Source: Phototrophicus methaneseepsis
GTDB taxonomy: Bacteria > Chloroflexota > Anaerolineae > Aggregatilineales > Phototrophicaceae
NCBI RefSeq assembly: GCF_015500095.1
Contig: NZ_CP062983.1
Span: 3,162,001 to 3,226,000, forward strand
Length of the DNA stretch: 64,000 nucleotides
Direction: 5' to 3'
Part shown: piece by piece, positions 1-64,000 of the stretch
Numbering within the stretch: the first letter of the stretch is position 1
How the letters are laid out: each line of letters opens with the position of its first letter
The notes under the pieces: generated by a model
What the model saw: the letters and a program-made list of their open reading frames with translations, nothing else
Database searches by the model: none
What the model was told of the DNA's origin: nothing
Program-made: the position numbers and the translations under genes

Positions 1-115
1 GTGCGATGATCTGTGAAATTGGCTGTTGATCGACATAAAGCTGCTTTTCAACGTAGTGAATAGACGCGTTCAATACCATACTTTGACAATCCTGGTGGTT
101 TAAATCGCTGTTTCC

Positions 116-137
116 TACATCATTATGATGTTTTTTG
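116..137 (+). terminator. Possible weak intrinsic terminator
   Basis: The inverted repeat ACATCA-TTA-TGATGT is followed directly by a run of five to six T. The stem is short and A/T-rich, so termination would be weak. It could end an unseen gene left of the window. Confidence 0.35.
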
Positions 138-219
138 TGTAGGATGAAAGATAGCATCTATCAGGTTTTAGCTAGGTCAGGGTATTGATTGGACAGATGA
201 CGATCATCTTGCCCTGGGA

Positions 220-248
220 TTGTGCTAGGCTACAAATCAAGCTATTCT
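220..248 (+). promoter_or_regulatory. Candidate sigma-70 promoter for the dynamin-like genes
   Basis: TTGTGC (220-225) and TATTCT (243-248) are separated by 17 bp. The predicted start lies about 70 bp upstream of the first dynamin-like gene. Both hexamers are imperfect, so this is only a candidate. Confidence 0.35.
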
Positions 249-323
249 TTGGTGAATTGATGCACGTTATGTGCGGCCATTTTATGATTCAAATAGACTC
301 AATCAGTGGATGGGTAGGCCATC

Positions 324-2183
324 TTGACCACGAGTACAGATAACCGTCTCGCGCAGGATTACGAGGCACTCAGACGGCGAGAATACACGCTTATTGATGA
401 TCTGTTGGGCGTGCTGCCGAAAATTGAAAAGTTAGGTGAGGACCGCGTGGGGCAGGTGCGTGATGCCATGTTCCATGCCGATCACCCCTTCTTGATGGTG
501 TTTGTGGGGCCCTTTAGCTCGGGTAAATCCAGCCTGATTAACGCCTTACTTGGCGCGAAGGATTTGCTCAAAATTGGCCCGACGCCCACCACAGATCGCA
601 TCAGTATTTTGCGCTGGGGCGATGAACCCCAGGATATGAACTCCGGCAGCCGGGTGGATACTGTCTTTTACCCATCGCCGCTGCTGCGTAAAGTCAGTTT
701 TGTTGATACGCCTGGTTTGGAATCTGTCTTCCAGCACCATGAAGAGACGACGCGTCGTTTTTTGCACCGCAGTGATGTCGTTATGCTGGTCATGCTGGCG
801 ACGCAGGCCATGTCACAGGCCAACATTGATTATATGAAGACACTCCGTGAGTATGGCAAGAAGATTATCATCGTCATTAATCAGTCTGATTTGCTCAGTG
901 ACGAAGACCGTGAAACTGTGCGCCAATATGTAGCCGATCAATGCCGCGATCTGCTAGGTATTGAGCCGCCTATCTGGCTGGTGAGCGCTAAGCAGGGCAC
1001 ACAGGCTCGTAGTGCGGGTACCTTTGACGAAGCGCTCTGGAAGCAAAGCGGAATGCAGCAATTTGAGGATTACATCGAGAAGCAGCTCAGTGACGCTGAT
1101 CGCTTGCGCCAGAAGCTGCAAACGCCGCTGCAAATCGTCCAGAATGTGCATGGCGCTGCGTTGGAAGCCGTGAAGGATAACCAATCGACTTTTGACCAAT
1201 ATCGCAGCATCAGCGATAACATTGACCAACAGCTAAAGTCACAGCGGCGCGGCCAGGAGAAGGCCGTTCGTGAAGTTATGGCGGAGGTCGAAGCGCAGTT
1301 CAAGGATACCGCTGATCGCAGTGGTGAAGCGCTGCACGATGTTTTCAGGATGGGGTTGGCTCTACCATCATTCGGACGTGGTGTGTTGGAGTTGTTCGGC
1401 ATTGCCCGTTTGTTCCGCCGTAATGATGCGCCATCGCACATGGAACAGGCCTTTAGCAAATATAAGGTCTTTGAGCCAATTGATAACCTGCCAGAAGTGG
1501 TTGATAAATTAGCCCCACGCCTCGAAGCGCAGGATATGCAGGATATTGATAATCTGGTTCGCTACGGCCAGGGAGAAATCCAAAAGTTGCCGGAAGAACT
1601 GCGCAGCAAGATCATCGGACGGATTCAGGCGCCTGCGGTTTATGATCGTAAAGAATTGCTCAACTTACGCGAGCCGCTGGAGTTGATAGAGGATGAGGCA
1701 CGCGTCCTTGAGACTGAGAAGATCGAGCAGGCTCGTCGGACGACCTTGCTCTATCTGGCAATCTGGGAACTGATTTCTTTTGTGTTGTTGATTGCGCTGT
1801 TAGGGGCGTGGGGCGCGCTGGATGCAGCCAGTGATTTGCCACTCAATATCATTATGCTCATTGTGGTGTTGGGTGCGATTGTCGGCGGCTTTGCGGCGCT
1901 GCCGCTGCGCGGACGTATGCTGCACGTGCAATATGTGAACCGGCTGCACAAGTTGCAGAATCGCTATGTTGAAGCCCTGCGCCAAGCCGCAGACCGGCAG
2001 GTTGAATATGGGATGCAGTTGCGCCGGGATGCCATCGCCCCGTTGACGCGCCTTGTGGAAGCTCAGGCCGCGATCCAGGATGAACAGATGGCAGAACTGC
2101 AAAAAGCAGAACAAGAGATTCATAAGTTGGAATCAGAATTAAATGCATTCGGCAAACGCAAATTGCTGGGGATTTCCCTCTAA
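324..2183 (+). CDS. Dynamin-like GTPase, first of a tandem pair
   Basis: This 619-residue protein is a bacterial dynamin-like GTPase, a family that binds and remodels membranes. The P-loop GPFSSGKS is at residues 62-69, the G3 motif DTPG at 128-131 and the G4 motif NQSD at 186-189. A long, mostly helical middle is followed by two hydrophobic segments (about 473-497 and 507-530) and a charged C-terminal coiled coil. Translation appears to start at TTG. The next gene encodes a second, diverged dynamin-like protein about 40 bp downstream. Bacterial dynamins often occur as such pairs and may act as hetero-oligomers. The physiological role here cannot be read from sequence. Confidence 0.85.
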   Translation: MTTSTDNRLAQDYEALRRREYTLIDDLLGVLPKIEKLGEDRVGQVRDAMFHADHPFLMVFVGPFSSGKSSLINALLGAKDLLKIGPTPTTDRISILRWGDEPQDMNSGSRVDTVFYPSPLLRKVSFVDTPGLESVFQHHEETTRRFLHRSDVVMLVMLATQAMSQANIDYMKTLREYGKKIIIVINQSDLLSDEDRETVRQYVADQCRDLLGIEPPIWLVSAKQGTQARSAGTFDEALWKQSGMQQFEDYIEKQLSDADRLRQKLQTPLQIVQNVHGAALEAVKDNQSTFDQYRSISDNIDQQLKSQRRGQEKAVREVMAEVEAQFKDTADRSGEALHDVFRMGLALPSFGRGVLELFGIARLFRRNDAPSHMEQAFSKYKVFEPIDNLPEVVDKLAPRLEAQDMQDIDNLVRYGQGEIQKLPEELRSKIIGRIQAPAVYDRKELLNLREPLELIEDEARVLETEKIEQARRTTLLYLAIWELISFVLLIALLGAWGALDAASDLPLNIIMLIVVLGAIVGGFAALPLRGRMLHVQYVNRLHKLQNRYVEALRQAADRQVEYGMQLRRDAIAPLTRLVEAQAAIQDEQMAELQKAEQEIHKLESELNAFGKRKLLGISL

Positions 2184-2223
2184 TGCCAGTGCTTGAGCAG
2201 ATCATCAGGAAGGCGGGGTTATC

Positions 2224-3996
2224 TTGACGACAACCACGACAGAAGGCCCGGTTGCTGTACTGCGCGAGCGTGAAATCGCGCTTTTGAACGACATTGCAGC
2301 GGCTCTGGCTGATATGGGCGATCAGGCAGCGATAGATCGAAAGCGGCTGCGCGATATTGCCCAGGATTTGACGGAAATGTTTTTCATGGTGGCGGTGATT
2401 GGCGAATTTAACGCCGGGAAATCATCGTTTATCAATGCCATGTTGGGCGATACATTGCTGCCAATGGGCATCACACCCACGACAGAATACATCGAATTAA
2501 TCCGCTACAACGAAACACCTAAGAAGGTGCCGACTGTGCGGGAAGATGGTTTACGAGAATGGGCCCATCCGAATACGGGCGTGGAAGGTGTCGCTATTGT
2601 GGACACTCCTGGGACGGGGTCGGTCTTCTCTCGGCATGAGCAAATTGCGAAGGATTTTCTCCATCGCAGTGATATGGTGATCTTCGTCATCTCTGCTAAA
2701 CGCGCCTTTGCAGAAACAGAGCGGATGTACCTCGAACTGGCGAAGAATTATGGCAAGAAAATTATCCTCGTCATCAATCAGGTTGATTTATTGGAGCCTG
2801 ATCAACAGGCAGAAGTACGCCGCTTTATCGAAAATCAAGTCAAGCAGACGCTCAACCTGGACCCCCTGATTTTTATGGTTTCTGCTAAGGAAGCCCTGGA
2901 AGCTGCCAAGAATACGGGCACTGTCGTTGGTGACGCGGGTGGTATTGGGGCAGTGCGGGCGCATTTGCGCGGATTGTATAGCGAAGCGCCGCCAGCGCGA
3001 CAGAAATTACTGGCCCAGCTCGATACAGCGTTGCGCATCGTCAAAAAATATCAGGCTGACGCGAATGAAAAGACAGATCTCGTTAGCCTGGATATGAATA
3101 AAGTCCGCGATGTGCAGCGTGAACTGGAGCAGCAGTCGCTTGGCCTGGAAAATCGCATGAAAGATGCTGGCTCTAACATTGATGAGGTGTTGGCAAGTTT
3201 ACGTCAGCGTGGTTTGTCCTTCATCGAAGAAAATTTGACGATCCGGCGAATTGGGCGTGGTGTCAATCGTGAGTCTTTGCAGCGTGAGTTCGATGAAGTC
3301 GTCATCGGGCGCTCATTGCGAGAGATTAATGATAGTGCTCGTGATTATGTCAATGCAGTGATTGACCAGAGCAGACTTTACTGGCGTAGCGTGATTGATC
3401 GCTTGAATAAACTGCAAGACCTGATGGAACAAGAACTGGGTGGCCTGGATACAGCCATTTACAGCGAGCAGCGTGAGAGCTTGCAGAACGCCATCCGCAT
3501 TGCAGAAACTGAACTCAAATCTTATTCCAGCGGGCGTGTGGTTGCTGATCTGGAACAGGTTTTTAAAGCGAACCTGAACAGCTTCCAGAATAGTGCCATC
3601 TTTACCATCGGCGGCGTGATTACGATGATCCTCGCTGTCGCGACGCCCGGTTCCCTGACGGCATTCCCGTTGGTCCTGCCTGCCTTTGTGGTTGGTGCTG
3701 CGGTGACGGCTGTTTTCAGTGTGCCGATGGTTCGTTACCTGCGCAAGGTAACACGAGATACCAAGGATGCTTTCAATCAGAAAGTGGATATGCTGGTTGC
3801 CAACTATCACGAGGCGCTCGATAACCTGACTCAGAAGGAACGCATCCGTTTGAATCAATATGGCAATCAAGTCCTGACGCCGATTTTCAGCCGGCTTGAT
3901 GTCTTGACAAAACGTTATGCAGAGCAGCAAGCTAAGTTTGAGGCCTACGAAGCCTCTGTGCAGTCGCTCAAAGATGAGATAGAGTCCACCCCTTAA
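2224..3996 (+). CDS. Dynamin-like GTPase, second of a tandem pair
   Basis: This 590-residue paralogue of the preceding GTPase has the P-loop GEFNAGKS at residues 60-67, DTPG near 127-130 and the G4 motif NQVD. Helical stalk-like sequence follows, with a hydrophobic hairpin at about 455-500 that probably inserts in the membrane, then a C-terminal coiled coil. The start codon is TTG, preceded by a good AGGAAGGCGGGG ribosome-binding region. It shares the sequence context ATCTTGAC with its neighbour's start. Overall sequence is clearly diverged from the first copy, which fits a two-subunit machine better than recent duplication. That functional reading is inference. Confidence 0.85.
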   Translation: MTTTTTEGPVAVLREREIALLNDIAAALADMGDQAAIDRKRLRDIAQDLTEMFFMVAVIGEFNAGKSSFINAMLGDTLLPMGITPTTEYIELIRYNETPKKVPTVREDGLREWAHPNTGVEGVAIVDTPGTGSVFSRHEQIAKDFLHRSDMVIFVISAKRAFAETERMYLELAKNYGKKIILVINQVDLLEPDQQAEVRRFIENQVKQTLNLDPLIFMVSAKEALEAAKNTGTVVGDAGGIGAVRAHLRGLYSEAPPARQKLLAQLDTALRIVKKYQADANEKTDLVSLDMNKVRDVQRELEQQSLGLENRMKDAGSNIDEVLASLRQRGLSFIEENLTIRRIGRGVNRESLQREFDEVVIGRSLREINDSARDYVNAVIDQSRLYWRSVIDRLNKLQDLMEQELGGLDTAIYSEQRESLQNAIRIAETELKSYSSGRVVADLEQVFKANLNSFQNSAIFTIGGVITMILAVATPGSLTAFPLVLPAFVVGAAVTAVFSVPMVRYLRKVTRDTKDAFNQKVDMLVANYHEALDNLTQKERIRLNQYGNQVLTPIFSRLDVLTKRYAEQQAKFEAYEASVQSLKDEIESTP

Positions 3997-4029
3997 CATT
4001 CTCTTAAACTTTTGATACAGTATACCTAT

Positions 4030-4057
4030 GGCGCGGCTAGTAGCTGCGCCTTTTGTT
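4030..4057 (+). terminator. Intrinsic terminator after the dynamin-like pair
   Basis: An 8-bp stem GGCGCGGC / GCTGCGCC (one G-T pair) with loop TAGTA is followed by TTTTGTT. It sits 33 bp past the stop of the second dynamin gene and before the MgtC gene. Confidence 0.75.
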
Positions 4058-4097
4058 ACTGTACATCCATGACTGATACATCACGGGTGGAACAATC

Positions 4098-4544
4098 ATG
4101 ATGTCTTTAGAACAAGAAGTTCTTGCGATTGTGCAATTGGTGCTGGCTGCTGTTTTCAGCGGGTTAATTGGCATGGACCGTGAACGGCGTGATAAGAGCG
4201 CTGGTTTTCGGACGCATATGTTGGCGGGTATTGGCGCTTGCTTGTTTACTATATTGTCTTTGCAGGCTTTCCCAGAAGCGGATACCTCTCGTGTGGCGGC
4301 CTCTGTTGTAAGTGGTATCGGGTTCCTTGGCGCAGGCGTTATTGTGAAGCGTGGCGGCACCACTCATGACCTGACGACAGCGGCAAGTGTTTGGTCGACA
4401 GCAGCGGTCGGGATGGCTGTTGGCGCGGGGGCTTATGTGCTAGCAGCGGGGGGCACGGTGGTTATCTGGGTCGTTTTGGAGATTGTGCGCCGCTTTAGTA
4501 AAGATGATGATGCCAAATCCAATGAGGCACACACTGTAAAGTAA
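4098..4544 (+). CDS. MgtC/SapB family membrane protein
   Basis: This 148-residue protein matches the MgtC/SapB membrane domain. It has an N-terminal hydrophobic helix with the family signature GLIGMDRERRDKSAG, then RTHMLAGIGACLF and a glycine-rich stretch GIGFLGAGVIVKRG. Four to five membrane segments are apparent. The soluble C-terminal ACT-like domain of enterobacterial MgtC is absent, as in the short SapB-type members. The family is linked to magnesium homeostasis and to control of F-type ATPase, but the role of short members is not settled. Translation may begin at either of two adjacent ATG codons. Its stop lies one base from the stop of the convergent deacetylase gene. Confidence 0.85.
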   Translation: MMSLEQEVLAIVQLVLAAVFSGLIGMDRERRDKSAGFRTHMLAGIGACLFTILSLQAFPEADTSRVAASVVSGIGFLGAGVIVKRGGTTHDLTTAASVWSTAAVGMAVGAGAYVLAAGGTVVIWVVLEIVRRFSKDDDAKSNEAHTVK

Positions 4545-4545
4545 C

Positions 4546-5589
4546 CTAGCCTTCTAGCTGATGCACGCGCCGTATCTGGCTGATAAGTTCCGCTATATCA
4601 GGCTCTGAGCTATCTATTGCTGGGCCATATGGGTCTGTGATGTCGTCTCGCTCTAGCAGCGCATAAGCAATATTCGCAACGCCATGTGACAGCGCCTGCA
4701 AATCATAGCCCCCTTCCATCACAAACACGATTTTTCCATCGCAAAGACCATCAGCTAGCTCGATGAGCTGCCTTGTAAGTTGGTTATAGCCTGCCAGTGA
4801 GAGTTTCATGTTGGCGAGCGGGTCATGCCAATGGGCATCAAAACCTGCTGAGACGAGGATCAACTGCGGTTGATAGCGCTGTGCTGCTGGAATGACGATT
4901 TGCTCGAATACAGCAGCATAGTTGATATCACCCTGCCCGGCTGGCATGGGGATGTTGAGTGTATAGCCGTGTCCCTCCGCTTTGCCCGTCTGGCTGATAT
5001 GGCCGCTGCCCGGATAAAAAGGCGCTTGATGGGTGGAGATGAATAAGACGCCCGGATCATCATAGAATATATCCTGCGTACCATTGCCATGATGCACATC
5101 GTAGTCCACGATCAGGATGCGCTTGAGTTGATACTTTGTTTGTGCGATGCGCGCAGCAATAGCGATGTTGTTCAGTAGACAAAACCCCATCGCTTTATTG
5201 ATTGTCGCGTGATGCCCTGGGGGACGAACTGCGACGAGGCCATTATTTGCTTCTCCCTTCAGGACTGCTTCTGTAACCTGTACCGCAGCGCTAGCGGCCC
5301 GCCGAGCAATCTCGTAAGATGCTGGCGTAGCATAGGTGTCATGATCAATGAGGACCGTTTTCTCCTGATGGGCGATACGTTCCAGCATATCGAGCAATTG
5401 AGGGGCATGGGCCAGTTCAATGACTGAGCGATCAAGCGGTGCAGGGCTCAGGGACAGCATCTCGTCTGCTAGATGAAGTTGATCAAGCGTTTGCCACACG
5501 GCCTGAATGCGCCCGGCATGTTCTGGATGCTGATATGTCTTGATGTCGTGCTCAGCAAAGCTGGTGTGGGTTGCGTAAGCCGTGGGCAT
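4546..5589 (-). CDS. Histone deacetylase family protein (class II/AcuC-like)
   Basis: The protein is a zinc-dependent deacetylase of the arginase/deacetylase fold, 347 residues from the chosen start. The active-site pair HH is at 126-127, followed by the zinc-binding region DYDVHHGNGTQDIFYDD (162-178). STHQAPFYPGSG, SAGFDAH and the late MEGGY motif are all present. I chose the ATG at 5589 because the homologous region starts there (MPTAYATHTSFAEHD); an ATG 60 bp upstream gives a non-conserved extension. Bacterial members deacetylate polyamines, acetoin-pathway enzymes or other acetyl-lysines. The substrate is not predictable here, and the gene is monocistronic. Confidence 0.85.
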   Translation of the reverse strand: MPTAYATHTSFAEHDIKTYQHPEHAGRIQAVWQTLDQLHLADEMLSLSPAPLDRSVIELAHAPQLLDMLERIAHQEKTVLIDHDTYATPASYEIARRAASAAVQVTEAVLKGEANNGLVAVRPPGHHATINKAMGFCLLNNIAIAARIAQTKYQLKRILIVDYDVHHGNGTQDIFYDDPGVLFISTHQAPFYPGSGHISQTGKAEGHGYTLNIPMPAGQGDINYAAVFEQIVIPAAQRYQPQLILVSAGFDAHWHDPLANMKLSLAGYNQLTRQLIELADGLCDGKIVFVMEGGYDLQALSHGVANIAYALLERDDITDPYGPAIDSSEPDIAELISQIRRVHQLEG

Positions 5590-5724
5590 AAGACTCTCCA
5601 TCGCTTGGATATGGCAACGATGGTACTCTAAATGCGTAGAAGGTGACAAGGCGACTTCGTTAGAAAGATGACCTCACTAGCAAAGATGCCTTCTCAATAG
5701 GCAGAAAGCGGATCTGTCAACCTG

Positions 5725-7137
5725 ATGAATGGAATACGCCAACATAAGCGGTTGCAGTCTTTGTTGCGCGCGATGCAGCGATCAACGCGATCTGGCATGC
5801 CATACAAAAAACGGAAAAAGCGGGAAGAAAATGATGTGATGTTATATGAGCGCCTTGTTCGTTGGGCAGCAGAATATTGGGAAGCCCATTATCCCGATGT
5901 GGAACCTCGTTCTATCTGGGCTTCCGTCGAATGTAGCAATAAGATTGCTCAGGATCAGATCAAGCCAGGTCGCAGGGTTCAGGGGAAGTATCGTTATGGG
6001 GGCTTTGATGAAGTTGCAACGGACCTGATCGTCCCCATTAGTGATTACACTCGGCGTGGCACGCGCATGATGCTTACAGCCACCTCTGGCGCTTATGTCT
6101 TCCACTTTGAGCACGCCACAACGGGCGAGACCTTCGACGTCATCTATGCCAGCTCATACTTTGATGATGATGTCCAGGATTTAACAGCCATTGCCCTTGT
6201 CCCTGAAGACAAGTTAGCGGTATGGGTGAAGTTCGAAGCGCTCTGCGCAAAAACGGTACGTCCCCGCATCCAGCGACGGCGTGATGTTTATATTATCGGT
6301 GGTACGGAAGCTTACTTCGCCCCGACGGTTGAATGGCGAGATGTGGTCTTGCCGCCGGATTTGAAGTCCGATATTTATGATGATGTCGAGGCTTTCTTTA
6401 GCAAGGGCGTGGATATCTATCGTCAACTTAAGTTGGCTCCCTTTCGTAAACTGCTGCTGGCTGGGGTTCCAGGTACGGGTAAAACCATGCTATGTGCTGC
6501 CCTGGCAAAACATGCCATTGATCAAAAGCGGATTGTCGTCTATGTGAGCGGTTCGGACCGTGACGGAGCAACCTTCGAAAAGATTCAACGTGCTTTTCAG
6601 GCAGTCGCCAATGCCAAGTATCCTACGCTTTTGATTGTGGAAGAAATTGATGCGTATCTAAGGGGTGATGATAAGGCGCGCATCTTAAACGTGTTGGACG
6701 GGATAGAGTCGCCCAATAACCCCAAGGGCACCTTGATGGTGGCGACAACGAATTACCCGGATGCCATTGATGACCGTATTTTTAAGCGACCCGGTCGACT
6801 CGACCGTATTTTCATGGTGCCAACATTGCAGGAAGAATCGCTGGCGGAGCAAATGCTGCGGCATTACATGTCTGACCAGTGGCAAGATGAACATCGTGAA
6901 GTTGTGCCGGGCCTGTTGAACCAGCCGGGTGCCTTCGTAAGGGAAGTTGCTTTACATGCACGTATGTTGGCCGCACACGACCATCAAACCCAGGTTACAC
7001 TGCCGATGCTGCAAGAATCTGTCGCTAGCCTGGTGCGTCAGATGAAGCTGGATCGTGATTTTATTGCGGATCGTCGTCCGTTAGGTTTGCGCATTGAAAA
7101 GCGCCGGAGCACCAATCATCGCACAACCTTAGAATAG
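5725..7137 (+). CDS. AAA+ ATPase with uncharacterised N-terminal domain
   Basis: This 470-residue protein has a C-terminal AAA+ module. Walker A is GVPGTGKT at 247-254, and the Walker B region is LLIVEEID with E306-E307. The second region of homology includes TTNYPDAIDDRIFKRPGRLDR. Walker B is unusual because the canonical Asp before the catalytic Glu is itself a Glu. Residues 1-240 contain a basic start followed by a mixed alpha/beta domain that I do not recognise. The single ATPase domain resembles BCS1/Vps4-type unfoldases, but no adaptor, protease or membrane segment is visible. The start is uncertain: two further ATG codons lie within 75 bp and no strong ribosome-binding site marks any of them. 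Confidence 0.8.
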   Translation: MNGIRQHKRLQSLLRAMQRSTRSGMPYKKRKKREENDVMLYERLVRWAAEYWEAHYPDVEPRSIWASVECSNKIAQDQIKPGRRVQGKYRYGGFDEVATDLIVPISDYTRRGTRMMLTATSGAYVFHFEHATTGETFDVIYASSYFDDDVQDLTAIALVPEDKLAVWVKFEALCAKTVRPRIQRRRDVYIIGGTEAYFAPTVEWRDVVLPPDLKSDIYDDVEAFFSKGVDIYRQLKLAPFRKLLLAGVPGTGKTMLCAALAKHAIDQKRIVVYVSGSDRDGATFEKIQRAFQAVANAKYPTLLIVEEIDAYLRGDDKARILNVLDGIESPNNPKGTLMVATTNYPDAIDDRIFKRPGRLDRIFMVPTLQEESLAEQMLRHYMSDQWQDEHREVVPGLLNQPGAFVREVALHARMLAAHDHQTQVTLPMLQESVASLVRQMKLDRDFIADRRPLGLRIEKRRSTNHRTTLE

Positions 7138-7454
7138 CGGTGTTAAATAAATAGGCGTTTTTGATCCTTCTCCTATAAAGGCGGGTACCTACTGCGTATC
7201 CGCTTTGTTTATTATTGACAAATTGTTTATTTATACAGTCAGTATTTCTCTATAACTTCTCAGCTTGGCTACCGATGTTTATACAAATATTACACTGCTT
7301 TAAAGCGCTGTTAGGTCAATGAAAGGTATACTGATTTATCTTCATAGCATAACGACAGCGCATTACCAGTTACAAATTGCAGCTAAAAATGTGACAAAAC
7401 AAAGAAATATTGTCTGTTAAAAAATCTATATTGATTTGCTATAAGGAGAAAATC
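7138..7454. other. AT-rich intergenic region
   Basis: This stretch is clearly more AT-rich than its neighbours. I find no supported ORF. There are partial promoter hexamers (TTGACA in 7201-7260, TATAAC further on), but none with a convincing -35/-10 spacing. It is probably the promoter and leader region of the small gene that follows. Confidence 0.4.
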
Positions 7455-7673
7455 ATGCAGACAAATTATGAGTTTGGGATGACCCCTGCCAACTGGCCGA
7501 ACTTTACGGCGATGAGTGATCATGAATTTGTGTCATGGGTCTCGACGTTGACCACAGAATTCGTTTATGCAAATCTATCTTACCTGACTCGTGTCGTGAC
7601 AGAACGTTTTGGCGGTAATGCCTTGATTTCGACCGCGACTTACGAGTCACCGAAGATCATTTTCATTCAATAA
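7455..7673 (+). CDS. Small orphan protein, 72 residues
   Basis: I do not recognise this protein. The ATG at 7455 is chosen because AAGGAG lies seven bases upstream. An in-frame upstream TTG at 7410 would add a poorly supported extension. The product is rich in Thr, Ser and aromatic residues, has no membrane segment or cysteine, and ends with KIIFIQ. It is flanked upstream by an AT-rich region and downstream by a strong terminator, so it forms its own transcription unit. Good translation signals and the dedicated terminator support a real gene, but the function is unknown. Confidence 0.65.
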   Translation: MQTNYEFGMTPANWPNFTAMSDHEFVSWVSTLTTEFVYANLSYLTRVVTERFGGNALISTATYESPKIIFIQ

Positions 7674-7726
7674 AGCAACCCGGCTTACATCGGCTGGCAG
7701 CATATGCTGGTCGTTATACAGAAGTT

Positions 7727-7757
7727 AAAAAGACAGATGCTTATCTGTCTTTTTGCT
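7727..7757 (+). terminator. Strong intrinsic terminator after the 72-residue gene
   Basis: A perfect 12-bp stem AAAAAGACAGAT / ATCTGTCTTTTT with loop GCTT runs into further T-rich sequence. It is 54 bp past the stop codon of the small gene. Confidence 0.85.
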
Positions 7758-7800
7758 TTTAGAGTGAGGCCTGTTTACGTGTAGACAGGGTGGCTGTGGT

Positions 7801-7829
7801 TTGACAATAACCAGCCTGTGCAGTATTAT
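7801..7829 (+). promoter_or_regulatory. Sigma-70 promoter of a small RNA
   Basis: A consensus -35 TTGACA (7801-7806) and TATTAT (7824-7829) have the ideal 17-bp spacing. The predicted start is at about 7836. No ORF follows before a terminator 90 bp further on. Confidence 0.75.
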
Positions 7830-7835
7830 GGCATT

Positions 7836-7952
7836 ACCCGGTTAATTGGGTAGATTGGAAGCTTTGCTTCTCATCGGCAGCTTGGTAACGACGACGCCGT
7901 GCTGCATGCGAACAACGTTTGTGAGGGCACTGAACAAGGCCCTCCTTTTTTT
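7836..7952 (+). ncRNA. Candidate stand-alone small RNA (about 115 nt)
   Basis: The segment lies between an independent consensus promoter and an intrinsic terminator and contains no credible ORF. From the predicted start the RNA can form hairpins ACCC/GGGT (7836-7851) and GAAGC-TTT-GCTTC, a GCAGC/GCTGC helix, and then the terminator stem. It lacks the conserved SRP GGAAG core and the RNase P or tmRNA signatures that I know. It could be a regulatory sRNA of unknown family. The neighbouring glycosyltransferase gene converges on it. Confidence 0.6.
7923..7952 (+). terminator. Intrinsic terminator of the small RNA
   Basis: The stem GAGGGC / GCCCTC (7923-7928 with 7939-7944) is followed by a C and eight T. 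The T run is on the plus strand, so it serves the small RNA rather than the convergent membrane protein gene. Confidence 0.75.
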
Positions 7953-9570
7953 ATTCTGTTTGTTCGCTTGTTGATGCTTCTCCCGCTGGCCGCCAGAAGA
8001 CATAGGTAAAACCATTCAGGCTGATGCTTTCCTGCGGCGTATAGCGCTCTAAAACGACCTGGAGCATAGGGTCTGGATAGAAGCTAGCACGCAGGATAAT
8101 GAGCGCAAATTCTTGATTTTCTACCATGTTAATGAGGGTGGTCCCGTTCCATTCGCCGTTCAGGTATAAGTTGCGGAGTTGGGTCGGGTTGCTGATAACA
8201 GGGCGCCCGGCGGCCAATTCAAAGCCTGCGTCTTCACTCATGACGAGGCCATCCGTCCCCTGAATGATTTCAACAATCTGCTTGCCTGCTTCCATGTCTT
8301 CTGCTGTCGTGAAGTGGCCGATATTCGCATAGCCCAAAACATCGTAACTGGCGCTATCGTAGTGGCGTCCTAACACATTTGGCTGAATATGGAGTTGTGC
8401 TGCTACATCGCCAAATATAGGGCCTTCTGTGGGCATTTTGAACGTACTGATTGCATAGGCTATAAAGGCGACGGGAATAATGACAAACGCTGTGCTGGCT
8501 AGTTGACGTGCTACAGGCCCAAGAGTGGGGCTTAAGGCACGCACGTAAAAGTTATCCGGGAATTGCCAGCCGTGGTTTAGCGTCCGACTGAATAAAATGC
8601 CTGTCAGGATACACATTGCAGTGATAGATGTCGCATAGTAGCTATCGCCTGCGCCCCATGTGCCGGCCCCGATAACGCCAAAGATCGTCGTAGCAACAAA
8701 CCAGATGCTGTATAGGGAGAGGCGATCTATATAAAGCTCATACAAGACCAGTAACCCCGCTGGTATGAGTAAGGCGCCATGTAGCTGGAACCACAGTTTG
8801 ACCAGCCCTAAAGCCTGAATAGGGTCAAAGTGGTTGACATTTGCCACAATCGCTTGCCGCCACCATTCACCCTGAGTTGCCAATGTTAACCCGATGAAGA
8901 TGGCAAACCCGACAACTGCAAATCGTATCCCCCACAAGATAGCTTGGCGCGGGCTGCGCAGAAAAAGCCACATCAGCACAGCTATAGCCGTAATGGCCGC
9001 GAGTTGTTTCGTATAGCCAGCTAGTATCAAGAAGCCAAAGGCCAGCGCGATATAACGCCATTTGTGGGCAGGGTAAGCCCAGGTGAGTAAGACGACGGAT
9101 GCTGTCTCGAAGAGCACCATGGTCATGTGCTGGCGGAACAAAGGCCCATTATGGTAGATCATGTTCGATGAAAGGAAAGCCAGGGCACAGAGGATCGCGA
9201 CCCATGGACGTTGACCTTCACGGTTGATCGCGTAGGCAATCAGTGCTGCGGTGATGAGCGTGCCAATAAAGCTCAACAAGCGGCCATATGCATAACTGGG
9301 GCCAAACAGCCATACGAAAGGCACCGGCAGTATATGGAAAACAGGCGGGTAGTTGCTGCTATAGAAAGGGTAGTCGTCTGTATTTTGATAAGGCCACTGG
9401 AACTGACTGTATAGAATTGTGTCGACTAGTTCAAAGCCTTCGCCCTGGTCGTAATCATAGGGAAACTGGATGATATTGATGGCGTAGGCCACATAAATAG
9501 CGAAGGCAGCGAGCAGTAGCAGGGTGGCTGCTGCCATCAAGATGCGGTAAATCGTACGTTTCATAGGCAT
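7951..9570 (-). CDS. Polytopic membrane glycosyltransferase (GT-C type)
   Basis: This 539-residue protein has about ten or eleven membrane segments and looks like a dolichyl/undecaprenyl-phosphate-sugar-using GT-C transferase (GT39/GT83 style). After the first membrane helix the extracytoplasmic loop carries an acidic cluster DYDQGEGFE, where the family keeps its catalytic Asp/Glu. The typical SNYPPVFHILPVPFVWLFG follows. The C-terminal about 150 residues are soluble and probably extracytoplasmic. It would transfer a sugar from a lipid carrier to an unknown acceptor at the membrane. Its start codon overlaps the stop of the small membrane protein gene upstream, so the two are co-transcribed. 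Confidence 0.7.
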   Translation of the reverse strand: MPMKRTIYRILMAAATLLLLAAFAIYVAYAINIIQFPYDYDQGEGFELVDTILYSQFQWPYQNTDDYPFYSSNYPPVFHILPVPFVWLFGPSYAYGRLLSFIGTLITAALIAYAINREGQRPWVAILCALAFLSSNMIYHNGPLFRQHMTMVLFETASVVLLTWAYPAHKWRYIALAFGFLILAGYTKQLAAITAIAVLMWLFLRSPRQAILWGIRFAVVGFAIFIGLTLATQGEWWRQAIVANVNHFDPIQALGLVKLWFQLHGALLIPAGLLVLYELYIDRLSLYSIWFVATTIFGVIGAGTWGAGDSYYATSITAMCILTGILFSRTLNHGWQFPDNFYVRALSPTLGPVARQLASTAFVIIPVAFIAYAISTFKMPTEGPIFGDVAAQLHIQPNVLGRHYDSASYDVLGYANIGHFTTAEDMEAGKQIVEIIQGTDGLVMSEDAGFELAAGRPVISNPTQLRNLYLNGEWNGTTLINMVENQEFALIILRASFYPDPMLQVVLERYTPQESISLNGFTYVFWRPAGEASTSEQTE

Positions 9571-9869
9571 TAAGCAGGCTTATTCCCCAACGGGATCAAC
9601 GTTAGCCCGATAACGGCCATAGCTGCGCATAGTGCCAGGGCCCCTTGCTGGGCTGGACCAATGCCACCTTCGCGCCCTACATCGAGAATATCAATTCCAA
9701 GAATGCCTATAAAGCCCAGCACGCCAATCACCAGTAGGACGATGCCAAGCTGCCGTTTGCTAACGGTATAGTCTCTGCTGAAAAATCGCCGAATATCGCT
9801 TGTGTATGGCGAAGTAGAAGATGTGTTGTTCGATTTTGCTGGCGTTGGTTCTGGCATGATCTTATTCAC
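9570..9869 (-). CDS. Small two-helix membrane protein
   Basis: This 99-residue protein is of no family I recognise. A polar N-terminal 40 residues, rich in Ser, Thr and Pro, precede two hydrophobic helices (about 41-61 and 76-95). The last base of its stop codon region is shared with the ATG of the downstream membrane glycosyltransferase, so coupled translation is likely. An alternative ATG lies four codons in. It could be an accessory subunit of the transferase, but that rests only on position. Confidence 0.6.
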   Translation of the reverse strand: MNKIMPEPTPAKSNNTSSTSPYTSDIRRFFSRDYTVSKRQLGIVLLVIGVLGFIGILGIDILDVGREGGIGPAQQGALALCAAMAVIGLTLIPLGNKPA

Positions 9870-10049
9870 AAAATGATTGGTCTATGTGCGATGAATTCTA
9901 CTTGCAGATGAGGATACTTTTGAATGATGAGATTTGCCAGCTTAGAAATTGAATCGCTTTGTGCAAGTCGCAAATGTGTTCCTTAGCAGAATAGCCATTT
10001 GTCATGACGGTTTGGCGTGTTATCCTTGACGGGTTTTTAGGGTAGCTTC

Positions 10050-10077
10050 TTGACACCATTCACGATGGTGATATGAT
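10050..10077 (+). promoter_or_regulatory. Promoter of aspS
   Basis: Consensus TTGACA (10050-10055) and TATGAT (10072-10077) are 16 bp apart. The predicted start is about 45 bp upstream of the aspS ATG, whose ribosome-binding site AGGAG is at 10113-10117. Confidence 0.75.
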
Positions 10078-10129
10078 TCTTTGTGAACCCTCATGAACTA
10101 TATATACCTCTCAGGAGTAAGGTATACCC

Positions 10130-11953
10130 ATGTTGAAGACACGCACTTGTGGTGAATTACGCCCAGAAGACGCCGGCCAGGAGGTTGTGCTCGCGGGATG
10201 GGTCAACCGTCGCCGGGACCAGGGCGGCTTAATTTTTATTGATTTACGAGATCGTTGGGGCATCACCCAGGTGGTGGTGGACCGCGATAGCGCCCCTGAA
10301 GCCCATTCCACGGCAGATCAGGCGCGTAATGAATTTGTATTACAGGTGAAGGGCGTTGTTCGCACTCGCCCAGAGGGTTCAGAGAATCTGGATTTGCCCA
10401 CGGGGCGTATTGATGTCTTTGCTAATGACATCAAGATATTGAATGTGGCTAAGACGCCGCCATTCTACATTAACGACGACGAGCGCCTTGAACGTGAAGG
10501 GCTTGATGAGTCGATCCGTATGAAGCATCGCTATCTGGACTTGCGCCGCCAGAAAATGCAAAAGAATATCGTGCTGCGGCACCGTGCGCTTAAGTTTATC
10601 CGCGATTACCTGGATAAGCAGAGCTTTGTAGAAGTCGAGACGCCAATTCTGTTTAAGACGACGCCAGAGGGTGCTCGCGACTTCCTGGTGCCGAGCCGCT
10701 TGCAACCGGGTAAATTCTACGCCTTGCCGCAATCGCCACAACAACTCAAACAAATGCTGATGGTGGCTGGTTTTGAGAAGTACTTCCAGATTGCGCGTTG
10801 CTTCCGTGATGAGGATTTACGTGGCCAGCGCCAACCGGAATTTACACAGCTCGATATGGAACTGAGCTTTGTCGAGCGCGAAGACGTCATGCAGCTCAAC
10901 GAAGGGCTTATGACAGCCTTGGTCGAGGCTGTCGCGCCCGATAAAACGATCATGCAAAAGCCGTTTCCTCGTATCTTGTATAAGGACGCGATGGAACAAT
11001 ATGGCACTGATCGTCCTGACATCCGTTATGATTTGCGCGCCATCGATGTGACCGAGATTGCTGGTCAGAGTGGCTTCAGTGTCTTTGTGAGCAACGTAAA
11101 AGATGGCAAGCCTGTTAAATGCATTCGTGCGCCTAAGATGGCTGGCGATCTCAGCGGTACGCAATTGCGTAAAGTCGCTGGTGAACTGGAAGATTTGGCG
11201 AAGAAGGCTGGTGCTAAGGGCCTCGCTTATATGGCATTGCCAAACGAAGAAGATGGCGAGGTAAAGGGGCCAATTGGTAAATTCTTCACTGTCGACCAGA
11301 AGCTGGCTTTGTTTGAGGCTGTGGGTGCGGAACCCGGTGACTTGCTCCTGTTTGTCTCCGATAAGCGGGAAGTTTGCCAGGCTGTTACGGAAGCGCTGCG
11401 CCCCAATCTGGCGGAGCAACTGGGCCTGCTGGACCCGAATACACTGGCTTTCTGCTGGGTGATCGACTTCCCCATGTTCCTTTGGGATGAAGAAGAAAAA
11501 CGTTGGGACCCATCACAGCATATGTTTACCATGCCCATGCCGGAAGATGTCGATATGCTGAATACGGCCCCTGGCGAGGCGCGCGGTTCTCAATACGATA
11601 TGGTCTGTAATGGGCACGAGGTAGCGGGTGGCAGCATTCGTATCCACGACCGCGAGATTCAGAAGCAGATCTTCCCGTTAATCGGGCTGGATATGGACCG
11701 TGCGATGCAGCAGTTCGGTCATATTCTGGAGGCCTTCGAATATGGTGTGCCGCCGCATGGCGGTATTGCCTGGGGTATTGATCGCGTGGTGGCTTTGCTC
11801 GCTGGTGAACCCAATATCCGTGAGGTTATTGCTTTCCCCAAGACGCAAACAGGCGCGGATGCAATGGCAGGTGCACCTTCCGATGCTGATGAGAAACAGC
11901 TCGCGGATTTGTTCATCAAGCTGGATTTGCCAGAAGATGAAGACGAAGACTAA
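10130..11953 (+). CDS. aspS: Aspartate-tRNA ligase
   Basis: This 607-residue class II aminoacyl-tRNA synthetase charges tRNA-Asp in the cytosol. It has an N-terminal OB-fold anticodon-binding domain (about 1-110). The catalytic core carries the motif 2 region CFRDEDLRGQRQPEFTQLDME, and the bacterial-type GAD insertion domain lies in the middle. Motif 3, GIAWGIDRVVALLAGEPNIR, is near the C-terminus. Length and domain order match bacterial AspRS. Whether it also mischarges tRNA-Asn depends on whether the genome has asparaginyl-tRNA synthetase, which is not in this window. It has its own promoter and terminator. Confidence 0.97.
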   Translation: MLKTRTCGELRPEDAGQEVVLAGWVNRRRDQGGLIFIDLRDRWGITQVVVDRDSAPEAHSTADQARNEFVLQVKGVVRTRPEGSENLDLPTGRIDVFANDIKILNVAKTPPFYINDDERLEREGLDESIRMKHRYLDLRRQKMQKNIVLRHRALKFIRDYLDKQSFVEVETPILFKTTPEGARDFLVPSRLQPGKFYALPQSPQQLKQMLMVAGFEKYFQIARCFRDEDLRGQRQPEFTQLDMELSFVEREDVMQLNEGLMTALVEAVAPDKTIMQKPFPRILYKDAMEQYGTDRPDIRYDLRAIDVTEIAGQSGFSVFVSNVKDGKPVKCIRAPKMAGDLSGTQLRKVAGELEDLAKKAGAKGLAYMALPNEEDGEVKGPIGKFFTVDQKLALFEAVGAEPGDLLLFVSDKREVCQAVTEALRPNLAEQLGLLDPNTLAFCWVIDFPMFLWDEEEKRWDPSQHMFTMPMPEDVDMLNTAPGEARGSQYDMVCNGHEVAGGSIRIHDREIQKQIFPLIGLDMDRAMQQFGHILEAFEYGVPPHGGIAWGIDRVVALLAGEPNIREVIAFPKTQTGADAMAGAPSDADEKQLADLFIKLDLPEDEDED

Positions 11954-11972
11954 TCTTGCATGATATGGACGG

Positions 11973-12008
11973 CGAGAAGCTACTGTTAAGGCTTCTCGTT
12001 GTTTTTAT
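11973..12008 (+). terminator. Intrinsic terminator of aspS
   Basis: An 8-bp stem CGAGAAGC / GCTTCTCG with a 10-nt loop is followed by TTGTTTTT. It begins 20 bp past the aspS stop and separates aspS from the 6S RNA promoter. Confidence 0.8.
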
Positions 12009-12033
12009 ATACGGATTCTTACAAGAATAAAGC

Positions 12034-12062
12034 TTTACGCTGCCTATAAGCTCTGCTATAAC
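12034..12062 (+). promoter_or_regulatory. Promoter of the 6S RNA gene
   Basis: TTTACG (12034-12039) and TATAAC (12057-12062) are spaced by exactly 17 bp. The expected start falls at about G12069, the first base of the closing stem of the RNA. Confidence 0.75.
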
Positions 12063-12068
12063 AGAGTC

Positions 12069-12240
12069 GCCTGCAATGTTCGTGATGGAGCGCTACATTT
12101 TGGGCCAACACTCATCAAAATTAGGGATTCGGGTCTGGTTTTAAGGTGATAGGCTTGAGCCAAGACCTAACTAGGCAGCAGGATCCCGCCCTGCATAGCA
12201 GGTCTCAAAATTTTCCTTCACACGGCATCGCAGGTTGGCA
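12069..12240 (+). ncRNA. ssrS: 6S RNA
   Basis: This is a non-coding RNA of about 170 nt with its own promoter and terminator. The ends pair in a closing helix: 12069-12078 with 12226-12235 (nine of ten pairs), then after an internal TT/G loop CGTG (12081-12084) with CACG (12221-12224). The same arrangement (ATG-TT-CG opposite CG-G-CAT) closes E. coli 6S RNA, as I recall that sequence. Inside lie an AAAATT/AATTTT helix and a long imperfect terminal hairpin built from GGTCT/AGACC. 6S RNA binds the housekeeping RNA polymerase by mimicking an open promoter. In Bacillus subtilis a 6S gene also lies near aspS, from memory. Confidence 0.72.
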
Positions 12241-12245
12241 TTATA

Positions 12246-12271
12246 GCGGCGGACATTGATCCGCCGCTTTT
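12246..12271 (+). terminator. Intrinsic terminator of the 6S RNA gene
   Basis: A perfect 8-bp stem GCGGCGGA / TCCGCCGC with loop CATTGA is followed by TTTT. It lies 10 bp past the closing stem of the 6S RNA and before the convergent LCP gene. Confidence 0.85.
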
Positions 12272-12300
12272 GCATTCTATGTGTAGGGTTACTGTGGTGA

Positions 12301-13593
12301 TTACTGGTTGTAATCTGCGCCGAAGACCTCAACCATCAAGTCTGACATGCGGCCCCGATTGGGGATGAGGACCGCCTCGCCCTTTGCGGTGGTATAAGGC
12401 TGTAGATAGTAGTAATCCATCACACCCGTATGAATATTCTCCGCTGGGATGTCTTTGGCATATAGGCCAAGCTGAATAATCTGCTCAAGCGTGAGGCCAG
12501 TATAGACATGTTCTTCCCATGCTTGCCAGAAAGCCGGTGCCTGTAGGACCAGGGTCGGAACCATATCGGCACGCATGATCTTATCGCGGATGGCAAAGAT
12601 GGCTTGTTGCTGGCGCTCTGCACGGCTGATATCGCTATCACCGTGACGTGTGCGCGCGAACCGGAGCGTATCGTAACCGTTGAGATGATGCGTCCCAGTG
12701 GGCAAGTAGAACGGATCATACCCATAGTTCATGTCAGGATACTGTGGGTCATTGATTGTATAGTCAATGGTGACGTCCACGCCGCCAATGGCATCGACGA
12801 CATCAATAAATGCCTGGAAGTCGATCGCTACATATTCGTTGACACGAATGCCGAAGTTACGTTGTACGGTCTGCTGCATCAAGATAGGCCCATAACCGGG
12901 GCTTTGTAGTTCACCATAGATCATCGGTGAATTGATGCGCAGTAAGCTGGAATAGCCCGGTACATCGACGTAAAGGTCACGCGGTATGCTCAGGATGCCA
13001 ATGCTGTTGGTCGTCGGGTTGAGGCTGACGATCATCATGGTGTCTGTGCGATAGGTGAGGCCGGTTTCGCCTGGGCGGCGGTCCAGGCCAACCATGACCA
13101 TTGTAAAGCGCGATTGGCCGTCCCACGGTTCAAGGATGATGCTGCTGCCATCTGGCAGAAGGAGCGTCTCACCAACATCCAGGCCAACTTCGTTGGAATA
13201 GTCGCTCAATGCCAGGACTGGCGTTGGGAGGGCAGCTGAAATATCTGCAGTTGGGATGACTTCCATCTCTTGTTGGGATGATCTGACGAGCAAAAATGCA
13301 CTCAGGCTCATGATGAGCACGATAGAGAAAAGTGCCCCGGCAATAATCACCCATGCCCATTCGCTGAGTGCATTGCGGTTCCGTGAACGCCGCTTACGAG
13401 CACGCTGCGGGGAGTAAGGTTCTTGCTCCGCTGAATCAGAATTTGTATTTTTGCCCAGGTAGTAACTGGTGCTGTAGATTGGCTGGGCGCTGGGTGCGGG
13501 GATGGATACGTTCTCATCGCTTCCCGCTACACGCGGATTCACCGTCGTGTTATCATCGTGAGCGCCTGTTTGATACTGGGTGAAATCTGTCAT
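12301..13593 (-). CDS. LytR-CpsA-Psr (LCP) family protein
   Basis: This 430-residue membrane-anchored LCP protein has a polar cytoplasmic tail of about 90 residues ending in a basic RARKRRSRNRN stretch. One transmembrane helix (about 95-115) follows, then an extracytoplasmic LCP domain. Typical signatures are MVGLDRRPGETGLTYRTDTMM, LSIPRDLYVDVPG, IGGVDV and the arginine-rich FARTRHGDSDISRAERQQQ. LCP enzymes move glycopolymers from a lipid pyrophosphate carrier onto the cell wall, with those Arg and Asp residues binding the pyrophosphate. Here the acceptor may be peptidoglycan or another envelope polymer. It is divergent from lipM and stands alone. Confidence 0.9.
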   Translation of the reverse strand: MTDFTQYQTGAHDDNTTVNPRVAGSDENVSIPAPSAQPIYSTSYYLGKNTNSDSAEQEPYSPQRARKRRSRNRNALSEWAWVIIAGALFSIVLIMSLSAFLLVRSSQQEMEVIPTADISAALPTPVLALSDYSNEVGLDVGETLLLPDGSSIILEPWDGQSRFTMVMVGLDRRPGETGLTYRTDTMMIVSLNPTTNSIGILSIPRDLYVDVPGYSSLLRINSPMIYGELQSPGYGPILMQQTVQRNFGIRVNEYVAIDFQAFIDVVDAIGGVDVTIDYTINDPQYPDMNYGYDPFYLPTGTHHLNGYDTLRFARTRHGDSDISRAERQQQAIFAIRDKIMRADMVPTLVLQAPAFWQAWEEHVYTGLTLEQIIQLGLYAKDIPAENIHTGVMDYYYLQPYTTAKGEAVLIPNRGRMSDLMVEVFGADYNQ

Positions 13594-13682
13594 ACCCTGT
13601 GAGCCCTACTTGGTTAATCGTATTACATCATACGATAAAATGGTCGAAAACAGATAATCAAGAGTATAGGTTTGGTAAAAAA

Positions 13683-14495
13683 ATGCGTCAATGGCGTTTG
13701 ATTTACGATTCCCCTGCGATTGGGGCCTGGAATATGGCGGTGGACGAAGCCATTTTGCAGGCTGTTAGCGCTGGAGAACAACCCCCAACACTACGCGTCT
13801 ATGCCTGGGACCCTTTCTGCTTATCATTAGGGTACGGCCAGCCAGTGGGGGATGTGGATGATGTACGCTTACAGGCTCATGGTTGGCATGTGGTGCGGCG
13901 ACCAACCGGCGGGCGAGCGATTTTACATGGTGATGAATTAACCTATAGTGTGTCGCTGCCGATTGATCATGAACTCGCGCAAGGGGATGTCATTGCCAGC
14001 TACCGTCGCTTAAGCGAAGCCCTGGTTGCTGCGTTGATGCAGCTTGGCCTCACGCCACAATCGGAAAAACAAGCCAAGTCAAACGGCAGCAGTCGCGGCC
14101 CTGTTTGCTTTGAAGTGCCGTCTCATTATGAAATTACTTCCCAGGGGCGTAAGTTGATTGGTAGTGCCCAGGTGCGCCGCAAAGCAGGGATTTTGCAACA
14201 TGGTACGCTCCCGCTTTATGGGGATGTAGGGCGCATCTGTGAGGCGCTCCAGTTCGATGATGAGGCCGCGCGCGAAGCTGGAAAGGCTAAAGTGCGTGAA
14301 CGGGCCATTACGCTCAGTGAGGCGCTCGGTTCTGATGTGGATTGGCTGACAGCCGCTGATGCGCTTGTAGCGGGATTTAGCGAGGCGTTTGGACTCACAT
14401 TTGAGATGGGCCACCTCTCAGAGAGCGAATTAAACTGTGCTGAGCAGCTTTTGCAGGATGTCTATACCAATACGGCCTGGACGGCAAAACGCTAG
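13683..14495 (+). CDS. lipM: Octanoyltransferase LipM / lipoate-protein ligase A family
   Basis: This is a 270-residue protein of the BPL/LPL catalytic fold. It carries the lipoyl-synthesis signature RRPTGGRAILHGDELTYS, the conserved cysteine in GPVCFEVP (C142), and GRKLIGSAQVRR with the acyl-binding Lys. The cysteine in that position is typical of LipM octanoyltransferases, which move octanoate from acyl-carrier protein to GcvH or E2 domains through a thioester. I chose the ATG at 13683 because homology begins there (MRQWRLIYDSP); an ORF extension to 13599 is unlikely. A lipoate-scavenging ligase is the main alternative. It is transcribed divergently from the LCP gene. Confidence 0.82.
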   Translation: MRQWRLIYDSPAIGAWNMAVDEAILQAVSAGEQPPTLRVYAWDPFCLSLGYGQPVGDVDDVRLQAHGWHVVRRPTGGRAILHGDELTYSVSLPIDHELAQGDVIASYRRLSEALVAALMQLGLTPQSEKQAKSNGSSRGPVCFEVPSHYEITSQGRKLIGSAQVRRKAGILQHGTLPLYGDVGRICEALQFDDEAAREAGKAKVRERAITLSEALGSDVDWLTAADALVAGFSEAFGLTFEMGHLSESELNCAEQLLQDVYTNTAWTAKR

Positions 14496-14511
14496 GTTTC
14501 GATCAGATTAT

Positions 14512-14539
14512 TTGATTCTACGGGACAGTTTCGTATAAT
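14512..14539 (+). promoter_or_regulatory. Promoter of the recombinase-like gene
   Basis: TTGATT (14512-14517) and a perfect TATAAT (14534-14539) are 16 bp apart. The predicted start is at about 14546, roughly 48 bp upstream of the ATG. Confidence 0.7.
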
Positions 14540-14552
14540 AGAAATTGTACAA

Positions 14553-14577
14553 GTGTTCTGATAAAGAGTGTTCTGAT
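14553..14577 (+). repeat. Tandem direct repeat in the leader of the recombinase-like gene
   Basis: GTGTTCTGAT occurs at 14553-14562 and again at 14568-14577, a 15-bp period. Both copies lie just after the predicted transcription start and before the ribosome-binding region. A protein operator, perhaps autoregulatory, is possible. Confidence 0.7.
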
Positions 14578-14593
14578 TGAAGGATCGGTTGCC

Positions 14594-15532
14594 ATGCTTA
14601 AGCGCCAACTCCCCTTATTTCCATCCCAACCCGATGACCCTAAGGACATCAATCGTAAGACGCCCCTTGGCGCGACGTTTGATTTGTTCAGGGCGTACCT
14701 GGGCCAAGAGGGTAAATCAGAGCATACTGTGAAGGCTTTTCTGGCCGATATGACCCTGCTGGCTGAGCATACCGGCGCAGAGACCCCTGTCGCACAATAT
14801 ACGACCACGAACCTGAATGAGTTTTTACACTGGATGGAATTTGGCCGCGGGGTGCCGTGCAGCCGTAAGACGTATGCTCGCCGCGTCACGTCGATCAAGG
14901 TCTATTTTAAGTGGCTTAAGCAAATCGGTGCTATTCCGCATGACCCGGCCCAGGCCGTTTTGCAGCGCAGCGGCCCCGCGCCATTATCACAAGTTATCTC
15001 CAGAGAAGAAGAAAAATCGGCCATTTTGGTTGCCCAGGGTATGAAGAAGGGCGACGACCATGATTATCGCCCGGAATTCTTGTTGCTGCTCTTGCTGGAA
15101 ACAGGTATTAAGAAGAGCGAGGCGGGCCGCCTGACAGCGCAGGACTTCGACCGAAGCAATCCTGAACGGCCTGTAGTGCTTATTAAGCACAAGTCTAAGA
15201 ATGTCTACAAAGAGCGACGGATTGAAGTTTCCGCACGCTTGGTCGAAGTGCTTGATGATTATCTGGCTCAGTATCATCCTAAAGAGGCCGTTTTTACGTG
15301 TACGACGCGCAATCTGGAATATATCCTCACGGATATTGGCGAACAGGCGGAAATCCCGTTTAAGCTCTCTTTTGAAGTGATGCGTTGGACCTGTGCCGTG
15401 CGGGATTATCGTGCTGGCATGGAAGAAGAGGCAATTCGGGAAAAACTTGGCCTCAGCCGGACCAGTTGGTATGAGACGAGCGCGAAAATTAAGCGGCTGA
15501 GTACTCAACTAGACGAACAAGCTGTCCATTAG
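14594..15532 (+). CDS. Degenerate tyrosine-recombinase-like protein
   Basis: This 312-residue protein has the architecture of a tyrosine recombinase: a SAM-like N-terminal domain (about 25-115) and a catalytic-domain fold (about 130-305). The active site is eroded. The first catalytic Arg (usual TGLRxSE) is Lys173 in TGIKKSE, the HxxR His is Glu261 with only Arg264 kept, and the GH motif His is Leu287. No Tyr sits at the expected nucleophile position (Ser296; Y293 is three residues off). No flanking repeats or cargo suggest an element. It probably binds DNA without recombining it. It sits between lipM and a tiny membrane protein gene and has its own promoter. Confidence 0.7.
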   Translation: MLKRQLPLFPSQPDDPKDINRKTPLGATFDLFRAYLGQEGKSEHTVKAFLADMTLLAEHTGAETPVAQYTTTNLNEFLHWMEFGRGVPCSRKTYARRVTSIKVYFKWLKQIGAIPHDPAQAVLQRSGPAPLSQVISREEEKSAILVAQGMKKGDDHDYRPEFLLLLLLETGIKKSEAGRLTAQDFDRSNPERPVVLIKHKSKNVYKERRIEVSARLVEVLDDYLAQYHPKEAVFTCTTRNLEYILTDIGEQAEIPFKLSFEVMRWTCAVRDYRAGMEEEAIREKLGLSRTSWYETSAKIKRLSTQLDEQAVH

Positions 15533-15548
15533 CAGGGCGGAATCGCGG

Positions 15549-15554
15549 TATAAT
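15549..15554 (+). promoter_or_regulatory. Possible -10 element of the 37-residue gene
   Basis: A perfect TATAAT lies 36 bp upstream of the small ORF, just past the recombinase-like gene. No good -35 hexamer is at the expected distance, so the promoter is tentative. Confidence 0.4.
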
Positions 15555-15589
15555 AGGGTCATGACTCATATGATGATTGGATTTACAGA

Positions 15590-15703
15590 ATGGCATTGCC
15601 TGAGCCGCAACGTGATGAAAATCCGGGTATTGGCCCCATAGCATTTATTATTGGCAGCGTCGCAATTTTGCTGCTGATCGTCTTACTCAATATGCCAGGT
15701 TAA
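15590..15703 (+). CDS. 37-residue single-pass membrane protein
   Basis: The ORF encodes 37 residues. A short polar start (MALPEPQRDENPG) is followed by one strongly hydrophobic helix of about 21 residues and a short tail ending in NMPG. This layout is typical of small bacterial membrane proteins. It lies between a TATAAT box and a terminator, which supports a discrete unit. The ribosome-binding site is weak (GGA ten bases upstream), so expression is not certain. Function is unknown. Confidence 0.5.
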   Translation: MALPEPQRDENPGIGPIAFIIGSVAILLLIVLLNMPG

Positions 15704-15711
15704 GTGTTTGA

Positions 15712-15745
15712 ACGAGGGACACATCGACGTGCCCCTTGTTTTTAC
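15712..15745 (+). terminator. Terminator between the 37-residue gene and rlmI
   Basis: The stem AGGGACAC / GTGCCCCT (one mismatch) with loop ATCGAC is followed by TGTTTTT. It directly follows the small ORF; the convergent rlmI gene ends 4 bp away. Confidence 0.6.
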
Positions 15746-15748
15746 GTT

Positions 15749-16948
15749 TTAATATACTTTAAGCAGCAGCCCTTTGAGATATTCGCCTTCTGGGAATGTC
15801 AGGGCGATAGGATGATCACTGTTGGCGTTGAGATGGCTCACAATTTGGGCCTGTCTGCCACTGTCTGCCAATGCTCCGAATACAATCTTTTGGAACAAAT
15901 CCTGGCTGATAGCCCCTGAGCAGGAATAGGTCATCAGGTAGCCGCCCGGTTTAATGAGATGAAAAGCATGTAGATTGAGGTCTTTGTAACCGCGTGAGGC
16001 CCGATCAATTTGCTGTTTATTGTGCGCGAACTTGGGTGGGTCCAGGATGATGATGTCGTATTGGTCGCCTGCTTCGGTGGCATCCCGTAAATAATCAAAA
16101 CAATTGGCCTGGATTAGCTCGTAGCTTTCTTCGGTTTGATCTAACTCATTGAGCGCGATGTTTTTCTCCGCAAGTTGCAGCGCTTCGAGCGAAGAATCAA
16201 CGCTGACGACGTGCGTTTTACCTGTAGCCAGGGCGGCAACGGTAAATGCTCCTGTATAGGCGAAGCAGTTCAACACATGCTGTGTTTCATCACTACCTGC
16301 AATGAGTGCTTCGAGAGAGCGATGATTTTCCTTTTGATCGAGATAGAAGCCTGTTTTGTGGCCATTCTTGATGTCAACCAGCAGTTTGATGCCGGGTGAG
16401 TGCTGGAATTCGATCTGGTCTGGTACGGGCAAGCCTGCCAGTTGGCCGATTGCATCGCTAAGACCTTCTCGCCCTCGCACATCAACATCACTGCGTTCAT
16501 AAACGCCGCGTGCTCCCATCATTTCCATCAACATCTGGGCAATATGCTGTTTGTGCTGGTCGATGAACAGGGTTAGCGCTTGCAGTACGATCCAGCCATT
16601 GTAGTAATCTGCTACGAGGCCGGGGATAAAGTCATTTTCCGCGTTGATGATGCGGAAGCCGCTGTCTGCAGGCTGGTCTTTGCGGCTGTCGATGGCGCGC
16701 TGCAGCATTTTCTGCCACCAGGCATCATCAATAGGTTCATCCTGCCATGTGAGGATGCGCACCTGGATTTGTGACTTCGGGTTGAAATACCCGCGTGCGA
16801 GAAAATGACCTTTTGAATCGACTACCGTAACCACGTCGCCAGGATTGGCATCTTTGACGGAGGCGATAGCACCGGAAAAAATCCAGGGGTGCTGGTTGAT
16901 GATGGGCTTTTCGCGCTTGGGCTTGATTGTAACAGTGGGTGAGGGCAT
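15749..16948 (-). CDS. rlmI: 23S rRNA (cytosine-C5) methyltransferase RlmI family
   Basis: This 399-residue SAM-dependent RNA methyltransferase has an N-terminal PUA domain (about 1-80, ending near LARGYFNPKSQIQVRIL). A central EEHEE-like domain precedes a C-terminal Rossmann-fold methyltransferase. NCFAYTGAFTVAAL is the SAM-binding motif I, LDPPKFAHNKQ motif IV and YSCSGAI carries the catalytic cysteine. In E. coli RlmI methylates C1962 of 23S rRNA. The exact target base here is assumed from family membership. The gene is monocistronic on the minus strand. Confidence 0.88.
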   Translation of the reverse strand: MPSPTVTIKPKREKPIINQHPWIFSGAIASVKDANPGDVVTVVDSKGHFLARGYFNPKSQIQVRILTWQDEPIDDAWWQKMLQRAIDSRKDQPADSGFRIINAENDFIPGLVADYYNGWIVLQALTLFIDQHKQHIAQMLMEMMGARGVYERSDVDVRGREGLSDAIGQLAGLPVPDQIEFQHSPGIKLLVDIKNGHKTGFYLDQKENHRSLEALIAGSDETQHVLNCFAYTGAFTVAALATGKTHVVSVDSSLEALQLAEKNIALNELDQTEESYELIQANCFDYLRDATEAGDQYDIIILDPPKFAHNKQQIDRASRGYKDLNLHAFHLIKPGGYLMTYSCSGAISQDLFQKIVFGALADSGRQAQIVSHLNANSDHPIALTFPEGEYLKGLLLKVY

Positions 16949-16982
16949 AGGGTTCCTGTCTGCCTAGTATTGTCGCTGATAT

Positions 16983-17010
16983 GAAAGGGCGCAGATCATA
17001 TGCTGCGCCC
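16983..17010 (-). terminator. Hairpin terminator downstream of ligA
   Basis: A perfect 8-bp stem GGGCGCAG / CTGCGCCC with an 8-nt loop lies 45 bp past the ligA stop. On the minus strand it is followed by only TTTCAT, so termination may be partial. Confidence 0.5.
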
Positions 17011-17054
17011 TGTAAGGTCTATTCAATGATGGGTCTATTTTACGAGGGTAGAGC

Positions 17055-19325
17055 CTATTTGACCATAGCGCGCAGATCGTCCTCACTGAGAATCGTCACG
17101 CCGAGCTGCTGAGCTTTGTCTGCTTTGGAACCGGGTGAATCCCCTACAACGACATAATCTGTCTTTTTGCTGACGCTGCCGCTGACTTTGCCGCCATGCG
17201 ATTCAATCAGGGCTTTGATGTCGTCACGCGGAACGGTCATGGTGCCAGTGATGACGAACTTTAGCCCGTCAAAAGTATTGCTGGCTTGTTCGATGGTTTC
17301 CGCCTCCATATTGACGCCTGCATCGCGCATTTTTTGCAGCAACGCTTTATGATAATCATCTGCGAACCAGTTGATGATATTGTGCACCAGCACGGGGCCG
17401 AGCCCGTCAATTGTGAGCAGGGGCCGGGCAGCATCAATGAGAGTCCCTAATTGTGTGGCGATGATACTTATATCTGGCGTATTTTCAGGGGCATCGCTCA
17501 GCACAGGCTTAAGCAGGCGGCTGAGCCTATTTTCCAGGTCGGCAGCATCCAGATACCGTGGGGCCAACTCAATCAATGGCCTTGAGAGGCGCGTAACAGC
17601 GCGGCGTTTATCGACATCCATATCTGTTGGCTGTTGTAGCAGCGGCGCAACACATTCTTTGAAAGCCTGACTTGCTGCTGTAGCACGGTCCGATAGGGCG
17701 ATTAAATCGTCAATATTCTGGAAGTGAGAAGCTAACAAGTTCGCCGCGACGCTGCCGATGCCATCGATCCCTAGTGATGAGAGTAACCGCGCCAGGGAGC
17801 GGTGCTTAGCTGTTTCGATCGACTGCATCAGATTGTCGACCTTTTTATCGCCGAAGCCTTCCATTTCCAGAATAGGCTCAGCCGTTAGGTAGAAAATATC
17901 GGCTTCATCGCTGATGAGGCCCGCATCTATCAAGGCTTTTACAGTTTCCGGTCCCATACCGTCAATGTCCATCGCCCCGCGTGAGACGAAGAATTCCAAA
18001 CTACGGAAGACGCGCTCCGGACAGCGTGGATTGGGACAAAATAGATCGACTGCACCAGCGGGCCGGACCAGTTCATCGCCAGAGAAGGGGCAATATTGTG
18101 GCGGCTCAATCGGCGTTTCACTGCCATCCCGTGCGCCCGTGACTGGGCCAATAACGTAGGGAATGACTTCGCCAGAGCGCTTAATAATGACCATATCACC
18201 CATCCGGATATCGAGCTGGTTGATGAGATCATAATTGTGTAGGCTGGCATTGCTAACGGTGACGCCGCTCAAAAAAACAGGATCAAGCGAAGCTGTTGGC
18301 GTAACTTTGCCTGTACGACCAATATTGGGCACCACATCAAGGAGCTTGGTGGTGGCTTCTTCTGCCGGGAACTTAAAGGCCGTTGCGCCTCGGGGGTCTT
18401 TACCCACGACGCCTAATTCCCGCCGATAGGCCACTTTGTTGATTTTGAGGACTAATCCATCAATTTCAAAGGGTAACGCGTGCCTGCGGGATTCCCACGT
18501 GGGTATTTGCTGGATAATGTCGGATAAGGTGGGATAATACTCTGCATGTGGGATAACGTTGAAGCCTAAATCCCGCATATATCCCAGTGTATCCCACTCG
18601 TTATCCAACACAATGCCATCGCTATCAACAATATCGTAAATATATGCTGTCAGGGGACGAGTTGCCGTCACGCGGGAGTCTTTTTGCTTAAGAGAGCCAG
18701 AGGCGGTGTTCCGTGCGTTGACGTACCGTGGCAAGCCCTGGGCGTCCTGCTCTTCGTTGACGCGCTCGAAGTCTTCTTTCAGGAATAATACTTCGCCACG
18801 GACGACTAACCGAGGCGGTGCAGATGGCCCATCAGCACGTGAGGGGATGCGCAGCGGGATAGTCCGCACAGTGCGAATGTTGGCTGTCACATCATCGCCG
18901 ATTTCACCATTGCCACGTGTTGCCGCGGTCGTCAGGATGCCATCCACGTAAGTGAGCACAATGCTGAGGCCATCAAGCTTAGGTTCCAGCACATAGTCAA
19001 AAGTAGTGCCGGCACTCATCATGCGTAAGTTGCGTTCTTCCCATCGACGCAAGTCGGCTTCGCTAAAGGCGTTTGATAAGCTCAGGATAGGGCCAGGATG
19101 TGCGATCTTCGGCAAGTCTTCACTCAGATCGCTGCCGACGCGCTGGGTTGGTGAATCAGGCGTCTGTAATTCCGGGTTTTCCTGCTCGATGTGTGCTAAT
19201 TCGTGATAGAGTTTATCGTATTCGGCGTCCGTGATGATGGGGTCATTAAGCACATTGTACCGATAAATATGATGGTTCAATTCTTCTCGGAGCTGAGCGG
19301 CGCGCTCGGCGATCTCCTTGGTCAT
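17055..19325 (-). CDS. ligA: NAD-dependent DNA ligase with an enlarged HhH region
   Basis: LigA seals nicks in duplex DNA using NAD. At 756 residues it is about 80 longer than usual. Domains in order are Ia, an adenylation domain with the active-site Lys in KLDG (K116), an OB fold, a zinc finger, a helix-hairpin-helix region and a C-terminal BRCT domain (GLKFVITGTM). Two features are odd. The zinc finger reads CPFSG, so the second of four Cys ligands is Ser, with the later Cys of FCPNPRCPE kept. An insertion of about 75-80 residues also splits the HhH region. It is the last gene of a minus-strand run with polX and an SH3 protein. Confidence 0.93.
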   Translation of the reverse strand: MTKEIAERAAQLREELNHHIYRYNVLNDPIITDAEYDKLYHELAHIEQENPELQTPDSPTQRVGSDLSEDLPKIAHPGPILSLSNAFSEADLRRWEERNLRMMSAGTTFDYVLEPKLDGLSIVLTYVDGILTTAATRGNGEIGDDVTANIRTVRTIPLRIPSRADGPSAPPRLVVRGEVLFLKEDFERVNEEQDAQGLPRYVNARNTASGSLKQKDSRVTATRPLTAYIYDIVDSDGIVLDNEWDTLGYMRDLGFNVIPHAEYYPTLSDIIQQIPTWESRRHALPFEIDGLVLKINKVAYRRELGVVGKDPRGATAFKFPAEEATTKLLDVVPNIGRTGKVTPTASLDPVFLSGVTVSNASLHNYDLINQLDIRMGDMVIIKRSGEVIPYVIGPVTGARDGSETPIEPPQYCPFSGDELVRPAGAVDLFCPNPRCPERVFRSLEFFVSRGAMDIDGMGPETVKALIDAGLISDEADIFYLTAEPILEMEGFGDKKVDNLMQSIETAKHRSLARLLSSLGIDGIGSVAANLLASHFQNIDDLIALSDRATAASQAFKECVAPLLQQPTDMDVDKRRAVTRLSRPLIELAPRYLDAADLENRLSRLLKPVLSDAPENTPDISIIATQLGTLIDAARPLLTIDGLGPVLVHNIINWFADDYHKALLQKMRDAGVNMEAETIEQASNTFDGLKFVITGTMTVPRDDIKALIESHGGKVSGSVSKKTDYVVVGDSPGSKADKAQQLGVTILSEDDLRAMVK

Positions 19326-19374
19326 GAACGGACTCCTCGTCTATTTGATGCGCTGTTATTTGATGCGCTAGCTG

Positions 19375-20196
19375 TTACGACGGCAGAGATACGACAGTCA
19401 GATAATTACTGACGGCCCAACCCGTGCGGCTGTTGTTGCTGACATCCTGGATTTGCCACCATGTAAAGCCATCTGCCTGACGCGGCCCATCCATGATGAG
19501 GAACTGTTCGCCTTCGTCAGCGCGGAATAAAATGCTGGACCCTGTGACCCCGGCGATATCGCGTACATTAAGCTGCTGGTCATCTACGCCGGAGACGGCG
19601 ATGGTTGCCCCTAATGTAACGCCAACAGGCGTTGGGGTGATGACAACAGCGGGCAGCGTTGGGCCTTCCAGGTTGAGCGTTTCTGGCGCTTCGCCACCAA
19701 TAATGACACGACTGCCTGCTTCGGCAGTCGGCGGGGTGAGCTGTAGCTCTGCTGCTCCCTGTGCAGGTGCTGCCGTGATGATGCGGATGACGGGCGTACT
19801 GGCCGGTGCCGCTGCGCTGCCGCCCATTGCGAGTACGGCAGCGATGATTAACGCGCCAATACCCAGCACGCCCAGCAACATGATCCCGATGGACCATAAG
19901 GGCAGGTAGAAACCGCCGCGTGCAGTGCGCCTGGCACGTCGCGCGCGCGCAGGATGCACAGTCCCTGTAGTGGCTTGTGCAATGCGCTGCTGCCCGGTTG
20001 GGGGCGTTTGTGTGATATTACGCCCTGGTGCGACATGGGCCATGTGCCCCTGCGATGGCCTTTGCGGACGTATCGCCGGATTCGGCTGTGTACGGCCTGG
20101 CAGTGGCTCGTTTGGCGTTATCGGGCGAGTGCGATCATTTTCAATTGGTGATGTATCCCCGGTTGGCGTTGGGCCGGGTGGTTGGTTCTGCGACAT
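19375..20196 (-). CDS. Membrane-anchored SH3-domain protein
   Basis: This 273-residue protein starts at the ATG at 20196. An ORF extension upstream would run into polX and is not used. A proline-rich cytoplasmic tail of about 100 residues ends in a basic RARRARRTARGG stretch, followed by one transmembrane helix. A low-complexity extracytoplasmic linker then leads to a C-terminal bacterial SH3 domain (LNVRDIAGVTGSSILFR to WWQIQD and GWAVSNYL). Such domains often bind peptidoglycan or peptides outside the cell. Its place between polX and ligA may be only positional. Confidence 0.75.
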   Translation of the reverse strand: MSQNQPPGPTPTGDTSPIENDRTRPITPNEPLPGRTQPNPAIRPQRPSQGHMAHVAPGRNITQTPPTGQQRIAQATTGTVHPARARRARRTARGGFYLPLWSIGIMLLGVLGIGALIIAAVLAMGGSAAAPASTPVIRIITAAPAQGAAELQLTPPTAEAGSRVIIGGEAPETLNLEGPTLPAVVITPTPVGVTLGATIAVSGVDDQQLNVRDIAGVTGSSILFRADEGEQFLIMDGPRQADGFTWWQIQDVSNNSRTGWAVSNYLTVVSLPS

Positions 20197-20216
20197 GACG
20201 AACGATCCCTGGCGTT

Positions 20217-21968
20217 TTAGCCTCGTGCACGTATCCAATCTAAGAAGCGTGCGAAAGGCCATGTGTTCACCACATTTTCCGGTTCTGCCCAGGCACGCCT
20301 TGCGGTAAGGATACCATAGCTGCGCAGGTCCATCTGGTTGGCGCTGTGGGCATCGGTATTAATTGCCAGTGGAATACCTAATTCAATTGCGCGGCGTGCA
20401 TACTGTGCATCAAGGTCCAGGCGCATCGGATTGGCGTTGATCTCCAGGATTGTGCCATGTTCTACAGCAGCGCTGAAGACCGCGTCGAAATCAATATCTG
20501 CTCCAGGACGTGACCCAATCAAGCGCCCTGTCATGTGGCCGATGCAATCAATATGCGGGTTGCTTATGGCGTTGATGAGGCGTTGCGTGACGGTTGCACG
20601 GTCTTGCGTCAGGCCGAAGTGCAATGATGCCACGACGAAGTCGAGTTGTGCCAACACCTCATCAGGATAATCCATGCTGCCATCTTCCAGAATATCCATC
20701 TCGATGCCATGCAAAATGTGGAAGTCATCCCCATAGCTCTCATCAATCTGGCGGACTTCTTTTTGCTGTTCCAGCACCCGCTCTGTAGAAAGCCCATTGG
20801 CGATAATATTGCGCTGCGAATGGTCTGTAATGACGATATATTGAATGCCTCGTTCGCGGGCAGCTTCTGCCATTTCGCGGATCGTCAATGTGCCATCGCT
20901 GGCTGTGGTGTGCATATGGAGATCAGCAATAAGATGGTCTGTCGTGATGAGATGAGGCAGCTTGCCTTGCTGGGCAGCTTCAATTTCGCCCTGATCTTCT
21001 CGGATTTCCGGTGGAATCCAGGGCAGGCCAATGGCTTCGTAAACTTCTTCCTCGGTGGCACAGTAAAGATATTCGGATTCGTCCTTCATATTGCCGTCGC
21101 TATCGACCGGACGTAAGGCATGCTCGTTGAGGCTGTAACCTTGCTTGAGGGCGATTTCGCGGATACGGATATTGTGAGCCTGGCTGCCTGTGAAGTACTG
21201 TAACGCCGTCCCAAAGCGCTCTCTCGGCAATACGCGCAGATCAACCTGTAAGCCTGTACGCAGTTCAACAGAGCTTTTGGTTGGGCCCTGGCCTAATATC
21301 CGTGCCACACGGCTCATACTGACGAAGTGTTCCATGATGGGTGCGGCTTCATCGCTGACGACCAGTAAATCTAAATCGCCAATTGTTGGGCGTCCTCGAC
21401 GCAGACTGCCTGCGACAATACCCTGTTCAACCTGGGGTAGTTCCAATAGCTCGTTCAGGATTGCATCTGCTGCATTCTGGGCAGCACCAATAGGTGTACG
21501 CCCTCTGTTCCGAGAGAGTGCATTAATGCCATCGAGGATCTTTTGCTCGCTTTTGGCACCCATGCCAGACAAATTGCGAAGTTTACCTTCCTGGGCGGCC
21601 TTTTCCAGATCTGGCAGGGTCGTAATGTTGAGTTCATCCCAGAAGAGCTTTGCTTTTTTTGGCCCGACGCCATTGATACGCTTAATTTCCAGCAGCGTTT
21701 CTGGCACTTCGGCGCGCAGCTTTTCGTAAAACTGGAGTTGACCTGTCTCCAATAATTCCTTGATTTTATCGCCAATGGCTTTACCAACACCGGGGATATC
21801 GGTCAGAGTGCCATCATCAACATAAGCCTGTAAATCACGGGGTAAATCCGTAAGTGTTTCTCCGGCGCGGCGGTAGGAAAGATACTTAAAGCGGTTCTCG
21901 CCGTTGATTTCCATCATGTCAGCGATATTGTCAAAAATGTCTGCAATTTCTTGATTTGTGAGGGCCAA
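20217..21968 (-). CDS. polX: DNA polymerase/3'-5' exonuclease PolX
   Basis: This 583-residue family X polymerase is fused to a PHP domain and probably acts in gap-filling repair. The N-terminal HhH 8-kDa-like domain (about 1-160) has two hairpins, DIPGVGKAIGDKI and INGVGPKKAK. The palm has the metal-binding GDLDLLVVSDE. The C-terminal PHP phosphoesterase shows DLHMHTTASDG, ITDHSQRN, HGIEMDILEDG, ASLHFG and NTDAHS, the full set of metal ligands for 3'-5' exonuclease activity. The SH3 protein gene begins 20 bp past its stop and ligA follows, giving a repair-flavoured operon. Confidence 0.93.
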   Translation of the reverse strand: MALTNQEIADIFDNIADMMEINGENRFKYLSYRRAGETLTDLPRDLQAYVDDGTLTDIPGVGKAIGDKIKELLETGQLQFYEKLRAEVPETLLEIKRINGVGPKKAKLFWDELNITTLPDLEKAAQEGKLRNLSGMGAKSEQKILDGINALSRNRGRTPIGAAQNAADAILNELLELPQVEQGIVAGSLRRGRPTIGDLDLLVVSDEAAPIMEHFVSMSRVARILGQGPTKSSVELRTGLQVDLRVLPRERFGTALQYFTGSQAHNIRIREIALKQGYSLNEHALRPVDSDGNMKDESEYLYCATEEEVYEAIGLPWIPPEIREDQGEIEAAQQGKLPHLITTDHLIADLHMHTTASDGTLTIREMAEAARERGIQYIVITDHSQRNIIANGLSTERVLEQQKEVRQIDESYGDDFHILHGIEMDILEDGSMDYPDEVLAQLDFVVASLHFGLTQDRATVTQRLINAISNPHIDCIGHMTGRLIGSRPGADIDFDAVFSAAVEHGTILEINANPMRLDLDAQYARRAIELGIPLAINTDAHSANQMDLRSYGILTARRAWAEPENVVNTWPFARFLDWIRARG

Positions 21969-22071
21969 ATGATTGCTCCCAGGCTATCTATAAATGGGTA
22001 CTTTTGGCTAGAACGTTTGTCTTACTTATTATACCTTTGCGGCTCATTTTGGGCAATCTGTTAGCAAAAGC

Positions 22072-22100
22072 TTGACAGCCACAAAAGAAGCAGTTACCTT
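22072..22100 (+). promoter_or_regulatory. Promoter of the trp operon
   Basis: Consensus TTGACA (22072-22077) and TACCTT (22095-22100) are spaced by 17 bp. Transcription should start near 22107, about 25 bp before the T-box stem I. Confidence 0.75.
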
Positions 22101-22130
22101 ATGAGCACTTAACAATATAGTCTGACTAAA

Positions 22131-22424
22131 GGCTTTGAGCTGGGAGAGTACAGACTGCAACGGTGTTCAGAGAGTCATCCATGATGCTGCGAGGATGATA
22201 CACGCGACAGTTTGGAATGGGCCGGGGAGCTGCAAGGGCGAACAGCAACTTATTGTTTGTTGTAAAGTAGCCTGCGACGGAGCGCGTACCGTTATCACAA
22301 CGCAAAGTATCGGCCCTGTGGCCCGTACTTAATGAGTGGCGTCTAGGCGTGAGCTGGATGCAATCAAGGTGGCACCGCGAGAGTTCTTCTCGTCCTTGAG
22401 TGAAGGATGTGAAGGACTTTTTTT
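22131..22424 (+). promoter_or_regulatory. T-box riboswitch specific for tRNA-Trp
   Basis: The trp leader is a transcriptional T-box. Stem I has a base helix CTTTGAGCT/AGCTGCAAGG, then a specifier loop closed by CAGACTG (22151-22157) and CAGTTTG (22208-22214). Its 5' strand carries AGTA and its 3' strand GAA-TGG, making UGG (22218-22220) the Trp specifier. The T-box sequence GGTGGCACCGCG is at 22368-22379. Its TGGC can pair with the acceptor end of uncharged tRNA-Trp, C facing discriminator G73. A terminator stem GTCCTT/AAGGAC (22392-22417) with seven T follows. Uncharged tRNA-Trp should stabilise the antiterminator and switch the operon on. Confidence 0.92.
22392..22424 (+). terminator. T-box-controlled terminator
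   Basis: GTCCTT (22392-22397) pairs with AAGGAC (22412-22417) and is followed by seven T. It is the default fold when tRNA-Trp is charged and lies 22 bp before trpE. Confidence 0.88.
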
Positions 22425-22445
22425 GCTTAATGGGGATGAACGACC

Positions 22446-23957
22446 ATGGTGCTGACCTACCGGACACGAACTGATATTTTGCCATCTCGTGAAGTGATTT
22501 ATGATCTGTTTAAGCAGGGTGACTTGGTGCCCGTGTACCGTACCTTGCTGGCTGACCTCGAAACGCCTGTGAGCGTCTACATGAAGCTCACCCAGGATGG
22601 GCATCCTGCTTTCTTGCTGGAAAGTGTCGAAGGCGGGGAGCGCGTTGGACGTTACTCCTTCATCGGTGTGAATCCCAGAGGTATCCTTTCTTTCAAAGAC
22701 AATATCGTCACCAAAACAGAAGATGGCGTCATCAATACGCGCCCCCTTGCAGAGGGTGAAGACCCGCTGCACGTGATTAAAGATGCTTTGGCGCAATATC
22801 AAGCTGTCGTAATGGATGGATTGCCACGCCTGGTTGGTGGTGCGGTTGGCTACATCAGTTATGATGTGGTGCGTTACTTTGAACGTTTGCCGAAGACGGC
22901 AACGGATGAACTTGATGTGCCGGATGCAGCTTTCATGCTCCCGGATACCATCGTGATCTTCGATCATGCCAAGCATCAGCTCATCGTGCTGGCAAATGCA
23001 CGTTACGCTGGTAATGCAGATAGTGCCTACGATGATGCGGTACGCCGGATTGACCAGATTGTCGTGACGTTGGGTAAGCCCCTGCCACAGCTAGCTATCA
23101 CAGAAGAACCGCTCAGCGATGAACTTGTCTCCAATGTTGAGCAAGCAATTTATGAAGAAAACGTTCGGCGTGCCAAGGAATACATCAAAGAAGGTGATGC
23201 ATTCCAGATTGTTGTATCGCAGCGATTTAGTCGTCGCACGAATGCCAGCCCTCTGATGATCTACCGGGCTTTGCGCGCTTTGAACCCCTCCCCCTATATG
23301 TTCTTGTTGCAATTTAGCCCTGATCTCACACTGGTTGGCGCATCGCCGGAGATGATGGTGCGATATGAGGACGGTATCGCCAGCAATCGCCCGATTGCAG
23401 GTACCCGTCATCGTGGTGCTAATGATGCGGAAGATGCGGCCCTTGCAGAAGAACTGCTGGCAGACCCAAAAGAGCGTGCGGAACATGTCATGCTGGTGGA
23501 TTTGGGGCGCAATGATCTGGGGCGTGTTTGTGAATATGGCAGCGTTAAAGTCACTGACATGATGGTGATTGAACGTTACTCGCACGTCATGCACATCGTC
23601 AGCCACGTAGAAGGCAAATTGCGCGATGACATGGATGCGTTTGATCTGGTGCGTGCGACCTTCCCCGCCGGAACGCTCAGTGGTGCCCCTAAAGTGCGTG
23701 CAATGGAGATTATCGAAGAATTAGAGGGTGTGAAGCGCGGCCCGTATGGCGGTGCTGTCGGTTATTTCAGCTTTGATGGCTCAATGGATATGTGCATCAC
23801 CATACGGGCAATTCTATTAAATGGCGATCAGGCGTATATTCAGGCGGGTGCTGGTATTGTCGCGGATAGTGACCCGGCTACGGAACATCAGGAGTGCCGG
23901 AATAAAGCCCAGGCGGCAGTAGCAGCGATTGATTATGCTGAAAATGGCCTTGTCTAA
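22446..23957 (+). CDS. trpE: Anthranilate synthase component I
   Basis: TrpE (503 residues) converts chorismate and ammonia to anthranilate, the first step of tryptophan synthesis. The N-terminal domain keeps the Trp feedback-site motif FLLESVEGGERVGRYS. The C-terminal chorismate-binding domain has IAGTRHRG, LVDLGRNDLGRV, FPAGTLSGAPKVRAMEIIEE and the final GAGIVADSDPATEHQE. It needs the TrpG glutaminase encoded two genes downstream. It is the first gene behind the Trp T-box. PabB is excluded by the intact Trp site and context. Confidence 0.96.
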   Translation: MVLTYRTRTDILPSREVIYDLFKQGDLVPVYRTLLADLETPVSVYMKLTQDGHPAFLLESVEGGERVGRYSFIGVNPRGILSFKDNIVTKTEDGVINTRPLAEGEDPLHVIKDALAQYQAVVMDGLPRLVGGAVGYISYDVVRYFERLPKTATDELDVPDAAFMLPDTIVIFDHAKHQLIVLANARYAGNADSAYDDAVRRIDQIVVTLGKPLPQLAITEEPLSDELVSNVEQAIYEENVRRAKEYIKEGDAFQIVVSQRFSRRTNASPLMIYRALRALNPSPYMFLLQFSPDLTLVGASPEMMVRYEDGIASNRPIAGTRHRGANDAEDAALAEELLADPKERAEHVMLVDLGRNDLGRVCEYGSVKVTDMMVIERYSHVMHIVSHVEGKLRDDMDAFDLVRATFPAGTLSGAPKVRAMEIIEELEGVKRGPYGGAVGYFSFDGSMDMCITIRAILLNGDQAYIQAGAGIVADSDPATEHQECRNKAQAAVAAIDYAENGLV

Positions 23958-24022
23958 AAAAGGCCCATTTTCTAAATGAATTTTGTGTGCGTGTTGGCAC
24001 ACAACCGGAGGAATGGAGATTG

Positions 24023-24676
24023 ATGAAAGTAAAGCGTGTGATGTTTATCCGTCCTGGTGAGACGGATTGGAACCGATCAAATCGATGGCAAGGCCAGGTA
24101 GAAATCCCTTTGAATGAACATGGCCGCCAACAAGCAGAGCGTCTGGCAATGTTTATCCAGCCATTGGGCATCCAGACAATCTATAGTAGCGATCTGTGCC
24201 GAGCCAAGGATACTGCGGAAATTTTGGCCAGTACCTTGCAGACGCACGTCATGTTCGACAAACGGCTGCGTGAACGTCATATGGGTGAGTGGCAGGGCCT
24301 GACGTTACAGGACATCAAGTCCTGGTATCCGGATCAGTATACGAACCTGCGAGAGAATCCCTTTACTTATCAGATTGAAGGTGGGGAATCTCGCCAGCAG
24401 GTGATGAGCCGTGTCCGGGCTTGCTTTACGGATATTATGGCGCGCAGCAGCAGTGAGACGATTGGGATTGTCTCTCATACAACAGCCATTATGACGATTT
24501 TGTACGACCTGGTGCCGGATAGTAATCCGTTCGATATGGAATTTTCCAATATTTCCGTCACCACAGTGGTATGTGATGAAAACGATAATTGGCAACTTAG
24601 CCAGTTAAACGATGTCTCTCATCTGGATGGTATGCCGACGCTCACCCTGGGTGGCGTCACAGATTATGATATGTAA
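24023..24676 (+). CDS. Histidine-phosphatase-superfamily protein lacking the catalytic His
   Basis: This 217-residue protein has the phosphoglycerate-mutase/histidine-phosphatase fold: [50 protein letters not shown] and a late VSHTT. The defining RHGE motif is RPGE at residues 10-13: CCT replaces the His codon that would be phosphorylated. The second His (SHTT) and the phosphate-pocket Arg remain. Phosphatase or mutase activity is therefore unlikely, whereas ligand binding could persist. The ATG at 24023 follows a GGAGGAATGGAG ribosome-binding region. It lies between trpE and trpG, so it is co-regulated by the T-box. Confidence 0.85.
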
Positions 24677-24690
24677 AAGAGGGATTGAAC

Positions 24691-25275
24691 ATGATTCTGG
24701 TCATTGATAACTACGATAGCTTTACATACAACATCGTGCAATTAATAGGTGAACTGGGTGCAGAAATTGAAGTTGTACGCAATGATCAGATCACTGTGGA
24801 AGGGGTGCGCACGATGGCACCTGATCAAATTATCATCTCGCCAGGGCCTGGTTATCCGTCGGATTCTGGTGTTTCTCGGGATGTGATCCTTGAACTTGGG
24901 CCAAGCGTGCCTGTATTGGGCGTTTGCCTGGGGCATCAATGCATTGGCGAGGTTTATGGTGGCATTGTCACCCATGCGCAGAGCCTGATGCACGGCAAAA
25001 CCAGCATGGTCTATCACAAGCATGATGACCTGTTTACAGGCGTGCCAAGCCCTTTTGAGGCGACACGCTATCACAGCCTCGTCGTCAAGGAAGAGACGTT
25101 GCCGGATTCGCTAGAGATCACCGCTTTTACAGAAGATGGCGAGATTATGGGTTTGCGGCACAAGGAATATCCTGTCATGGGTGTGCAATTCCACCCAGAA
25201 AGTATCCTGACGGGATTTGGTAAACGTATTTTGCAGAATTTTCTACAGTTTGAAGTGACAGCAGTGAGAGGTTAA
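24691..25275 (+). CDS. trpG: Anthranilate synthase glutamine amidotransferase component
   Basis: TrpG (194 residues) is the class I glutamine amidotransferase that supplies ammonia to TrpE. Visible signatures are [14 protein letters not shown] at the start, the oxyanion region [11 protein letters not shown], the nucleophile GVCLGHQCI and the catalytic HPES. I chose the ATG at 24691; an in-frame TTG two codons upstream would add only MN. It ends two bases before trpS. In some bacteria the same subunit also serves PabB. Confidence 0.95.
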
Positions 25276-25277
25276 AC

Positions 25278-26309
25278 ATGGCGGCTCCAGCCACAGAAGC
25301 ACCAAAAACAGAGACAAAAAAGATCTCGTTAACAGGTATTAAGCCCAGCGGTACACCTCATGTCGGGAACTACCTGGGCGCGATCAAGCCAGCGCTGAAG
25401 CTGGCAGAAACATTCCAGGCGTATTATTTCATTGCGGATTACCACGCGTTGACGACCGTGACAGATCCAGATTTGATGCATCAGTACGTCTATGAGATTA
25501 TCGCGACCTGGTTGGCGATGGGCCTGGACCCGGATGAGGTCGTGTTCTATCGGCAGTCCGATATTCCAGAAATTTTCGAGCTCACCTGGATTTTGAGCTG
25601 CTACACGGCGAAGGGTTTGCTGAACCGCGCCCATGCTTACAAAGCCAAGGTCGATGCCAACCGGGAAGAAGATCGCGACGAAGACGCAGGTGTGAGCGCG
25701 GGTTTGTTCAACTATCCTGTGCTGATGGCGTCTGACATCTTGATGTTTAACACGAATTATGTGCCTGTAGGCCAGGATCAGAAGCAACATATTGAAATTG
25801 CCCGCGACATCGCTGCATCTTTCAATAATAATTACGGCCAAGAGGTCCTGGTCTTGCCGGAAGCCTATATTATGGACGATGTGGCGACGGTCCCAGGCAT
25901 TGATGGTCGCAAGATGAGTAAGAGCTACGGCAATGTGGTGCCTCTGTTTGCGCCGCCTAAGCAACTACGTAAACAGATCATGCGCATTGTGACCAACAGC
26001 CAGCAACCTGAAGAGCCGAAAGACCCGGATGCAGATAATATCTACAACATCTATAAGCACTTTGCATCGCCAGAAGACTTGGCACGGGTGCGCCAGACTT
26101 ACCTGGAAGGTGGCCTGGCTTACGGCAAGATGAAGCAAGAATTATTCGAACTCCTGGAAGCGACCTTTGGCGAGGCACGCAGCCAGTACGACGAATACAT
26201 GAACGACAAAGCTGAACTGGACCGCATTATGACGCGCGGGGCGGAAAAAGCACGGGCGATTTCCGTACCGATGATTGAAAAGATGCGTAAAACTGTCGGT
26301 ATTCGGTAG
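25278..26309 (+). CDS. trpS: Tryptophan-tRNA ligase
   Basis: TrpS (343 residues) is a class I synthetase that charges tRNA-Trp. After about 17 polar residues come GIKPSGTPHVGNYLGAIK, which holds the HIGH-like PHVGN, and later GRKMSKSYGNVV with the KMSKS loop. The middle contains VPVGQDQKQHIEIARDIA. Its place inside the T-box-controlled operon means that uncharged tRNA-Trp raises both Trp synthesis and tRNA-Trp charging. This gives direct feedback on the signal that the T-box reads. Confidence 0.95.
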   Translation: MAAPATEAPKTETKKISLTGIKPSGTPHVGNYLGAIKPALKLAETFQAYYFIADYHALTTVTDPDLMHQYVYEIIATWLAMGLDPDEVVFYRQSDIPEIFELTWILSCYTAKGLLNRAHAYKAKVDANREEDRDEDAGVSAGLFNYPVLMASDILMFNTNYVPVGQDQKQHIEIARDIAASFNNNYGQEVLVLPEAYIMDDVATVPGIDGRKMSKSYGNVVPLFAPPKQLRKQIMRIVTNSQQPEEPKDPDADNIYNIYKHFASPEDLARVRQTYLEGGLAYGKMKQELFELLEATFGEARSQYDEYMNDKAELDRIMTRGAEKARAISVPMIEKMRKTVGIR

Positions 26310-26354
26310 GCTGTCGTTCATACATCCGTCCTTAGCATAAGAAACGAAGGGACT

Positions 26355-27236
26355 ATGACGGACAGCACAGGCTACTGGGCTGCATCGCACTACACATTCT
26401 ATTGGAAGTTAACGCCCAGCCAGCGACAAGCCCTGACAGAACGACAGCCGCTGCTCTACGTGGCGGGTAACCAGCTTGAACGCGTCCAACCGGGTGACGT
26501 TTTGTGGATGGTGAATGTTTATCTGGGCAATCTCTACCTGGTGGGTAAGCTGCTGGTGGAGTTCGTAGTCGATAACACTGAATTGGCGATGGAACTTGTC
26601 GACCCGGAAACAGACGAGTGGTATGACGCAGATTGGTATGCCATCGCCAATCGTTACAACACGGAGCCGATGCGTGAAGTTGATATTACGCCGCTGGCAG
26701 GTGGCCTTCGCTTCGAAAGCGACGCGTATCAGCTTGATCTTGAAAAGGGCGTGCAGGCTACCCAGCTTTCGCAGCTGCGCAAACTAACTCCGGAAACAGC
26801 ACAGCTTCTTGAGCAAGTCTGGTACGACGATGAGTACACGCCGGAAGATATCCAGGATTACCTGGAACTGACGGAAGATGATAAGGCATATAACGAAGGT
26901 AAGGTCGTGGTGCGGACGCTGCGCGAACGCCAGCGTAATCGCAACCTTGTGGAAGATGCCAAGGCACAGTTTAAAGCCCTGCATGGGAGCTTATACTGTC
27001 AGGGATGTGGCTTTAGCTTTGAGGACACCTATGGTGTGGAATACATCGAAGCGCACCATCTGGAACAAATGGCTAGCTTTGAAGGTGAGCGCCAGACGGC
27101 CATTCATGATCTGGTGATGCTGTGCTCCAACTGTCACCGTATGGTGCATACACGTACGCCGCCGCTGACGTTGACGGAATTACAAGATTTAGTGAAAAGA
27201 AGGGCCGGTACTGGTCAGCAATTTAAAGGGGAATAG
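26355..27236 (+). CDS. HNH endonuclease with a PUA/EVE-like N-terminal domain
   Basis: The protein has 293 residues. The C-terminal third is an HNH nuclease of the McrA-like zinc type: C215-x2-C218, the core EAHH (H234-H235), CSNCH (C257, C260, H261) and a final MVHTRTPPLT. The N-terminal 90 residues (YWAAS, LERVQPGDVLWMVN, LYLVGKLLVEF) look like a PUA/EVE-type fold that reads modified bases, but this is a weaker call. EVE-HNH proteins include modification-dependent type IV restriction enzymes. Placement between trpS and trpD is unusual for such a gene. Confidence 0.75.
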   Translation: MTDSTGYWAASHYTFYWKLTPSQRQALTERQPLLYVAGNQLERVQPGDVLWMVNVYLGNLYLVGKLLVEFVVDNTELAMELVDPETDEWYDADWYAIANRYNTEPMREVDITPLAGGLRFESDAYQLDLEKGVQATQLSQLRKLTPETAQLLEQVWYDDEYTPEDIQDYLELTEDDKAYNEGKVVVRTLRERQRNRNLVEDAKAQFKALHGSLYCQGCGFSFEDTYGVEYIEAHHLEQMASFEGERQTAIHDLVMLCSNCHRMVHTRTPPLTLTELQDLVKRRAGTGQQFKGE

Positions 27237-27239
27237 AAG

Positions 27240-28271
27240 ATGGATATACAACGCGCGATAGAGGTGATTAGCCGCTTCGGTCATTTGCAGGAAGACGAAG
27301 CCGAAGACGTGATGCAGCAGATTATGAGCGGTGATGCCACCGAAGCGCAAATCGGGGCTTATCTAATGGCGCTGCGTATGAAAGGCGAAACGCCAGAAGA
27401 GATCACAGGTAGCGCACGTGCTATGCGGGAAAAAGCTAGCATGGTTCCTACGAATGTTGAGGGTGACCTGCTGGATACGTGCGGTACGGGCGGTGATAAA
27501 TCCGGTACCTTCAATATTAGTACGACCGTTGCTTTTGTTGCAGCAGGGGCGGGCGTGCCTGTTGCGAAGCATGGCAACCGCGCAGCGACAAGTAAGGCGG
27601 GCAGTGCAGATGTGTTGGCTGCATCAGGCGTGAACCTTGATTTGACACCTGAACAGGTCGGCCAATGTGTTGATGAAGTTGGTATTGGCTTCTTATTCGC
27701 TGTGAAGTTGCACCCGGCTATGAAGTATGCCATCGGCCCCCGCCGCCAAATGGGGATTCGTACTATTTTCAACATCCTTGGCCCGTTGACCAATCCGGCA
27801 GGGGCCAAACGCCAGTTGATGGGTGTTTTTGCCGCAGATTTAACGGACTTATTAGCCCATGTGTTGAAGTCGCTCGGTACGACGAGCGCTATTGTGGTCA
27901 ATGGTTATGGGGGCCTGGATGAATTGACGATCAGTGGGCCGAACCGCGTGAGCCAGCTATCGGAAAACGGCACTATAGAGACATATGAACTGGACCCCAT
28001 GGAATACGGTTTTGAAGGGGCGAGCATTAGCGAACTGAAGGGTGGCGAGCCTGAAGACAACGCCGCCATCCTGCGCGCGATCCTGGATTGTACCGATAAA
28101 GGGCCTAAGCGAGATGTGGTTTTGCTCAATGCAGGGGCGGCTTTATGGGCTGCTGGCAAAGTCAGCGATCTTAAAGAAGGCATTACGCTTGCGCGTGAGA
28201 CAATCGACACAGGGGCAGCATTGAATAAACTGGATAGCTTGATTGAATATAGCCAGAGCTTTGCCCAATGA
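27240..28271 (+). CDS. trpD: Anthranilate phosphoribosyltransferase
   Basis: TrpD (343 residues) attaches phosphoribose from PRPP to anthranilate. The PRPP-binding loop DTCGTGGDKSGTFNISTT is clear, as are KHGNRAATSKAGSADVL and the metal-binding DELTISGPN region. It starts three bases after the HNH gene and its ATGA overlaps the trpC start, so the two are translationally coupled. It is a stand-alone protein rather than a TrpG-TrpD fusion. Confidence 0.96.
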   Translation: MDIQRAIEVISRFGHLQEDEAEDVMQQIMSGDATEAQIGAYLMALRMKGETPEEITGSARAMREKASMVPTNVEGDLLDTCGTGGDKSGTFNISTTVAFVAAGAGVPVAKHGNRAATSKAGSADVLAASGVNLDLTPEQVGQCVDEVGIGFLFAVKLHPAMKYAIGPRRQMGIRTIFNILGPLTNPAGAKRQLMGVFAADLTDLLAHVLKSLGTTSAIVVNGYGGLDELTISGPNRVSQLSENGTIETYELDPMEYGFEGASISELKGGEPEDNAAILRAILDCTDKGPKRDVVLLNAGAALWAAGKVSDLKEGITLARETIDTGAALNKLDSLIEYSQSFAQ

Positions 28272-29098
28272 GCGCACAATACGTCAAGACCGATACCGTC
28301 CTGGATAAAATCCTGGCGCATAAGGTTGAAGAAATCGCGACAGAAAAATCCCAATTGCCCTTCGCAGTTGCGCGTAAAAAAGCGGAATTGGCTGTCGATA
28401 ATGAGCGAGCCCCACGTGATTTTATGGGTGCCCTCAAACGGGATACGGTTGCACTCATCGCTGAGGTAAAAAAAGCCTCACCGAGCAAAGGGGTCCTGAT
28501 TGAAGACTTCGACCCGGTACAGATTGGCACAGCCTATGCTGCAAATGGGGCTGCTGCAATCAGCGTCCTGACGGATGTGAATTTCTTTCAGGGGCACCTG
28601 GGATATATGGGGGCGGTTCGCAAAGCTGTAGACATACCTGTTTTGCGCAAGGATTTTATCATTGACCCCTATCAAGTTTATGTGGCGCGCGGCTTTTGTG
28701 CAGATGCGTGTTTGCTTATCGTGGCGGCACTTTCCGATAGTCAGCTAGCTGACTTGCACATGCTTATTATAGAGCTGGGTATGGCCGCGCTGGTAGAAGT
28801 GCATAATGAAGCAGAGATGGCTCGTGCACTGGCTATCGGTGCCAAGTTGATTGGTATCAACAATCGTGATTTGAAGACATTCCATGTCGACCTGAATACG
28901 ACCGCACAATTGGCGAGCCTTGTGCCGGATGATGTGGTCCTTGTCGCGGAAAGTGGCATTCGCAATGCTGAGGATGTCCGTCAGATGGGGCAATTAGGCG
29001 CGCATGCTGTCCTGGTGGGCGAGTCGCTGGTGAAGAGCGGCGATATTGCACAGAGCGTGCGTGACTACAGCAGCCAGAAACGAGAGCCTGCGCAATGA
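28268..29098 (+). CDS. trpC: Indole-3-glycerol phosphate synthase
   Basis: TrpC (276 residues) is a TIM-barrel enzyme that closes the indole ring from CdRP. Signatures are LIAEVKKASPSKGVL (catalytic Lys), ISVLTDVNFFQG, LRKDFIIDPYQV, IGINNRDLKTF and LVAESGI. The N-terminal helical extension is normal for the family. It overlaps trpD by four bases and trpF by four bases, giving a coupled trpDCF block. Confidence 0.96.
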   Translation: MSAQYVKTDTVLDKILAHKVEEIATEKSQLPFAVARKKAELAVDNERAPRDFMGALKRDTVALIAEVKKASPSKGVLIEDFDPVQIGTAYAANGAAAISVLTDVNFFQGHLGYMGAVRKAVDIPVLRKDFIIDPYQVYVARGFCADACLLIVAALSDSQLADLHMLIIELGMAALVEVHNEAEMARALAIGAKLIGINNRDLKTFHVDLNTTAQLASLVPDDVVLVAESGIRNAEDVRQMGQLGAHAVLVGESLVKSGDIAQSVRDYSSQKREPAQ

Positions 29099-29769
29099 TA
29101 AAGGTTAAAGTTTGTGGCGTGACCACGTATGAAAATGCATTAATGGTCGCACAGTGTGGTGTTGATTTGCTGGGGCTAAATTTCTATAAACCCAGCCCCC
29201 GGTCAATCAATCCTGAGGATGCGCGTTACCTATGCAGCCAACTTCGGGCCGTTATGGGGGCGTCGTGCCCGGTATTGGTCGGCGTGTTCGTCAATGACTC
29301 TGTTGATGAAGTCGCCCATATCTTACGTTATGTCGGGTTGGATTTCGCCCAGTTAAGTGGTGATGAATCGGCGGCGATGGTGGCTGAACTTCGGGGACGG
29401 GCGTTTAAAGCGATCCGGCCTATGGATGAATCTGTTGCGCTCGATGATGCCGCATATTATGCGCCGTACTTCCCTCAAAACGATCATATACCTTCTCTAC
29501 TCATAGATGCTTATCATCCTGGATTGTATGGTGGCACAGGGGAGGGCGCGAGCCAGACAGTGGCCCAGACTGTCAAAGCACAGGTGCCTCGTATGATGCT
29601 GGCTGGCGGGCTTAAGCCGGAAAATGTCGGTGAGCGCGTCCGGGCGATCCAACCCTGGGGCGTAGATACCGCCAGTGGTGTTGAAGATGGGATACCGGGC
29701 ATCAAATCAGAAGCCAAAGTGAAGGCATTTGTCACAGCAGCAAAAAGCATCGAGGTCGCAGGTGACTAG
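29095..29769 (+). CDS. trpF: Phosphoribosylanthranilate isomerase
   Basis: TrpF (224 residues) isomerises phosphoribosylanthranilate to CdRP. It shows VKVCGVTTYENALM with the catalytic Cys, LGLNFYKPSPRSI, GVFVND, VQ-like AQLSGDES, LIDAY and the phosphate-binding LAGGLKPENV and GVDTASGVE. The start ATG overlaps the trpC stop as ATGA. The next gene begins inside its last codons. Confidence 0.95.
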   Translation: MIKVKVCGVTTYENALMVAQCGVDLLGLNFYKPSPRSINPEDARYLCSQLRAVMGASCPVLVGVFVNDSVDEVAHILRYVGLDFAQLSGDESAAMVAELRGRAFKAIRPMDESVALDDAAYYAPYFPQNDHIPSLLIDAYHPGLYGGTGEGASQTVAQTVKAQVPRMMLAGGLKPENVGERVRAIQPWGVDTASGVEDGIPGIKSEAKVKAFVTAAKSIEVAGD

Positions 29770-30343
29770 ACGTGTCGATCAACCCAGGGCGAAGTTCTGC
29801 CCGAATTGTGGTAAACCAACGCAATCTGTGTTTACAGGTGGCCGTCATAGGGATACTTGCCCGGAATGCGGCTTTATTCAGTATGCGACGTATTCATTTG
29901 GAGTGGGTGCGCTGGTTTTGCGTGATGAGACGGTTTTACTGGTTGAACGTGGCATTCCACCCATCGGCGTCTGGACGATACCGGGCGGCTTCCTGGAACA
30001 GGAAGATGATGTCTATACGGCTGTTCAGCGAGAAGTTTATGAAGAAGCCAGCCTGAACGTGACGCCGCAGGGTATTGTCATTGTGCGCAACCGGGTCGAT
30101 GCCAACCGCAATGATATGTATATCGTCATGCTGTGCGAAGCATTACCGGATCAGCAGCCCGTGCCAGATGGCAGAGAATCGACGCAGGCATGTTTTGTCC
30201 ATCCGCATGATTTTGATGATATGAATATTTCAGTTTTTACGCGTTGGGTCGTCGAACATTATCTGGCGCATAGGCCCAGTCCAATGCAGATGATGACCGT
30301 CCCCGGTTATCGCAGTGACGCGATCATCTTTGGGAATATATAG
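29762..30343 (+). CDS. Nudix hydrolase with N-terminal zinc ribbon
   Basis: This 193-residue protein has an N-terminal zinc ribbon ([20 protein letters not shown]) followed by a Nudix domain. The Nudix box reads [29 protein letters not shown], the metal-binding core, is intact, while the first box Glu is Asp and the last Gly is Ser. Such proteins hydrolyse nucleoside diphosphates linked to another group, such as ADP-ribose, NADH or modified nucleotides; the substrate cannot be told. I chose GTG at 29762, which overlaps the trpF stop and follows GAGG, over a TTG 33 bp upstream. It lies between trpF and trpB. Confidence 0.8.
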
Positions 30344-30371
30344 CTGTGAATTTATCGAGAGAGAGTATGTC

Positions 30372-31598
30372 ATGAAGCCGGATTATTTAAGCCGAGAAAC
30401 AGCAGTGCCCGATGAACGCGGCTACTATGGTGATTTTGGTGGGCGCTTCGTCCCTGAGACGATCATACCTGCGTTAGATGAGCTAGAAGTGGCCTATACG
30501 GAGGCGATGCAGGATGAGGCATTCATCGGGGAACTATTGCATTTGCAAAAGACCTATACGGGTCGGCCTACGCCTTTGACGTTTGCCAGCCGCCTGACTG
30601 AAAAATTGGGCGGTGCGAAGATTTACCTCAAGCGAGAAGATTTGGCCCATACAGGCGCGCATAAGATCAACAACGCATTGGGGCAGGCATTGCTTGCAAG
30701 GCGTATGGGGAAGCAGCGCGTCATCGCAGAGACGGGTGCTGGTCAACATGGGGTTGCCAGTGCGACGGCTGCGGCATTACTCGGTTTAGAATGCCATGTT
30801 TATATGGGCGAAGTCGATATTGCTCGCCAGCAGCCCAATGTATTTCGCATGAAGCTTCTCGGCGCAGAGGTAATCCCTGTTAGTAGTGGCAGCCGGACGC
30901 TCAAAGATGCCATCAACGAAGCCATGCGCGATTGGGTTACAAACGTTAGCTCGACGTTTTATTTACTAGGCAGTGCTTTGGGGCCGCATCCTTACCCTAA
31001 GATGGTGCGTGATTTCCAGAGCGTCATCGGCTACGAAGCGCGCCAGCAAATTCAGGAAGAAGCGGGCAGGCTGCCGGATGCCTGTATTGCCTGTGTGGGA
31101 GGTGGTAGCAATGCCATCGGCCTATTCCATGCTTTCCGGGATGATGAACATGTGGATCTGATTGGCGTGGAAGCGGGCGGCCTTGGCACCGATACTGACA
31201 AGCATGCTGCTCGCTTTGCGAACCCGGATATTAGCCGTCCAGGTGTTTTGCATGGAACGCGTTCTTACGTGATGCAGAACGAAGATGGCCAGATTATGGA
31301 GACGCACAGCATCAGTGCCGGGCTGGATTACCCTTCTGTCGGGCCAGAACACGCTTATTTGCGCGCATTGGAACGCGCTTACTATACATCTGCAACGGAT
31401 GAAGAGACGCTCCATGCCTTCCAGATGTTGAGCGAGCTTGAGGGGATTATCCCGGCCCTGGAGAGTTCGCACGCTGTAGCAGAAGTGATCAAGCGTGCGC
31501 CTACGATGTCCAAAGACAGTGTCATCCTCGTCAATTTATCTGGGCGTGGTGATAAGGACCTCGATACCGTCATTAAGATATTGGGAGATAAACTCTAG
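30372..31598 (+). CDS. trpB: Tryptophan synthase beta chain
   Basis: TrpB (408 residues) condenses indole and serine to tryptophan with PLP. The PLP lysine is K98 in [29 protein letters not shown] and the C-terminal LSGRGDKD are present, all typical of the TrpB1 form that pairs with TrpA. I chose ATG 30372 (MKPDYLSRE) after GAGAGAG. A longer ORF reaching 30315 overlaps the Nudix gene and is not conserved in type. trpA is separated from trpB by a hydrolase-like gene, which is unusual. Confidence 0.96.
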
Positions 31599-32797
31599 TG
31601 GAAATTGTGCTAGGTATTGTACTAACGATTGTTGCTGTGACGCTCTTTGGCCTGATATTTGAGATGATCATGCGTCAGCGAGATAAGCGCTTTCTGGATG
31701 TGCCACCCGGTGAACGTCTGGATGTAGGCGGGCGTTATGTTCATGTGCAGCGCAACAGCCGCGAAAAATCAGCCCCCTCGGTCATACTCCTTTCTACAGT
31801 GGGCGGTACTTCGCTGGATTGGCAGTTAGTCCAACCGAAAGTGGCCGAGTTTGCACCTGTCCTGAGCTATGATCGGGCTGGTTATGGATGGACGGAGAAT
31901 ATCCCCGGCGAGCGTACGCCTGAGCGTGTTGTCGAAGAACTACATGAGGTCCTCGGTGCCGCGAACATGCCAGCGCCGTATGTGATCGTCGGGCATGGGT
32001 TTGGTGGTTTGTATGCGCGCGCATATCAAGCTGAATATCCGCAAGAAGTCGTCGGGATGGTGCTGGTGGATAGCTCTCATCCTGAACTTGTCGTCGAAAA
32101 CGACCATCGGCAGGAAGTAAGGCGGCAGAGGAATATTTTGCGATTCCGGCAAATTGGTATTTTGCGGCAGATGCTGCCACGCGTTGTGACATGGATTAAG
32201 GGCCTGGATAAAACGGCTCAGCAGCAGTATCTGGCTGTTCGTATGCATGATGTGCCGATGACGCTGCGCGAGGTCGTGTCCATTTTCCGCGATGGGATTG
32301 ATCTGCCAGGTGATCTGGGTGATTTGCCCATGCGCGTGATTAGCCGGGGCCTTGTTGATGAAATTGATTTCAGCCATCGCTGGCGTGAGTATCAAGAGGA
32401 TCTGGCGACACTTTCTAGCAGGGCACGACACATCAAAATCCAAGAAGGCAATCACTATCTAGAGTTTGACCAGCCAGATGCTGTTGTGGCGGGTATCGAA
32501 AGCTTGGTGAAGCAAATCCGCTATGGCGATGATGCCGTTGCCGATGAGCTAATTGATGAAGAATTGACTGAAGAACCGGGTGAAGTGGCTGCTATCGACG
32601 ATGATGTGATCGATAATGAGGTGCTCGCCGAAGAAGACATCATAGATGATGAGTTCCTGACGATTGATAAGATTGTTGCCCGGCGTTATGGGCAAAAAGA
32701 TGTGGTCAAAAGCACACAACCAGAGGATGATCTGGCTGAAGAAGATGCAATCATAGGGGGCGAAGATGACAGCGACAACGCGACTTCAGGGAATTGA
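31598..32797 (+). CDS. Alpha/beta-hydrolase-fold protein lacking the nucleophile serine
   Basis: This 399-residue protein starts at a GTG that overlaps the trpB stop. An N-terminal membrane helix (about 3-24) precedes an alpha/beta-hydrolase domain: LLSTVGGTSLDW, VLSYDRAGYGWTE, then the nucleophile elbow VGHGFGGLYARAY. Elbow position 134, which should be Ser in GxSxG, is Gly (codon GGG). The candidate acid (VLVDSSHPE) and His (EGNHYLEFDQPD) remain. The last about 90 residues form a highly acidic tail. Hydrolase activity is doubtful; a membrane-tethered binding role is possible. It overlaps trpA by 32 bp and so belongs to the operon. Confidence 0.8.
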   Translation: MEIVLGIVLTIVAVTLFGLIFEMIMRQRDKRFLDVPPGERLDVGGRYVHVQRNSREKSAPSVILLSTVGGTSLDWQLVQPKVAEFAPVLSYDRAGYGWTENIPGERTPERVVEELHEVLGAANMPAPYVIVGHGFGGLYARAYQAEYPQEVVGMVLVDSSHPELVVENDHRQEVRRQRNILRFRQIGILRQMLPRVVTWIKGLDKTAQQQYLAVRMHDVPMTLREVVSIFRDGIDLPGDLGDLPMRVISRGLVDEIDFSHRWREYQEDLATLSSRARHIKIQEGNHYLEFDQPDAVVAGIESLVKQIRYGDDAVADELIDEELTEEPGEVAAIDDDVIDNEVLAEEDIIDDEFLTIDKIVARRYGQKDVVKSTQPEDDLAEEDAIIGGEDDSDNATSGN

Positions 32798-33572
32798 TGC
32801 CCTGGAAGCCATGTTTCAACAAGCGGTTGAACAAGACCGGGCAGCATTTTTGCCCTATTTCCCGATTGGCTACCCTGATTACGACACATCGATTGAAGCC
32901 ATTGCTGCTATGGCAGAAGTGGGTGTCGATGGGTTTGAAATTGGCATTCCCTTTAGCGATCCGTTGGCAGATGGTCCGACGAACCAGGCTGCTACCCAGA
33001 TCGCGTTGGAAAACGGCACGACAGTCAGGTCCTGCTTGCAAGCCGTGAAAAAACTGCGTGAGCGGGGCATCACCCAGCCGATGATGATGATGGGCTATGT
33101 CAATCCGTTGATAGCTTATGGTGTGGAGCAGTTCGTCGTCGATGCGAAAGCCGCCGGGGCGGATGGTCTAATTGTGCCGGATCTGCCGCCGGAGGAAGCG
33201 CATGATTTTAGCGAAATTTGTGCGCGAGAGGGCATGGCGCTGGTATTCTTCCTGGCGCCGACGAGCAACGACAAGCGCATTGAGATGGTTACGAAGAGTG
33301 CAACCGGGTTCATTTATGTGGTGTCGCTGGTGGGCATTACCGGGGTACGGCGCGATTTACCACCGGATGTCGCCAATGTTATTCAACGCATCCGGGCCCA
33401 AACGCAGACGCCTCTGGTGATGGGCTTTGGCATTAGCACGCCGGAACATGCACGCTCGATGAATGGCCTTGTCGATGGCTTTATTGTCGGCAGTGCCCTG
33501 GTGCGTGCTGGTAAAGAGGGTGTTGCGCCTGTACGGGAATTGACTGAAGCTCTGCGGAAAGCATTGGATTAG
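32766..33572 (+). CDS. trpA: Tryptophan synthase alpha chain
   Basis: TrpA (268 residues) cleaves indole-3-glycerol phosphate to indole, which is passed to TrpB. It is a TIM barrel with FEIGIPFSDPLADGPTNQ (catalytic Glu region), MMMMGYVNPLIAYG, LIVPDLPPEEA (catalytic Asp), YVVSLVGITGVR and GFGISTPEH. It begins inside the end of the hydrolase-like gene. It is the last gene of the trp operon, and no strong terminator is visible before the aro promoter, so some readthrough into the aro leader is possible. Confidence 0.96.
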   Translation: MTATTRLQGIDALEAMFQQAVEQDRAAFLPYFPIGYPDYDTSIEAIAAMAEVGVDGFEIGIPFSDPLADGPTNQAATQIALENGTTVRSCLQAVKKLRERGITQPMMMMGYVNPLIAYGVEQFVVDAKAAGADGLIVPDLPPEEAHDFSEICAREGMALVFFLAPTSNDKRIEMVTKSATGFIYVVSLVGITGVRRDLPPDVANVIQRIRAQTQTPLVMGFGISTPEHARSMNGLVDGFIVGSALVRAGKEGVAPVRELTEALRKALD

Positions 33573-33607
33573 CGGCTCTTCCGCGGCGTAAGATATGGCT
33601 GTTCGGG

Positions 33608-33659
33608 CAATGTATTAAGCGGTATGCGTGCAAAAGGAGCCGAATGCACCCAATGTATT
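33608..33659 (+). repeat. Direct repeat CAATGTATT flanking the aro promoter
   Basis: CAATGTATT occurs at 33608-33616 and at 33651-33659, 43 bp apart (about four helical turns). The second copy overlaps the -35 element of the aro promoter. This arrangement could be an operator pair but could also be chance. Confidence 0.4.
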
Positions 33660-33686
33660 GACAATGCCTTTAAGACCCGGTATGCT
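33658..33686 (+). promoter_or_regulatory. Promoter of the aro operon
   Basis: Consensus TTGACA (33658-33663) and TATGCT (33681-33686) are spaced by 17 bp. Transcription should start near 33692, about 11 nt before the leader-peptide ATG. Confidence 0.8.
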
Positions 33687-33702
33687 TTGCGTTATTAGTC
33701 AA

Positions 33703-33801
33703 ATGCTCAAGTACGAGTCCATGACACGCGAATTCAACGCTTACCCCTATTTTTACTTTGGGAACCACATAGTAGAGAGTGGGGCGTTGCCGCGCGTGTA
33801 A
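33703..33801 (+). CDS. Tyr/Phe-rich leader peptide of the aro operon
   Basis: A 32-codon ORF starts just after the predicted transcription start and ends before the terminator hairpin. Residues 14-19 are YPYFYF, with further Tyr at 4 and Phe at 11; seven of 32 residues are Tyr or Phe and none is Trp. Leader peptides of pheA and pheST attenuators have the same logic. A second in-frame ATG at 33721 would still contain the cluster. The ribosome-binding site is weak and the 5' leader very short, so the exact start is uncertain. Its function would be to report Tyr/Phe-tRNA charging by ribosome stalling. Confidence 0.75.
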   Translation: MLKYESMTREFNAYPYFYFGNHIVESGALPRV

Positions 33802-33821
33802 TTTGACACCAGTTTGAAAGC

Positions 33822-33853
33822 AAAAGGCGCAGGGCGAACCCTGCGCCTTTTTT
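33822..33853 (+). terminator. Attenuator terminator upstream of aroH
   Basis: A 13-bp stem, AAAAGGCGCAGGG with CCCTGCGCCTTTT, has loop CGAA and ends in a run of six T. It lies 77 bp upstream of aroH and downstream of the leader ORF. Confidence 0.92.
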
Positions 33854-33930
33854 GTTGCTTCACTGCTTTGGACTAGGACAGGTTCGTATACAGCGAGCAC
33901 ATTGCGACAGGGCGCAAGGAGAAATAAATC

Positions 33931-34296
33931 ATGTTAGTGCGTGGCGCACGTGGGGCCATTACCGTGGACGAAGACACCGAAGATGCGATCATCGAAGCAA
34001 CTGAAGAAGTGCTGCGAGCGATGATTGAGGCCAATGATATTCGTGAGGAGATGGTTGCTAGTGCGCTCTTCACAACAACGCCTGATCTAACAGCATGCTA
34101 CCCGGCAAAAGCCGCACGCCTGATTGGTTGGACGAATACCGCATTGATGGGCTTTCAGGAAATCCATGTGCCCGTTGGTTTGAAGATGTGCATCCGTGTC
34201 CTGATTCATTGGAACACAGATCGTTCATTAAACGAAGTTGAACATATTTATCTGCGGGGGGCGCAAGTTCTGCGTCCTGATTGGAAAAAAGTCTAG
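33931..34296 (+). CDS. aroH: Chorismate mutase, AroH type
   Basis: This 121-residue protein belongs to the trimeric AroH class of chorismate mutases, which turn chorismate into prephenate for Phe and Tyr synthesis. Seen are VRGARGAITVDEDT at the start, ASALFTTTPDL, YPAKAARLIGW, a QEIHVPVGLKMCIRVLIHW stretch with the active-site Arg, and EVEHIYLRGAQVLRPD at the end. It has a good AGGAG site. It is the first structural gene behind the Tyr/Phe attenuator, which makes biological sense because it commits chorismate to Tyr/Phe. Confidence 0.93.
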   Translation: MLVRGARGAITVDEDTEDAIIEATEEVLRAMIEANDIREEMVASALFTTTPDLTACYPAKAARLIGWTNTALMGFQEIHVPVGLKMCIRVLIHWNTDRSLNEVEHIYLRGAQVLRPDWKKV

Positions 34297-34396
34297 GCCG
34301 TTAGTATTGAGTCTGTTGAAAACCATATCACACAACATATAGCGTATAGCATCGCAAGACAAACACACCAAATAGAGATTGAGGAACAGGTTCATC

Positions 34397-35413
34397 ATGA
34401 TTGTCGTAATGGAACAGGGCGCAACCGCCAAACAAATATCGGATGTGATTACGCGCATCGAAGCCGATGGGTACAAAGCTCATCTCTCACAAGGTAAGGA
34501 ACGGACGATCATCGGGCTGGTTGGTGATAGCCCCACGCCAAAACGGGAACAGAATTACAGTGTGATGCCCGGTGTGGATAAGGCTGTACGCATCACAGAG
34601 CCGTACAAACTGGCGAATCGGTCTTTCCAGCCGGATGGTACGAAGGTGCCACTCAATGGCTCGATGATGGGCGGGAATAAGATTCTTGTGATTGCAGGGC
34701 CCTGCGCTGTCGAAAGTCGTGAACAGATTATCGAAACAGCTTGTGCAGTTAAAGAAGCTGGCGCAACAGCCTTGCGTGGTGGGGCCTACAAGCCGCGCAC
34801 ATCGCCTTACAGCTTCCAGGGCTTTGGCGAAGATGCCTTAAAGTGGATGGCAGAAGCGCGTGAGATCACGGGTCTGCCTATCGTGACGGAAGTCATGGAC
34901 CATAACCTTGTGCCGCTGATCTGTGAATACGCGGATGTGTTGCAAATTGGTGCACGCAATATGCAGAACTTCACCTTACTTAACGCTGTGGGCGAAAGCC
35001 AGCATACCGTTTTGCTCAAGCGTGGTATGTCTAGTACGGTCCAGGACCTGCTGATGGCTGCGGAATACATTTTGCAGCATGGGAATACACGCGTGATGCT
35101 GTGCGAACGTGGTATCCGCACCTTTGAGACAGAGACGCGCAACACCTCCGATATTAATGCAATTCCTGCCCTCAAGAAGCTGACCCATCTGCCCGTCGTC
35201 TTTGATCCAAGTCATGCGACCGGGAAGTGGGAATATGTGGAGCCACTTGCGTTAGCTGGTATTGCTGCGGGTGCTGATGGCCTGATTGTTGAAGTGCATA
35301 TGGAGCCTGACAAAGCTGTGAGTGATGGTCGCCAGAGCCTCAAACCAGATGGCTTCAAACAGATGATGGAGCGTGTACGCCGCGTTGCAGAAGCTGTCGG
35401 GCGGGATGCATAA
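34397..35413 (+). CDS. aroF: 3-Deoxy-7-phosphoheptulonate (DAHP) synthase, type I beta with regulatory N-domain
   Basis: This 338-residue DAHP synthase catalyses the first step of the shikimate pathway from PEP and erythrose 4-phosphate. Residues 1-70 form a ferredoxin-like domain ([18 protein letters not shown]), as in Thermotoga DAHP synthase where it mediates Tyr/Phe inhibition. The barrel shows [51 protein letters not shown] and FDPSHATG. I chose ATG 34397, after GAGGAACAGG, rather than a TTG 18 bp upstream. Control by both attenuation and allostery is likely. Confidence 0.94.
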
Positions 35414-35415
35414 GC

Positions 35416-36723
35416 ATGACCACAGACGACAAACTGACGATCAAACCAGGGATGCCTTTGCGCGGTACCACCAGCGTCCCTGGGGATAAATCCATTTCTC
35501 ACCGTGCGATCTTGTTGGGCGCATTGGGCAATGGGGCGACAGAAGTCCGTGGTTGGTTGGCTGCCGGGGATACGGAAGCAACGCTTGGTGCTGTCCAGGC
35601 TTTGGGCATCCAGATTGATCGCCATGATACGCATACGCTCACGGTCCATGGCGGCACGCTTAAAAAGCCAGATCAGCCGCTAGATTTTGTCAATGCGGGG
35701 ACAGGGATTCGCCTGGCTGCGGGTGTGATGGCCGGGCAGCCTTTCGAGAGTGTGCTTGATGGTAGTTATCAACTGCGCCGCCGCCCGATGAAGCGCATCA
35801 CCGAGCCGCTGCAAGCGATGGGTGCCCATATCGAATCGACAGATGGGAAATGCCCGCTGACGATTAAGCCAGCGGTGCTCAAAGGTGTGCGCTATGAAAT
35901 GAACGTCGCCAGTGCACAGGTCAAAAGTGCGCTGCTGCTGGCTGCTTTATTCGCAGACGGCCCCACGACTGTTGTTCAGCCAGGCCCTGCGCGCGATCAC
36001 ACGGAGCGTATGCTCTCTTCTATGGGCGCGCAAATCGTCGTAGAGGGTAATGACGTTACCCTCACGCCGGGTGCACAGCTCCAACCTATGAACTTGACGG
36101 TGCCCGGTGATTTTTCTTCGGCAGCTTTTCTCATCGTTGCGGCACTTATCGTGCCTGATAGCGATATTACCATTACAGGGGTAAACCTCAACGATACGCG
36201 TACAGGCTTGCTGGATGTCCTGTTGGAGATGGGCGGTAATATCCAGGTGACGGAAACAGGCCTGGAAGCAGGCGAGCCGATTGGCGATCTCCGTGTGCAA
36301 TCCAGCCAGCTAAGGGGCACAACGGTTGGCGGCGATATGGTTGTTCGCATGATCGATGAATTTCCCGTGTTGATGATCGCTGCCTTGAATGCACAGGGCG
36401 AAACGCTCGTACATGATGCGCGTGAATTGCGTGTTAAAGAGACAGACCGCATTTCCGTGATGGCTGGTGAACTGCGTAAGCTGGGTGCGCAAATTGAAGA
36501 GCGTGAAGATGGCTTCCGTATTATCGGGCAGCAGCGTTTGATGGGTGCTGTGGTTGATGGACATGATGACCATCGTGTGGCGATGAGCCTGGCAGTTGCG
36601 GGGCTGGCTGCTGCTGAAATGACCGTTGTGACAGATGCCCGGTGTGCCGGTGATTCGTTCCCTGGCTTTGCAGAGACATTGGTATCTCTGGGAGGCGGTA
36701 TGCTGCCGCAAGCGGTAGAATAG
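35416..36723 (+). CDS. aroA: 3-Phosphoshikimate 1-carboxyvinyltransferase (EPSP synthase)
   Basis: AroA (435 residues) adds enolpyruvyl from PEP to shikimate 3-phosphate. Signatures include PGDKSISHRAILLGAL, NAGTGIRLAAGVMAG, the substrate-binding RRRPMKRI, SAQVKSALLLAAL, LRVKETDRI and DGHDDHRVAMSLAVAG. It starts two bases after aroF. The second part of the NAGT motif reads NAGTGIR rather than NAGTAMR. This is the class II-like variation seen in many Gram-positive-type enzymes, which are commonly less glyphosate-sensitive. Confidence 0.95.
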   Translation: MTTDDKLTIKPGMPLRGTTSVPGDKSISHRAILLGALGNGATEVRGWLAAGDTEATLGAVQALGIQIDRHDTHTLTVHGGTLKKPDQPLDFVNAGTGIRLAAGVMAGQPFESVLDGSYQLRRRPMKRITEPLQAMGAHIESTDGKCPLTIKPAVLKGVRYEMNVASAQVKSALLLAALFADGPTTVVQPGPARDHTERMLSSMGAQIVVEGNDVTLTPGAQLQPMNLTVPGDFSSAAFLIVAALIVPDSDITITGVNLNDTRTGLLDVLLEMGGNIQVTETGLEAGEPIGDLRVQSSQLRGTTVGGDMVVRMIDEFPVLMIAALNAQGETLVHDARELRVKETDRISVMAGELRKLGAQIEEREDGFRIIGQQRLMGAVVDGHDDHRVAMSLAVAGLAAAEMTVVTDARCAGDSFPGFAETLVSLGGGMLPQAVE

Positions 36724-36733
36724 CGCTTTGTGA

Positions 36734-37072
36734 TTGCAAACACAGAATAAGGCAACGACCGTGTTGGAATGGATTTTCCTGGGCCTGAGCGCACTTGGTT
36801 GGCTCGGTGCAGCGTACTTCTTATCTCACAATCAACGCAGCCTGACGTACTGGGGCGTTTTTATTGGGGCCTGTGTGCTGGTCTTAATTGGGGTGGTGCT
36901 TGTCCTTTTCACATTTGATCCGCCGCTGTGGTTGATGCTCGTTATTGGTTTATTGCCCGTTCTGGGCGTGGCCTATGGGTACCGTTTGTACGATCATTAC
37001 AGTGAACGAGCGAAGGCCAAGCGCGAGGGCTATCAGGATGCTTATCAGGGTGAGGAGCCAGAGCAGCGATGA
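36734..37072 (+). CDS. Small membrane protein inside the aro operon
   Basis: This 112-residue protein is of no family I recognise. Three hydrophobic helices (about 12-31, 37-57 and 62-82) are followed by a basic, then acidic tail (ERAKAKREGYQD, EEPEQR). The TTG start at 36734 is the longest option; a GTG at 36761 would still keep all three helices. Its stop overlaps the aroE start as ATGA, so it is translated with the pathway genes. A role in aromatic transport or membrane anchoring is only conjecture. Confidence 0.6.
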   Translation: MQTQNKATTVLEWIFLGLSALGWLGAAYFLSHNQRSLTYWGVFIGACVLVLIGVVLVLFTFDPPLWLMLVIGLLPVLGVAYGYRLYDHYSERAKAKREGYQDAYQGEEPEQR

Positions 37073-37902
37073 ACCGAGTTGGTGTAATCGGCTGGCCGAT
37101 TGAGCACAGCCTCAGTCCTGTGATGCATAATGCCGCTTTCCAGGCCCTTGGCATGACAGATTGGCTTTACGATGCGATGGCTGTCCCGCCGGATATTGCT
37201 CGCTATGCTGTGCTGGAGCCGCAGCGCCATGGTTATATTGGCTTGAATGTGACGGTGCCATTTAAGCAGGTTGCGATGGAATATGTGCAGCCTGATGATA
37301 AAGCACGTGCCATTGGAGCCGTAAATACAATTGACTTCCGCAATGAGACAGGTACCAACACAGATGTGGATGGCCTCATCAATGACTTGGTCGCTCATGA
37401 TGTCGCGCTTACAGGCGAGAAAGTTATTGTGTTGGGGGCAGGGGGTGCTGCGCGCGCTGCTGTCTATGGACTGTGGCAGCAGGGTGCGCAGGTTGTGGTG
37501 GTCAATCGTACGAAAGAGCGCGCTGATGATATGCTCTTGCAATTGACTATTTCCGCAGGGGTGCGGAATGTCCCGGCTCTGACCCTGGATGAAGCGATTG
37601 AGAATGGCGCTTCCCTGATTGTCAATTGCACATCAGCCGGGATGTGGCCGGATGTTGAAAATAGCCCCTGGGTGAATGGCGTGCCATATCCACAAGGGGC
37701 GACTGTTTACGATATGATCTATCGGCCCGCCAGGACGAAGCTCATGCAGCTTGCGGAAACTCATGGTGGGCGTGCGATCAGCGGACTTGGTATGCTGGTC
37801 CGGCAGGGTGCGCTGAGCTTTAAGCTGTGGACAGGCGTCGAGCCGCCAATTGATGTGATGATGCAGGCCGCCCAAGAAGCCCTCGCCGCGCGACAGAAGT
37901 AA
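37069..37902 (+). CDS. aroE: Shikimate dehydrogenase
   Basis: AroE (277 residues) reduces 3-dehydroshikimate with NADPH. Seen are GWPIEHSLSPVMHNAAF (shikimate-binding SxS), NVTVPFKQ with the catalytic Lys, NTDVDG, the dinucleotide-binding GAGGAARAAVYGL, NRTKERAD, NCTSAGMWPD and YDMIYRPARTKL. It overlaps the membrane protein gene by four bases. The NRT motif fits NADP preference. Confidence 0.94.
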   Translation: MNRVGVIGWPIEHSLSPVMHNAAFQALGMTDWLYDAMAVPPDIARYAVLEPQRHGYIGLNVTVPFKQVAMEYVQPDDKARAIGAVNTIDFRNETGTNTDVDGLINDLVAHDVALTGEKVIVLGAGGAARAAVYGLWQQGAQVVVVNRTKERADDMLLQLTISAGVRNVPALTLDEAIENGASLIVNCTSAGMWPDVENSPWVNGVPYPQGATVYDMIYRPARTKLMQLAETHGGRAISGLGMLVRQGALSFKLWTGVEPPIDVMMQAAQEALAARQK

Positions 37903-37974
37903 CATTCGTTTTCATGATTTCACATAGTCAAATACCTGACGATCAGGTCAGTCACCAAGAAGGATAAAAACCGA

Positions 37975-39153
37975 ATGCCCATACGTTTTTTCACCGCTGG
38001 AGAGAGCCACGGCCCTATGCTCACTGCCATTCTGGAAGGTATGCCAGCCGGGCTTCCGTTCGATATGGAAGATATTGACCGCGACTTAAGTCGTCGCCAG
38101 CAGGGCTATGGCAGCGGTGGTCGCATGCAAATCGAGAAAGATAAGGTTCGCGTTACGGGCGGCGTCATGAATGGCATGACGACAGGCAGCCCTATTTCCT
38201 TGATTGTAGAAAATCGGGATTTTAAGAATTGGCGAGAACGCGACATCACACCTATTACAACACCAAGACCGGGCCATGCGGACCTGACCGGGGCCATTAA
38301 GTATGGCTACCGGGAGTTGCGCCTCTCTTTAGAGCGTGCCAGTGCACGCGAAACGACCATGCGTGTGGCTGTAGGTGCAATTTGTAAGCGGTTCCTGGCG
38401 GAGTTCGGCATTGAAATTGTGGGATACGTTAGCCAGCTTGGTGATGTCGTCGCACAGTTGCCCTCGGACCCGGATTATAGAGCGCTTTATGAAGCCGCAG
38501 AGACAAATGATGTTCGCTGCCCGGACCCTGAAGCTGCTGAAGCGATGCACGCCGCAATCCGTCAGGTCAAGATTGATAAGGATACGTTAGGCGGCATCTT
38601 TGAAGTTGTTGCCCTCAATGTGCCACCTGGGCTCGGTTCCCATGTGCAATTTGATCGCAAATTGGATGCTAAGTTGGTGGCAGCGATGGTTAGCATTCAA
38701 GCCATGAAGGGGGCGGAAATCGGCCATGCTTTTAAACAGGCTGGCTTACCGGGCAGCCAGGTTCACGACGAGATTGATGTCGATGAAAAGGGTGCTATTC
38801 ATCGCCGGACGAACCGCGCAGGTGGCCTGGAAGGTGGCATCACCACAGGTGATCCTATCGTGGTTAGGGTCGCGATGAAACCGATTTCTACCATGCTGCG
38901 CGGCGCTGATAGCGTCAATTTAGCGACAGGCGAAGCCGACCGCACAGCCTATGAGCGTAGCGACTTTTGTGCATTGCCGCGTGCTGTGCCAATCGGGGAA
39001 TCTATGATGGCGATTGTGCTGGCTGATGCCTTGCTGGAAAAACTCGGTGGCGACAGTATCGAAGAGATGAAACCCAGGTTCGATGCATTACGTGGCAATC
39101 GGCTGGCCGATGTGCCTATGGATAATGTGGAATGGCGCTTCGGCTATGAATAA
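37975..39153 (+). CDS. aroC: Chorismate synthase
   Basis: AroC (392 residues) converts EPSP to chorismate with reduced FMN. The family signatures GESHGPMLTAILEGMPAGL, RRQQGYGSGGRM, RPGHADLTGAIKYG, ERASARETTMRVAVGA, and the C-terminal GGLEGGITTG are present. An inverted repeat ACCTGA-CGA-TCAGGT lies in the 72-bp gap upstream, before the AGGA site. The aroK start overlaps the last codons. Confidence 0.96.
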   Translation: MPIRFFTAGESHGPMLTAILEGMPAGLPFDMEDIDRDLSRRQQGYGSGGRMQIEKDKVRVTGGVMNGMTTGSPISLIVENRDFKNWRERDITPITTPRPGHADLTGAIKYGYRELRLSLERASARETTMRVAVGAICKRFLAEFGIEIVGYVSQLGDVVAQLPSDPDYRALYEAAETNDVRCPDPEAAEAMHAAIRQVKIDKDTLGGIFEVVALNVPPGLGSHVQFDRKLDAKLVAAMVSIQAMKGAEIGHAFKQAGLPGSQVHDEIDVDEKGAIHRRTNRAGGLEGGITTGDPIVVRVAMKPISTMLRGADSVNLATGEADRTAYERSDFCALPRAVPIGESMMAIVLADALLEKLGGDSIEEMKPRFDALRGNRLADVPMDNVEWRFGYE

Positions 39154-39667
39154 TGCGCCCGGAGATAAGGCGGCGCGCCACATTGTCATCACTGGGTTTA
39201 TGGGGACAGGTAAGACCACGACAGGCCAGCTTGTGGCACAATTACTGGGTCGTCCTTTTTATGATATGGATGCCCTGATCGTTTCACGAGCAGGTAAATC
39301 TATCCCGGAGATTTTCGCCCAGGATGGCGAGCCAGCTTTTCGCCAGATGGAACATGACTTACTCGTGCAGATGGCGCGTACTGGCGGAGATGTCATTGCA
39401 ACAGGGGGCGGCGCGCTGGTGCCGGATCGTAACCGACAATTGATGAAGTTGCATACGTTCCTCGTTTGCTTGACGGCGTTCCCGCATGTGATTGAAGCGC
39501 GCTTACAAGCTGATGGGGCAGGCCGCCCGCTGGCTGCTGGTTGGCGAGATCTGTTACAGATCCGGGCCCAGGCCTATGCTGATATTGATTACCAGATTGA
39601 TACATCGCAGCGCGAGCCTCAGGCGGTCGCGGAGGAGATAGTCGCATTATGGCAAGCCTCACAGTAA
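39146..39667 (+). CDS. aroK: Shikimate kinase
   Basis: AroK (173 residues) phosphorylates shikimate with ATP. It has the Walker A GFMGTGKTTTGQLVAQ, DMDALIVSRAG (shikimate-binding Asp), FRQMEHDLL, and GGGALV. I chose ATG 39146, which overlaps aroC by eight bases; a longer ORF to 39083 would lie inside aroC. It overlaps aroB by 19 bases. Confidence 0.93.
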   Translation: MNNAPGDKAARHIVITGFMGTGKTTTGQLVAQLLGRPFYDMDALIVSRAGKSIPEIFAQDGEPAFRQMEHDLLVQMARTGGDVIATGGGALVPDRNRQLMKLHTFLVCLTAFPHVIEARLQADGAGRPLAAGWRDLLQIRAQAYADIDYQIDTSQREPQAVAEEIVALWQASQ

Positions 39668-40692
39668 ATGCACCTCAGGGGACCTATGACATCCTCATCC
39701 AGCGTGGGCTGTTGGAGGCTGTCAAAGCTGATCCTGCTGCGTATGGCCTGGATGGACACGTGGTGATTATCAGCAATACCACGGTTGGGCCTCTCTATGG
39801 TGAGGCACTGGCACAGGCGCTGCCAAATGCCGACCTTGTCAACATGCTCGATGGTGAAGCCTATAAGTCATTGGAAACAATTGCCTTGTTTTATGACGCG
39901 CTCGTCGCAGCAGGGGCGGATCGTCATTCGACAGTCCTGGCGCTAGGTGGTGGCGTGGTCGGGGATGCAGCGGGCTTCGCTGCTGCGACGTATATGCGTG
40001 GTATTGCCCTGGTTCAGATGCCAACAAGCTTACTGGCGATGGTCGATTCCAGCGTGGGCGGTAAAGTGGGCGTCGATTTGCCCCAGGGCAAAAATCTGGT
40101 TGGCGCTTTTAAGCAGCCGGATCGCGTGTTGATTGACCCGGATGTGCTCCACACGCTGCCGCCCGAACAATGGCGTTGCGGCATGGCTGAGGCGGTTAAA
40201 CACGGCTTCCTGGCAGATGCTGACCTGCTCAACCCGGATTTACATACGCCAGAACGTGCACAAGACCTGGTGATGCGCGCTGTCCAGGTGAAGATCAACG
40301 TTGTGGAAGAAGACCCTTACGAGTATGGAATCCGCGCTTATCTTAATCTGGGGCATACCTTTGCCCATGCCATTGAGCAAGTTACAGAATATGGGTGGCT
40401 GCATGGGGAGGCTGTCGGCTTTGGCTTGTTGGCGGCGGCGAAGCTATCAGAGCGGTTGGGGCTTTGCGATGTGGCCCTTTTTGAACAGGTTGATACCATC
40501 CTCGCGGAAGTTGGCCTGCCGAGACAGATTACAGGCCTTGATCCTGCGGCTATTTATGAGGCGATGAAGACGGACAAAAAGTGGAAGAATGGACGCTCTC
40601 GCTTTGTGCTGCTGCGTGGGATGCATCAGCCTGAAATTGTGCATGATGTGCCGCGTGAAGATGTCATCGCCGTTTTAGAATCGCTGATGTAG
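39649..40692 (+). CDS. aroB: 3-Dehydroquinate synthase
   Basis: AroB (347 residues) cyclises DAHP to 3-dehydroquinate using NAD and a divalent metal. Signatures are GGGVVGDAAGFAAATYMRG, QMPTSLLAMVDSSVGGKVG, PQGKNLVGAF, CGMAEAVKHGFLAD, NLGHTFAHAIE (metal His) and HGEAVGFGLL. It starts within the last codons of aroK and ends the operon, followed by a strong terminator. With aroQ at 43.6 kb the window encodes the full chorismate pathway. Confidence 0.96.
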   Translation: MASLTVNAPQGTYDILIQRGLLEAVKADPAAYGLDGHVVIISNTTVGPLYGEALAQALPNADLVNMLDGEAYKSLETIALFYDALVAAGADRHSTVLALGGGVVGDAAGFAAATYMRGIALVQMPTSLLAMVDSSVGGKVGVDLPQGKNLVGAFKQPDRVLIDPDVLHTLPPEQWRCGMAEAVKHGFLADADLLNPDLHTPERAQDLVMRAVQVKINVVEEDPYEYGIRAYLNLGHTFAHAIEQVTEYGWLHGEAVGFGLLAAAKLSERLGLCDVALFEQVDTILAEVGLPRQITGLDPAAIYEAMKTDKKWKNGRSRFVLLRGMHQPEIVHDVPREDVIAVLESLM

Positions 40693-40708
40693 AAAGACTT
40701 TGCCTTAA

Positions 40709-40745
40709 ATCAAAAAGGGCTGAATATACTCAGCCCTTTTTTGAT
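40709..40745 (+). terminator. Terminator of the aro operon
   Basis: ATCAAAAAGGGCTGA pairs with TCAGCCCTTTTTTGAT around loop ATATAC. The T run lies inside the 3' arm. It is 17 bp past aroB and may act on both strands, ending the convergent membrane protein gene too. Confidence 0.88.
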
Positions 40746-40765
40746 TGTACAGAAGATTTGTGTGC

Positions 40766-41284
40766 TTAGAAGACGATGCTTGTAAAACCACGTGCTGAAG
40801 CCATGCCAATCACGGCGACGATCATAATCATGGCAGCGACGCGTGCGTTACGGGCATAACGATCTCCCAATTGCTGGACTTCCGTATATTCTGTCCCTGC
40901 CTCTGGCTGACCCGCGCTGATCCATGAGCTCACAGCCTGGCTGAACTTATTGGTCACTGAGATTAAGCCAAAGCCATGACCAAATGCTGCGAGGCCTGCC
41001 AGCGCACCAATCAGCATCAAGATACCACCTAAAGTACTGAGAAGGGCATCCCAACGGTTCATGCCATAGAGCAACACACCTGCCAGGGTGGTTATGATTG
41101 CCACAATGGGTGTAATGCGCTGGAAACCGGCTAAACGTGTGATGGCGTTGAAGACCTGATAGCCACTTTTACCTGTCTGGTTAATGGCTGGGGCTAAATA
41201 GAATGCCTGGAACAGAATCAAACCGACCCAGATAACGCCGGTAAAAATATGTAGGAGGCGAAGAACTGCGATAAGAGTATTCAT
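40766..41284 (-). CDS. Four-helix membrane protein (DUF2269/CopD-like)
   Basis: This 172-residue protein starts at ATG 41284. It has four predicted membrane helices: LIAVLRLLHIFTGVIWVGLI, a second near TPIVAIITTLAGVLL, a third GGILMLIGALAGLAAF and a last near the C-terminus. The early HIFTGVIWVG with a conserved His resembles CopD/DUF2269-type proteins that may bind heme or copper. The match is by pattern only. It stands alone and converges with aroB. Confidence 0.6.
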   Translation of the reverse strand: MNTLIAVLRLLHIFTGVIWVGLILFQAFYLAPAINQTGKSGYQVFNAITRLAGFQRITPIVAIITTLAGVLLYGMNRWDALLSTLGGILMLIGALAGLAAFGHGFGLISVTNKFSQAVSSWISAGQPEAGTEYTEVQQLGDRYARNARVAAMIMIVAVIGMASARGFTSIVF

Positions 41285-41460
41285 GTTTCTACCTGTAGTT
41301 GGCGTAAATTTGTCTCCCATTATAGTGGAGAATAGCCATAATTACGCGTGTTTCTGTGAAATTGATCACTTTATAGTGTGTCATTAAAAATCAAACCCGC
41401 CGTATCACATATCACACAACGGGCTTGCAACGTTACGCGCATGGTTAGACCAAAATGCCG

Positions 41461-43152
41461 CTAGTCTAATTCGATCTCAGTACGAATAGTTCCTGCGCGC
41501 TGATGGTGCGCTATAAGCTTTACCTTGCCACCATTGGGTGCCTGGACTACCCACGTCGCAGTTGCTCGGTCAGCTGTATCCATAGGCATAGCCCACCAGG
41601 GCGTCGCCGCAGAAGGTGTTGTTGAGCGTCCCTCAAGCTGGCCGATGTCTTGCCGACTCTGACCTGTTTTGAGGTTAGCATCTTCAGGCAGCTCAATTTC
41701 ACAAACGACGCCGCGGACGATCTTTCTTTCCAGCGCTTTCTTAGAGCCGTATGATGGCAACCAACCTGTGTTTTGCACAGTCAACTCCACTTGATAGGTG
41801 CCACCGCCTAATGGAGACACACTGACGTCAAAGAGTTCCAGGCGTGGGGAAATGAGCAGATGCCAGATGGCCCAATCTGCCATAGGGGCGATCTCTTTTT
41901 CCAGGAATTGTGGGGGTGGATTGCGCCATGAGTAGCTCATATCCCAACCGCCTAATTCGACCTTGCCAAGCTGAGGATGATCGAATTCGTACCAGTCGAT
42001 ATAGCCTTTGCCGTCCAAGACCTCATCACTCCATTTGAGCAATTTGAGATCATCTTCAATCGGGTGCTCTCGGAACCACTCGATGAACTTATAGTCTTCG
42101 ATACCTGCTTGTTGTTGCGGGCTCCAGATTTCCACCGTCCAGCTAAAGACGCCGCGCTGGTCATAAAGCCATTCATCGAAGGCACCACTAATCACCTGTT
42201 TGGGATGATAGCGGAAGTCGTGATAGACGGAGATGTTGGGATAGCCGATCAGGTCTGTTCCTTTGTTGCCAATCTTCTTGAAAGCCCATAAGTCCTCGGC
42301 CGGCATAGCCTCGTCGCTTTTCATATCGTAAGGACGTAAGATCACGCCGCTCCAGGTATGGAATGTGATGCCGCCAATGATATTGGCATGCCGGGCGATG
42401 AAATCCACAGTGGCGCGCGTTTCCGGCTCGGAGACAGGATAAAAACCAGCCCCGGCTTGCTCGCCTTCGCCACGCCATTCACCAGGGAAGTTGCGATTCA
42501 GATCAAGGCCTTCCTTGGCCTTCTGCCGGAAGATGTGTTTGCCATCATAATTCTCGATCCGCCCTTCCGGGAAAAGCCGATAATATTCTCCATCAGTCTC
42601 GATAGGATCACGCCGGATGAGCAGACGCGGGTCTTCTGGATAAGCTTTCCAGGGGCCGTTCGGGTCAGGAATGCGCATATACAACATACGCCCATCGCCA
42701 TCCATATCTTCCTGAACGAGGCCGTCGATGGGGTCTTCATCGTAAGGGTATGGGCGGGTGCTGGAACGGATGATTTTGGGGACATCGGCCAAGGCCCATT
42801 CTGCCCCATCAGGGTTGACACGTGGGCAGATGTAGAAGGCACGTGTATCTAAGCAGCGGGTGCTATTCTCATCGTTACCGTAAGTTGTAACCAGTTTGTT
42901 GAGCAGATATAGGCAGGCGCTGGAAGGTGAAACTTCGCTTGCATGGATGTTGCCATCAGTCCACAGGGCTGGTTTTTCTGCGGCCGGGCCAGTCTCGAAG
43001 TTCGTAACGGTTGCTAACCAGATGTCCCGGCCTTCATAGCTCTGGCCCAGGCTCTCTAGCTGCACTAGTTGAGGATATTCCTGCGCAAAGGCATGCAGAA
43101 GATCGGTTAACTCATCGTAACGATAGTAACGGTCAAAATGAATTTCCGGCAT
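41461..43152 (-). CDS. M14 family zinc carboxypeptidase
   Basis: This is a 563-residue metallocarboxypeptidase. The zinc ligands appear as HASE in DGNIHASEVSPSS and His in GGITFHTWSGVILRPYD. The substrate-binding PRVNPDGAEW and RNFPGEW and the catalytic Glu in FSWTVEIWSP are present. The C-terminal about 130 residues form a beta-rich domain. The ATG at 43152 is preferred because AGGAGA lies nine bases upstream. No signal peptide is visible, so it is probably cytosolic unless exported unusually. It would release C-terminal residues or cleave modified peptides; specificity is unknown. Confidence 0.88.
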   Translation of the reverse strand: MPEIHFDRYYRYDELTDLLHAFAQEYPQLVQLESLGQSYEGRDIWLATVTNFETGPAAEKPALWTDGNIHASEVSPSSACLYLLNKLVTTYGNDENSTRCLDTRAFYICPRVNPDGAEWALADVPKIIRSSTRPYPYDEDPIDGLVQEDMDGDGRMLYMRIPDPNGPWKAYPEDPRLLIRRDPIETDGEYYRLFPEGRIENYDGKHIFRQKAKEGLDLNRNFPGEWRGEGEQAGAGFYPVSEPETRATVDFIARHANIIGGITFHTWSGVILRPYDMKSDEAMPAEDLWAFKKIGNKGTDLIGYPNISVYHDFRYHPKQVISGAFDEWLYDQRGVFSWTVEIWSPQQQAGIEDYKFIEWFREHPIEDDLKLLKWSDEVLDGKGYIDWYEFDHPQLGKVELGGWDMSYSWRNPPPQFLEKEIAPMADWAIWHLLISPRLELFDVSVSPLGGGTYQVELTVQNTGWLPSYGSKKALERKIVRGVVCEIELPEDANLKTGQSRQDIGQLEGRSTTPSAATPWWAMPMDTADRATATWVVQAPNGGKVKLIAHHQRAGTIRTEIELD

Positions 43153-43254
43153 ATATAGCTCTCCTAGCGACTGTAACATGGACAATTTATCCGCATATTT
43201 CAGCGTTTACAGCCATAATTTGACCGCTTTTCGGTGAGAATCGCTACAGAGCAA

Positions 43255-43284
43255 TTGACCAAATAGGGTCACTAACGGTACAAT
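43255..43284 (+). promoter_or_regulatory. Promoter of the RNA upstream of aroQ
   Basis: TTGACC (43255-43260) and TACAAT (43279-43284) are spaced by 18 bp. The predicted start is near 43291, 270 bp before aroQ, which implies a long leader or a separate RNA. Confidence 0.6.
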
Positions 43285-43290
43285 AGAAAG

Positions 43291-43420
43291 GTGCTGAGTG
43301 AATTTGTCTGATGTTCGCAAGTGTGATCATAGAAGATGCTGCTCAGTCCTCCAGTGGGGAACCAGTCTGATACGGCTTGGCAGTCAAAACTCTTGCAGAT
43401 GGTGACCCACTTTTCTTTTC
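43291..43420 (+). ncRNA. Candidate structured leader or small RNA upstream of aroQ
   Basis: From the predicted start, CTGAG and CTCAG can pair around a small domain. A second domain has GTGGG (43354-43358) with CCCAC (43406-43410), an internal GAA/TGA loop, then CCAGTCTG with CAGATGG (43362-43369, 43396-43402). TTTTCTTTTC follows, as in a weak terminator. It matches no riboswitch I know. It may regulate aroQ or be independent. Confidence 0.4.
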
Positions 43421-43510
43421 CCAGCAATAAACCCCGTTTTCCAAAATCATTATGTGGATGGCATCCTTGAACTGCAGTGTTATGCTTGTGCAGTGAAGGT
43501 AGCGCTACGT

Positions 43511-43516
43511 TATAAT
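43511..43516 (+). promoter_or_regulatory. Possible -10 element close to aroQ
   Basis: A perfect TATAAT lies 47 bp before the aroQ start. The nearest -35-like TTGTGC (43486-43491) is 19 bp away, longer than ideal. Confidence 0.4.
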
Positions 43517-43563
43517 CTACATCATAATGATTCGACGAATCGACACCACGCTAGGTAAAGCTT

Positions 43564-44013
43564 TTGACAAAACATCTGCTTTTATTGAATGGACCAAATC
43601 TCAATCTATTGGGTACTCGCGAACCTGAAGTTTATGGCAAGATGACGCTGGATGATATTAGCGATAAGATCCGCGCTTACCTAGCACCCTATGCCGTTGA
43701 AACCCGCTTTCAGCAATCGAATCATGAAGGCGAGTTGGTCGATATGCTGCATATCGCGCGTAACTGGGCAGATGGCGTTGTCTTTAACGCGGGTGCGTAT
43801 ACGCATACGTCAGTGGCACTGCGAGATGCCATTGTCGCCATTGAGATCCCTGTGATTGAAGTCCATCTTTCTAACGTTCATGCCAGAGAAGCTTTTCGTC
43901 ATCATTCTTATCTGGCCCCTGTTTGCATGGGGCAGATTAGCGGGTTTGGCTGGCGCAGCTATATCCTGGGCGTTCATGCTTTACTCGGTCACTGGGGGCT
44001 TGCGGAACAATAA
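43564..44013 (+). CDS. aroQ: Type II 3-dehydroquinate dehydratase
   Basis: AroQ (149 residues) dehydrates 3-dehydroquinate to 3-dehydroshikimate. The class II signatures [17 protein letters not shown] (catalytic Tyr), [25 protein letters not shown] and [17 protein letters not shown] are all seen. The start is TTG, as the family motif begins only six codons later. It supplies the one shikimate step missing from the aro operon and lies about 3 kb from it, apart from the attenuator. Confidence 0.95.
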
Positions 44014-44135
44014 GCTGGCTGATTGGTGATTTGTGAACGTGGCATGTGGACAAAAAAAGAATATTGAATATTGGCAATTACACCAGTGCGATGTGCGGGC
44101 GTGCCTGGTTACACTCATGCTATGGAGGTTGATAC

Positions 44136-45503
44136 ATGGCATTAGATAATTTTCGCAGGTATGCAAAAATGACACGAGACGAAGTCCTCTCCCAAGTTGA
44201 TGATCTTGGCGTGCGTTTTGTCCTGCTCTGGTTTACCGATATTGTTGGCAATATTAAAAGTGTGATGATTCCTTCCTCGCGGCTCCCTGCTGTGATTGAT
44301 AATGGCATTGCGTTTGATGGCTCCGCCATTGAGGGATTCGCACGTGTTGCAGAGAGCGACATGCTGCTGGTACCGGATTTATCAACGTTTGCGATCCTGC
44401 CCTGGAACAACGATGATCACAACCGTACGGCACGCTTTATCTGCACTATCCATACGCCGGATGGTGAGCCTTTTAAAGGCGATCCTCGCTATGCATTACA
44501 GCGTGCAATCAGTGCGGCAGAAGAAATGGGCTTCCGCTATATGACGGGTATGGAACTGGAATTCTTCATGTTCTATACCGATGATTACGGAAAGCCTGTT
44601 CTGGATGCGCCGCAGGATAATGCAGCATATTTTGATCTTTCGAACGAGCCTGCACAGGCTGTTCGCCGAGATATGCTCTCCACGCTGGAAGGGCTGCATA
44701 TCGGCGTGGATACGGCACATTCCGAAACGGGGCGTGGTCAACATGAGATTGATATCGCTTATAGTGAAGCGTTGGTTTCTGCTGATCATCTGGTGACGAC
44801 GCGTGTCGCCTTAAAGACCGTCGCGCAGCAGCATCGTCTGCATTGTACGTTTATGCCGCGCCCAATGGCTGATATGCCCGGTTCTGGCCTGCACACACAC
44901 CAGAGCTTACATGACCTGGAAACAGGGGCGAATGTCTTCTTCGACCCAACGCATCCTTATGGCCTCTCAGAGACTGCACGTTACTTCCTAGCAGGGCAGC
45001 TTGCGCATGCGCGTGCGATGTGTGCCATTCTGGCCCCGTTAGTGAACAGCTACAAACGCCTGGGTACCAGCTTCGAAGCGCCCGTCTATGTGACGTGGGC
45101 GCATATCAACCGCGGCGCTTTGATCCGTGTGCCGGGTGTTGGCGAAGAACATGGCGAACATACCCGCCTGGAGATGCGCTGCCCAGACCCGAGTACGAAT
45201 CCGTACCTGGCTAAGGCTGCGATGCTGATGGCAGGGCTCGAAGGTATCCGTCAGAAGCTGCCACTGCCAGAGGCACGTGAAGAATCGCTTTTTGCACGGC
45301 CAAGCGGTCGGATGCGTCATGTTGATATTCTGCCCAGTTCCCTGGCAGAAGCACTTGAGGTGATGAGTACGGATGATGTGGTCCTGAATGCGCTGGGACC
45401 TTATATCAGTGATCGCTATGCGGATGCAAAGCACCAGGAATTTGATAGCTACAACGAACAGATCACACCGTGGGAAATTGAACGGTACCTGAACCGCTTC
45501 TAA
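44136..45503 (+). CDS. glnA: Glutamine synthetase, type I
   Basis: GlnA (455 residues) makes glutamine from glutamate and ammonia. It has FTDIVGNIKSV, FDGSAIEGFA (catalytic Asp), MELEFFMF, GRGQHEID, GSGLHTHQSL, APLVNSYKRLG, the flap EAPVYVTWAHINR and LEMRCPDPSTNPY. The adenylylation Tyr motif NLYDLP of the I-beta class is absent, so it is probably the I-alpha form controlled by feedback or a GlnR-like regulator. GGAGG lies ahead of the ATG. Confidence 0.95.
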   Translation: MALDNFRRYAKMTRDEVLSQVDDLGVRFVLLWFTDIVGNIKSVMIPSSRLPAVIDNGIAFDGSAIEGFARVAESDMLLVPDLSTFAILPWNNDDHNRTARFICTIHTPDGEPFKGDPRYALQRAISAAEEMGFRYMTGMELEFFMFYTDDYGKPVLDAPQDNAAYFDLSNEPAQAVRRDMLSTLEGLHIGVDTAHSETGRGQHEIDIAYSEALVSADHLVTTRVALKTVAQQHRLHCTFMPRPMADMPGSGLHTHQSLHDLETGANVFFDPTHPYGLSETARYFLAGQLAHARAMCAILAPLVNSYKRLGTSFEAPVYVTWAHINRGALIRVPGVGEEHGEHTRLEMRCPDPSTNPYLAKAAMLMAGLEGIRQKLPLPEAREESLFARPSGRMRHVDILPSSLAEALEVMSTDDVVLNALGPYISDRYADAKHQEFDSYNEQITPWEIERYLNRF

Positions 45504-45523
45504 TTCGCTGGTGTGATGATGAA

Positions 45524-46927
45524 TTAGTGTTCCAGAACAAGCTCGTGGATGCGCTCCAGAGCTTGTTTTGATTCATTGGGCAGGAGCACCAGGGAAAGGC
45601 TGCATCCCGATGGGCCCTGTGCGACCCCCAATAAACGTAAATCGCTCAAACGCTGGAAAATCCGCGCGGTCATTTCATTGTGTGTATCCATATTTTTGCC
45701 AATAGCGGTCACAATACGCACTGGCGAAACATCCCAATCTTCACCTTCGACAGATGCCAAGGCGTCGTCAACGATCTGGTTCAGGCTGCCCGTGGCTTCG
45801 ATACCTACGCTGGTGGGTACCACGAAGCAGACCATGGTGTGTGATGAAGATTGCGAAACCAGCATGGTATCCATATGGCTGCCACTGGCTTGATACAACA
45901 CCTGATGTACTTGCTCAATCAACTCATACACCGCTTCATGTCGGCCTGTTGTGATAATAAAGCCGTGGATGCTGGTCACAGCCTTAATCGTATTGGTTGA
46001 GCTATCCGCATTTGCATGAATATGCGTGCCGGGATGCTGGGGTTTGTAGACGTTTTTGATCCGCAGCGCGATACTATGGTCTCTCAGTGGCTTAATCATT
46101 CGGGCATGCAAAATACGTGCACCGAAATAAGCTAACTCGGATACTTCTTCATAAGCGAGTTCCGGGATGATGCGGGCCGATTCGATTTCGCGCGGGTCAG
46201 CAGACATCATGCCATCAACATCAGACCAGATCCAGACTTCTTTCGCGTCCACACATAGGCTCAGGATAGACGCTGTGTAATCGCTGCCGCCACGACCCAT
46301 CGTAGTCGCTTTGCCGGTTTCAGTCACGCCGATGAAACCCGTTACAACGGGGACAATTTTGCGCGATAACATCGGCATCAGGTTTTGCTCGATGCGCTCA
46401 CAGGTTTTATCTTGAATAGGATTGGCGTTGCCATAGGTGCTGTCTGTAACAATGATGTCTGTGCCATCAATCGCGACACTTCTAACATCATTATGGCGCA
46501 GCATTGCCGCGATGATGCGCGCAGAGAGTTTTTCGCCAACGCCTGCAACGGCATCGCTAATTTCTGGCGAGAGCGTATCGCTGGGTGTATTGGAAACCTG
46601 CTGGCAGGTATCCAGCATTTCAAACAGCAAGCGATCAATATCCGCCTGAAGTGCTGTGCTTTCCAGATTACCCAGGGGCAAGTTCTCGACAAGTGCCAGA
46701 TGTCGGGTGCGGATTGTAGCGGCAATTCTGCGATAACCGCGCGCACTGCCGATCTGTGCAAGCTGTGCAGCTTCCAGCATCATATCTGTCACGCCATCAA
46801 GTGCAGATACCACTACGACGAGATGGTCCCACTGTTTTTCCTCATGCAGGATAATACTCAGAACCTGCGCGAGAGCCGCCGGAGTCCCTAAAGTGGAACC
46901 GCCAAATTTCATCACCAGGGTGCCCAT
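45524..46927 (-). CDS. lysC: Aspartate kinase
   Basis: This 467-residue protein phosphorylates aspartate at the head of the Lys/Thr/Met pathway. Signatures are VMKFGGSTLGTPAAL, VVSALDGVTDMM, the GFIGVTETGKATTMGRGGSDYTAS loop, and EVSELAYFGARILHARMI. The C-terminal about 160 residues hold two ACT-like regulatory domains. It is monofunctional, with no homoserine dehydrogenase domain. The length resembles the long LysC/ThrA-type kinases. The gene name lysC is by convention; which amino acid inhibits it is unknown. Confidence 0.9.
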   Translation of the reverse strand: MGTLVMKFGGSTLGTPAALAQVLSIILHEEKQWDHLVVVVSALDGVTDMMLEAAQLAQIGSARGYRRIAATIRTRHLALVENLPLGNLESTALQADIDRLLFEMLDTCQQVSNTPSDTLSPEISDAVAGVGEKLSARIIAAMLRHNDVRSVAIDGTDIIVTDSTYGNANPIQDKTCERIEQNLMPMLSRKIVPVVTGFIGVTETGKATTMGRGGSDYTASILSLCVDAKEVWIWSDVDGMMSADPREIESARIIPELAYEEVSELAYFGARILHARMIKPLRDHSIALRIKNVYKPQHPGTHIHANADSSTNTIKAVTSIHGFIITTGRHEAVYELIEQVHQVLYQASGSHMDTMLVSQSSSHTMVCFVVPTSVGIEATGSLNQIVDDALASVEGEDWDVSPVRIVTAIGKNMDTHNEMTARIFQRLSDLRLLGVAQGPSGCSLSLVLLPNESKQALERIHELVLEH

Positions 46928-46978
46928 GTATGCCTCATTGCTGGTAGGTCATGTGTTCGAGGATACTCAATATTGTGC

Positions 46979-47007
46979 ATTATAACCAATTGATGGGCAT
47001 GTCACAA
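46979..47007 (-). promoter_or_regulatory. Promoter of aspartate kinase
   Basis: On the minus strand TTGTGA (47007-47002) and TATAAT (46984-46979) are spaced by 17 bp. The start would be near 46972, giving a leader of about 45 nt with no room for a lysine riboswitch. Confidence 0.75.
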
Positions 47008-47122
47008 TGCAATTTGCGACAAAAAATAGGTCACGAATGGACAAATTTCCGATTCTATTGCTTTTGTGGGTGCTTTACATTAGAGTAAAAATAGTAAGCA
47101 TGTTACGATGACTTTAGGCGTA

Positions 47123-47152
47123 GGTCAGCGAAGGTGCTGACCTTGTTGTTTG
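47123..47152 (+). terminator. Hairpin upstream of ricT
   Basis: A perfect 7-bp stem GGTCAGC / GCTGACC with loop GAAGGT is followed by TTGTTGTTTG, just before the GAGGG ribosome-binding site of ricT. It could act as an attenuator or a 5' stabiliser. Confidence 0.4.
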
Positions 47153-47169
47153 AGTGAGGGACTTTCACA

Positions 47170-48111
47170 ATGGTAGATATGCCTGCGGAAAATGTACGGC
47201 AGGTTGTTGGTGTTCGATTTACCAAAGTTGGTAAGCTGTATCACTTTGATTTTAGCGCTCATCCTGATATTAAACCCGGTGACTTCGTTATTGTTGAAAC
47301 AGTGCGTGGTCGGCAGATGGGGCAGGTGATGGGCTTTACAGATAGTGAAGACGGCCATGATTACAGGCCGATTATGCGTTTAGCAACACCGCGAGACCTG
47401 GCGTTACGACAGGAATGGGAAAGTAAGCAGAACGAAGTTCTGGCAAAGTGCCAGGAAAAGGCGGATGAACTGGGCGGCTATGAAGAAGCCAAGTTCGTAG
47501 CCGCACAATACAACTATGATGGCTCGATCCTCACGTTGCTTTTTACCGCAGAAGAGAAGATCGATACCAACCGTTTACGGCGTTCTTTGAGTAAAATACT
47601 GCCGTCACAGATTGATATCCGCCAAGTGGGGCCGCGTGATGTGGCTAAATTGCTCGGTGGATATGGCGCTTGTGGTATCGAACGCTGTTGCAGCACCTTC
47701 TTGACGGACTTCAGCCCTATTTCCATTAAAATGGCAAAAGCACAGGGTATTTCGCTCAACCCATCGGAAATTACCGGTATGTGTGGGCGTTTACGCTGCT
47801 GTCTCGTCTATGAATATGAGCAATATGTTGAAGCACGTAAGAAGCTGCCACGTAAGGGCAAGAAGACAGGCACCCCCTATGGCGAAGCCAAGGTCATTGA
47901 CGTGCATCCATTGCGCGATGCTGTGACCGTCTGGGTACAGGATATGGGCCGTGTCATGGTTGAGCGCGAAGATCTGGTGCCGCTGGATGAACTACGCGCC
48001 CTCGAAAAAGCAGCGAAGTCGCCGTGCACCAAGCATGGTGATGGGGCCTGCGACTGTGGTAAACCGCCTGGTGCTCGCCGTGCGGATCAGCAGAATGATT
48101 CATCGGACTAA
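47170..48111 (+). CDS. ricT: PSP1 domain protein, RicT (YaaT) family
   Basis: This 313-residue PSP1 domain protein has GVRFTKVGKLYHFD, GDFVIVETVRGRQMGQV, the cysteine-rich GGYGACGIERCCSTFL and GMCGRLRCCLVYEYEQY. In Bacillus the RicT-RicA-RicF complex binds iron-sulfur clusters and directs RNase Y-dependent RNA maturation; the CxxxxCC and CxxxxxCC cysteines seen here are the conserved ones. The extra C-terminal tail has a CTKHGDGACDCG cluster that could bind metal. No RicA or RicF gene is in the window. Confidence 0.88.
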   Translation: MVDMPAENVRQVVGVRFTKVGKLYHFDFSAHPDIKPGDFVIVETVRGRQMGQVMGFTDSEDGHDYRPIMRLATPRDLALRQEWESKQNEVLAKCQEKADELGGYEEAKFVAAQYNYDGSILTLLFTAEEKIDTNRLRRSLSKILPSQIDIRQVGPRDVAKLLGGYGACGIERCCSTFLTDFSPISIKMAKAQGISLNPSEITGMCGRLRCCLVYEYEQYVEARKKLPRKGKKTGTPYGEAKVIDVHPLRDAVTVWVQDMGRVMVEREDLVPLDELRALEKAAKSPCTKHGDGACDCGKPPGARRADQQNDSSD

Positions 48112-48166
48112 ATTCGCTCTTCAGGTGTCATCTGAGCAGTGAACATGGTTATATCGGTAATAGTTG

Positions 48167-48192
48167 GGACGTAGCTTGCTGCGTCCTTTTTT
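48167..48192 (+). terminator. Terminator of ricT
   Basis: GGACGTAG pairs with CTGCGTCC (one G-T pair) around loop CTTG, followed by six T. It is 55 bp after the ricT stop. Confidence 0.8.
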
Positions 48193-48265
48193 GTTAGGCT
48201 TGGAAGGTGAAGATTTGTAGAGATACGGAGTCCCTAGGGCCCCTGAATATGTAGGAGAAATCTTT

Positions 48266-48991
48266 GTGGAAGAAATGACAGAGAGTAAACCACGCCGTGT
48301 ACTTGGCGTTTTTGCGCATCCTGATGATGCCATGTTTTTTTGTGGTGCGACGCTCGCATTATGGGCAATGGATGGTGTAGAGGTCACGATTGTTGTTGCG
48401 ACAAGCGGCGATAAAGGCAGCCCTGAACTAGAAATGACTTCAGAAACATTGGTGGAAATCCGCGAAGCTGAGGAAACAGCCGCAGCGAAGGTCCTGGGGG
48501 CGAAGGAAGTGGTTTTCCTGCGTTATAAAGATGGCGAATTGTACCCTACGCTGGAACTCCGGCGTGATATTGTGCGGATGATCCGCATGAAGCAGCCCGA
48601 TACAGTCGTCACACTCGATCCAACTGTCTTCTGGCGGGGGACGCGCAGCATCAACCACCCTGATCACCGTGCTATTGGCGAGGCGACCCTTGCAGCTGTG
48701 TTCCCAACTGCGCGTGATCGCTTGAACTTCCCTGAGCACGAGCGTGATGAAGGGCTTTTTGCCCATAAGGCTCTCACGGTCTATATTGCTGGCCCTGCGG
48801 AATCGACACACGCTGTTGATGTGACGCGCTCCATCGACACACAAATCCTCTCGCTGCGGGAACACAAAAGCCAGATTAACGATATGGAAGCCATGGCTAA
48901 ACGCATTAAAGAACGTGCGCTGGATCCACGTGCGCCTGAAGAATATCCGCGTTATGTAGAGCACTTCCGCGTGATACAATTACAGGGTTAA
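48266..48991 (+). CDS. PIG-L family N-acetylglucosamine deacetylase-like protein
   Basis: This 241-residue PIG-L/LmbE-fold protein has the zinc motif AHPDDAMFFCGATLA, TSGDKGS, EVVFLRYKDGEL, and the later zinc His in SINHPDHRAIGEA. Members deacetylate GlcNAc conjugates in bacillithiol, mycothiol or antibiotic biosynthesis, and some act on diacetylchitobiose. The substrate is not evident from neighbours. It starts at GTG after TAGGAGAAA. I judge the hydrolase activity likely and the substrate unknown. Confidence 0.85.
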   Translation: MEEMTESKPRRVLGVFAHPDDAMFFCGATLALWAMDGVEVTIVVATSGDKGSPELEMTSETLVEIREAEETAAAKVLGAKEVVFLRYKDGELYPTLELRRDIVRMIRMKQPDTVVTLDPTVFWRGTRSINHPDHRAIGEATLAAVFPTARDRLNFPEHERDEGLFAHKALTVYIAGPAESTHAVDVTRSIDTQILSLREHKSQINDMEAMAKRIKERALDPRAPEEYPRYVEHFRVIQLQG

Positions 48992-49112
48992 TTCCCATTG
49001 GCATAGATCAACATGTTATAGATCGCTTGCACAAGCGGAATAGCAGTTAAAGCGCGATTTGTATAAATCAATCTGCGAAGATGAAAGGCGACAAGCCTAC
49101 TCAGGAACGATG

Positions 49113-50312
49113 ATGGCAACGAACGATTTTGAAGCCCAGGCTGTAGCCATGCGCGATCAGCTTGTTGCACGACGGCGGGAATTCCACATGCATCCGGAAA
49201 TCTCATTTGAAGAAGTGTGGACAGCCGGCGTTGTTGCAGATGCGCTGCGTGACCTGGGATTAGAAGTACAAACAGGCATGGCCCAGACAGGGGTTGTAGC
49301 CGTATTAGAAGGTGAAAAAGACGGTCCCACCATCCTTGTACGCTCTGATATGGATGCTTTGCCTGTGCTAGAAGCGAATGATGTGCCCTATGCGTCCAAA
49401 ATAGAGGGCAAAATGCACGCTTGTGGCCATGATGGTCACATGAGCGTTATTCTGGGTACAGCAGAATTGCTCCAGGCTCGGCGGCAAGAATTGGCCGGAC
49501 GTGTGAAGTTCGTCTTCCAACCTGCTGAGGAAGTGGGGCAGGGTGCCATGAGAATGGTCGAGGAGGGCGCTTTGCAGGACCCTAAGCCTGATTATGCCAT
49601 TGGGTTGCATCTATGGAATGAATTACCTGTTGGCGCTATTGGGCTGGATAGTGGTACTGTGATGGCTGCTGTCTCGAATTTTGATGTGGAAATTAAAGGC
49701 GTTGGCGGTCACGGTGGTATCCCGCAGGAGACAGTTGACCCGGTTGTTTGTGCATCACACATTGTCACGGCCCTACAAACGATTGTGAGCCGCAACGTGT
49801 CGCCGCTGGATACCGTTGTAATCTCGGTGACCATGGTCAAGGCGGGCAGCGCGCATAACGTGATCCCGTCGCGGGCATCTTTGCATGGCACCCTGCGTAC
49901 CTTCACCGTTGAAACGCGGGATAAGGTCGTGGAGCGGATGCATACGCTGTGTGAAAGCGTTGCGGCTGGCTTTGACTGTACAGCTCATGTCAATGTGGAG
50001 CACCATACCAAGCCTGTCATCAATGACGAGAAGCTCGTTGAACGGGCTCGGCAATCCTTCGATGCTTTGAAGTTGCCGGGATGGCATTACGTCACGACGC
50101 GGACGATGGCGGGTGAGGACTTTAGCGAGTTCGCTCAGGATTGCCCTGGCTTGTTTTTCTTTGTGGGGTCCGCGAATGCAGAACGCGGCCTGAACTATCC
50201 ACATCATCATGAGCGATTTGATATTGATGAAGCCTCATTACCGACAGCTGTTGCGCTGTTGTCTGCGGCTGTGTTCGATTTGTTGAAGGATGGACCATCC
50301 AATGGCAAGTAA
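49113..50312 (+). CDS. M20 family amidohydrolase (IAA-amino acid hydrolase-like)
   Basis: This 399-residue M20D peptidase or amidohydrolase has RREFHMHPEISFEE, LVRSDMDALPV, the metal ligands HACGHDGHM, the catalytic QPAEEVGQGA, GVGGHGGIPQETVDP (dimerisation domain) and AGSAHNVIP. These enzymes cleave N-acyl amino acids, hippurate or acyl-diaminopimelate. Two adjacent ATG codons (49110, 49113) are possible; the second has better spacing to AGGA. It overlaps the next ORF slightly, so the two are probably co-transcribed. Confidence 0.88.
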   Translation: MATNDFEAQAVAMRDQLVARRREFHMHPEISFEEVWTAGVVADALRDLGLEVQTGMAQTGVVAVLEGEKDGPTILVRSDMDALPVLEANDVPYASKIEGKMHACGHDGHMSVILGTAELLQARRQELAGRVKFVFQPAEEVGQGAMRMVEEGALQDPKPDYAIGLHLWNELPVGAIGLDSGTVMAAVSNFDVEIKGVGGHGGIPQETVDPVVCASHIVTALQTIVSRNVSPLDTVVISVTMVKAGSAHNVIPSRASLHGTLRTFTVETRDKVVERMHTLCESVAAGFDCTAHVNVEHHTKPVINDEKLVERARQSFDALKLPGWHYVTTRTMAGEDFSEFAQDCPGLFFFVGSANAERGLNYPHHHERFDIDEASLPTAVALLSAAVFDLLKDGPSNGK

Positions 50313-50952
50313 TGCTGCATTGCAATGGAAAAGCGGACGCGGTTGGCTGATCTTTTCCGGCGGTAATACATATGGTAGTCCCATTCGTGCGGAAGCACTT
50401 GCTCGCCTGAAGCCGAGCGGCCATGTCGCTTATATCTCCTTTGCTCCAGATGAAGGCGATACGCTCATGGATGATATGGAAGACCTGGGGGCACCGTCTG
50501 GTTATCTGGTCGAAGTTGAAGGCCGCACGGATGACGAGGTGATCAACGACTTAAAAGATGCCAGCCTTGTCGTGCTTGAGAGTAGCGATGATCTTGAGCC
50601 GATGTTAGAGGGGCTTTCTCAGGCGGTCATTAACGGACTTGAAGAGGCTTTTCAGAATGGGGCTGTCATCCTGATTGAGGGCCTGGGTATCAATCTGTTT
50701 GGTCGCTGGATTATGACCGATGGCGGCGAGTTAATTGATGGCTTGAACTGGGTCGAAAATGGCTTTCTGGAGCCAAATGAAGGTGGGGCGGAAGCCTCTT
50801 ATGCGATCCAGGCTGTGGTGAATGACATCCCCCAGTCGATTGCCGTCAGCATTAGCCCCGGCTCTGCTCTGGCTTTGGGATTTGGCGGTATATTGCAAGT
50901 ATTGGGGCAAGCGCACGTCACAATCACGGTTGGCAGCGCATACGAATCATAG
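50302..50952 (+). CDS. Conserved-looking protein, possibly cyanophycinase/peptidase E-like
   Basis: This 216-residue acidic protein has an alpha/beta layout: WLIFSGGNTYGSPIRAEALARL, VAYISFAPDEGDT, VVLESSDDLEPMLEGL, GAVILIEGLGINLFGRW and an Ala/Gly-rich end. The GG near the start and repeated strand-helix units recall the cyanophycinase/peptidase S51 fold. I see no clear catalytic Ser-His-Glu set, so the family call is weak. An ATG at 50290 is also possible. It overlaps the end of the M20 gene. Confidence 0.55.
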   Translation: MASNAALQWKSGRGWLIFSGGNTYGSPIRAEALARLKPSGHVAYISFAPDEGDTLMDDMEDLGAPSGYLVEVEGRTDDEVINDLKDASLVVLESSDDLEPMLEGLSQAVINGLEEAFQNGAVILIEGLGINLFGRWIMTDGGELIDGLNWVENGFLEPNEGGAEASYAIQAVVNDIPQSIAVSISPGSALALGFGGILQVLGQAHVTITVGSAYES

Positions 50953-51073
50953 AGTCGTTTTGGTCGGGTTATAAATCTGCTGGGAAGACTTTTTTCCTGG
51001 GGCGGATGTGTTAAACTATCAATTGAAACCTTATGGGTAGGGTCGCGTATTGCGCGGCCCTCAATTATGTAAG

Positions 51074-51102
51074 TTCGCTTTGATGTAAGGTTGCTGTATA
51101 CA
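51074..51102 (+). promoter_or_regulatory. Tentative promoter of purA
   Basis: TTCGCT (51074-51079) and TATACA (51097-51102) are 17 bp apart, about 35 bp before purA. The -35 is poor. A hairpin GGGTCGCG/CGCGGCCC lies just upstream (51040-51060) without a T run. Confidence 0.35.
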
Positions 51103-51138
51103 TATTTTGCCGATCTTTGGTAGGGAGTACCGTATTTT

Positions 51139-52425
51139 ATGCCGATGACAATTATTATCGGCGCGCAGTGGGGTGACGAAGGCAAGGGACGGTTCGTAGA
51201 CTGGTTGTCCCAAGAAGCCAATATCGTAGCGCGTTTTAGTGGTGGTGATAATGCTGGGCATACAGTCGCGCTTGGTGATGAAGTTTATAAGCTCCATCTG
51301 ATTCCTTCCGGTATCTTGCATGAAAATATCATCGCCATTATGGGGAATGGTATGGTGATCAATCCTTTGAGCCTGTTGGCTGAAATGGATCGTTTGCGTT
51401 CCCAGGGAGTTCACATCACGCCGGATAACCTCTACATCAGCAACCGCGCCCATATTGTGACGCCCGCGCATATTGCTCTGGACCGTCTTAATGAGATGGA
51501 GCGTGGTGAGGGCGCAATAGGTACCACCCTCAAAGGCATTGGCCCCACGTACCTGGATAAGACCGGGCGAGGGGGGCTGCGCATGGGGCAAATGGTGGAT
51601 GTTGAGCGCTTCGCTGAAGATTTGCAAGCGCACCTCCAGGAGAAGAATGAGATCCTAGCCCAGGCGGGGCAGCCCCTTGTTGATGTTGAAGAGACGATCC
51701 AGAAGTTCGTTGACGCAGCACATCAAATCCGGCCTTATATTAAAGATACGGTGCATTATCTGGATGAACGCTTACGCCAGGGTGCCCGTGTTGTGTGTGA
51801 AGGTGCCCAGGGCACGCTCCTGGATGTTGATCATGGGAGTTACCCTTTTGTGACCAGTTCGAACCCGACGGCTGGTGGTGCCATTACAGGCCTTGGTGTT
51901 GGTCCTACGCGCGTGGATCGTGTGTTAGGCGTTGCCAAGTCATTCAGTACACGCGTTGGGGGTGGCCCCATGCCCACTGAACTGGATGGCGAAATTGCGG
52001 ATCGCCTGCGTGGTACGGGTAGCCAGTTCTGGGATGAGTATGGCACGACAACAGGCCGCGCACGTCGCTGTGGCTGGCTTGATGCGGTCACACTGCGCTA
52101 TGCCGTTGCGATTAATGGGTTCACGGAATTGGCCCTGACAAAGCTCGATATTTTGAGCGGCCTGGATGAGTTAAAGATCGCTGTGGCTTATGAGATTGAT
52201 GGGGAGCGTTATGAATTTGCGCCCAGTACAATCGAAGAATATGCGAAGGCAACGCCGATCTATGAAACGCTGCCCGGTTGGTCGGAAGATGTCTCTGGTG
52301 CGCGGCAACCATCGGATTTGCCGCAGGCCGCCCTTGATTATATTGCGCGCATCAGTGAATTATGTCAGGTGCCTGTTTTTGCTGTGAGCGTTGGCCCTGA
52401 ACGTGAGCAACTGGTACAGTTTTAA
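51139..52425 (+). CDS. purA: Adenylosuccinate synthetase
   Basis: PurA (428 residues) joins IMP and aspartate with GTP in AMP synthesis. It shows IIGAQWGDEGKGRFVDWLS (phosphate loop), GGDNAGHTV, GNGMVINPLSL, GIGPTYLDKTGRGGLRM, EGAQGTLLDVDHGSYPFVTSSN, the IMP-binding TRVGGGPMPTEL and TTGRARRCGWLDAV. The ATG at 51139 or the one two codons later could start translation. The following gene's ATG overlaps its TAA. Confidence 0.97.
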   Translation: MPMTIIIGAQWGDEGKGRFVDWLSQEANIVARFSGGDNAGHTVALGDEVYKLHLIPSGILHENIIAIMGNGMVINPLSLLAEMDRLRSQGVHITPDNLYISNRAHIVTPAHIALDRLNEMERGEGAIGTTLKGIGPTYLDKTGRGGLRMGQMVDVERFAEDLQAHLQEKNEILAQAGQPLVDVEETIQKFVDAAHQIRPYIKDTVHYLDERLRQGARVVCEGAQGTLLDVDHGSYPFVTSSNPTAGGAITGLGVGPTRVDRVLGVAKSFSTRVGGGPMPTELDGEIADRLRGTGSQFWDEYGTTTGRARRCGWLDAVTLRYAVAINGFTELALTKLDILSGLDELKIAVAYEIDGERYEFAPSTIEEYAKATPIYETLPGWSEDVSGARQPSDLPQAALDYIARISELCQVPVFAVSVGPEREQLVQF

Positions 52426-53237
52426 TGACGGTCCCGCTGCCTGACCCCATGTTTGCGCCGCCAGAGTTGCCTGCTCCTCCACAGCGTGTGGTCTCGCTTG
52501 TGCCAAGTGTGACGGAATCGCTGTTTGATCTAAACCTGGGGCAGCGCCTGATAGGGCGGACGACATTTTGCACGAGGCCAGCGGACCGAATCCAGAGCAT
52601 CCCAACTATCGGCGGTACGAAAACGCTGAATGTGCAGCAGATTGTTGATCTTGCCCCGGACCTTGTCATTGCCAACAAGGAAGAAAACCGGCGGGAGGAT
52701 GTCGAAGCGTTATCAGAGGCAGGGCTAACAGTCTGGGTGACGCATCCCGTCACAGTGGATGACGTTTTTGCCTTGTTATGGGACCTGATGAATACTTTTG
52801 ATGAAACGAGCATGGTCCCGCGTGTGCGTCTCATCGAATACCAGTATGATTGGGTACGAGGGTTAACAGCAGAAGATCAGTCGCTACCGAGTGTGTTTGT
52901 GCCGATCTGGCATAAGCCGCTGATGACGATAGGGGGGGATACCTATATGCATCATTTACTCGCTCTGTGTGGCGCACAAAATATCTTTGGCGATTTGCAG
53001 CGTTATCCTGAAGTGACGTTTGAGGATGTCGTTGAGGCTCAACCAGATATTATTCTGCTACCTGATGAACCGTTTGCCTTCACCGAAGCGCATTTGCCGG
53101 AATTCCAGAAGCTTGATGTGCCGGCAGTGGCTCAAGATCGTATTCATCTGGTTGATGGTTCTTTGCTCACATGGCATGGCACGCGTATAGCCTATGCTCT
53201 GGAAGCCCTGCCACAGCTTTTAAAGAAGGTCAGGTGA
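52425..53237 (+). CDS. Cobalamin-binding-like periplasmic-fold protein without a signal peptide
   Basis: This 270-residue protein has the helical-backbone metal/cobalamin receptor fold of BtuF: RVVSLVPSVTESLFDLNLGQRLIGRTTFC, IGGTKTLNVQQIVDLAPDLVIA, VFVPIWHKPLMTIGGDTYMHHLL, and a late DGSLLTWHGTR. Periplasmic or lipoprotein relatives carry an export signal. Here the fold begins after a polar, proline-rich 20 residues with no hydrophobic stretch or lipobox, so it should stay in the cytosol. Its ATG overlaps the purA stop. No transporter genes are nearby. A sensing or scavenging role in the cytosol is possible. Confidence 0.75.
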   Translation: MTVPLPDPMFAPPELPAPPQRVVSLVPSVTESLFDLNLGQRLIGRTTFCTRPADRIQSIPTIGGTKTLNVQQIVDLAPDLVIANKEENRREDVEALSEAGLTVWVTHPVTVDDVFALLWDLMNTFDETSMVPRVRLIEYQYDWVRGLTAEDQSLPSVFVPIWHKPLMTIGGDTYMHHLLALCGAQNIFGDLQRYPEVTFEDVVEAQPDIILLPDEPFAFTEAHLPEFQKLDVPAVAQDRIHLVDGSLLTWHGTRIAYALEALPQLLKKVR

Positions 53238-53239
53238 TC

Positions 53240-54076
53240 ATGATACAACAAGACCCTGAAAAGGACGCGGGTGACGCATGGGATGTGATGGAGATTCTGA
53301 ATATCTTCGCACATGACCTGAAAAATCCATTGGGTTCCGTCAAAAGTTTCGTTGATCTACTCTCAAACACAGGCGATCTTGATGAGCGCCAGCAGCATTT
53401 TGTAGATCGGGCCATGTTTAACGTCATGCGCATGCAGCAGATGATTGAAGAACTGCTGGATTATGCGCGTATTGATTATACAGATGACTCCGGCTATGAG
53501 GCCTGCGATGTTCAGGAAATCATCAATTATGCGGTGACACTATTGCAAGATGTGGCTAGCCGTCGCCGTATTGAAATTGACCATCAGGTTGAAACAAGTA
53601 CAGGGCCAATCTGGGGCCAGCCGCGCTTATTGCAGCATGTGATGGTTAATCTTGTGAGCAACGCCGTGAAGTATAATCGCCGTGGTGGCACTATCACTAT
53701 CGCCGCCCGCAATGAAGGCCCTTTCGTGCGGATTGATGTCGCGGATACGGGTATTGGCATCCCACCAGAAAAGCTGCAAAAAGTCTTTGACCGTTTCTTC
53801 CGCGTCAAGAGCGAGAGCAGCCAGAATGCTGAGGGGGCCGGGCTTGGGCTTGCGGTTGTAAAGGCTATTGTGGAAAAACATAATGGCCGGATCTCTGTGC
53901 AGAGCGATATGGGGCTTGGTAGTACATTCACGGTTTTATTACCGCGAGAGGCCACGCTGCACGCCAACACGGGTGGCGACCCGCGTGAATCGCTCGATGC
54001 TGTCGATGATAATACGCAGGAATCTGCTGATCTGAGCAGTGGTAGCCCTGATGAAGATGCGGATGTCATTTTGTAA
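53240..54076 (+). CDS. Soluble sensor-less histidine kinase
   Basis: This 278-residue kinase consists almost only of a dimerisation/phosphoacceptor domain and an ATPase domain. The H-box is IFAHDLKNPLGS, the N-box VSNAVKYN, G1 DTGIGIPPEK, F-box DRFFR and G2 GAGLGLAVVKAIV. There is no transmembrane segment or recognisable sensor domain; residues 1-18 are polar. An acidic tail of about 35 residues ends the protein. The ATG at 53240 lies three bases after the BtuF-like gene, which suggests the partner protein may provide the input. No response regulator is adjacent. Confidence 0.88.
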   Translation: MIQQDPEKDAGDAWDVMEILNIFAHDLKNPLGSVKSFVDLLSNTGDLDERQQHFVDRAMFNVMRMQQMIEELLDYARIDYTDDSGYEACDVQEIINYAVTLLQDVASRRRIEIDHQVETSTGPIWGQPRLLQHVMVNLVSNAVKYNRRGGTITIAARNEGPFVRIDVADTGIGIPPEKLQKVFDRFFRVKSESSQNAEGAGLGLAVVKAIVEKHNGRISVQSDMGLGSTFTVLLPREATLHANTGGDPRESLDAVDDNTQESADLSSGSPDEDADVIL

Positions 54077-54267
54077 GTTAGGGTATAGCCAGCCTGCATA
54101 AGGGCGACCACTACGGTGCAATGGCTACCTGTCTTCTGGCATTGAATTCGCTATAATGGTTATGTTTAAATGGTCTTATTTGATCCCAAATAAGCAAGAC
54201 TGATGGTTGCAGGTCTTGTGAAGTTTTGTACAATCCTATTGATTCAGTTTTCGTTGGAGGCGCTGAC

Positions 54268-54564
54268 GTGAGACGATCCCTCGGTGCGTTGGTCATTTTC
54301 GTTGTGATTTTGCTGGTTGGTGGTGTGTTCACTGCTGGGATATTTGGTGGTGTACCCATGATTATCCAGTCTCAAAACCCAGATGCATCTGTGTTTCAGG
54401 CGACGCCTGAACAAGCCAATCAGTTCATTATCTGGATAGCATTTGTCATCATTAATGTCATAGGTGCAGGGGTAACGCTCGCATTACTCTTCTGGTTTGG
54501 TAACCGGGAACTCAAAGTCGTTGAGCGTCAGGGCTCAGATGCGGAGCAACTCCCTGCAGAGTAG
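54268..54564 (+). CDS. Small two-helix membrane protein
   Basis: This 98-residue protein starts at GTG, preceded by GGAGG at seven bases. An upstream TTG would lack such a site. Two hydrophobic helices (LVIFVVILLVGGVFTAGIF and IIWIAFVIINVIGAGVTLAL) are separated by a short polar loop. I do not recognise the family. A TATAAT at 54152-54157 may belong to its promoter. Position ahead of ctaA-ctaB may hint at a link to respiration, but there is a 217-bp gap. Confidence 0.6.
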   Translation: MRRSLGALVIFVVILLVGGVFTAGIFGGVPMIIQSQNPDASVFQATPEQANQFIIWIAFVIINVIGAGVTLALLFWFGNRELKVVERQGSDAEQLPAE

Positions 54565-54781
54565 TTTCCAGAATAGCTTCTGCTGGAATCGTTTCCGATA
54601 GATCCAATATCTGGCGAATCAAATTCAGGCAGGCTACCTTTTAACAGGGTCAGCTTCTGAGATGTTGATTTCTGATTATTGTAAGAGTCTCATGCGCTAC
54701 TAGATTGCACCTTTTTACCGGATGCATTTTTAGCCCCGCATGTAAACTGTGGAATGCACATAAGGGGATGGGATAATCGGT

Positions 54782-55747
54782 ATGATCGCAAACAATGTTA
54801 AGCATCAACATCAGAGGGGCGTGCGTACATTTACTATTCTCGCGCTTTTGACAGCGATCTTGACTGTGGGCCTCATCATATTTGGGGCTGTTGTCCGTGT
54901 AACGGATAGTGGCCTTGGGTGCGGGAGTTCTTGGCCGCTTTGTGATGGTCACGTGCTGCCCCCCTTGGATAACGTTACAGCATGGATTGAATGGCTGCAT
55001 CGTTTATTTGCGGCTTTAATTGGTCTTTTTGGTTTGGCGACGCTGTTCGTTGCATGGCGATCTTATCGCCAGAGTGATGGGCGGGTTTTCTGGTTAACAG
55101 TAGCTGCTGCTGTGCTGTTCGTTGTACAGAGCCTCCTCGGCGCAATTGTTGTTATTTTTGAACTGCCGCCGACGTTTGTGACATTGCATTTGGGCACGGC
55201 GATGCTCTTATTAGGCAGCCTTTTAGCTGCGGCTGTGGTCGCATGGTATCGTCCTCATTTGCAGGGGCGTAGCGATAATGTGCGCTCATTGGCTTATCTC
55301 AATGCGGTCTTTTCGCTGGTCATTATTCTTACCGGCGCACTTGTGCGTGGCTCTGGTGCGACATTAGCTTGTACGGAGTGGCCGCTCTGTTTTGATAATG
55401 TCTTGCTTCCTGTGGATGCCGGACAACTTGCTGTCATTCATATGATTCATCGCTTTGCTGTGGCTGCTTTAGGCCTGAGCTTGCTGATTCTTGTCTGGCA
55501 AGTTATCCGCCAACGCAGGGATAGCCTCGTTAGAGGGCTGGCTGTGGGGGCATTTGTGGCTTACTTAGCGCAGGCAGGCGTCGGTGCGATGTACGTGATT
55601 AGCGTTGCAGGGCCGGGATGGGGTGCGGCACATGTCGGGTTGGCTTCTCTGACGTGGGCGCTCCTTGTGGCATTATGCATGATCGAAAGCCTGGAGGCAT
55701 CATCAGAAGACGTGAATAAACAGTTGGAACCCCAATGGCAATCATAA
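54782..55747 (+). CDS. ctaA: Heme A synthase (CtaA/COX15)
   Basis: This 321-residue membrane enzyme oxidises the methyl group of heme O to make heme A for cytochrome oxidase. It has eight hydrophobic helices in two related halves. Heme-ligand histidines occur as WLHRLFA, LHLGTAM, MIHRFAV and AHVGLASL. Two Cys pairs occur in extracytoplasmic loops (GLGCGSSWPLCDG and ACTEWPLCF), as in Gram-positive CtaA. The downstream ctaB start lies within its last codons. This implies an aa3-type oxidase encoded elsewhere. Confidence 0.92.
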   Translation: MIANNVKHQHQRGVRTFTILALLTAILTVGLIIFGAVVRVTDSGLGCGSSWPLCDGHVLPPLDNVTAWIEWLHRLFAALIGLFGLATLFVAWRSYRQSDGRVFWLTVAAAVLFVVQSLLGAIVVIFELPPTFVTLHLGTAMLLLGSLLAAAVVAWYRPHLQGRSDNVRSLAYLNAVFSLVIILTGALVRGSGATLACTEWPLCFDNVLLPVDAGQLAVIHMIHRFAVAALGLSLLILVWQVIRQRRDSLVRGLAVGAFVAYLAQAGVGAMYVISVAGPGWGAAHVGLASLTWALLVALCMIESLEASSEDVNKQLEPQWQS

Positions 55748-56643
55748 CTCAATCGGATCAATCTGTTAGCGCACTCTTTAAAGCATATCGCGAGCTCATG
55801 AAGCTGCGCATTGTCGCGCTGCTTGTCTTTACATGCATTACGGCGATGTTTGTGGCAGCGGCGGGCCGCCCAGATGCTTTGAAGTTATTAGCGACTGTTG
55901 TTGGTGGTGTTTTATCCGCTGGTGGTGCCAGCGCGCTCAATCAATTCCTTGATCGCGATATGGACGCTAAGATGAAGCGTACCGCGCACCGTCCAATCCC
56001 CAGTGGCCGTATCACGCCGATTAACGCCTTGCTGTTTGGTATTGGCCTAGTCGCATGGTCTGTATTGATTCTCGGCCTGTTTGTAAATTGGCTTGCGGCT
56101 GCGCTGGCACTCGGTGGGGCAATTTATTATGTCGTGCTCTATACCGTGCTGCTTAAGCGTAACACAGTTGCGAATATCGTCATTGGTGGCGGGGCTGGGG
56201 CAATGCCTGTCCTCGTAGGATGGGCTGCTGTGACTGGCACGCTCTCAATCGAGGCGTTCCTATTGTTTGCGATTGTGTTCTACTGGACGCCGCCGCATAG
56301 TTGGGCCCTGGCACTCATGGTTAATAAAGATTATGCGGCTGTCGGTGTGCCTATGATGCCTGTTGCGCGTGGCCCTGAAACCACCCATTGGCAGATTCTG
56401 TTTTATTCTGTGCAGCTTGTGCTTGTGAGCCTACTACCAGCAGGGGCCTTGTTGGTGCCAGGCGTTGAATTCATGGGGTTATTTTACCTGATTTCTGCTG
56501 TGTTGCTCGGTGTACGCCTGCTTTACCTGTGTGTTTTGCTAATCCAGCGGGCTAACAAACCTACAGCACGGCGGCTATACAAGTATTCATCCATGTATCT
56601 GCTGTTCTTGTTCCTGGCGATGATTATCGATTCGTTGTTATAG
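55735..56643 (+). CDS. ctaB: Heme O synthase (protoheme IX farnesyltransferase)
   Basis: CtaB (302 residues) is a UbiA-superfamily prenyltransferase that attaches farnesyl to heme B. The metal-pyrophosphate motif NQFLDRDMDAKMKRTAHRP is followed by further helices and the second motif region FYWTPPHSWALAL. About nine membrane helices are visible. It overlaps ctaA by 13 bases. Together with ctaA it supplies heme A to a terminal oxidase. Confidence 0.93.
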   Translation: MAIITQSDQSVSALFKAYRELMKLRIVALLVFTCITAMFVAAAGRPDALKLLATVVGGVLSAGGASALNQFLDRDMDAKMKRTAHRPIPSGRITPINALLFGIGLVAWSVLILGLFVNWLAAALALGGAIYYVVLYTVLLKRNTVANIVIGGGAGAMPVLVGWAAVTGTLSIEAFLLFAIVFYWTPPHSWALALMVNKDYAAVGVPMMPVARGPETTHWQILFYSVQLVLVSLLPAGALLVPGVEFMGLFYLISAVLLGVRLLYLCVLLIQRANKPTARRLYKYSSMYLLFLFLAMIIDSLL

Positions 56644-56683
56644 ATTGGCTTGGTTTGCGCCAGCCTGACTAGAGGGGTATTTC

Positions 56684-57172
56684 TTGTCTGAACCAACAAA
56701 AACCACGGCTAAAAGCTCAAATTTGCCTGTTGTCATCACTATCGTCCTTGTTGCGGCTGTCGCTATTGTCTTTGCATTTGCCTTTATTGCAGCTAGCCAG
56801 AACTCTCAGCGTGGGGAAGACACGGATGTGGCAGCAGATACGTACATGGATATCGTCACGCCGTTGTTGGCGAATGCAGATGCCGCTCGTGGTGAGGACC
56901 TGGTGAGCAACCAGTTCCCGTGTGTTTCTTGTCATGTTGCGGGGGCCGGTTCGGTTGCCCCGCCTTATGAACATATCGCCCAGGATGCCGAAGCTCGGGC
57001 TCCGTTAACCCTGGAAGCTTATATTTACGAATCGATTGTGCTGCCTCATCTCCATGTTGTAGAGGGCTATGTTAATTCAATGCCGAATAACTACGGCACC
57101 CTCTTGAGCGATGAGCAATTAGGCGACATCATCGCCTATCTGCTCACTGTTGCAGAGGGCTCTGATTCTTAG
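56684..57172 (+). CDS. Membrane-anchored c-type cytochrome
   Basis: This 162-residue protein starts at TTG behind AGAGGGG. An N-terminal membrane anchor (about 12-35) is followed by an extracytoplasmic domain with one heme site, FPCVSCHVAGAG, and a probable axial Met in NSMPNNYG, then DIIAYLL. It follows ctaB by 40 bp and could be an electron donor to, or a subunit associated with, the heme A oxidase. The exact partner is not in the window. Confidence 0.85.
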   Translation: MSEPTKTTAKSSNLPVVITIVLVAAVAIVFAFAFIAASQNSQRGEDTDVAADTYMDIVTPLLANADAARGEDLVSNQFPCVSCHVAGAGSVAPPYEHIAQDAEARAPLTLEAYIYESIVLPHLHVVEGYVNSMPNNYGTLLSDEQLGDIIAYLLTVAEGSDS

Positions 57173-57224
57173 ACTGGCGGCTGTGCGTTTGTGACGTAGT
57201 GTTAAACTGTATATTACACATCGT

Positions 57225-57252
57225 AAAGCGTATGGTATCATACGCTTTATTT
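57225..57252 (+). terminator. Terminator after the cta-cytochrome operon
   Basis: A perfect 10-bp stem AAAGCGTATG / CATACGCTTT around loop GTAT is followed by ATTT. It sits between the cytochrome gene and rqcH, 20 bp before the latter. Confidence 0.65.
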
Positions 57253-57267
57253 GTATAGGTCGTTACT

Positions 57268-58995
57268 ATGTATATTGATGCTTTTACCGTTGCCGCGTTG
57301 GTGGACGAATTTATGGATACGCTCGTTGGTGGGCGTATTCAGGATGTGATTGATGTTGACGCTACGGGCATCGGGTTGGAAATTTATAATAACCGCGAAC
57401 GTCATTACCTCTATTTGAGCGCTGATCGTCAGACGCCGCGCGTTCATCTTGTGCCGGATAAACTGCGGCGTGGTTTGCAGCGCCCAACACAGATGGGCTT
57501 GCTCATGCGGCGGCATATTGAAGGCGGGCGATTGGTGCATGTGAGCCAGCCGAAGTGGGAGCGCATCTTACAACTCGATATCGAGATGGGCGACGAAGAA
57601 ATCAGTATCATTATCGAACCCATGCCGCGCCGTAGTAATTTGCTTCTCATAAGAGATGGCATCATCCTGGATTGTGTCCATCGTGTCGGGCCGGAGGAGA
57701 ATCGCTACCGTTTGCTTCTGCCAAATCACGCGTATCAGCCTCCGCCACCATTGGAAGGTCGGCTTGATCCGACACAACCTACGCTGGAGCAGGTAGAGAT
57801 TATGCTCAGCAAAGTCACCGATGAAAAGCTCAAAGCTGTGCAGTTATTGCCGCGTGTGCTATATGGCTTTAGTCCGCTTCTGGCGAGAGAAGTGGTTTAT
57901 CGCGCCAGCGGCGACATCAATCAGCGTGCCCAGGACGTTGATCCCGCAGCTTTACATCAGGCGTTGCACGACGTCGTCGCTCCGTTGGGGCGGCGTGACT
58001 GGCAGCCTGGTTACGCCGAGGCAGATGGTATCGTCGAAGCGTTCAGTGTGTATCCGCTGACTTATATAAAGGGTTGGCAGCCTAGCGATCGTATCAGCGA
58101 TGCGATCACAATGTACTATGGGATCATCGAAGGGCCGGAAGCTTATGCAGAGGCGAAGAAGCCCGTCCAGGCAGCTATAGAAGAGGGTAAAATCCGCTAT
58201 GGTGCCAAGTTAGAATCGCTTGAGCGGGGCCTGAAAGATGATGCTGAACGTGAGCATTTGCAGCACAGTGGTGAGTTAATCCTGGCATATCAGTATGGTC
58301 TGGAACCCGGCCAGACCGAATTGCGTGCACAATATAACGTTGATGAACCGGAGCTTGTCATCAAGTTGGACCCCGATTTGACGCCACTGGAAAATGCTCA
58401 GCGCTATTTTGATAAGTATAATCGGGCGAAGCGCGCCCAGCAGGGCGTGCCGCAGCTCATAGAAGACGTTCAGCAAGACATCGCATATATGGACCAGCTA
58501 GAAAGCGACCTGGAGATGGCCGCCAATTGGCCCGAAATTGATGATGTGATCCAGGCGCTGCAAGCACGCGGCCTGATGGGGCGAGATAAGAAAATTCAGC
58601 GAATGGGCGGCGGTGGCCGTACGGCACCTTTGCGACTGACGCATGATGGCTATGTCATCTGGGTTGGGCGTAACAGCCGCCAGAATGAAGAAGTCACCTT
58701 TAAAAAAGCGAATTCCCAGGATTTATGGCTGCACGCACGGGGTGTTGCTGGGGCGCATGTCGTCATCCGTGATGATGGGCGGCATATCCCTGAAAGCCTC
58801 ATAGAGCAGGTGGCAGGCATTGCCGCTTATTATAGTAAGGCCAAGACAGAAGCCAGCGTGATTGTTGATGTCACACGGGTTAAGTACGTCAAGAAGATAA
58901 AAAACGCTGGTCCTGGCATGGTGACCTATCGGAATGAACAAACAGTGACTGTGACACCACATAGTGAGGAGGTCTTTGCAGATGGGGCAAGATGA
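57268..58995 (+). CDS. rqcH: RqcH (NFACT family ribosome quality control factor)
   Basis: This 575-residue RqcH/Rqc2/FbpA homologue binds 60S/50S-nascent chain complexes and recruits tRNA-Ala to add alanine tails. The NFACT-N domain begins MYIDAFTVAALVDEFMDTLVGGRIQ. A coiled-coil middle follows, then the NFACT-R region DLWLHARGVAGAHVVIRDDG and the end KNAGPGMVTYRNEQTV. Older names (fibronectin-binding protein) are misleading. The ppk2 start lies within its last codons. Confidence 0.92.
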   Translation: MYIDAFTVAALVDEFMDTLVGGRIQDVIDVDATGIGLEIYNNRERHYLYLSADRQTPRVHLVPDKLRRGLQRPTQMGLLMRRHIEGGRLVHVSQPKWERILQLDIEMGDEEISIIIEPMPRRSNLLLIRDGIILDCVHRVGPEENRYRLLLPNHAYQPPPPLEGRLDPTQPTLEQVEIMLSKVTDEKLKAVQLLPRVLYGFSPLLAREVVYRASGDINQRAQDVDPAALHQALHDVVAPLGRRDWQPGYAEADGIVEAFSVYPLTYIKGWQPSDRISDAITMYYGIIEGPEAYAEAKKPVQAAIEEGKIRYGAKLESLERGLKDDAEREHLQHSGELILAYQYGLEPGQTELRAQYNVDEPELVIKLDPDLTPLENAQRYFDKYNRAKRAQQGVPQLIEDVQQDIAYMDQLESDLEMAANWPEIDDVIQALQARGLMGRDKKIQRMGGGGRTAPLRLTHDGYVIWVGRNSRQNEEVTFKKANSQDLWLHARGVAGAHVVIRDDGRHIPESLIEQVAGIAAYYSKAKTEASVIVDVTRVKYVKKIKNAGPGMVTYRNEQTVTVTPHSEEVFADGAR

Positions 58996-59803
58996 AAAGC
59001 CGATACAGGCGATGCGGCCAGAGCCATTGAGCCGGGTCTCTTTAAAAGACTATGATACGCGCTACAGCGGTGAGATTGATCGTAAAGTGGCCAAGGCTTT
59101 AGAGAATCAGCTCGAAGAGCGTATGGCTGAATTGCAGGAGATGCTCTATGCTCAGGGCGAGCATAGTCTCTTGATTGTGTTGCAAGCAATGGATGCCGGT
59201 GGTAAGGATAGTACGATCAAAAAAGTATTCGATTGTGTGAACCCGCAGGGTGTGCACGTCTATAGCTTTAAAGTGCCGACCGAAGAAGAGCGCGATCATG
59301 ACTTCCTATGGCGTATTCATCAGCGTGTGCCACGGAAAGGCTATATTGGTATTTTTAATCGCAGCCATTACGAAGATGTGCTGGTCGTACGTGTTAATGA
59401 CCTGGTACCGGAAGACGTGTGGCGCAAACGCTATGAGCAGATCAACCAGTTTGAAAAACTGCTCACCGAGAGCGGCACGCGCATCCTGAAGTTCTATTTG
59501 CATATCAGTAAAGATGAACAGCGAGAGCGCTTTCAGGAGCGGTTGGATCGTCCTGATAAAAATTGGAAGTTCTCAAAAGGTGATCTCGATGTGCGCAAAC
59601 AGTGGGACGACTATATGCGCGCTTATGAAGACGTCCTCACATATTGCAACACAGACTATGCACCCTGGCATATTGTCCCGGCTGATCGTAAATGGTATCG
59701 CAATTTCGTCGTGACGAAGACCATTGTAGAAGCTCTGGAGAGTATGTCTCTGGCTTATCCAGCGCCGGAAGAAGGCCTCGATAAAATCGAGATCCCTGAT
59801 TAG
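58982..59803 (+). CDS. ppk2: Polyphosphate kinase 2 family protein
   Basis: PPK2 (273 residues) transfers phosphate between polyphosphate and nucleotides. Walker A is MDAGGKDST, followed by SFKVPTEEERDHDFLWRIHQRVP, IFNRSHYEDVLV and the lid KNWKFSKGDL. The one-domain form with N-terminal polar helix is typical of class I-III PPK2; class and nucleotide specificity are not certain. I chose ATG 58982 because GAGGAGG lies nine bases upstream. It overlaps rqcH by 14 bp, and its stop overlaps the stop of the convergent gene. Confidence 0.9.
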   Translation: MGQDEKPIQAMRPEPLSRVSLKDYDTRYSGEIDRKVAKALENQLEERMAELQEMLYAQGEHSLLIVLQAMDAGGKDSTIKKVFDCVNPQGVHVYSFKVPTEEERDHDFLWRIHQRVPRKGYIGIFNRSHYEDVLVVRVNDLVPEDVWRKRYEQINQFEKLLTESGTRILKFYLHISKDEQRERFQERLDRPDKNWKFSKGDLDVRKQWDDYMRAYEDVLTYCNTDYAPWHIVPADRKWYRNFVVTKTIVEALESMSLAYPAPEEGLDKIEIPD

Positions 59804-60996
59804 TCGGCTTGTAAGGCTCGACGCGCTGCTTCTAGCACACTCCCAACGGTAATGTCGCGCATACAGGGATGGAAGTGCGGCGGATCTTCACCCCAATCCA
59901 ATACACGGCAGGGGCGGCACCCGATGGGGCTTGCCAGGACGATGTGGTGTGATTTGTCGCCCCATGGGCGGAATTCATCCGGGTCCGCAGGGCCAAAGAG
60001 CGTTACCGTTGGCGTATGAACGGCTGCGGCGAGATGCAAGGGGCCGCTATCAGCCCCAAGGACGGCCTCTGCCCTTTGATATAAGGCGGCAAGCTGGCCT
60101 AGTGTGACGTCGCCTGCGCTGGAATAAGATTTGTGGCGCATTAAGTTCTGGATACTTTGGATCATGGGCAGTTCTTGCATCGTACCCGTAAAAATGATGG
60201 ATATGTCGAACTGATCGCAGAGGGTATCTGCCACCTGGGCCCATTTTTCTGCTTCCCAGAGCTTTGCCCATGTCCCCGCGCCCGGATGGATGCATAGGAT
60301 GCTTTGTGCGTCTGTGATGCCGTAATTTTGCAGATAGCCCGCGATTGCTTCCGATTCATCTGCAAATGGCTCAAACGTATAGTCAACTTGCTCATCCGTA
60401 ATATGCCCGGTCCAGCGCTCTACCAGGCGCAGGTTCTGCCGGATAGCGTGTCCGCCTTCATAGGGAATTGCCTGTGTCAGGAAGGGCATGACGTCCGGTA
60501 AATTGTAGCCGATGCGCTGCCGGATCCCTGCTGCATGAGCCAGCAGTGCGCCCCACCAGTGATCTGGCCGTAATATAATCGCAGCGCTATAGCCAATGTG
60601 CCGCAACTGCCGCGATACGCGTATAACCTGTGTATAGGGCGCTAAAAGACTGTCTTTTTCCTGGCTGCGATCAAAGCCAGGGAAGGGGAGCGTAAGCACA
60701 AGATCCACATCCCGATAGTTAGCCAGCACACTGCTCGCCCAGGGGCCAGCCAGCACATGAATTTCCGTTGATGGCTGGCGCTTCTTCATGGCCCGGAAGA
60801 CGGGTGTCGCTAACAAAACATCGCCAATATGATCCGGCTTGATAAAGAGGATGCGATTTGTCCGTGTATTGAGCGGTGCAAACGGGAAATTTGCCGCAGC
60901 CTCAATGAGATGTCGCCGCAGCCTGTGCTGCATTGGCGCTTGGTGGAAGGCTGCTGTCAGTTGTTTATTGCGATGGACCAGTGCGTCTCTATCCAA
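59800..60996 (-). CDS. Glycosyltransferase family 9 (heptosyltransferase-like)
   Basis: This 398-residue GT-B fold transferase has RILFIKPDHIGDVLLATPVFRAM at the start of the N-terminal domain, then CIHPGAGTWAKLWEAEKWAQVAD, and the donor-binding GADSGPLHLAAAVHTPTVTLFGPADPDEF. The family includes LPS heptosyltransferases. In a bacterium of this type it may build other envelope or exopolysaccharide. It overlaps the next glycosyltransferase gene by eight bases, so the minus-strand genes from 63334 to 59800 are an operon. Confidence 0.88.
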   Translation of the reverse strand: MDRDALVHRNKQLTAAFHQAPMQHRLRRHLIEAAANFPFAPLNTRTNRILFIKPDHIGDVLLATPVFRAMKKRQPSTEIHVLAGPWASSVLANYRDVDLVLTLPFPGFDRSQEKDSLLAPYTQVIRVSRQLRHIGYSAAIILRPDHWWGALLAHAAGIRQRIGYNLPDVMPFLTQAIPYEGGHAIRQNLRLVERWTGHITDEQVDYTFEPFADESEAIAGYLQNYGITDAQSILCIHPGAGTWAKLWEAEKWAQVADTLCDQFDISIIFTGTMQELPMIQSIQNLMRHKSYSSAGDVTLGQLAALYQRAEAVLGADSGPLHLAAAVHTPTVTLFGPADPDEFRPWGDKSHHIVLASPIGCRPCRVLDWGEDPPHFHPCMRDITVGSVLEAARRALQAD

Positions 60997-62188
60997 GTCC
61001 GAGTTCCTTGTACACTGTGAGCAGGCGCGGGATTAACACGCGCCAATCATAATGCTGCTGAACGGCTATACGGGCAGCTTTTCCTAAAGTTGTGCGTTTT
61101 TCCTCATCAGCAAGCAGCGTGCGAATTGCTTCTGCAAATGATGACGGGTCATCGGCAATCCATAAGGCCGCTCGTGCTTCACCAAGCAAGCCGGAAGCCG
61201 CCAGGTCGGTTGCGACGATAGCACAACCACTTGCCATAGCTTCTAGGATCTTCAGGCGGGTTCCGCTCCCCATGCGCAAGGGTGCAATATAGACATCCGC
61301 ACTGTGCAAATACGGTAACACAGAATCGACCCAGCCAGTGAGCTTGATGTTGTCCTGATCAAGCAAGGCTTGGAGCTGAGGGTGCGGCTTTTGCCCCACA
61401 ATTGTCAGGTTGACATCTTCAAGTTGTGGTAGCACAGTTTCCGAAAACCACATCATTGCATCAACATTAGGCCGATAATCCATTTTCCCGGTGAATATCA
61501 GACTGTTATGGCCTAGGTCGATTGTTTCTGACGATTCCAGATAACGATCTGTGTTGATGCCGCTGGGGACGATTGCGACGGCTCGTTGTGGTTGATAGGC
61601 TGCCAGAAGGGCCGCATCTTCCGGCGATACAGCGATGACGGCATCGGCTAAGCGGCAAAGGTTGCCCTCGTATGCGGCGATCCGTTGACTCTGTATCCAG
61701 GAATAAACTGCTTTGGGCCATGTTCGTATAGTAGCCCGGTCTACCTGCGCGATAACGCGTTGTAGTTCGGCTTCAGCATTGAAGGTGTCGAAGATGATGG
61801 CCGCGTTGCTGGCTTGCTTCGTGGCTGGCAGGTAGCAGGCGACTTCGATACCTTCAAATTGCACAATATCATATGACTCCTGCGCCAACAGTTCCAGTAA
61901 CTTTTGTTCAAACTGTGGCGAATAGAGCCTGCGTGCGATATCTGCCTGTGAGGTGAATAATAGATTACGCACGCGGTCTGTACGGCTGCGATGAGGCGAT
62001 GGCAATGTAACAACCTGACGGCATAAGGCACTCAGTGGTGTGACTTCAGGCGATGTTTCATCATGAAAGCTCATCAGGGTGATGTCATGTCCCGCCTGAC
62101 TCAGGCCTTCGATGATGCCATAGGCGCGCAGGGCACCCCCGGAAGCCGGTGGGTATGGCAATGCCGCTGTAATGATGAGAATACGCAA
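60989..62188 (-). CDS. Glycosyltransferase family 4
   Basis: This 399-residue GT-B glycosyltransferase begins MRILIITAALPYPPASGGALRAYGI, typical of the GT4 acceptor domain. Later come GKMDYRPNVDAMMWF and the nucleotide-sugar-binding PLRMGSGTRLKILEAMASGCAIVATD with the EX7E-type acidic residues. The closest general match is to PEP-CTERM/exosortase- or exopolysaccharide-type transferases; the sugar is unknown. It lies between two other transferase genes in the same operon. Confidence 0.88.
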   Translation of the reverse strand: MRILIITAALPYPPASGGALRAYGIIEGLSQAGHDITLMSFHDETSPEVTPLSALCRQVVTLPSPHRSRTDRVRNLLFTSQADIARRLYSPQFEQKLLELLAQESYDIVQFEGIEVACYLPATKQASNAAIIFDTFNAEAELQRVIAQVDRATIRTWPKAVYSWIQSQRIAAYEGNLCRLADAVIAVSPEDAALLAAYQPQRAVAIVPSGINTDRYLESSETIDLGHNSLIFTGKMDYRPNVDAMMWFSETVLPQLEDVNLTIVGQKPHPQLQALLDQDNIKLTGWVDSVLPYLHSADVYIAPLRMGSGTRLKILEAMASGCAIVATDLAASGLLGEARAALWIADDPSSFAEAIRTLLADEEKRTTLGKAARIAVQQHYDWRVLIPRLLTVYKELGLG

Positions 62189-62233
62189 AAGGAACGCCCT
62201 TGCTGCCTGAATACTGCATCGGATTATAGGGCT

Positions 62234-63334
62234 TTAGAGCAGGGATGTGTAGACGCGTCGTGCAATCTCTGCGGAGTTGGCCCATGTGTAGCTGCTGGCG
62301 CGTTGGATCGCCCGCTGGCACATGTCCTGGTACCATGCATCATCTGTGAGCGCGATACGCAGTGCTTCTGCAATGGCGTCCGAGTCTTCAGGGTCGAAGC
62401 GCAGGCCAACATCTCCCATGACTTCCGGGAATGCGGAGCGGTCACTGGCAATAGGCACTGTTCCACATGCCATCGCCTCTAAAAGCGGTAAGCCAAAGCC
62501 TTCGTAGAAGGATGGGGCGGCGAGCACACGTGCTAGATTGTAGACGGCAGGGAGCTGCTCATCTGTGACGTTCATCCGCCATAAGATATGCTCGTCAATA
62601 TCCAGGGCGGCAATTTGGGTCTGTGTTTCCTCAAAGAGCCATCCTGGCCGCCCAACGAGTACAACAGGCGGCGCGTCTGGCATCTGGGCCAGCAGCGCTT
62701 TATAGGCTGTTAGCAGACCGATGATGTTCTTGCGTGGCTCATAAGTGCCGACGTGCAAAATATAATCGTCTGGTAAGTGGAGTGCCTCTTGAACGGGGTG
62801 ACAGGCTTCTTTTGAAAGCGGACGAAAACGCGGGTCCACGCCATGGGGTTGGACTGTGATTTTACTTTCAGGGATATTCAGCAATGTCATGAGATCATCG
62901 CGGGCGCTGCTACTGACTGCCAGAATGTGATCCGCATGATGGCAGGCCCAATCAATCTTGTCATTATAGTAGCGGCGTGCATTAGCAGTGAGGTACTGCG
63001 GATAGTGCAAAAAGGTCAGGTCATGCACTGTGATGACATGCCGTTTAGCACCTCGCAGGGGCGGTATAAAATCCGGGCTGTGGAAGACATCTAGCTGGTG
63101 TGGCAGCAGTTCTATAGAGAGGGCAATCTGCTCAAAACGGTTATGTGGTGGGGTAATCAGCTTTTTTTCTGCCAGGTTCGGCGTTATGCGCTCTGCTGCT
63201 TTACGGTGTGCAAAGAGCGTGATATTTAAAGGGCCTTCATCGTCTGAGAAGGCCTGAGCTAATGAGCGAATATAGGTGCTGATCCCACCATCGCGGTAGG
63301 CAAGTAAGCGTGCATCAATGCCAATCTTATTCAT
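62234..63334 (-). CDS. Glycosyltransferase family 4 (mannosyltransferase-like)
   Basis: This 366-residue GT4 protein begins MNKIGIDARLLAYRDGGISTYIRSL. It continues with VITVHDLTFLHYPQYLT, VQPHGVD, GTYEPRKNIIGLLTAY and PSFYEGFGLPLLEAMACGTVPIASDRSAFPEV, which contains the donor-binding EX7E motif. It resembles WbdA/MtfB-like mannosyltransferases of exopolysaccharide clusters. It is the first gene of the three-transferase operon. Confidence 0.9.
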   Translation of the reverse strand: MNKIGIDARLLAYRDGGISTYIRSLAQAFSDDEGPLNITLFAHRKAAERITPNLAEKKLITPPHNRFEQIALSIELLPHQLDVFHSPDFIPPLRGAKRHVITVHDLTFLHYPQYLTANARRYYNDKIDWACHHADHILAVSSSARDDLMTLLNIPESKITVQPHGVDPRFRPLSKEACHPVQEALHLPDDYILHVGTYEPRKNIIGLLTAYKALLAQMPDAPPVVLVGRPGWLFEETQTQIAALDIDEHILWRMNVTDEQLPAVYNLARVLAAPSFYEGFGLPLLEAMACGTVPIASDRSAFPEVMGDVGLRFDPEDSDAIAEALRIALTDDAWYQDMCQRAIQRASSYTWANSAEIARRVYTSLL

Positions 63335-63361
63335 GCAGGCTAGTATACTGACCGAGTGTGC

Positions 63362-63652
63362 TTAAGACCAGTTGCGGTAAAAGAGCAATCGCCAGACGAC
63401 AGGCCATGTCAACACAGCTAGCAGTAAGAATATGAACGCACCACCTAAAAAGCCCGCAGCTACGCCGGAGATGAGGCCAATAATGGCATAGCTGATTAAC
63501 CCGATGCAGCCGCTAATAGGGAAAACAATACACCCCACACAACTGTTGCGAACGTTGCGTAGAGTGGCTAGCAGGTAAAACACACTGATGCTGAAGAAAA
63601 TCCCTAAACGGATTGCATCAGCGGTACGAAGGGCAGCTAAAGCCTGCATCAT
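63362..63652 (-). CDS. Small polytopic membrane protein
   Basis: This protein has 96 residues from the ATG at 63652; a longer start at 63682 is possible. It has three hydrophobic segments: one near LGIFFSISVFYLLA, a Gly-rich one around SGCIGLISYAIIGLISG, and FIFLLLAVLTWPVVW. A CVGC motif occurs between helices one and two. I do not recognise the family. It lies 28 bp before the glycosyltransferase operon on the same strand. Confidence 0.5.
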   Translation of the reverse strand: MMQALAALRTADAIRLGIFFSISVFYLLATLRNVRNSCVGCIVFPISGCIGLISYAIIGLISGVAAGFLGGAFIFLLLAVLTWPVVWRLLFYRNWS

Positions 63653-63769
63653 ATTTAACGATCTAATTATTGTTAGCGTCACTTATATCATATTCGTCAG
63701 AGCCGCTGATGAGGCCCCCAGTTAGTAGGGGATTGATGGCATTTTGTTTCTATTTAGACGCTCTTCTAT

Positions 63770-64000
63770 TTAGAACCACTTCTCTATCAGCACAGTGATT
63801 TCGCCAGATTGTTGCAGAGAGTCGAGCGCCTGATCTAACTGTTTGGTCAGGGCCGGACGTTCTCTTCTTGTGGCGATGGCGAATGGCACACTGGTGATGG
63901 AGGCCGCATAGAGGGAAACATCATTGGGTGGCGTATATAGCAGAAAACTGGTCTGATCGACGAGGGCAGCATGGGCTTCGTCTGTTATCACAGCGTCCAG
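63770..64000 (-). CDS. Extracellular solute-binding protein, family 3 (partial)
   Basis: The last 76 residues of a type 3 solute-binding protein are present; the gene continues beyond the window edge. LDAVITDEAHAALVDQ matches the region where these proteins contact the amino-acid ligand. SVPFAIATRRERPALTKQLDQALDSLQQSGEITVLIEKW is the typical end with the KW signature. An apparent GTG at 63991 is not the true start because the conserved DAV lies at and before it. It would bind an amino acid or similar ligand for an ABC importer or a sensor. Confidence 0.8.
   Translation of the reverse strand: MDAVITDEAHAALVDQTSFLLYTPPNDVSLYAASITSVPFAIATRRERPALTKQLDQALDSLQQSGEITVLIEKWF

What the first reader, a model, noticed from the sequence alone, without database searches (positions are those of the whole stretch)
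33658..33930. Tyr/Phe leader-peptide attenuator in front of the shikimate operon
Seen: a consensus promoter, a 32-codon leader ORF with the cluster YPYFYF, and pause (33724-33740 with 33784-33799), antiterminator (33782-33795 with 33827-33842) and terminator (33822-33851) helices that are mutually exclusive. The stop codon is placed so that a finishing ribosome covers region 2. Known: pheA and pheST attenuators of enterobacteria use this logic. Inference: Tyr/Phe starvation turns on aroH-aroF-aroA-aroE-aroC-aroK-aroB. Classical amino-acid leader-peptide attenuators are best known from proteobacteria and actinobacteria. One reading both Tyr and Phe before a whole chorismate operon in a probable Chloroflexota is, to my knowledge, not described.
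Basis: partly seen in the sequence, partly recalled or inferred. Interest (0 to 1): 0.92.

Follow-up and report, generated by a model that had tools for sequence, protein, structure and literature searches.

The report
Tyr/Phe leader-peptide switch, shikimate operon
In front of the genes that build the aromatic amino acids, this bacterium carries a tiny gene rich in tyrosine and phenylalanine codons followed by an RNA stop signal, and comparison with relatives shows that the two evolve together as a probable starvation-sensing switch.

Summary
Of 184 distinct upstream regions, 148 carry an aromatic-rich ORF followed by a T-tailed hairpin; with full 450-nt regions 143/177, against 11/885 shuffles, 1/176 downstream windows, 1/177 reverse strands and 1/58 other genes. 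Phe+Tyr is the top amino-acid pair. An alignment-free co-evolution test on 147 leaders supports exactly 1:2 (Z -13.0), 2:3 (Z -15.3) and 3:4 (Z -27.8); three control pairings give Z 0.3-0.6. Best reading: a classical ribosome-mediated attenuator reading Tyr/Phe codons (Trp added in 28/147), widespread in Anaerolineae and seen in families outside that class. The start codon is more likely 33721 (26 codons) than 33703. Precedent exists: the Phe-Tyr-Phe leader AroR before aroF in Corynebacterium, so I call it a new member of a known kind, in a phylum where my ten literature searches showed none. By-products: a second copy before a paralogous DAHP synthase in the sister genome, and Thr/Met-rich leaders before aspartokinase, the window's genome included. 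No expression data were available.

The parts
33658..33686 (+). sigma70-like promoter TTGACA-17-TATGCT; start of transcription inferred near 33693
   Evidence: hexamers invariant in the 5-sequence alignment; 9/12 or better promoter-like match upstream in 125 of 147 leaders (no null computed for that count)
33721..33801 (+). leader ORF, probable form (26 codons, MTREFNAYPYFYFGNHIVESGALPRV); the longer 32-codon reading starts at 33703
33742..33759 (+). regulatory codons Tyr-Pro-Tyr-Phe-Tyr-Phe
   Evidence: sequence; aromatic cluster at this place in 148 of 184 distinct relatives
33724..33760 (+). region 1: pairs with region 2 (33724-33730/33793-33799, 33735-33740/33784-33789, 33745-33760/33768-33783)
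   Evidence: 1:2 co-evolution Z -13.0
33781..33799 (+). region 2: last codons of the leader; pairs either with region 1 or with region 3
   Evidence: co-evolution with regions 1 and 3
33827..33842 (+). region 3: 5' arm and apex of the terminator, antiterminator partner of region 2 (33781-33795)
   Evidence: 2:3 co-evolution Z -15.3
33822..33853 (+). intrinsic terminator: 13-bp stem 33822-33834/33839-33851 followed by T
   Evidence: 3:4 co-evolution Z -27.8; compensatory changes
33931..34296 (+). aroH-type chorismate mutase (CM_1), first gene of the controlled operon
34379..35413 (+). DAHP synthase
35416..36723 (+). EPSP synthase (aroA)
37069..40692 (+). shikimate dehydrogenase (37069-37902), chorismate synthase (37975-39153), shikimate kinase (39083-39667 as listed), dehydroquinate synthase (39649-40692)

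Best explanation
A classical ribosome-mediated transcription attenuator. Transcription starts near 33693 and a ribosome follows the polymerase on the leader ORF. When charged Tyr- and Phe-tRNA are plentiful the ribosome runs to the stop codon at 33799 and covers region 2; region 3 then pairs with region 4 and transcription stops just after 33851. When Tyr or Phe is short the ribosome stalls in YPYFYF and opens the 1:2 hairpins, region 2 (33781-33795) pairs with region 3 (33827-33842), the terminator cannot form, and the polymerase goes on into the operon that makes chorismate and prephenate. Shown: the parts, their geometry, their conservation and the co-evolution of exactly these three pairings. 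Inferred: translation of the leader, stalling, termination, and which amino acids trigger it in the cell.
For: Aromatic-rich ORF plus T-tailed hairpin in 148 of 184 distinct regions; 143 of 177 full regions against 11 of 885 shuffles, 1 of 176 downstream windows, 1 of 177 reverse strands and 1 of 58 upstream regions of other genes. Of all 190 amino-acid pairs Phe+Tyr is first, 117 of 177, next Gly+Tyr 56. Both Y and F in 144 of 147 clusters; synonymous codons TAT/TAC and TTT/TTC are exchanged while the residues stay. Pairing within genomes beats pairing across genomes: 2:3 Z -15.3, 1:2 Z -13.0, 3:4 Z -27.8, each 0 of 5000 permutations; controls 1:3, 2:downstream, 1:downstream Z 0.6, 0.6, 0.3; holds after thinning to 102, 67 and 30 dissimilar leaders. 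Among 144 leaders with enough sequence behind them, a DAHP synthase follows aroH in 89 and an EPSP synthase lies downstream in 41 of the other 55.
Against: No expression or ribosome data. No Shine-Dalgarno match at either candidate start in the window (0 kcal/mol at both), and only a weak one over all leaders (median -3.8, best of several starts, against -2.1 at random sites and -7.2 for aroH). On the 23-sequence alignment A2 the 2:3 helix shows no covariation above shuffles (83.3% against 82.9% paired, 157 of 500). Seven of nine loci of one family outside the class (f31) have a poor T tail and fail the detector. 36 of 184 distinct loci, several of them Anaerolineae, are negative.
Confidence: 0.92

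Rival explanations
1. An attenuator of this kind, but only one amino acid (probably Phe) is sensed in practice; the other codons are spacers or near-neutral Tyr/Phe exchanges.
For: The Phe-Tyr-Phe leader AroR of C. glutamicum is reported to respond to Phe limitation and not to Tyr (passage of PMC11802643).
Against: Tyr is the commoner residue of the clusters (41% against 29% Phe; 144 of 147 hold both, 3 hold Tyr without Phe, none Phe without Tyr).
Confidence: 0.3
2. The hairpin is simply the terminator of the upstream trp operon and the ORF is fortuitous.
For: trpA ends at 33572 and lies directly upstream on the same strand, also in 48 of 74 positive loci with at least 1000 nt upstream.
Against: The other 26 of 74 show no trpA there yet keep leader and hairpin; the only promoter-like site found lies upstream of the hairpin; ORF composition and 1:2 and 2:3 co-evolution are not expected of a plain terminator.
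Confidence: 0.02
3. A T-box, riboswitch or protein-binding attenuator in which the ORF is incidental.
For: A T-box stands before the neighbouring trpE.
Against: No Rfam family reaches its gathering score at 33500-34000; four sub-threshold hits, the best being STnc40, an sRNA model (34.2 bits, gathering 45, E 0.00028) that overlaps the terminator. The conserved feature is the amino-acid content of an ORF.
Confidence: 0.03
4. The leader encodes a functional small protein, or helps translation by re-initiation, and termination is secondary.
For: In the G000 family the residues after the cluster are also partly conserved; re-initiation at leader genes has been proposed (passages of PMC4833913).
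Against: The residues outside the cluster vary widely among 148 leaders; the C-terminal codons co-evolve as RNA with the terminator; the stop lies about 16-44 nt (5-95%) before a terminator stem, far from aroH.
Confidence: 0.03

Closest known systems
AroR leader before aroF, Corynebacterium glutamicum (Neshat et al. 2014, not held; known from passages of PMC11802643 and PMC4046766)
   Same: Leader peptide with mixed Phe/Tyr codons (Phe-Tyr-Phe) before a DAHP synthase operon, ribosome-mediated attenuation
   Different: Other phylum; three aromatic codons against five to eight here; reported to respond to Phe only; the gene led here is chorismate mutase and most of the shikimate pathway follows. 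Structural detail of AroR was not seen.
pheL-pheA and pheST attenuators of Escherichia coli (passage of PMC11802643)
   Same: Leader ORF, terminator and antiterminator logic (details partly recalled)
   Different: Phe only; control of the terminal branch or of the tRNA synthetase rather than the common pathway; the window does not match any Rfam leader model
aroF of Shewanella, listed as 'Attenuator sensing tyr-tRNA' (table passage of PMC2659441)
   Same: A DAHP synthase gene attributed to attenuation by Tyr-tRNA
   Different: No leader peptide shown in the passage; one amino acid; proteobacterium
thrL-thrABC attenuator of Escherichia coli (recalled)
   Same: Leader with two kinds of regulatory codon; resembles the Thr/Met leaders found here before aspartokinase
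   Different: Thr/Ile there, Thr/Met here; other phylum

Membership tests
Ribosome-mediated (leader-peptide) transcription attenuator | Short ORF with clustered codons for the end products of the controlled pathway | tested here: met
Ribosome-mediated (leader-peptide) transcription attenuator | Intrinsic terminator between the leader ORF and the first gene | tested here: met
   compensatory changes
Ribosome-mediated (leader-peptide) transcription attenuator | Antiterminator (2:3) exclusive with the terminator (3:4) | tested here: met
   not resolvable on the close alignment A2
Ribosome-mediated (leader-peptide) transcription attenuator | 1:2 hairpin in the leader that excludes 2:3 | tested here: met
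Ribosome-mediated (leader-peptide) transcription attenuator | Leader and first gene transcribed together from a promoter upstream of the leader | tested here: inconclusive
   conserved promoter-like hexamers; no transcript data
Ribosome-mediated (leader-peptide) transcription attenuator | Leader is translated and read-through rises when the cognate charged tRNA falls | not testable with these tools
   needs reporter, ribosome profiling or term-seq
Rfam amino-acid operon leader families | Covariance-model match above gathering score | tested here: not met
   only T-box and 6S RNA reach gathering in the whole window, elsewhere; none at 33500-34000 even at E 5
T-box riboswitch | RF00230 match in front of the operon | tested here: not met
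   the window's only T-box is at 22126-22400, before trpE

The most novel reading that the evidence does not exclude
Leader-peptide attenuation is an old and general regulatory layer of Chloroflexota that uses mixed-amino-acid sensors: Tyr+Phe (Trp added in some lineages) for the chorismate operon and for a paralogous DAHP synthase, and Thr+Met for aspartokinase. One peptide thereby integrates the supply of several products of a branched pathway, next to a T-box that handles the trp branch.
Probability: 0.65. Interest if true: 0.65.

Novelty: new member of a known kind. Interest (0 to 1): 0.5.

Why it matters
In 2010 leader-peptide systems were said to be known only in Proteobacteria and Actinobacteria (passage of PMC2965389, which itself added bacilli). 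One conserved through much of Anaerolineae, with strong co-evolution, and present in families outside that class, widens the range of the mechanism and offers well over a hundred natural variants of one switch. It gives a testable case of one peptide reading several end products of a branched pathway, and a first readable piece of amino-acid regulation in a phylum that is mostly uncultured.

Tried and rejected
Column-wise covariation on the 23-sequence alignment A2 was informative for the terminator (7 cells changed on both sides against 2.0 in shuffles, 0 of 500) but not for 2:3; 1:2 was not counted there because region 1 is misaligned. The first 2:3 test, without the terminator apex, gave a smaller effect (-13.87 against -12.87, 0 of 5000) than with the apex. 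The first upstream scan read minus-strand loci of the genome search in the wrong orientation and is superseded.

Other operons of relatives: Ile/Leu/Val-rich leaders in 3 of 30 acetolactate-synthase loci, His-rich leaders in 0 of 19 hisG loci. That script took the longest open frame as the gene, which is wrong for most hisG loci and some others, so these negatives are weak. tyrA and pheA of the own genome lie together elsewhere and showed no Rfam match or leader in the stretches read. The RNA model R1 gives 17 hits at E 10 in the own genome, of which only the window's own is convincing. Rfam sub-threshold hits were judged terminator look-alikes. L081 (labelled Planctomycetota), positive in the detector, was dropped as a chance hit before the 147-leader tests. 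Four of the 134 aroH places (in G030, G131, G145 and a second one in G140) were not fetched.

On recheck I mended: families outside the class with a positive detector call are four (f31, f41, f67, f54), not one; the start-codon statement counts the window among the five sequences; the Shine-Dalgarno value in the window is 0 at both starts. I lowered the probability of the novel case slightly, from 0.70 to 0.65, because 63 of 71 new loci read outside the class are negative in the detector, and best-explanation confidence stands at 0.92.

Full report
What is there. A TTGACA-17-TATGCT promoter (33658-33686), a leader ORF that ends at TAA 33799-33801 and holds Tyr-Pro-Tyr-Phe-Tyr-Phe at 33742-33759, and a 13-bp hairpin with a T tail (33822-33853) precede a chorismate-mutase gene at 33931. 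Pfam names the operon: chorismate mutase (CM_1), DAHP synthase, EPSP synthase, a 112-aa protein without a match at E 1e-5, shikimate dehydrogenase, chorismate synthase, shikimate kinase, dehydroquinate synthase. The nearest named relative is an Anaerolineaceae MAG, NAT117 (91% identical chorismate mutase).

Structure. The free leader folds into the 1:2 hairpins plus the terminator (-65.8 kcal/mol); 33690-33860 has z -5.85, 0 of 200 shuffles as low. If the RNA before 33766 is taken as covered by a stalled ribosome and the 3' arm of the terminator is not yet made, 33781-33795 pairs with 33827-33842. Once the 3' arm is present the terminator is the stable fold even with region 1 covered, so the switch can only work during transcription; this is also how known attenuators work (established knowledge).

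Relatives. Chorismate mutase homologues occur in 133 of 151 genomes searched, own genome included; in named genomes 93 loci were confirmed and the best 80 kept. With 30 loci, those 80, and 100 further stretches, 210 loci gave 184 distinct upstream regions. The detector asks for an ORF of at least 8 codons with at least 4 of 8 residues Y/F/W, followed by a T-tailed hairpin of -10 kcal/mol or lower; it is positive in 148 of 184. Nulls: 143 of 177 full 450-nt regions against 11 of 885 dinucleotide shuffles, 1 of 176 downstream windows, 1 of 177 reverse strands, and 1 of 58 regions before aspartokinase or acetolactate-synthase frames. Among the 80 named loci, 52 of 64 labelled Chloroflexota, 1 of 14 labelled Planctomycetota and 0 of 2 others are positive. 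Some negatives carry weaker clusters such as RYYCFPN; others show none. Testing all 190 amino-acid pairs at 5 of 8 residues, Phe+Tyr is first with 117 of 177 loci, Gly+Tyr next with 56.

Wider phylum. 99 of 201 genomes drawn from the phylum have the gene. I read 89 loci (29, 60); 85 were new, and 21 of these are positive: 13 of 14 from the same class, 8 of 71 from outside it, in families f31, f41, f67 and f54. Family f31 (I take it for the Chloroflexus group from genome size and completeness, an inference) has a Tyr/Phe-rich ORF, at least 5 of 8, in 9 of 9 loci, and a hairpin of -26.8 kcal/mol or lower behind it in 7 of 9; its T tail is poor, and the detector accepts only 2.

Co-evolution. For 147 leaders (148 less one chance hit, L081) I asked whether a region pairs better with its partner from the same genome than with partners from other genomes. 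2:3: -20.09 against -16.77 kcal/mol (Z -15.3); 1:2: -28.62 against -24.65 (Z -13.0); 3:4: -22.66 against -15.61 (Z -27.8); each 0 of 5000 permutations. Control pairings 1:3, 2:downstream and 1:downstream give Z 0.6, 0.6 and 0.3. After removing similar leaders (102, 67, 30 kept) 2:3 keeps Z -13.9, -11.5, -8.6 and 1:2 keeps -11.0, -10.6, -6.3, while the controls lie between -1.5 and 1.6. Against shuffled partners 2:3 has mean z -1.85, 1:2 -1.09, control 1:3 -0.27. In the close set A2 (23 sequences) the terminator shows compensatory changes, but 2:3 is too conserved to tell (83.3% paired against 82.9% in shuffles).

Leader details. Clusters are 41% Y, 29% F and 2.7% W; 144 of 147 hold both Y and F, 3 only Y, 28 also W; all four Tyr and Phe codons occur. 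The last aromatic codon lies 57-82 nt (5-95%) before the terminator stem. ATG 33721 rather than 33703 is the conserved start. The Shine-Dalgarno signal is poor: 0 kcal/mol at both starts in the window; over all leaders the best in-frame start has median -3.8, favoured by choosing among starts, against -2.1 at random sites and -7.2 for aroH. A DAHP synthase follows aroH in 89 of 144 leaders with enough sequence, and an EPSP synthase lies downstream in 41 of the other 55.

Copies and cousins. A covariance model of the element (R1) gives hits at E 0.01 or lower in 77 of 91 genomes of the family, in a few only over the terminator. The sister genome G001 has a second full-length copy before a paralogous DAHP synthase, with the leader ...MNPQHTYCSYYFMNHIAHRGMLSHV. 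Three further full-length but weak hits (E 0.0007 to 0.007) lie before aspartokinase, where the leaders read Thr and Met. A direct scan found Thr/Met-rich leaders (6 to 9 of 10 residues T/M) with terminators at 9 of 30 aspartokinase loci from 23 genomes, the window's genome included (MVYTINSMTTMMTTMPTYIGDGEFCTP); this is a lower bound because in some loci the wrong frame was taken. With two more loci (11 in all) 1:2 and 3:4 co-evolve (Z -4.5 and -4.7, 0 of 5000 each) and 2:3 marginally (Z -2.0, 145 of 5000; controls 0.7 and -0.4).

Known relatives. C. glutamicum has AroR, a Phe-Tyr-Phe leader before aroF, reported to respond to Phe but not Tyr (passages; the original paper was not held). E. 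coli has pheL-pheA and pheST attenuation (passage). Shewanella aroF is listed as an attenuator sensing Tyr-tRNA (table passage). A 2005 survey of Actinobacteria found no conserved RNA structure before Phe or Tyr operons (passage). A 2010 scan stated that leader peptides were then known only in Proteobacteria and Actinobacteria and added bacilli; its main text has no word beginning 'chloroflex'. Ten literature searches showed, in the listings and passages I saw, no leader-peptide attenuator in Chloroflexi. The library is open-access only, and Lopatovskaya et al. 2010, a comparative survey of attenuation seen only as a citation, could not be read. So 'not described' is a statement about these searches.

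Verdict. I file it as a ribosome-mediated attenuator, with translation, stalling and termination untested, and as a new member of a known kind because AroR is a near precedent. The breadth of conservation, the mixed-amino-acid sensors and the Thr/Met cousins are what a specialist would find new.

Noticed in passing
window 22126-22400 (+): T-box leader (RF00230, 100.3 bits) directly before trpE (22446-23957): the trp genes and the aro operon, close neighbours, appear to use two different tRNA-charging sensors. The specifier codon was not determined.
   Followed up: partly
L353 (G000 contig 1, upstream of the aspartokinase at 2705311-2706690, minus strand); also L347, L348, L350, L352, L355, L358, L359, L362, L342, L343: Thr/Met-rich leader ORFs followed by terminators before aspartokinase, with 1:2 and 3:4 co-evolution: a second leader-peptide attenuator in the same lineage.
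   Followed up: partly
L340 1028-1222, DAHP synthase 1354-2391: Second copy of the Tyr/Phe leader and terminator in the sister genome G001, before a paralogous DAHP synthase.
   Followed up: partly
L071, L073, L074, L075, L101, L169, L184 and others (28 of 147 leaders): Trp codons join the Tyr/Phe cluster in some lineages (for example FWFGYYF, YYYWFYFF), as if all three aromatic products were read.
   Followed up: partly
window 36734-37072 (+): 112-aa protein with hydrophobic stretches between aroA and aroE in the operon, no Pfam match at E 1e-5.
   Followed up: no
window 12065-12240 (+): 6S RNA (RF00013, 56.9 bits).
   Followed up: no
window 45536-46927 (-): Second aspartokinase gene of the genome (G000 contig 1, 3207536-3208927), inside the window; its upstream region was not examined for a leader.
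   Followed up: no
G000 contig 1, 4282500-4288049 (L344, L300, L301): Aminotransferase, tyrA and pheA lie together away from the aro operon, without Rfam match or leader in the stretches read.
   Followed up: partly
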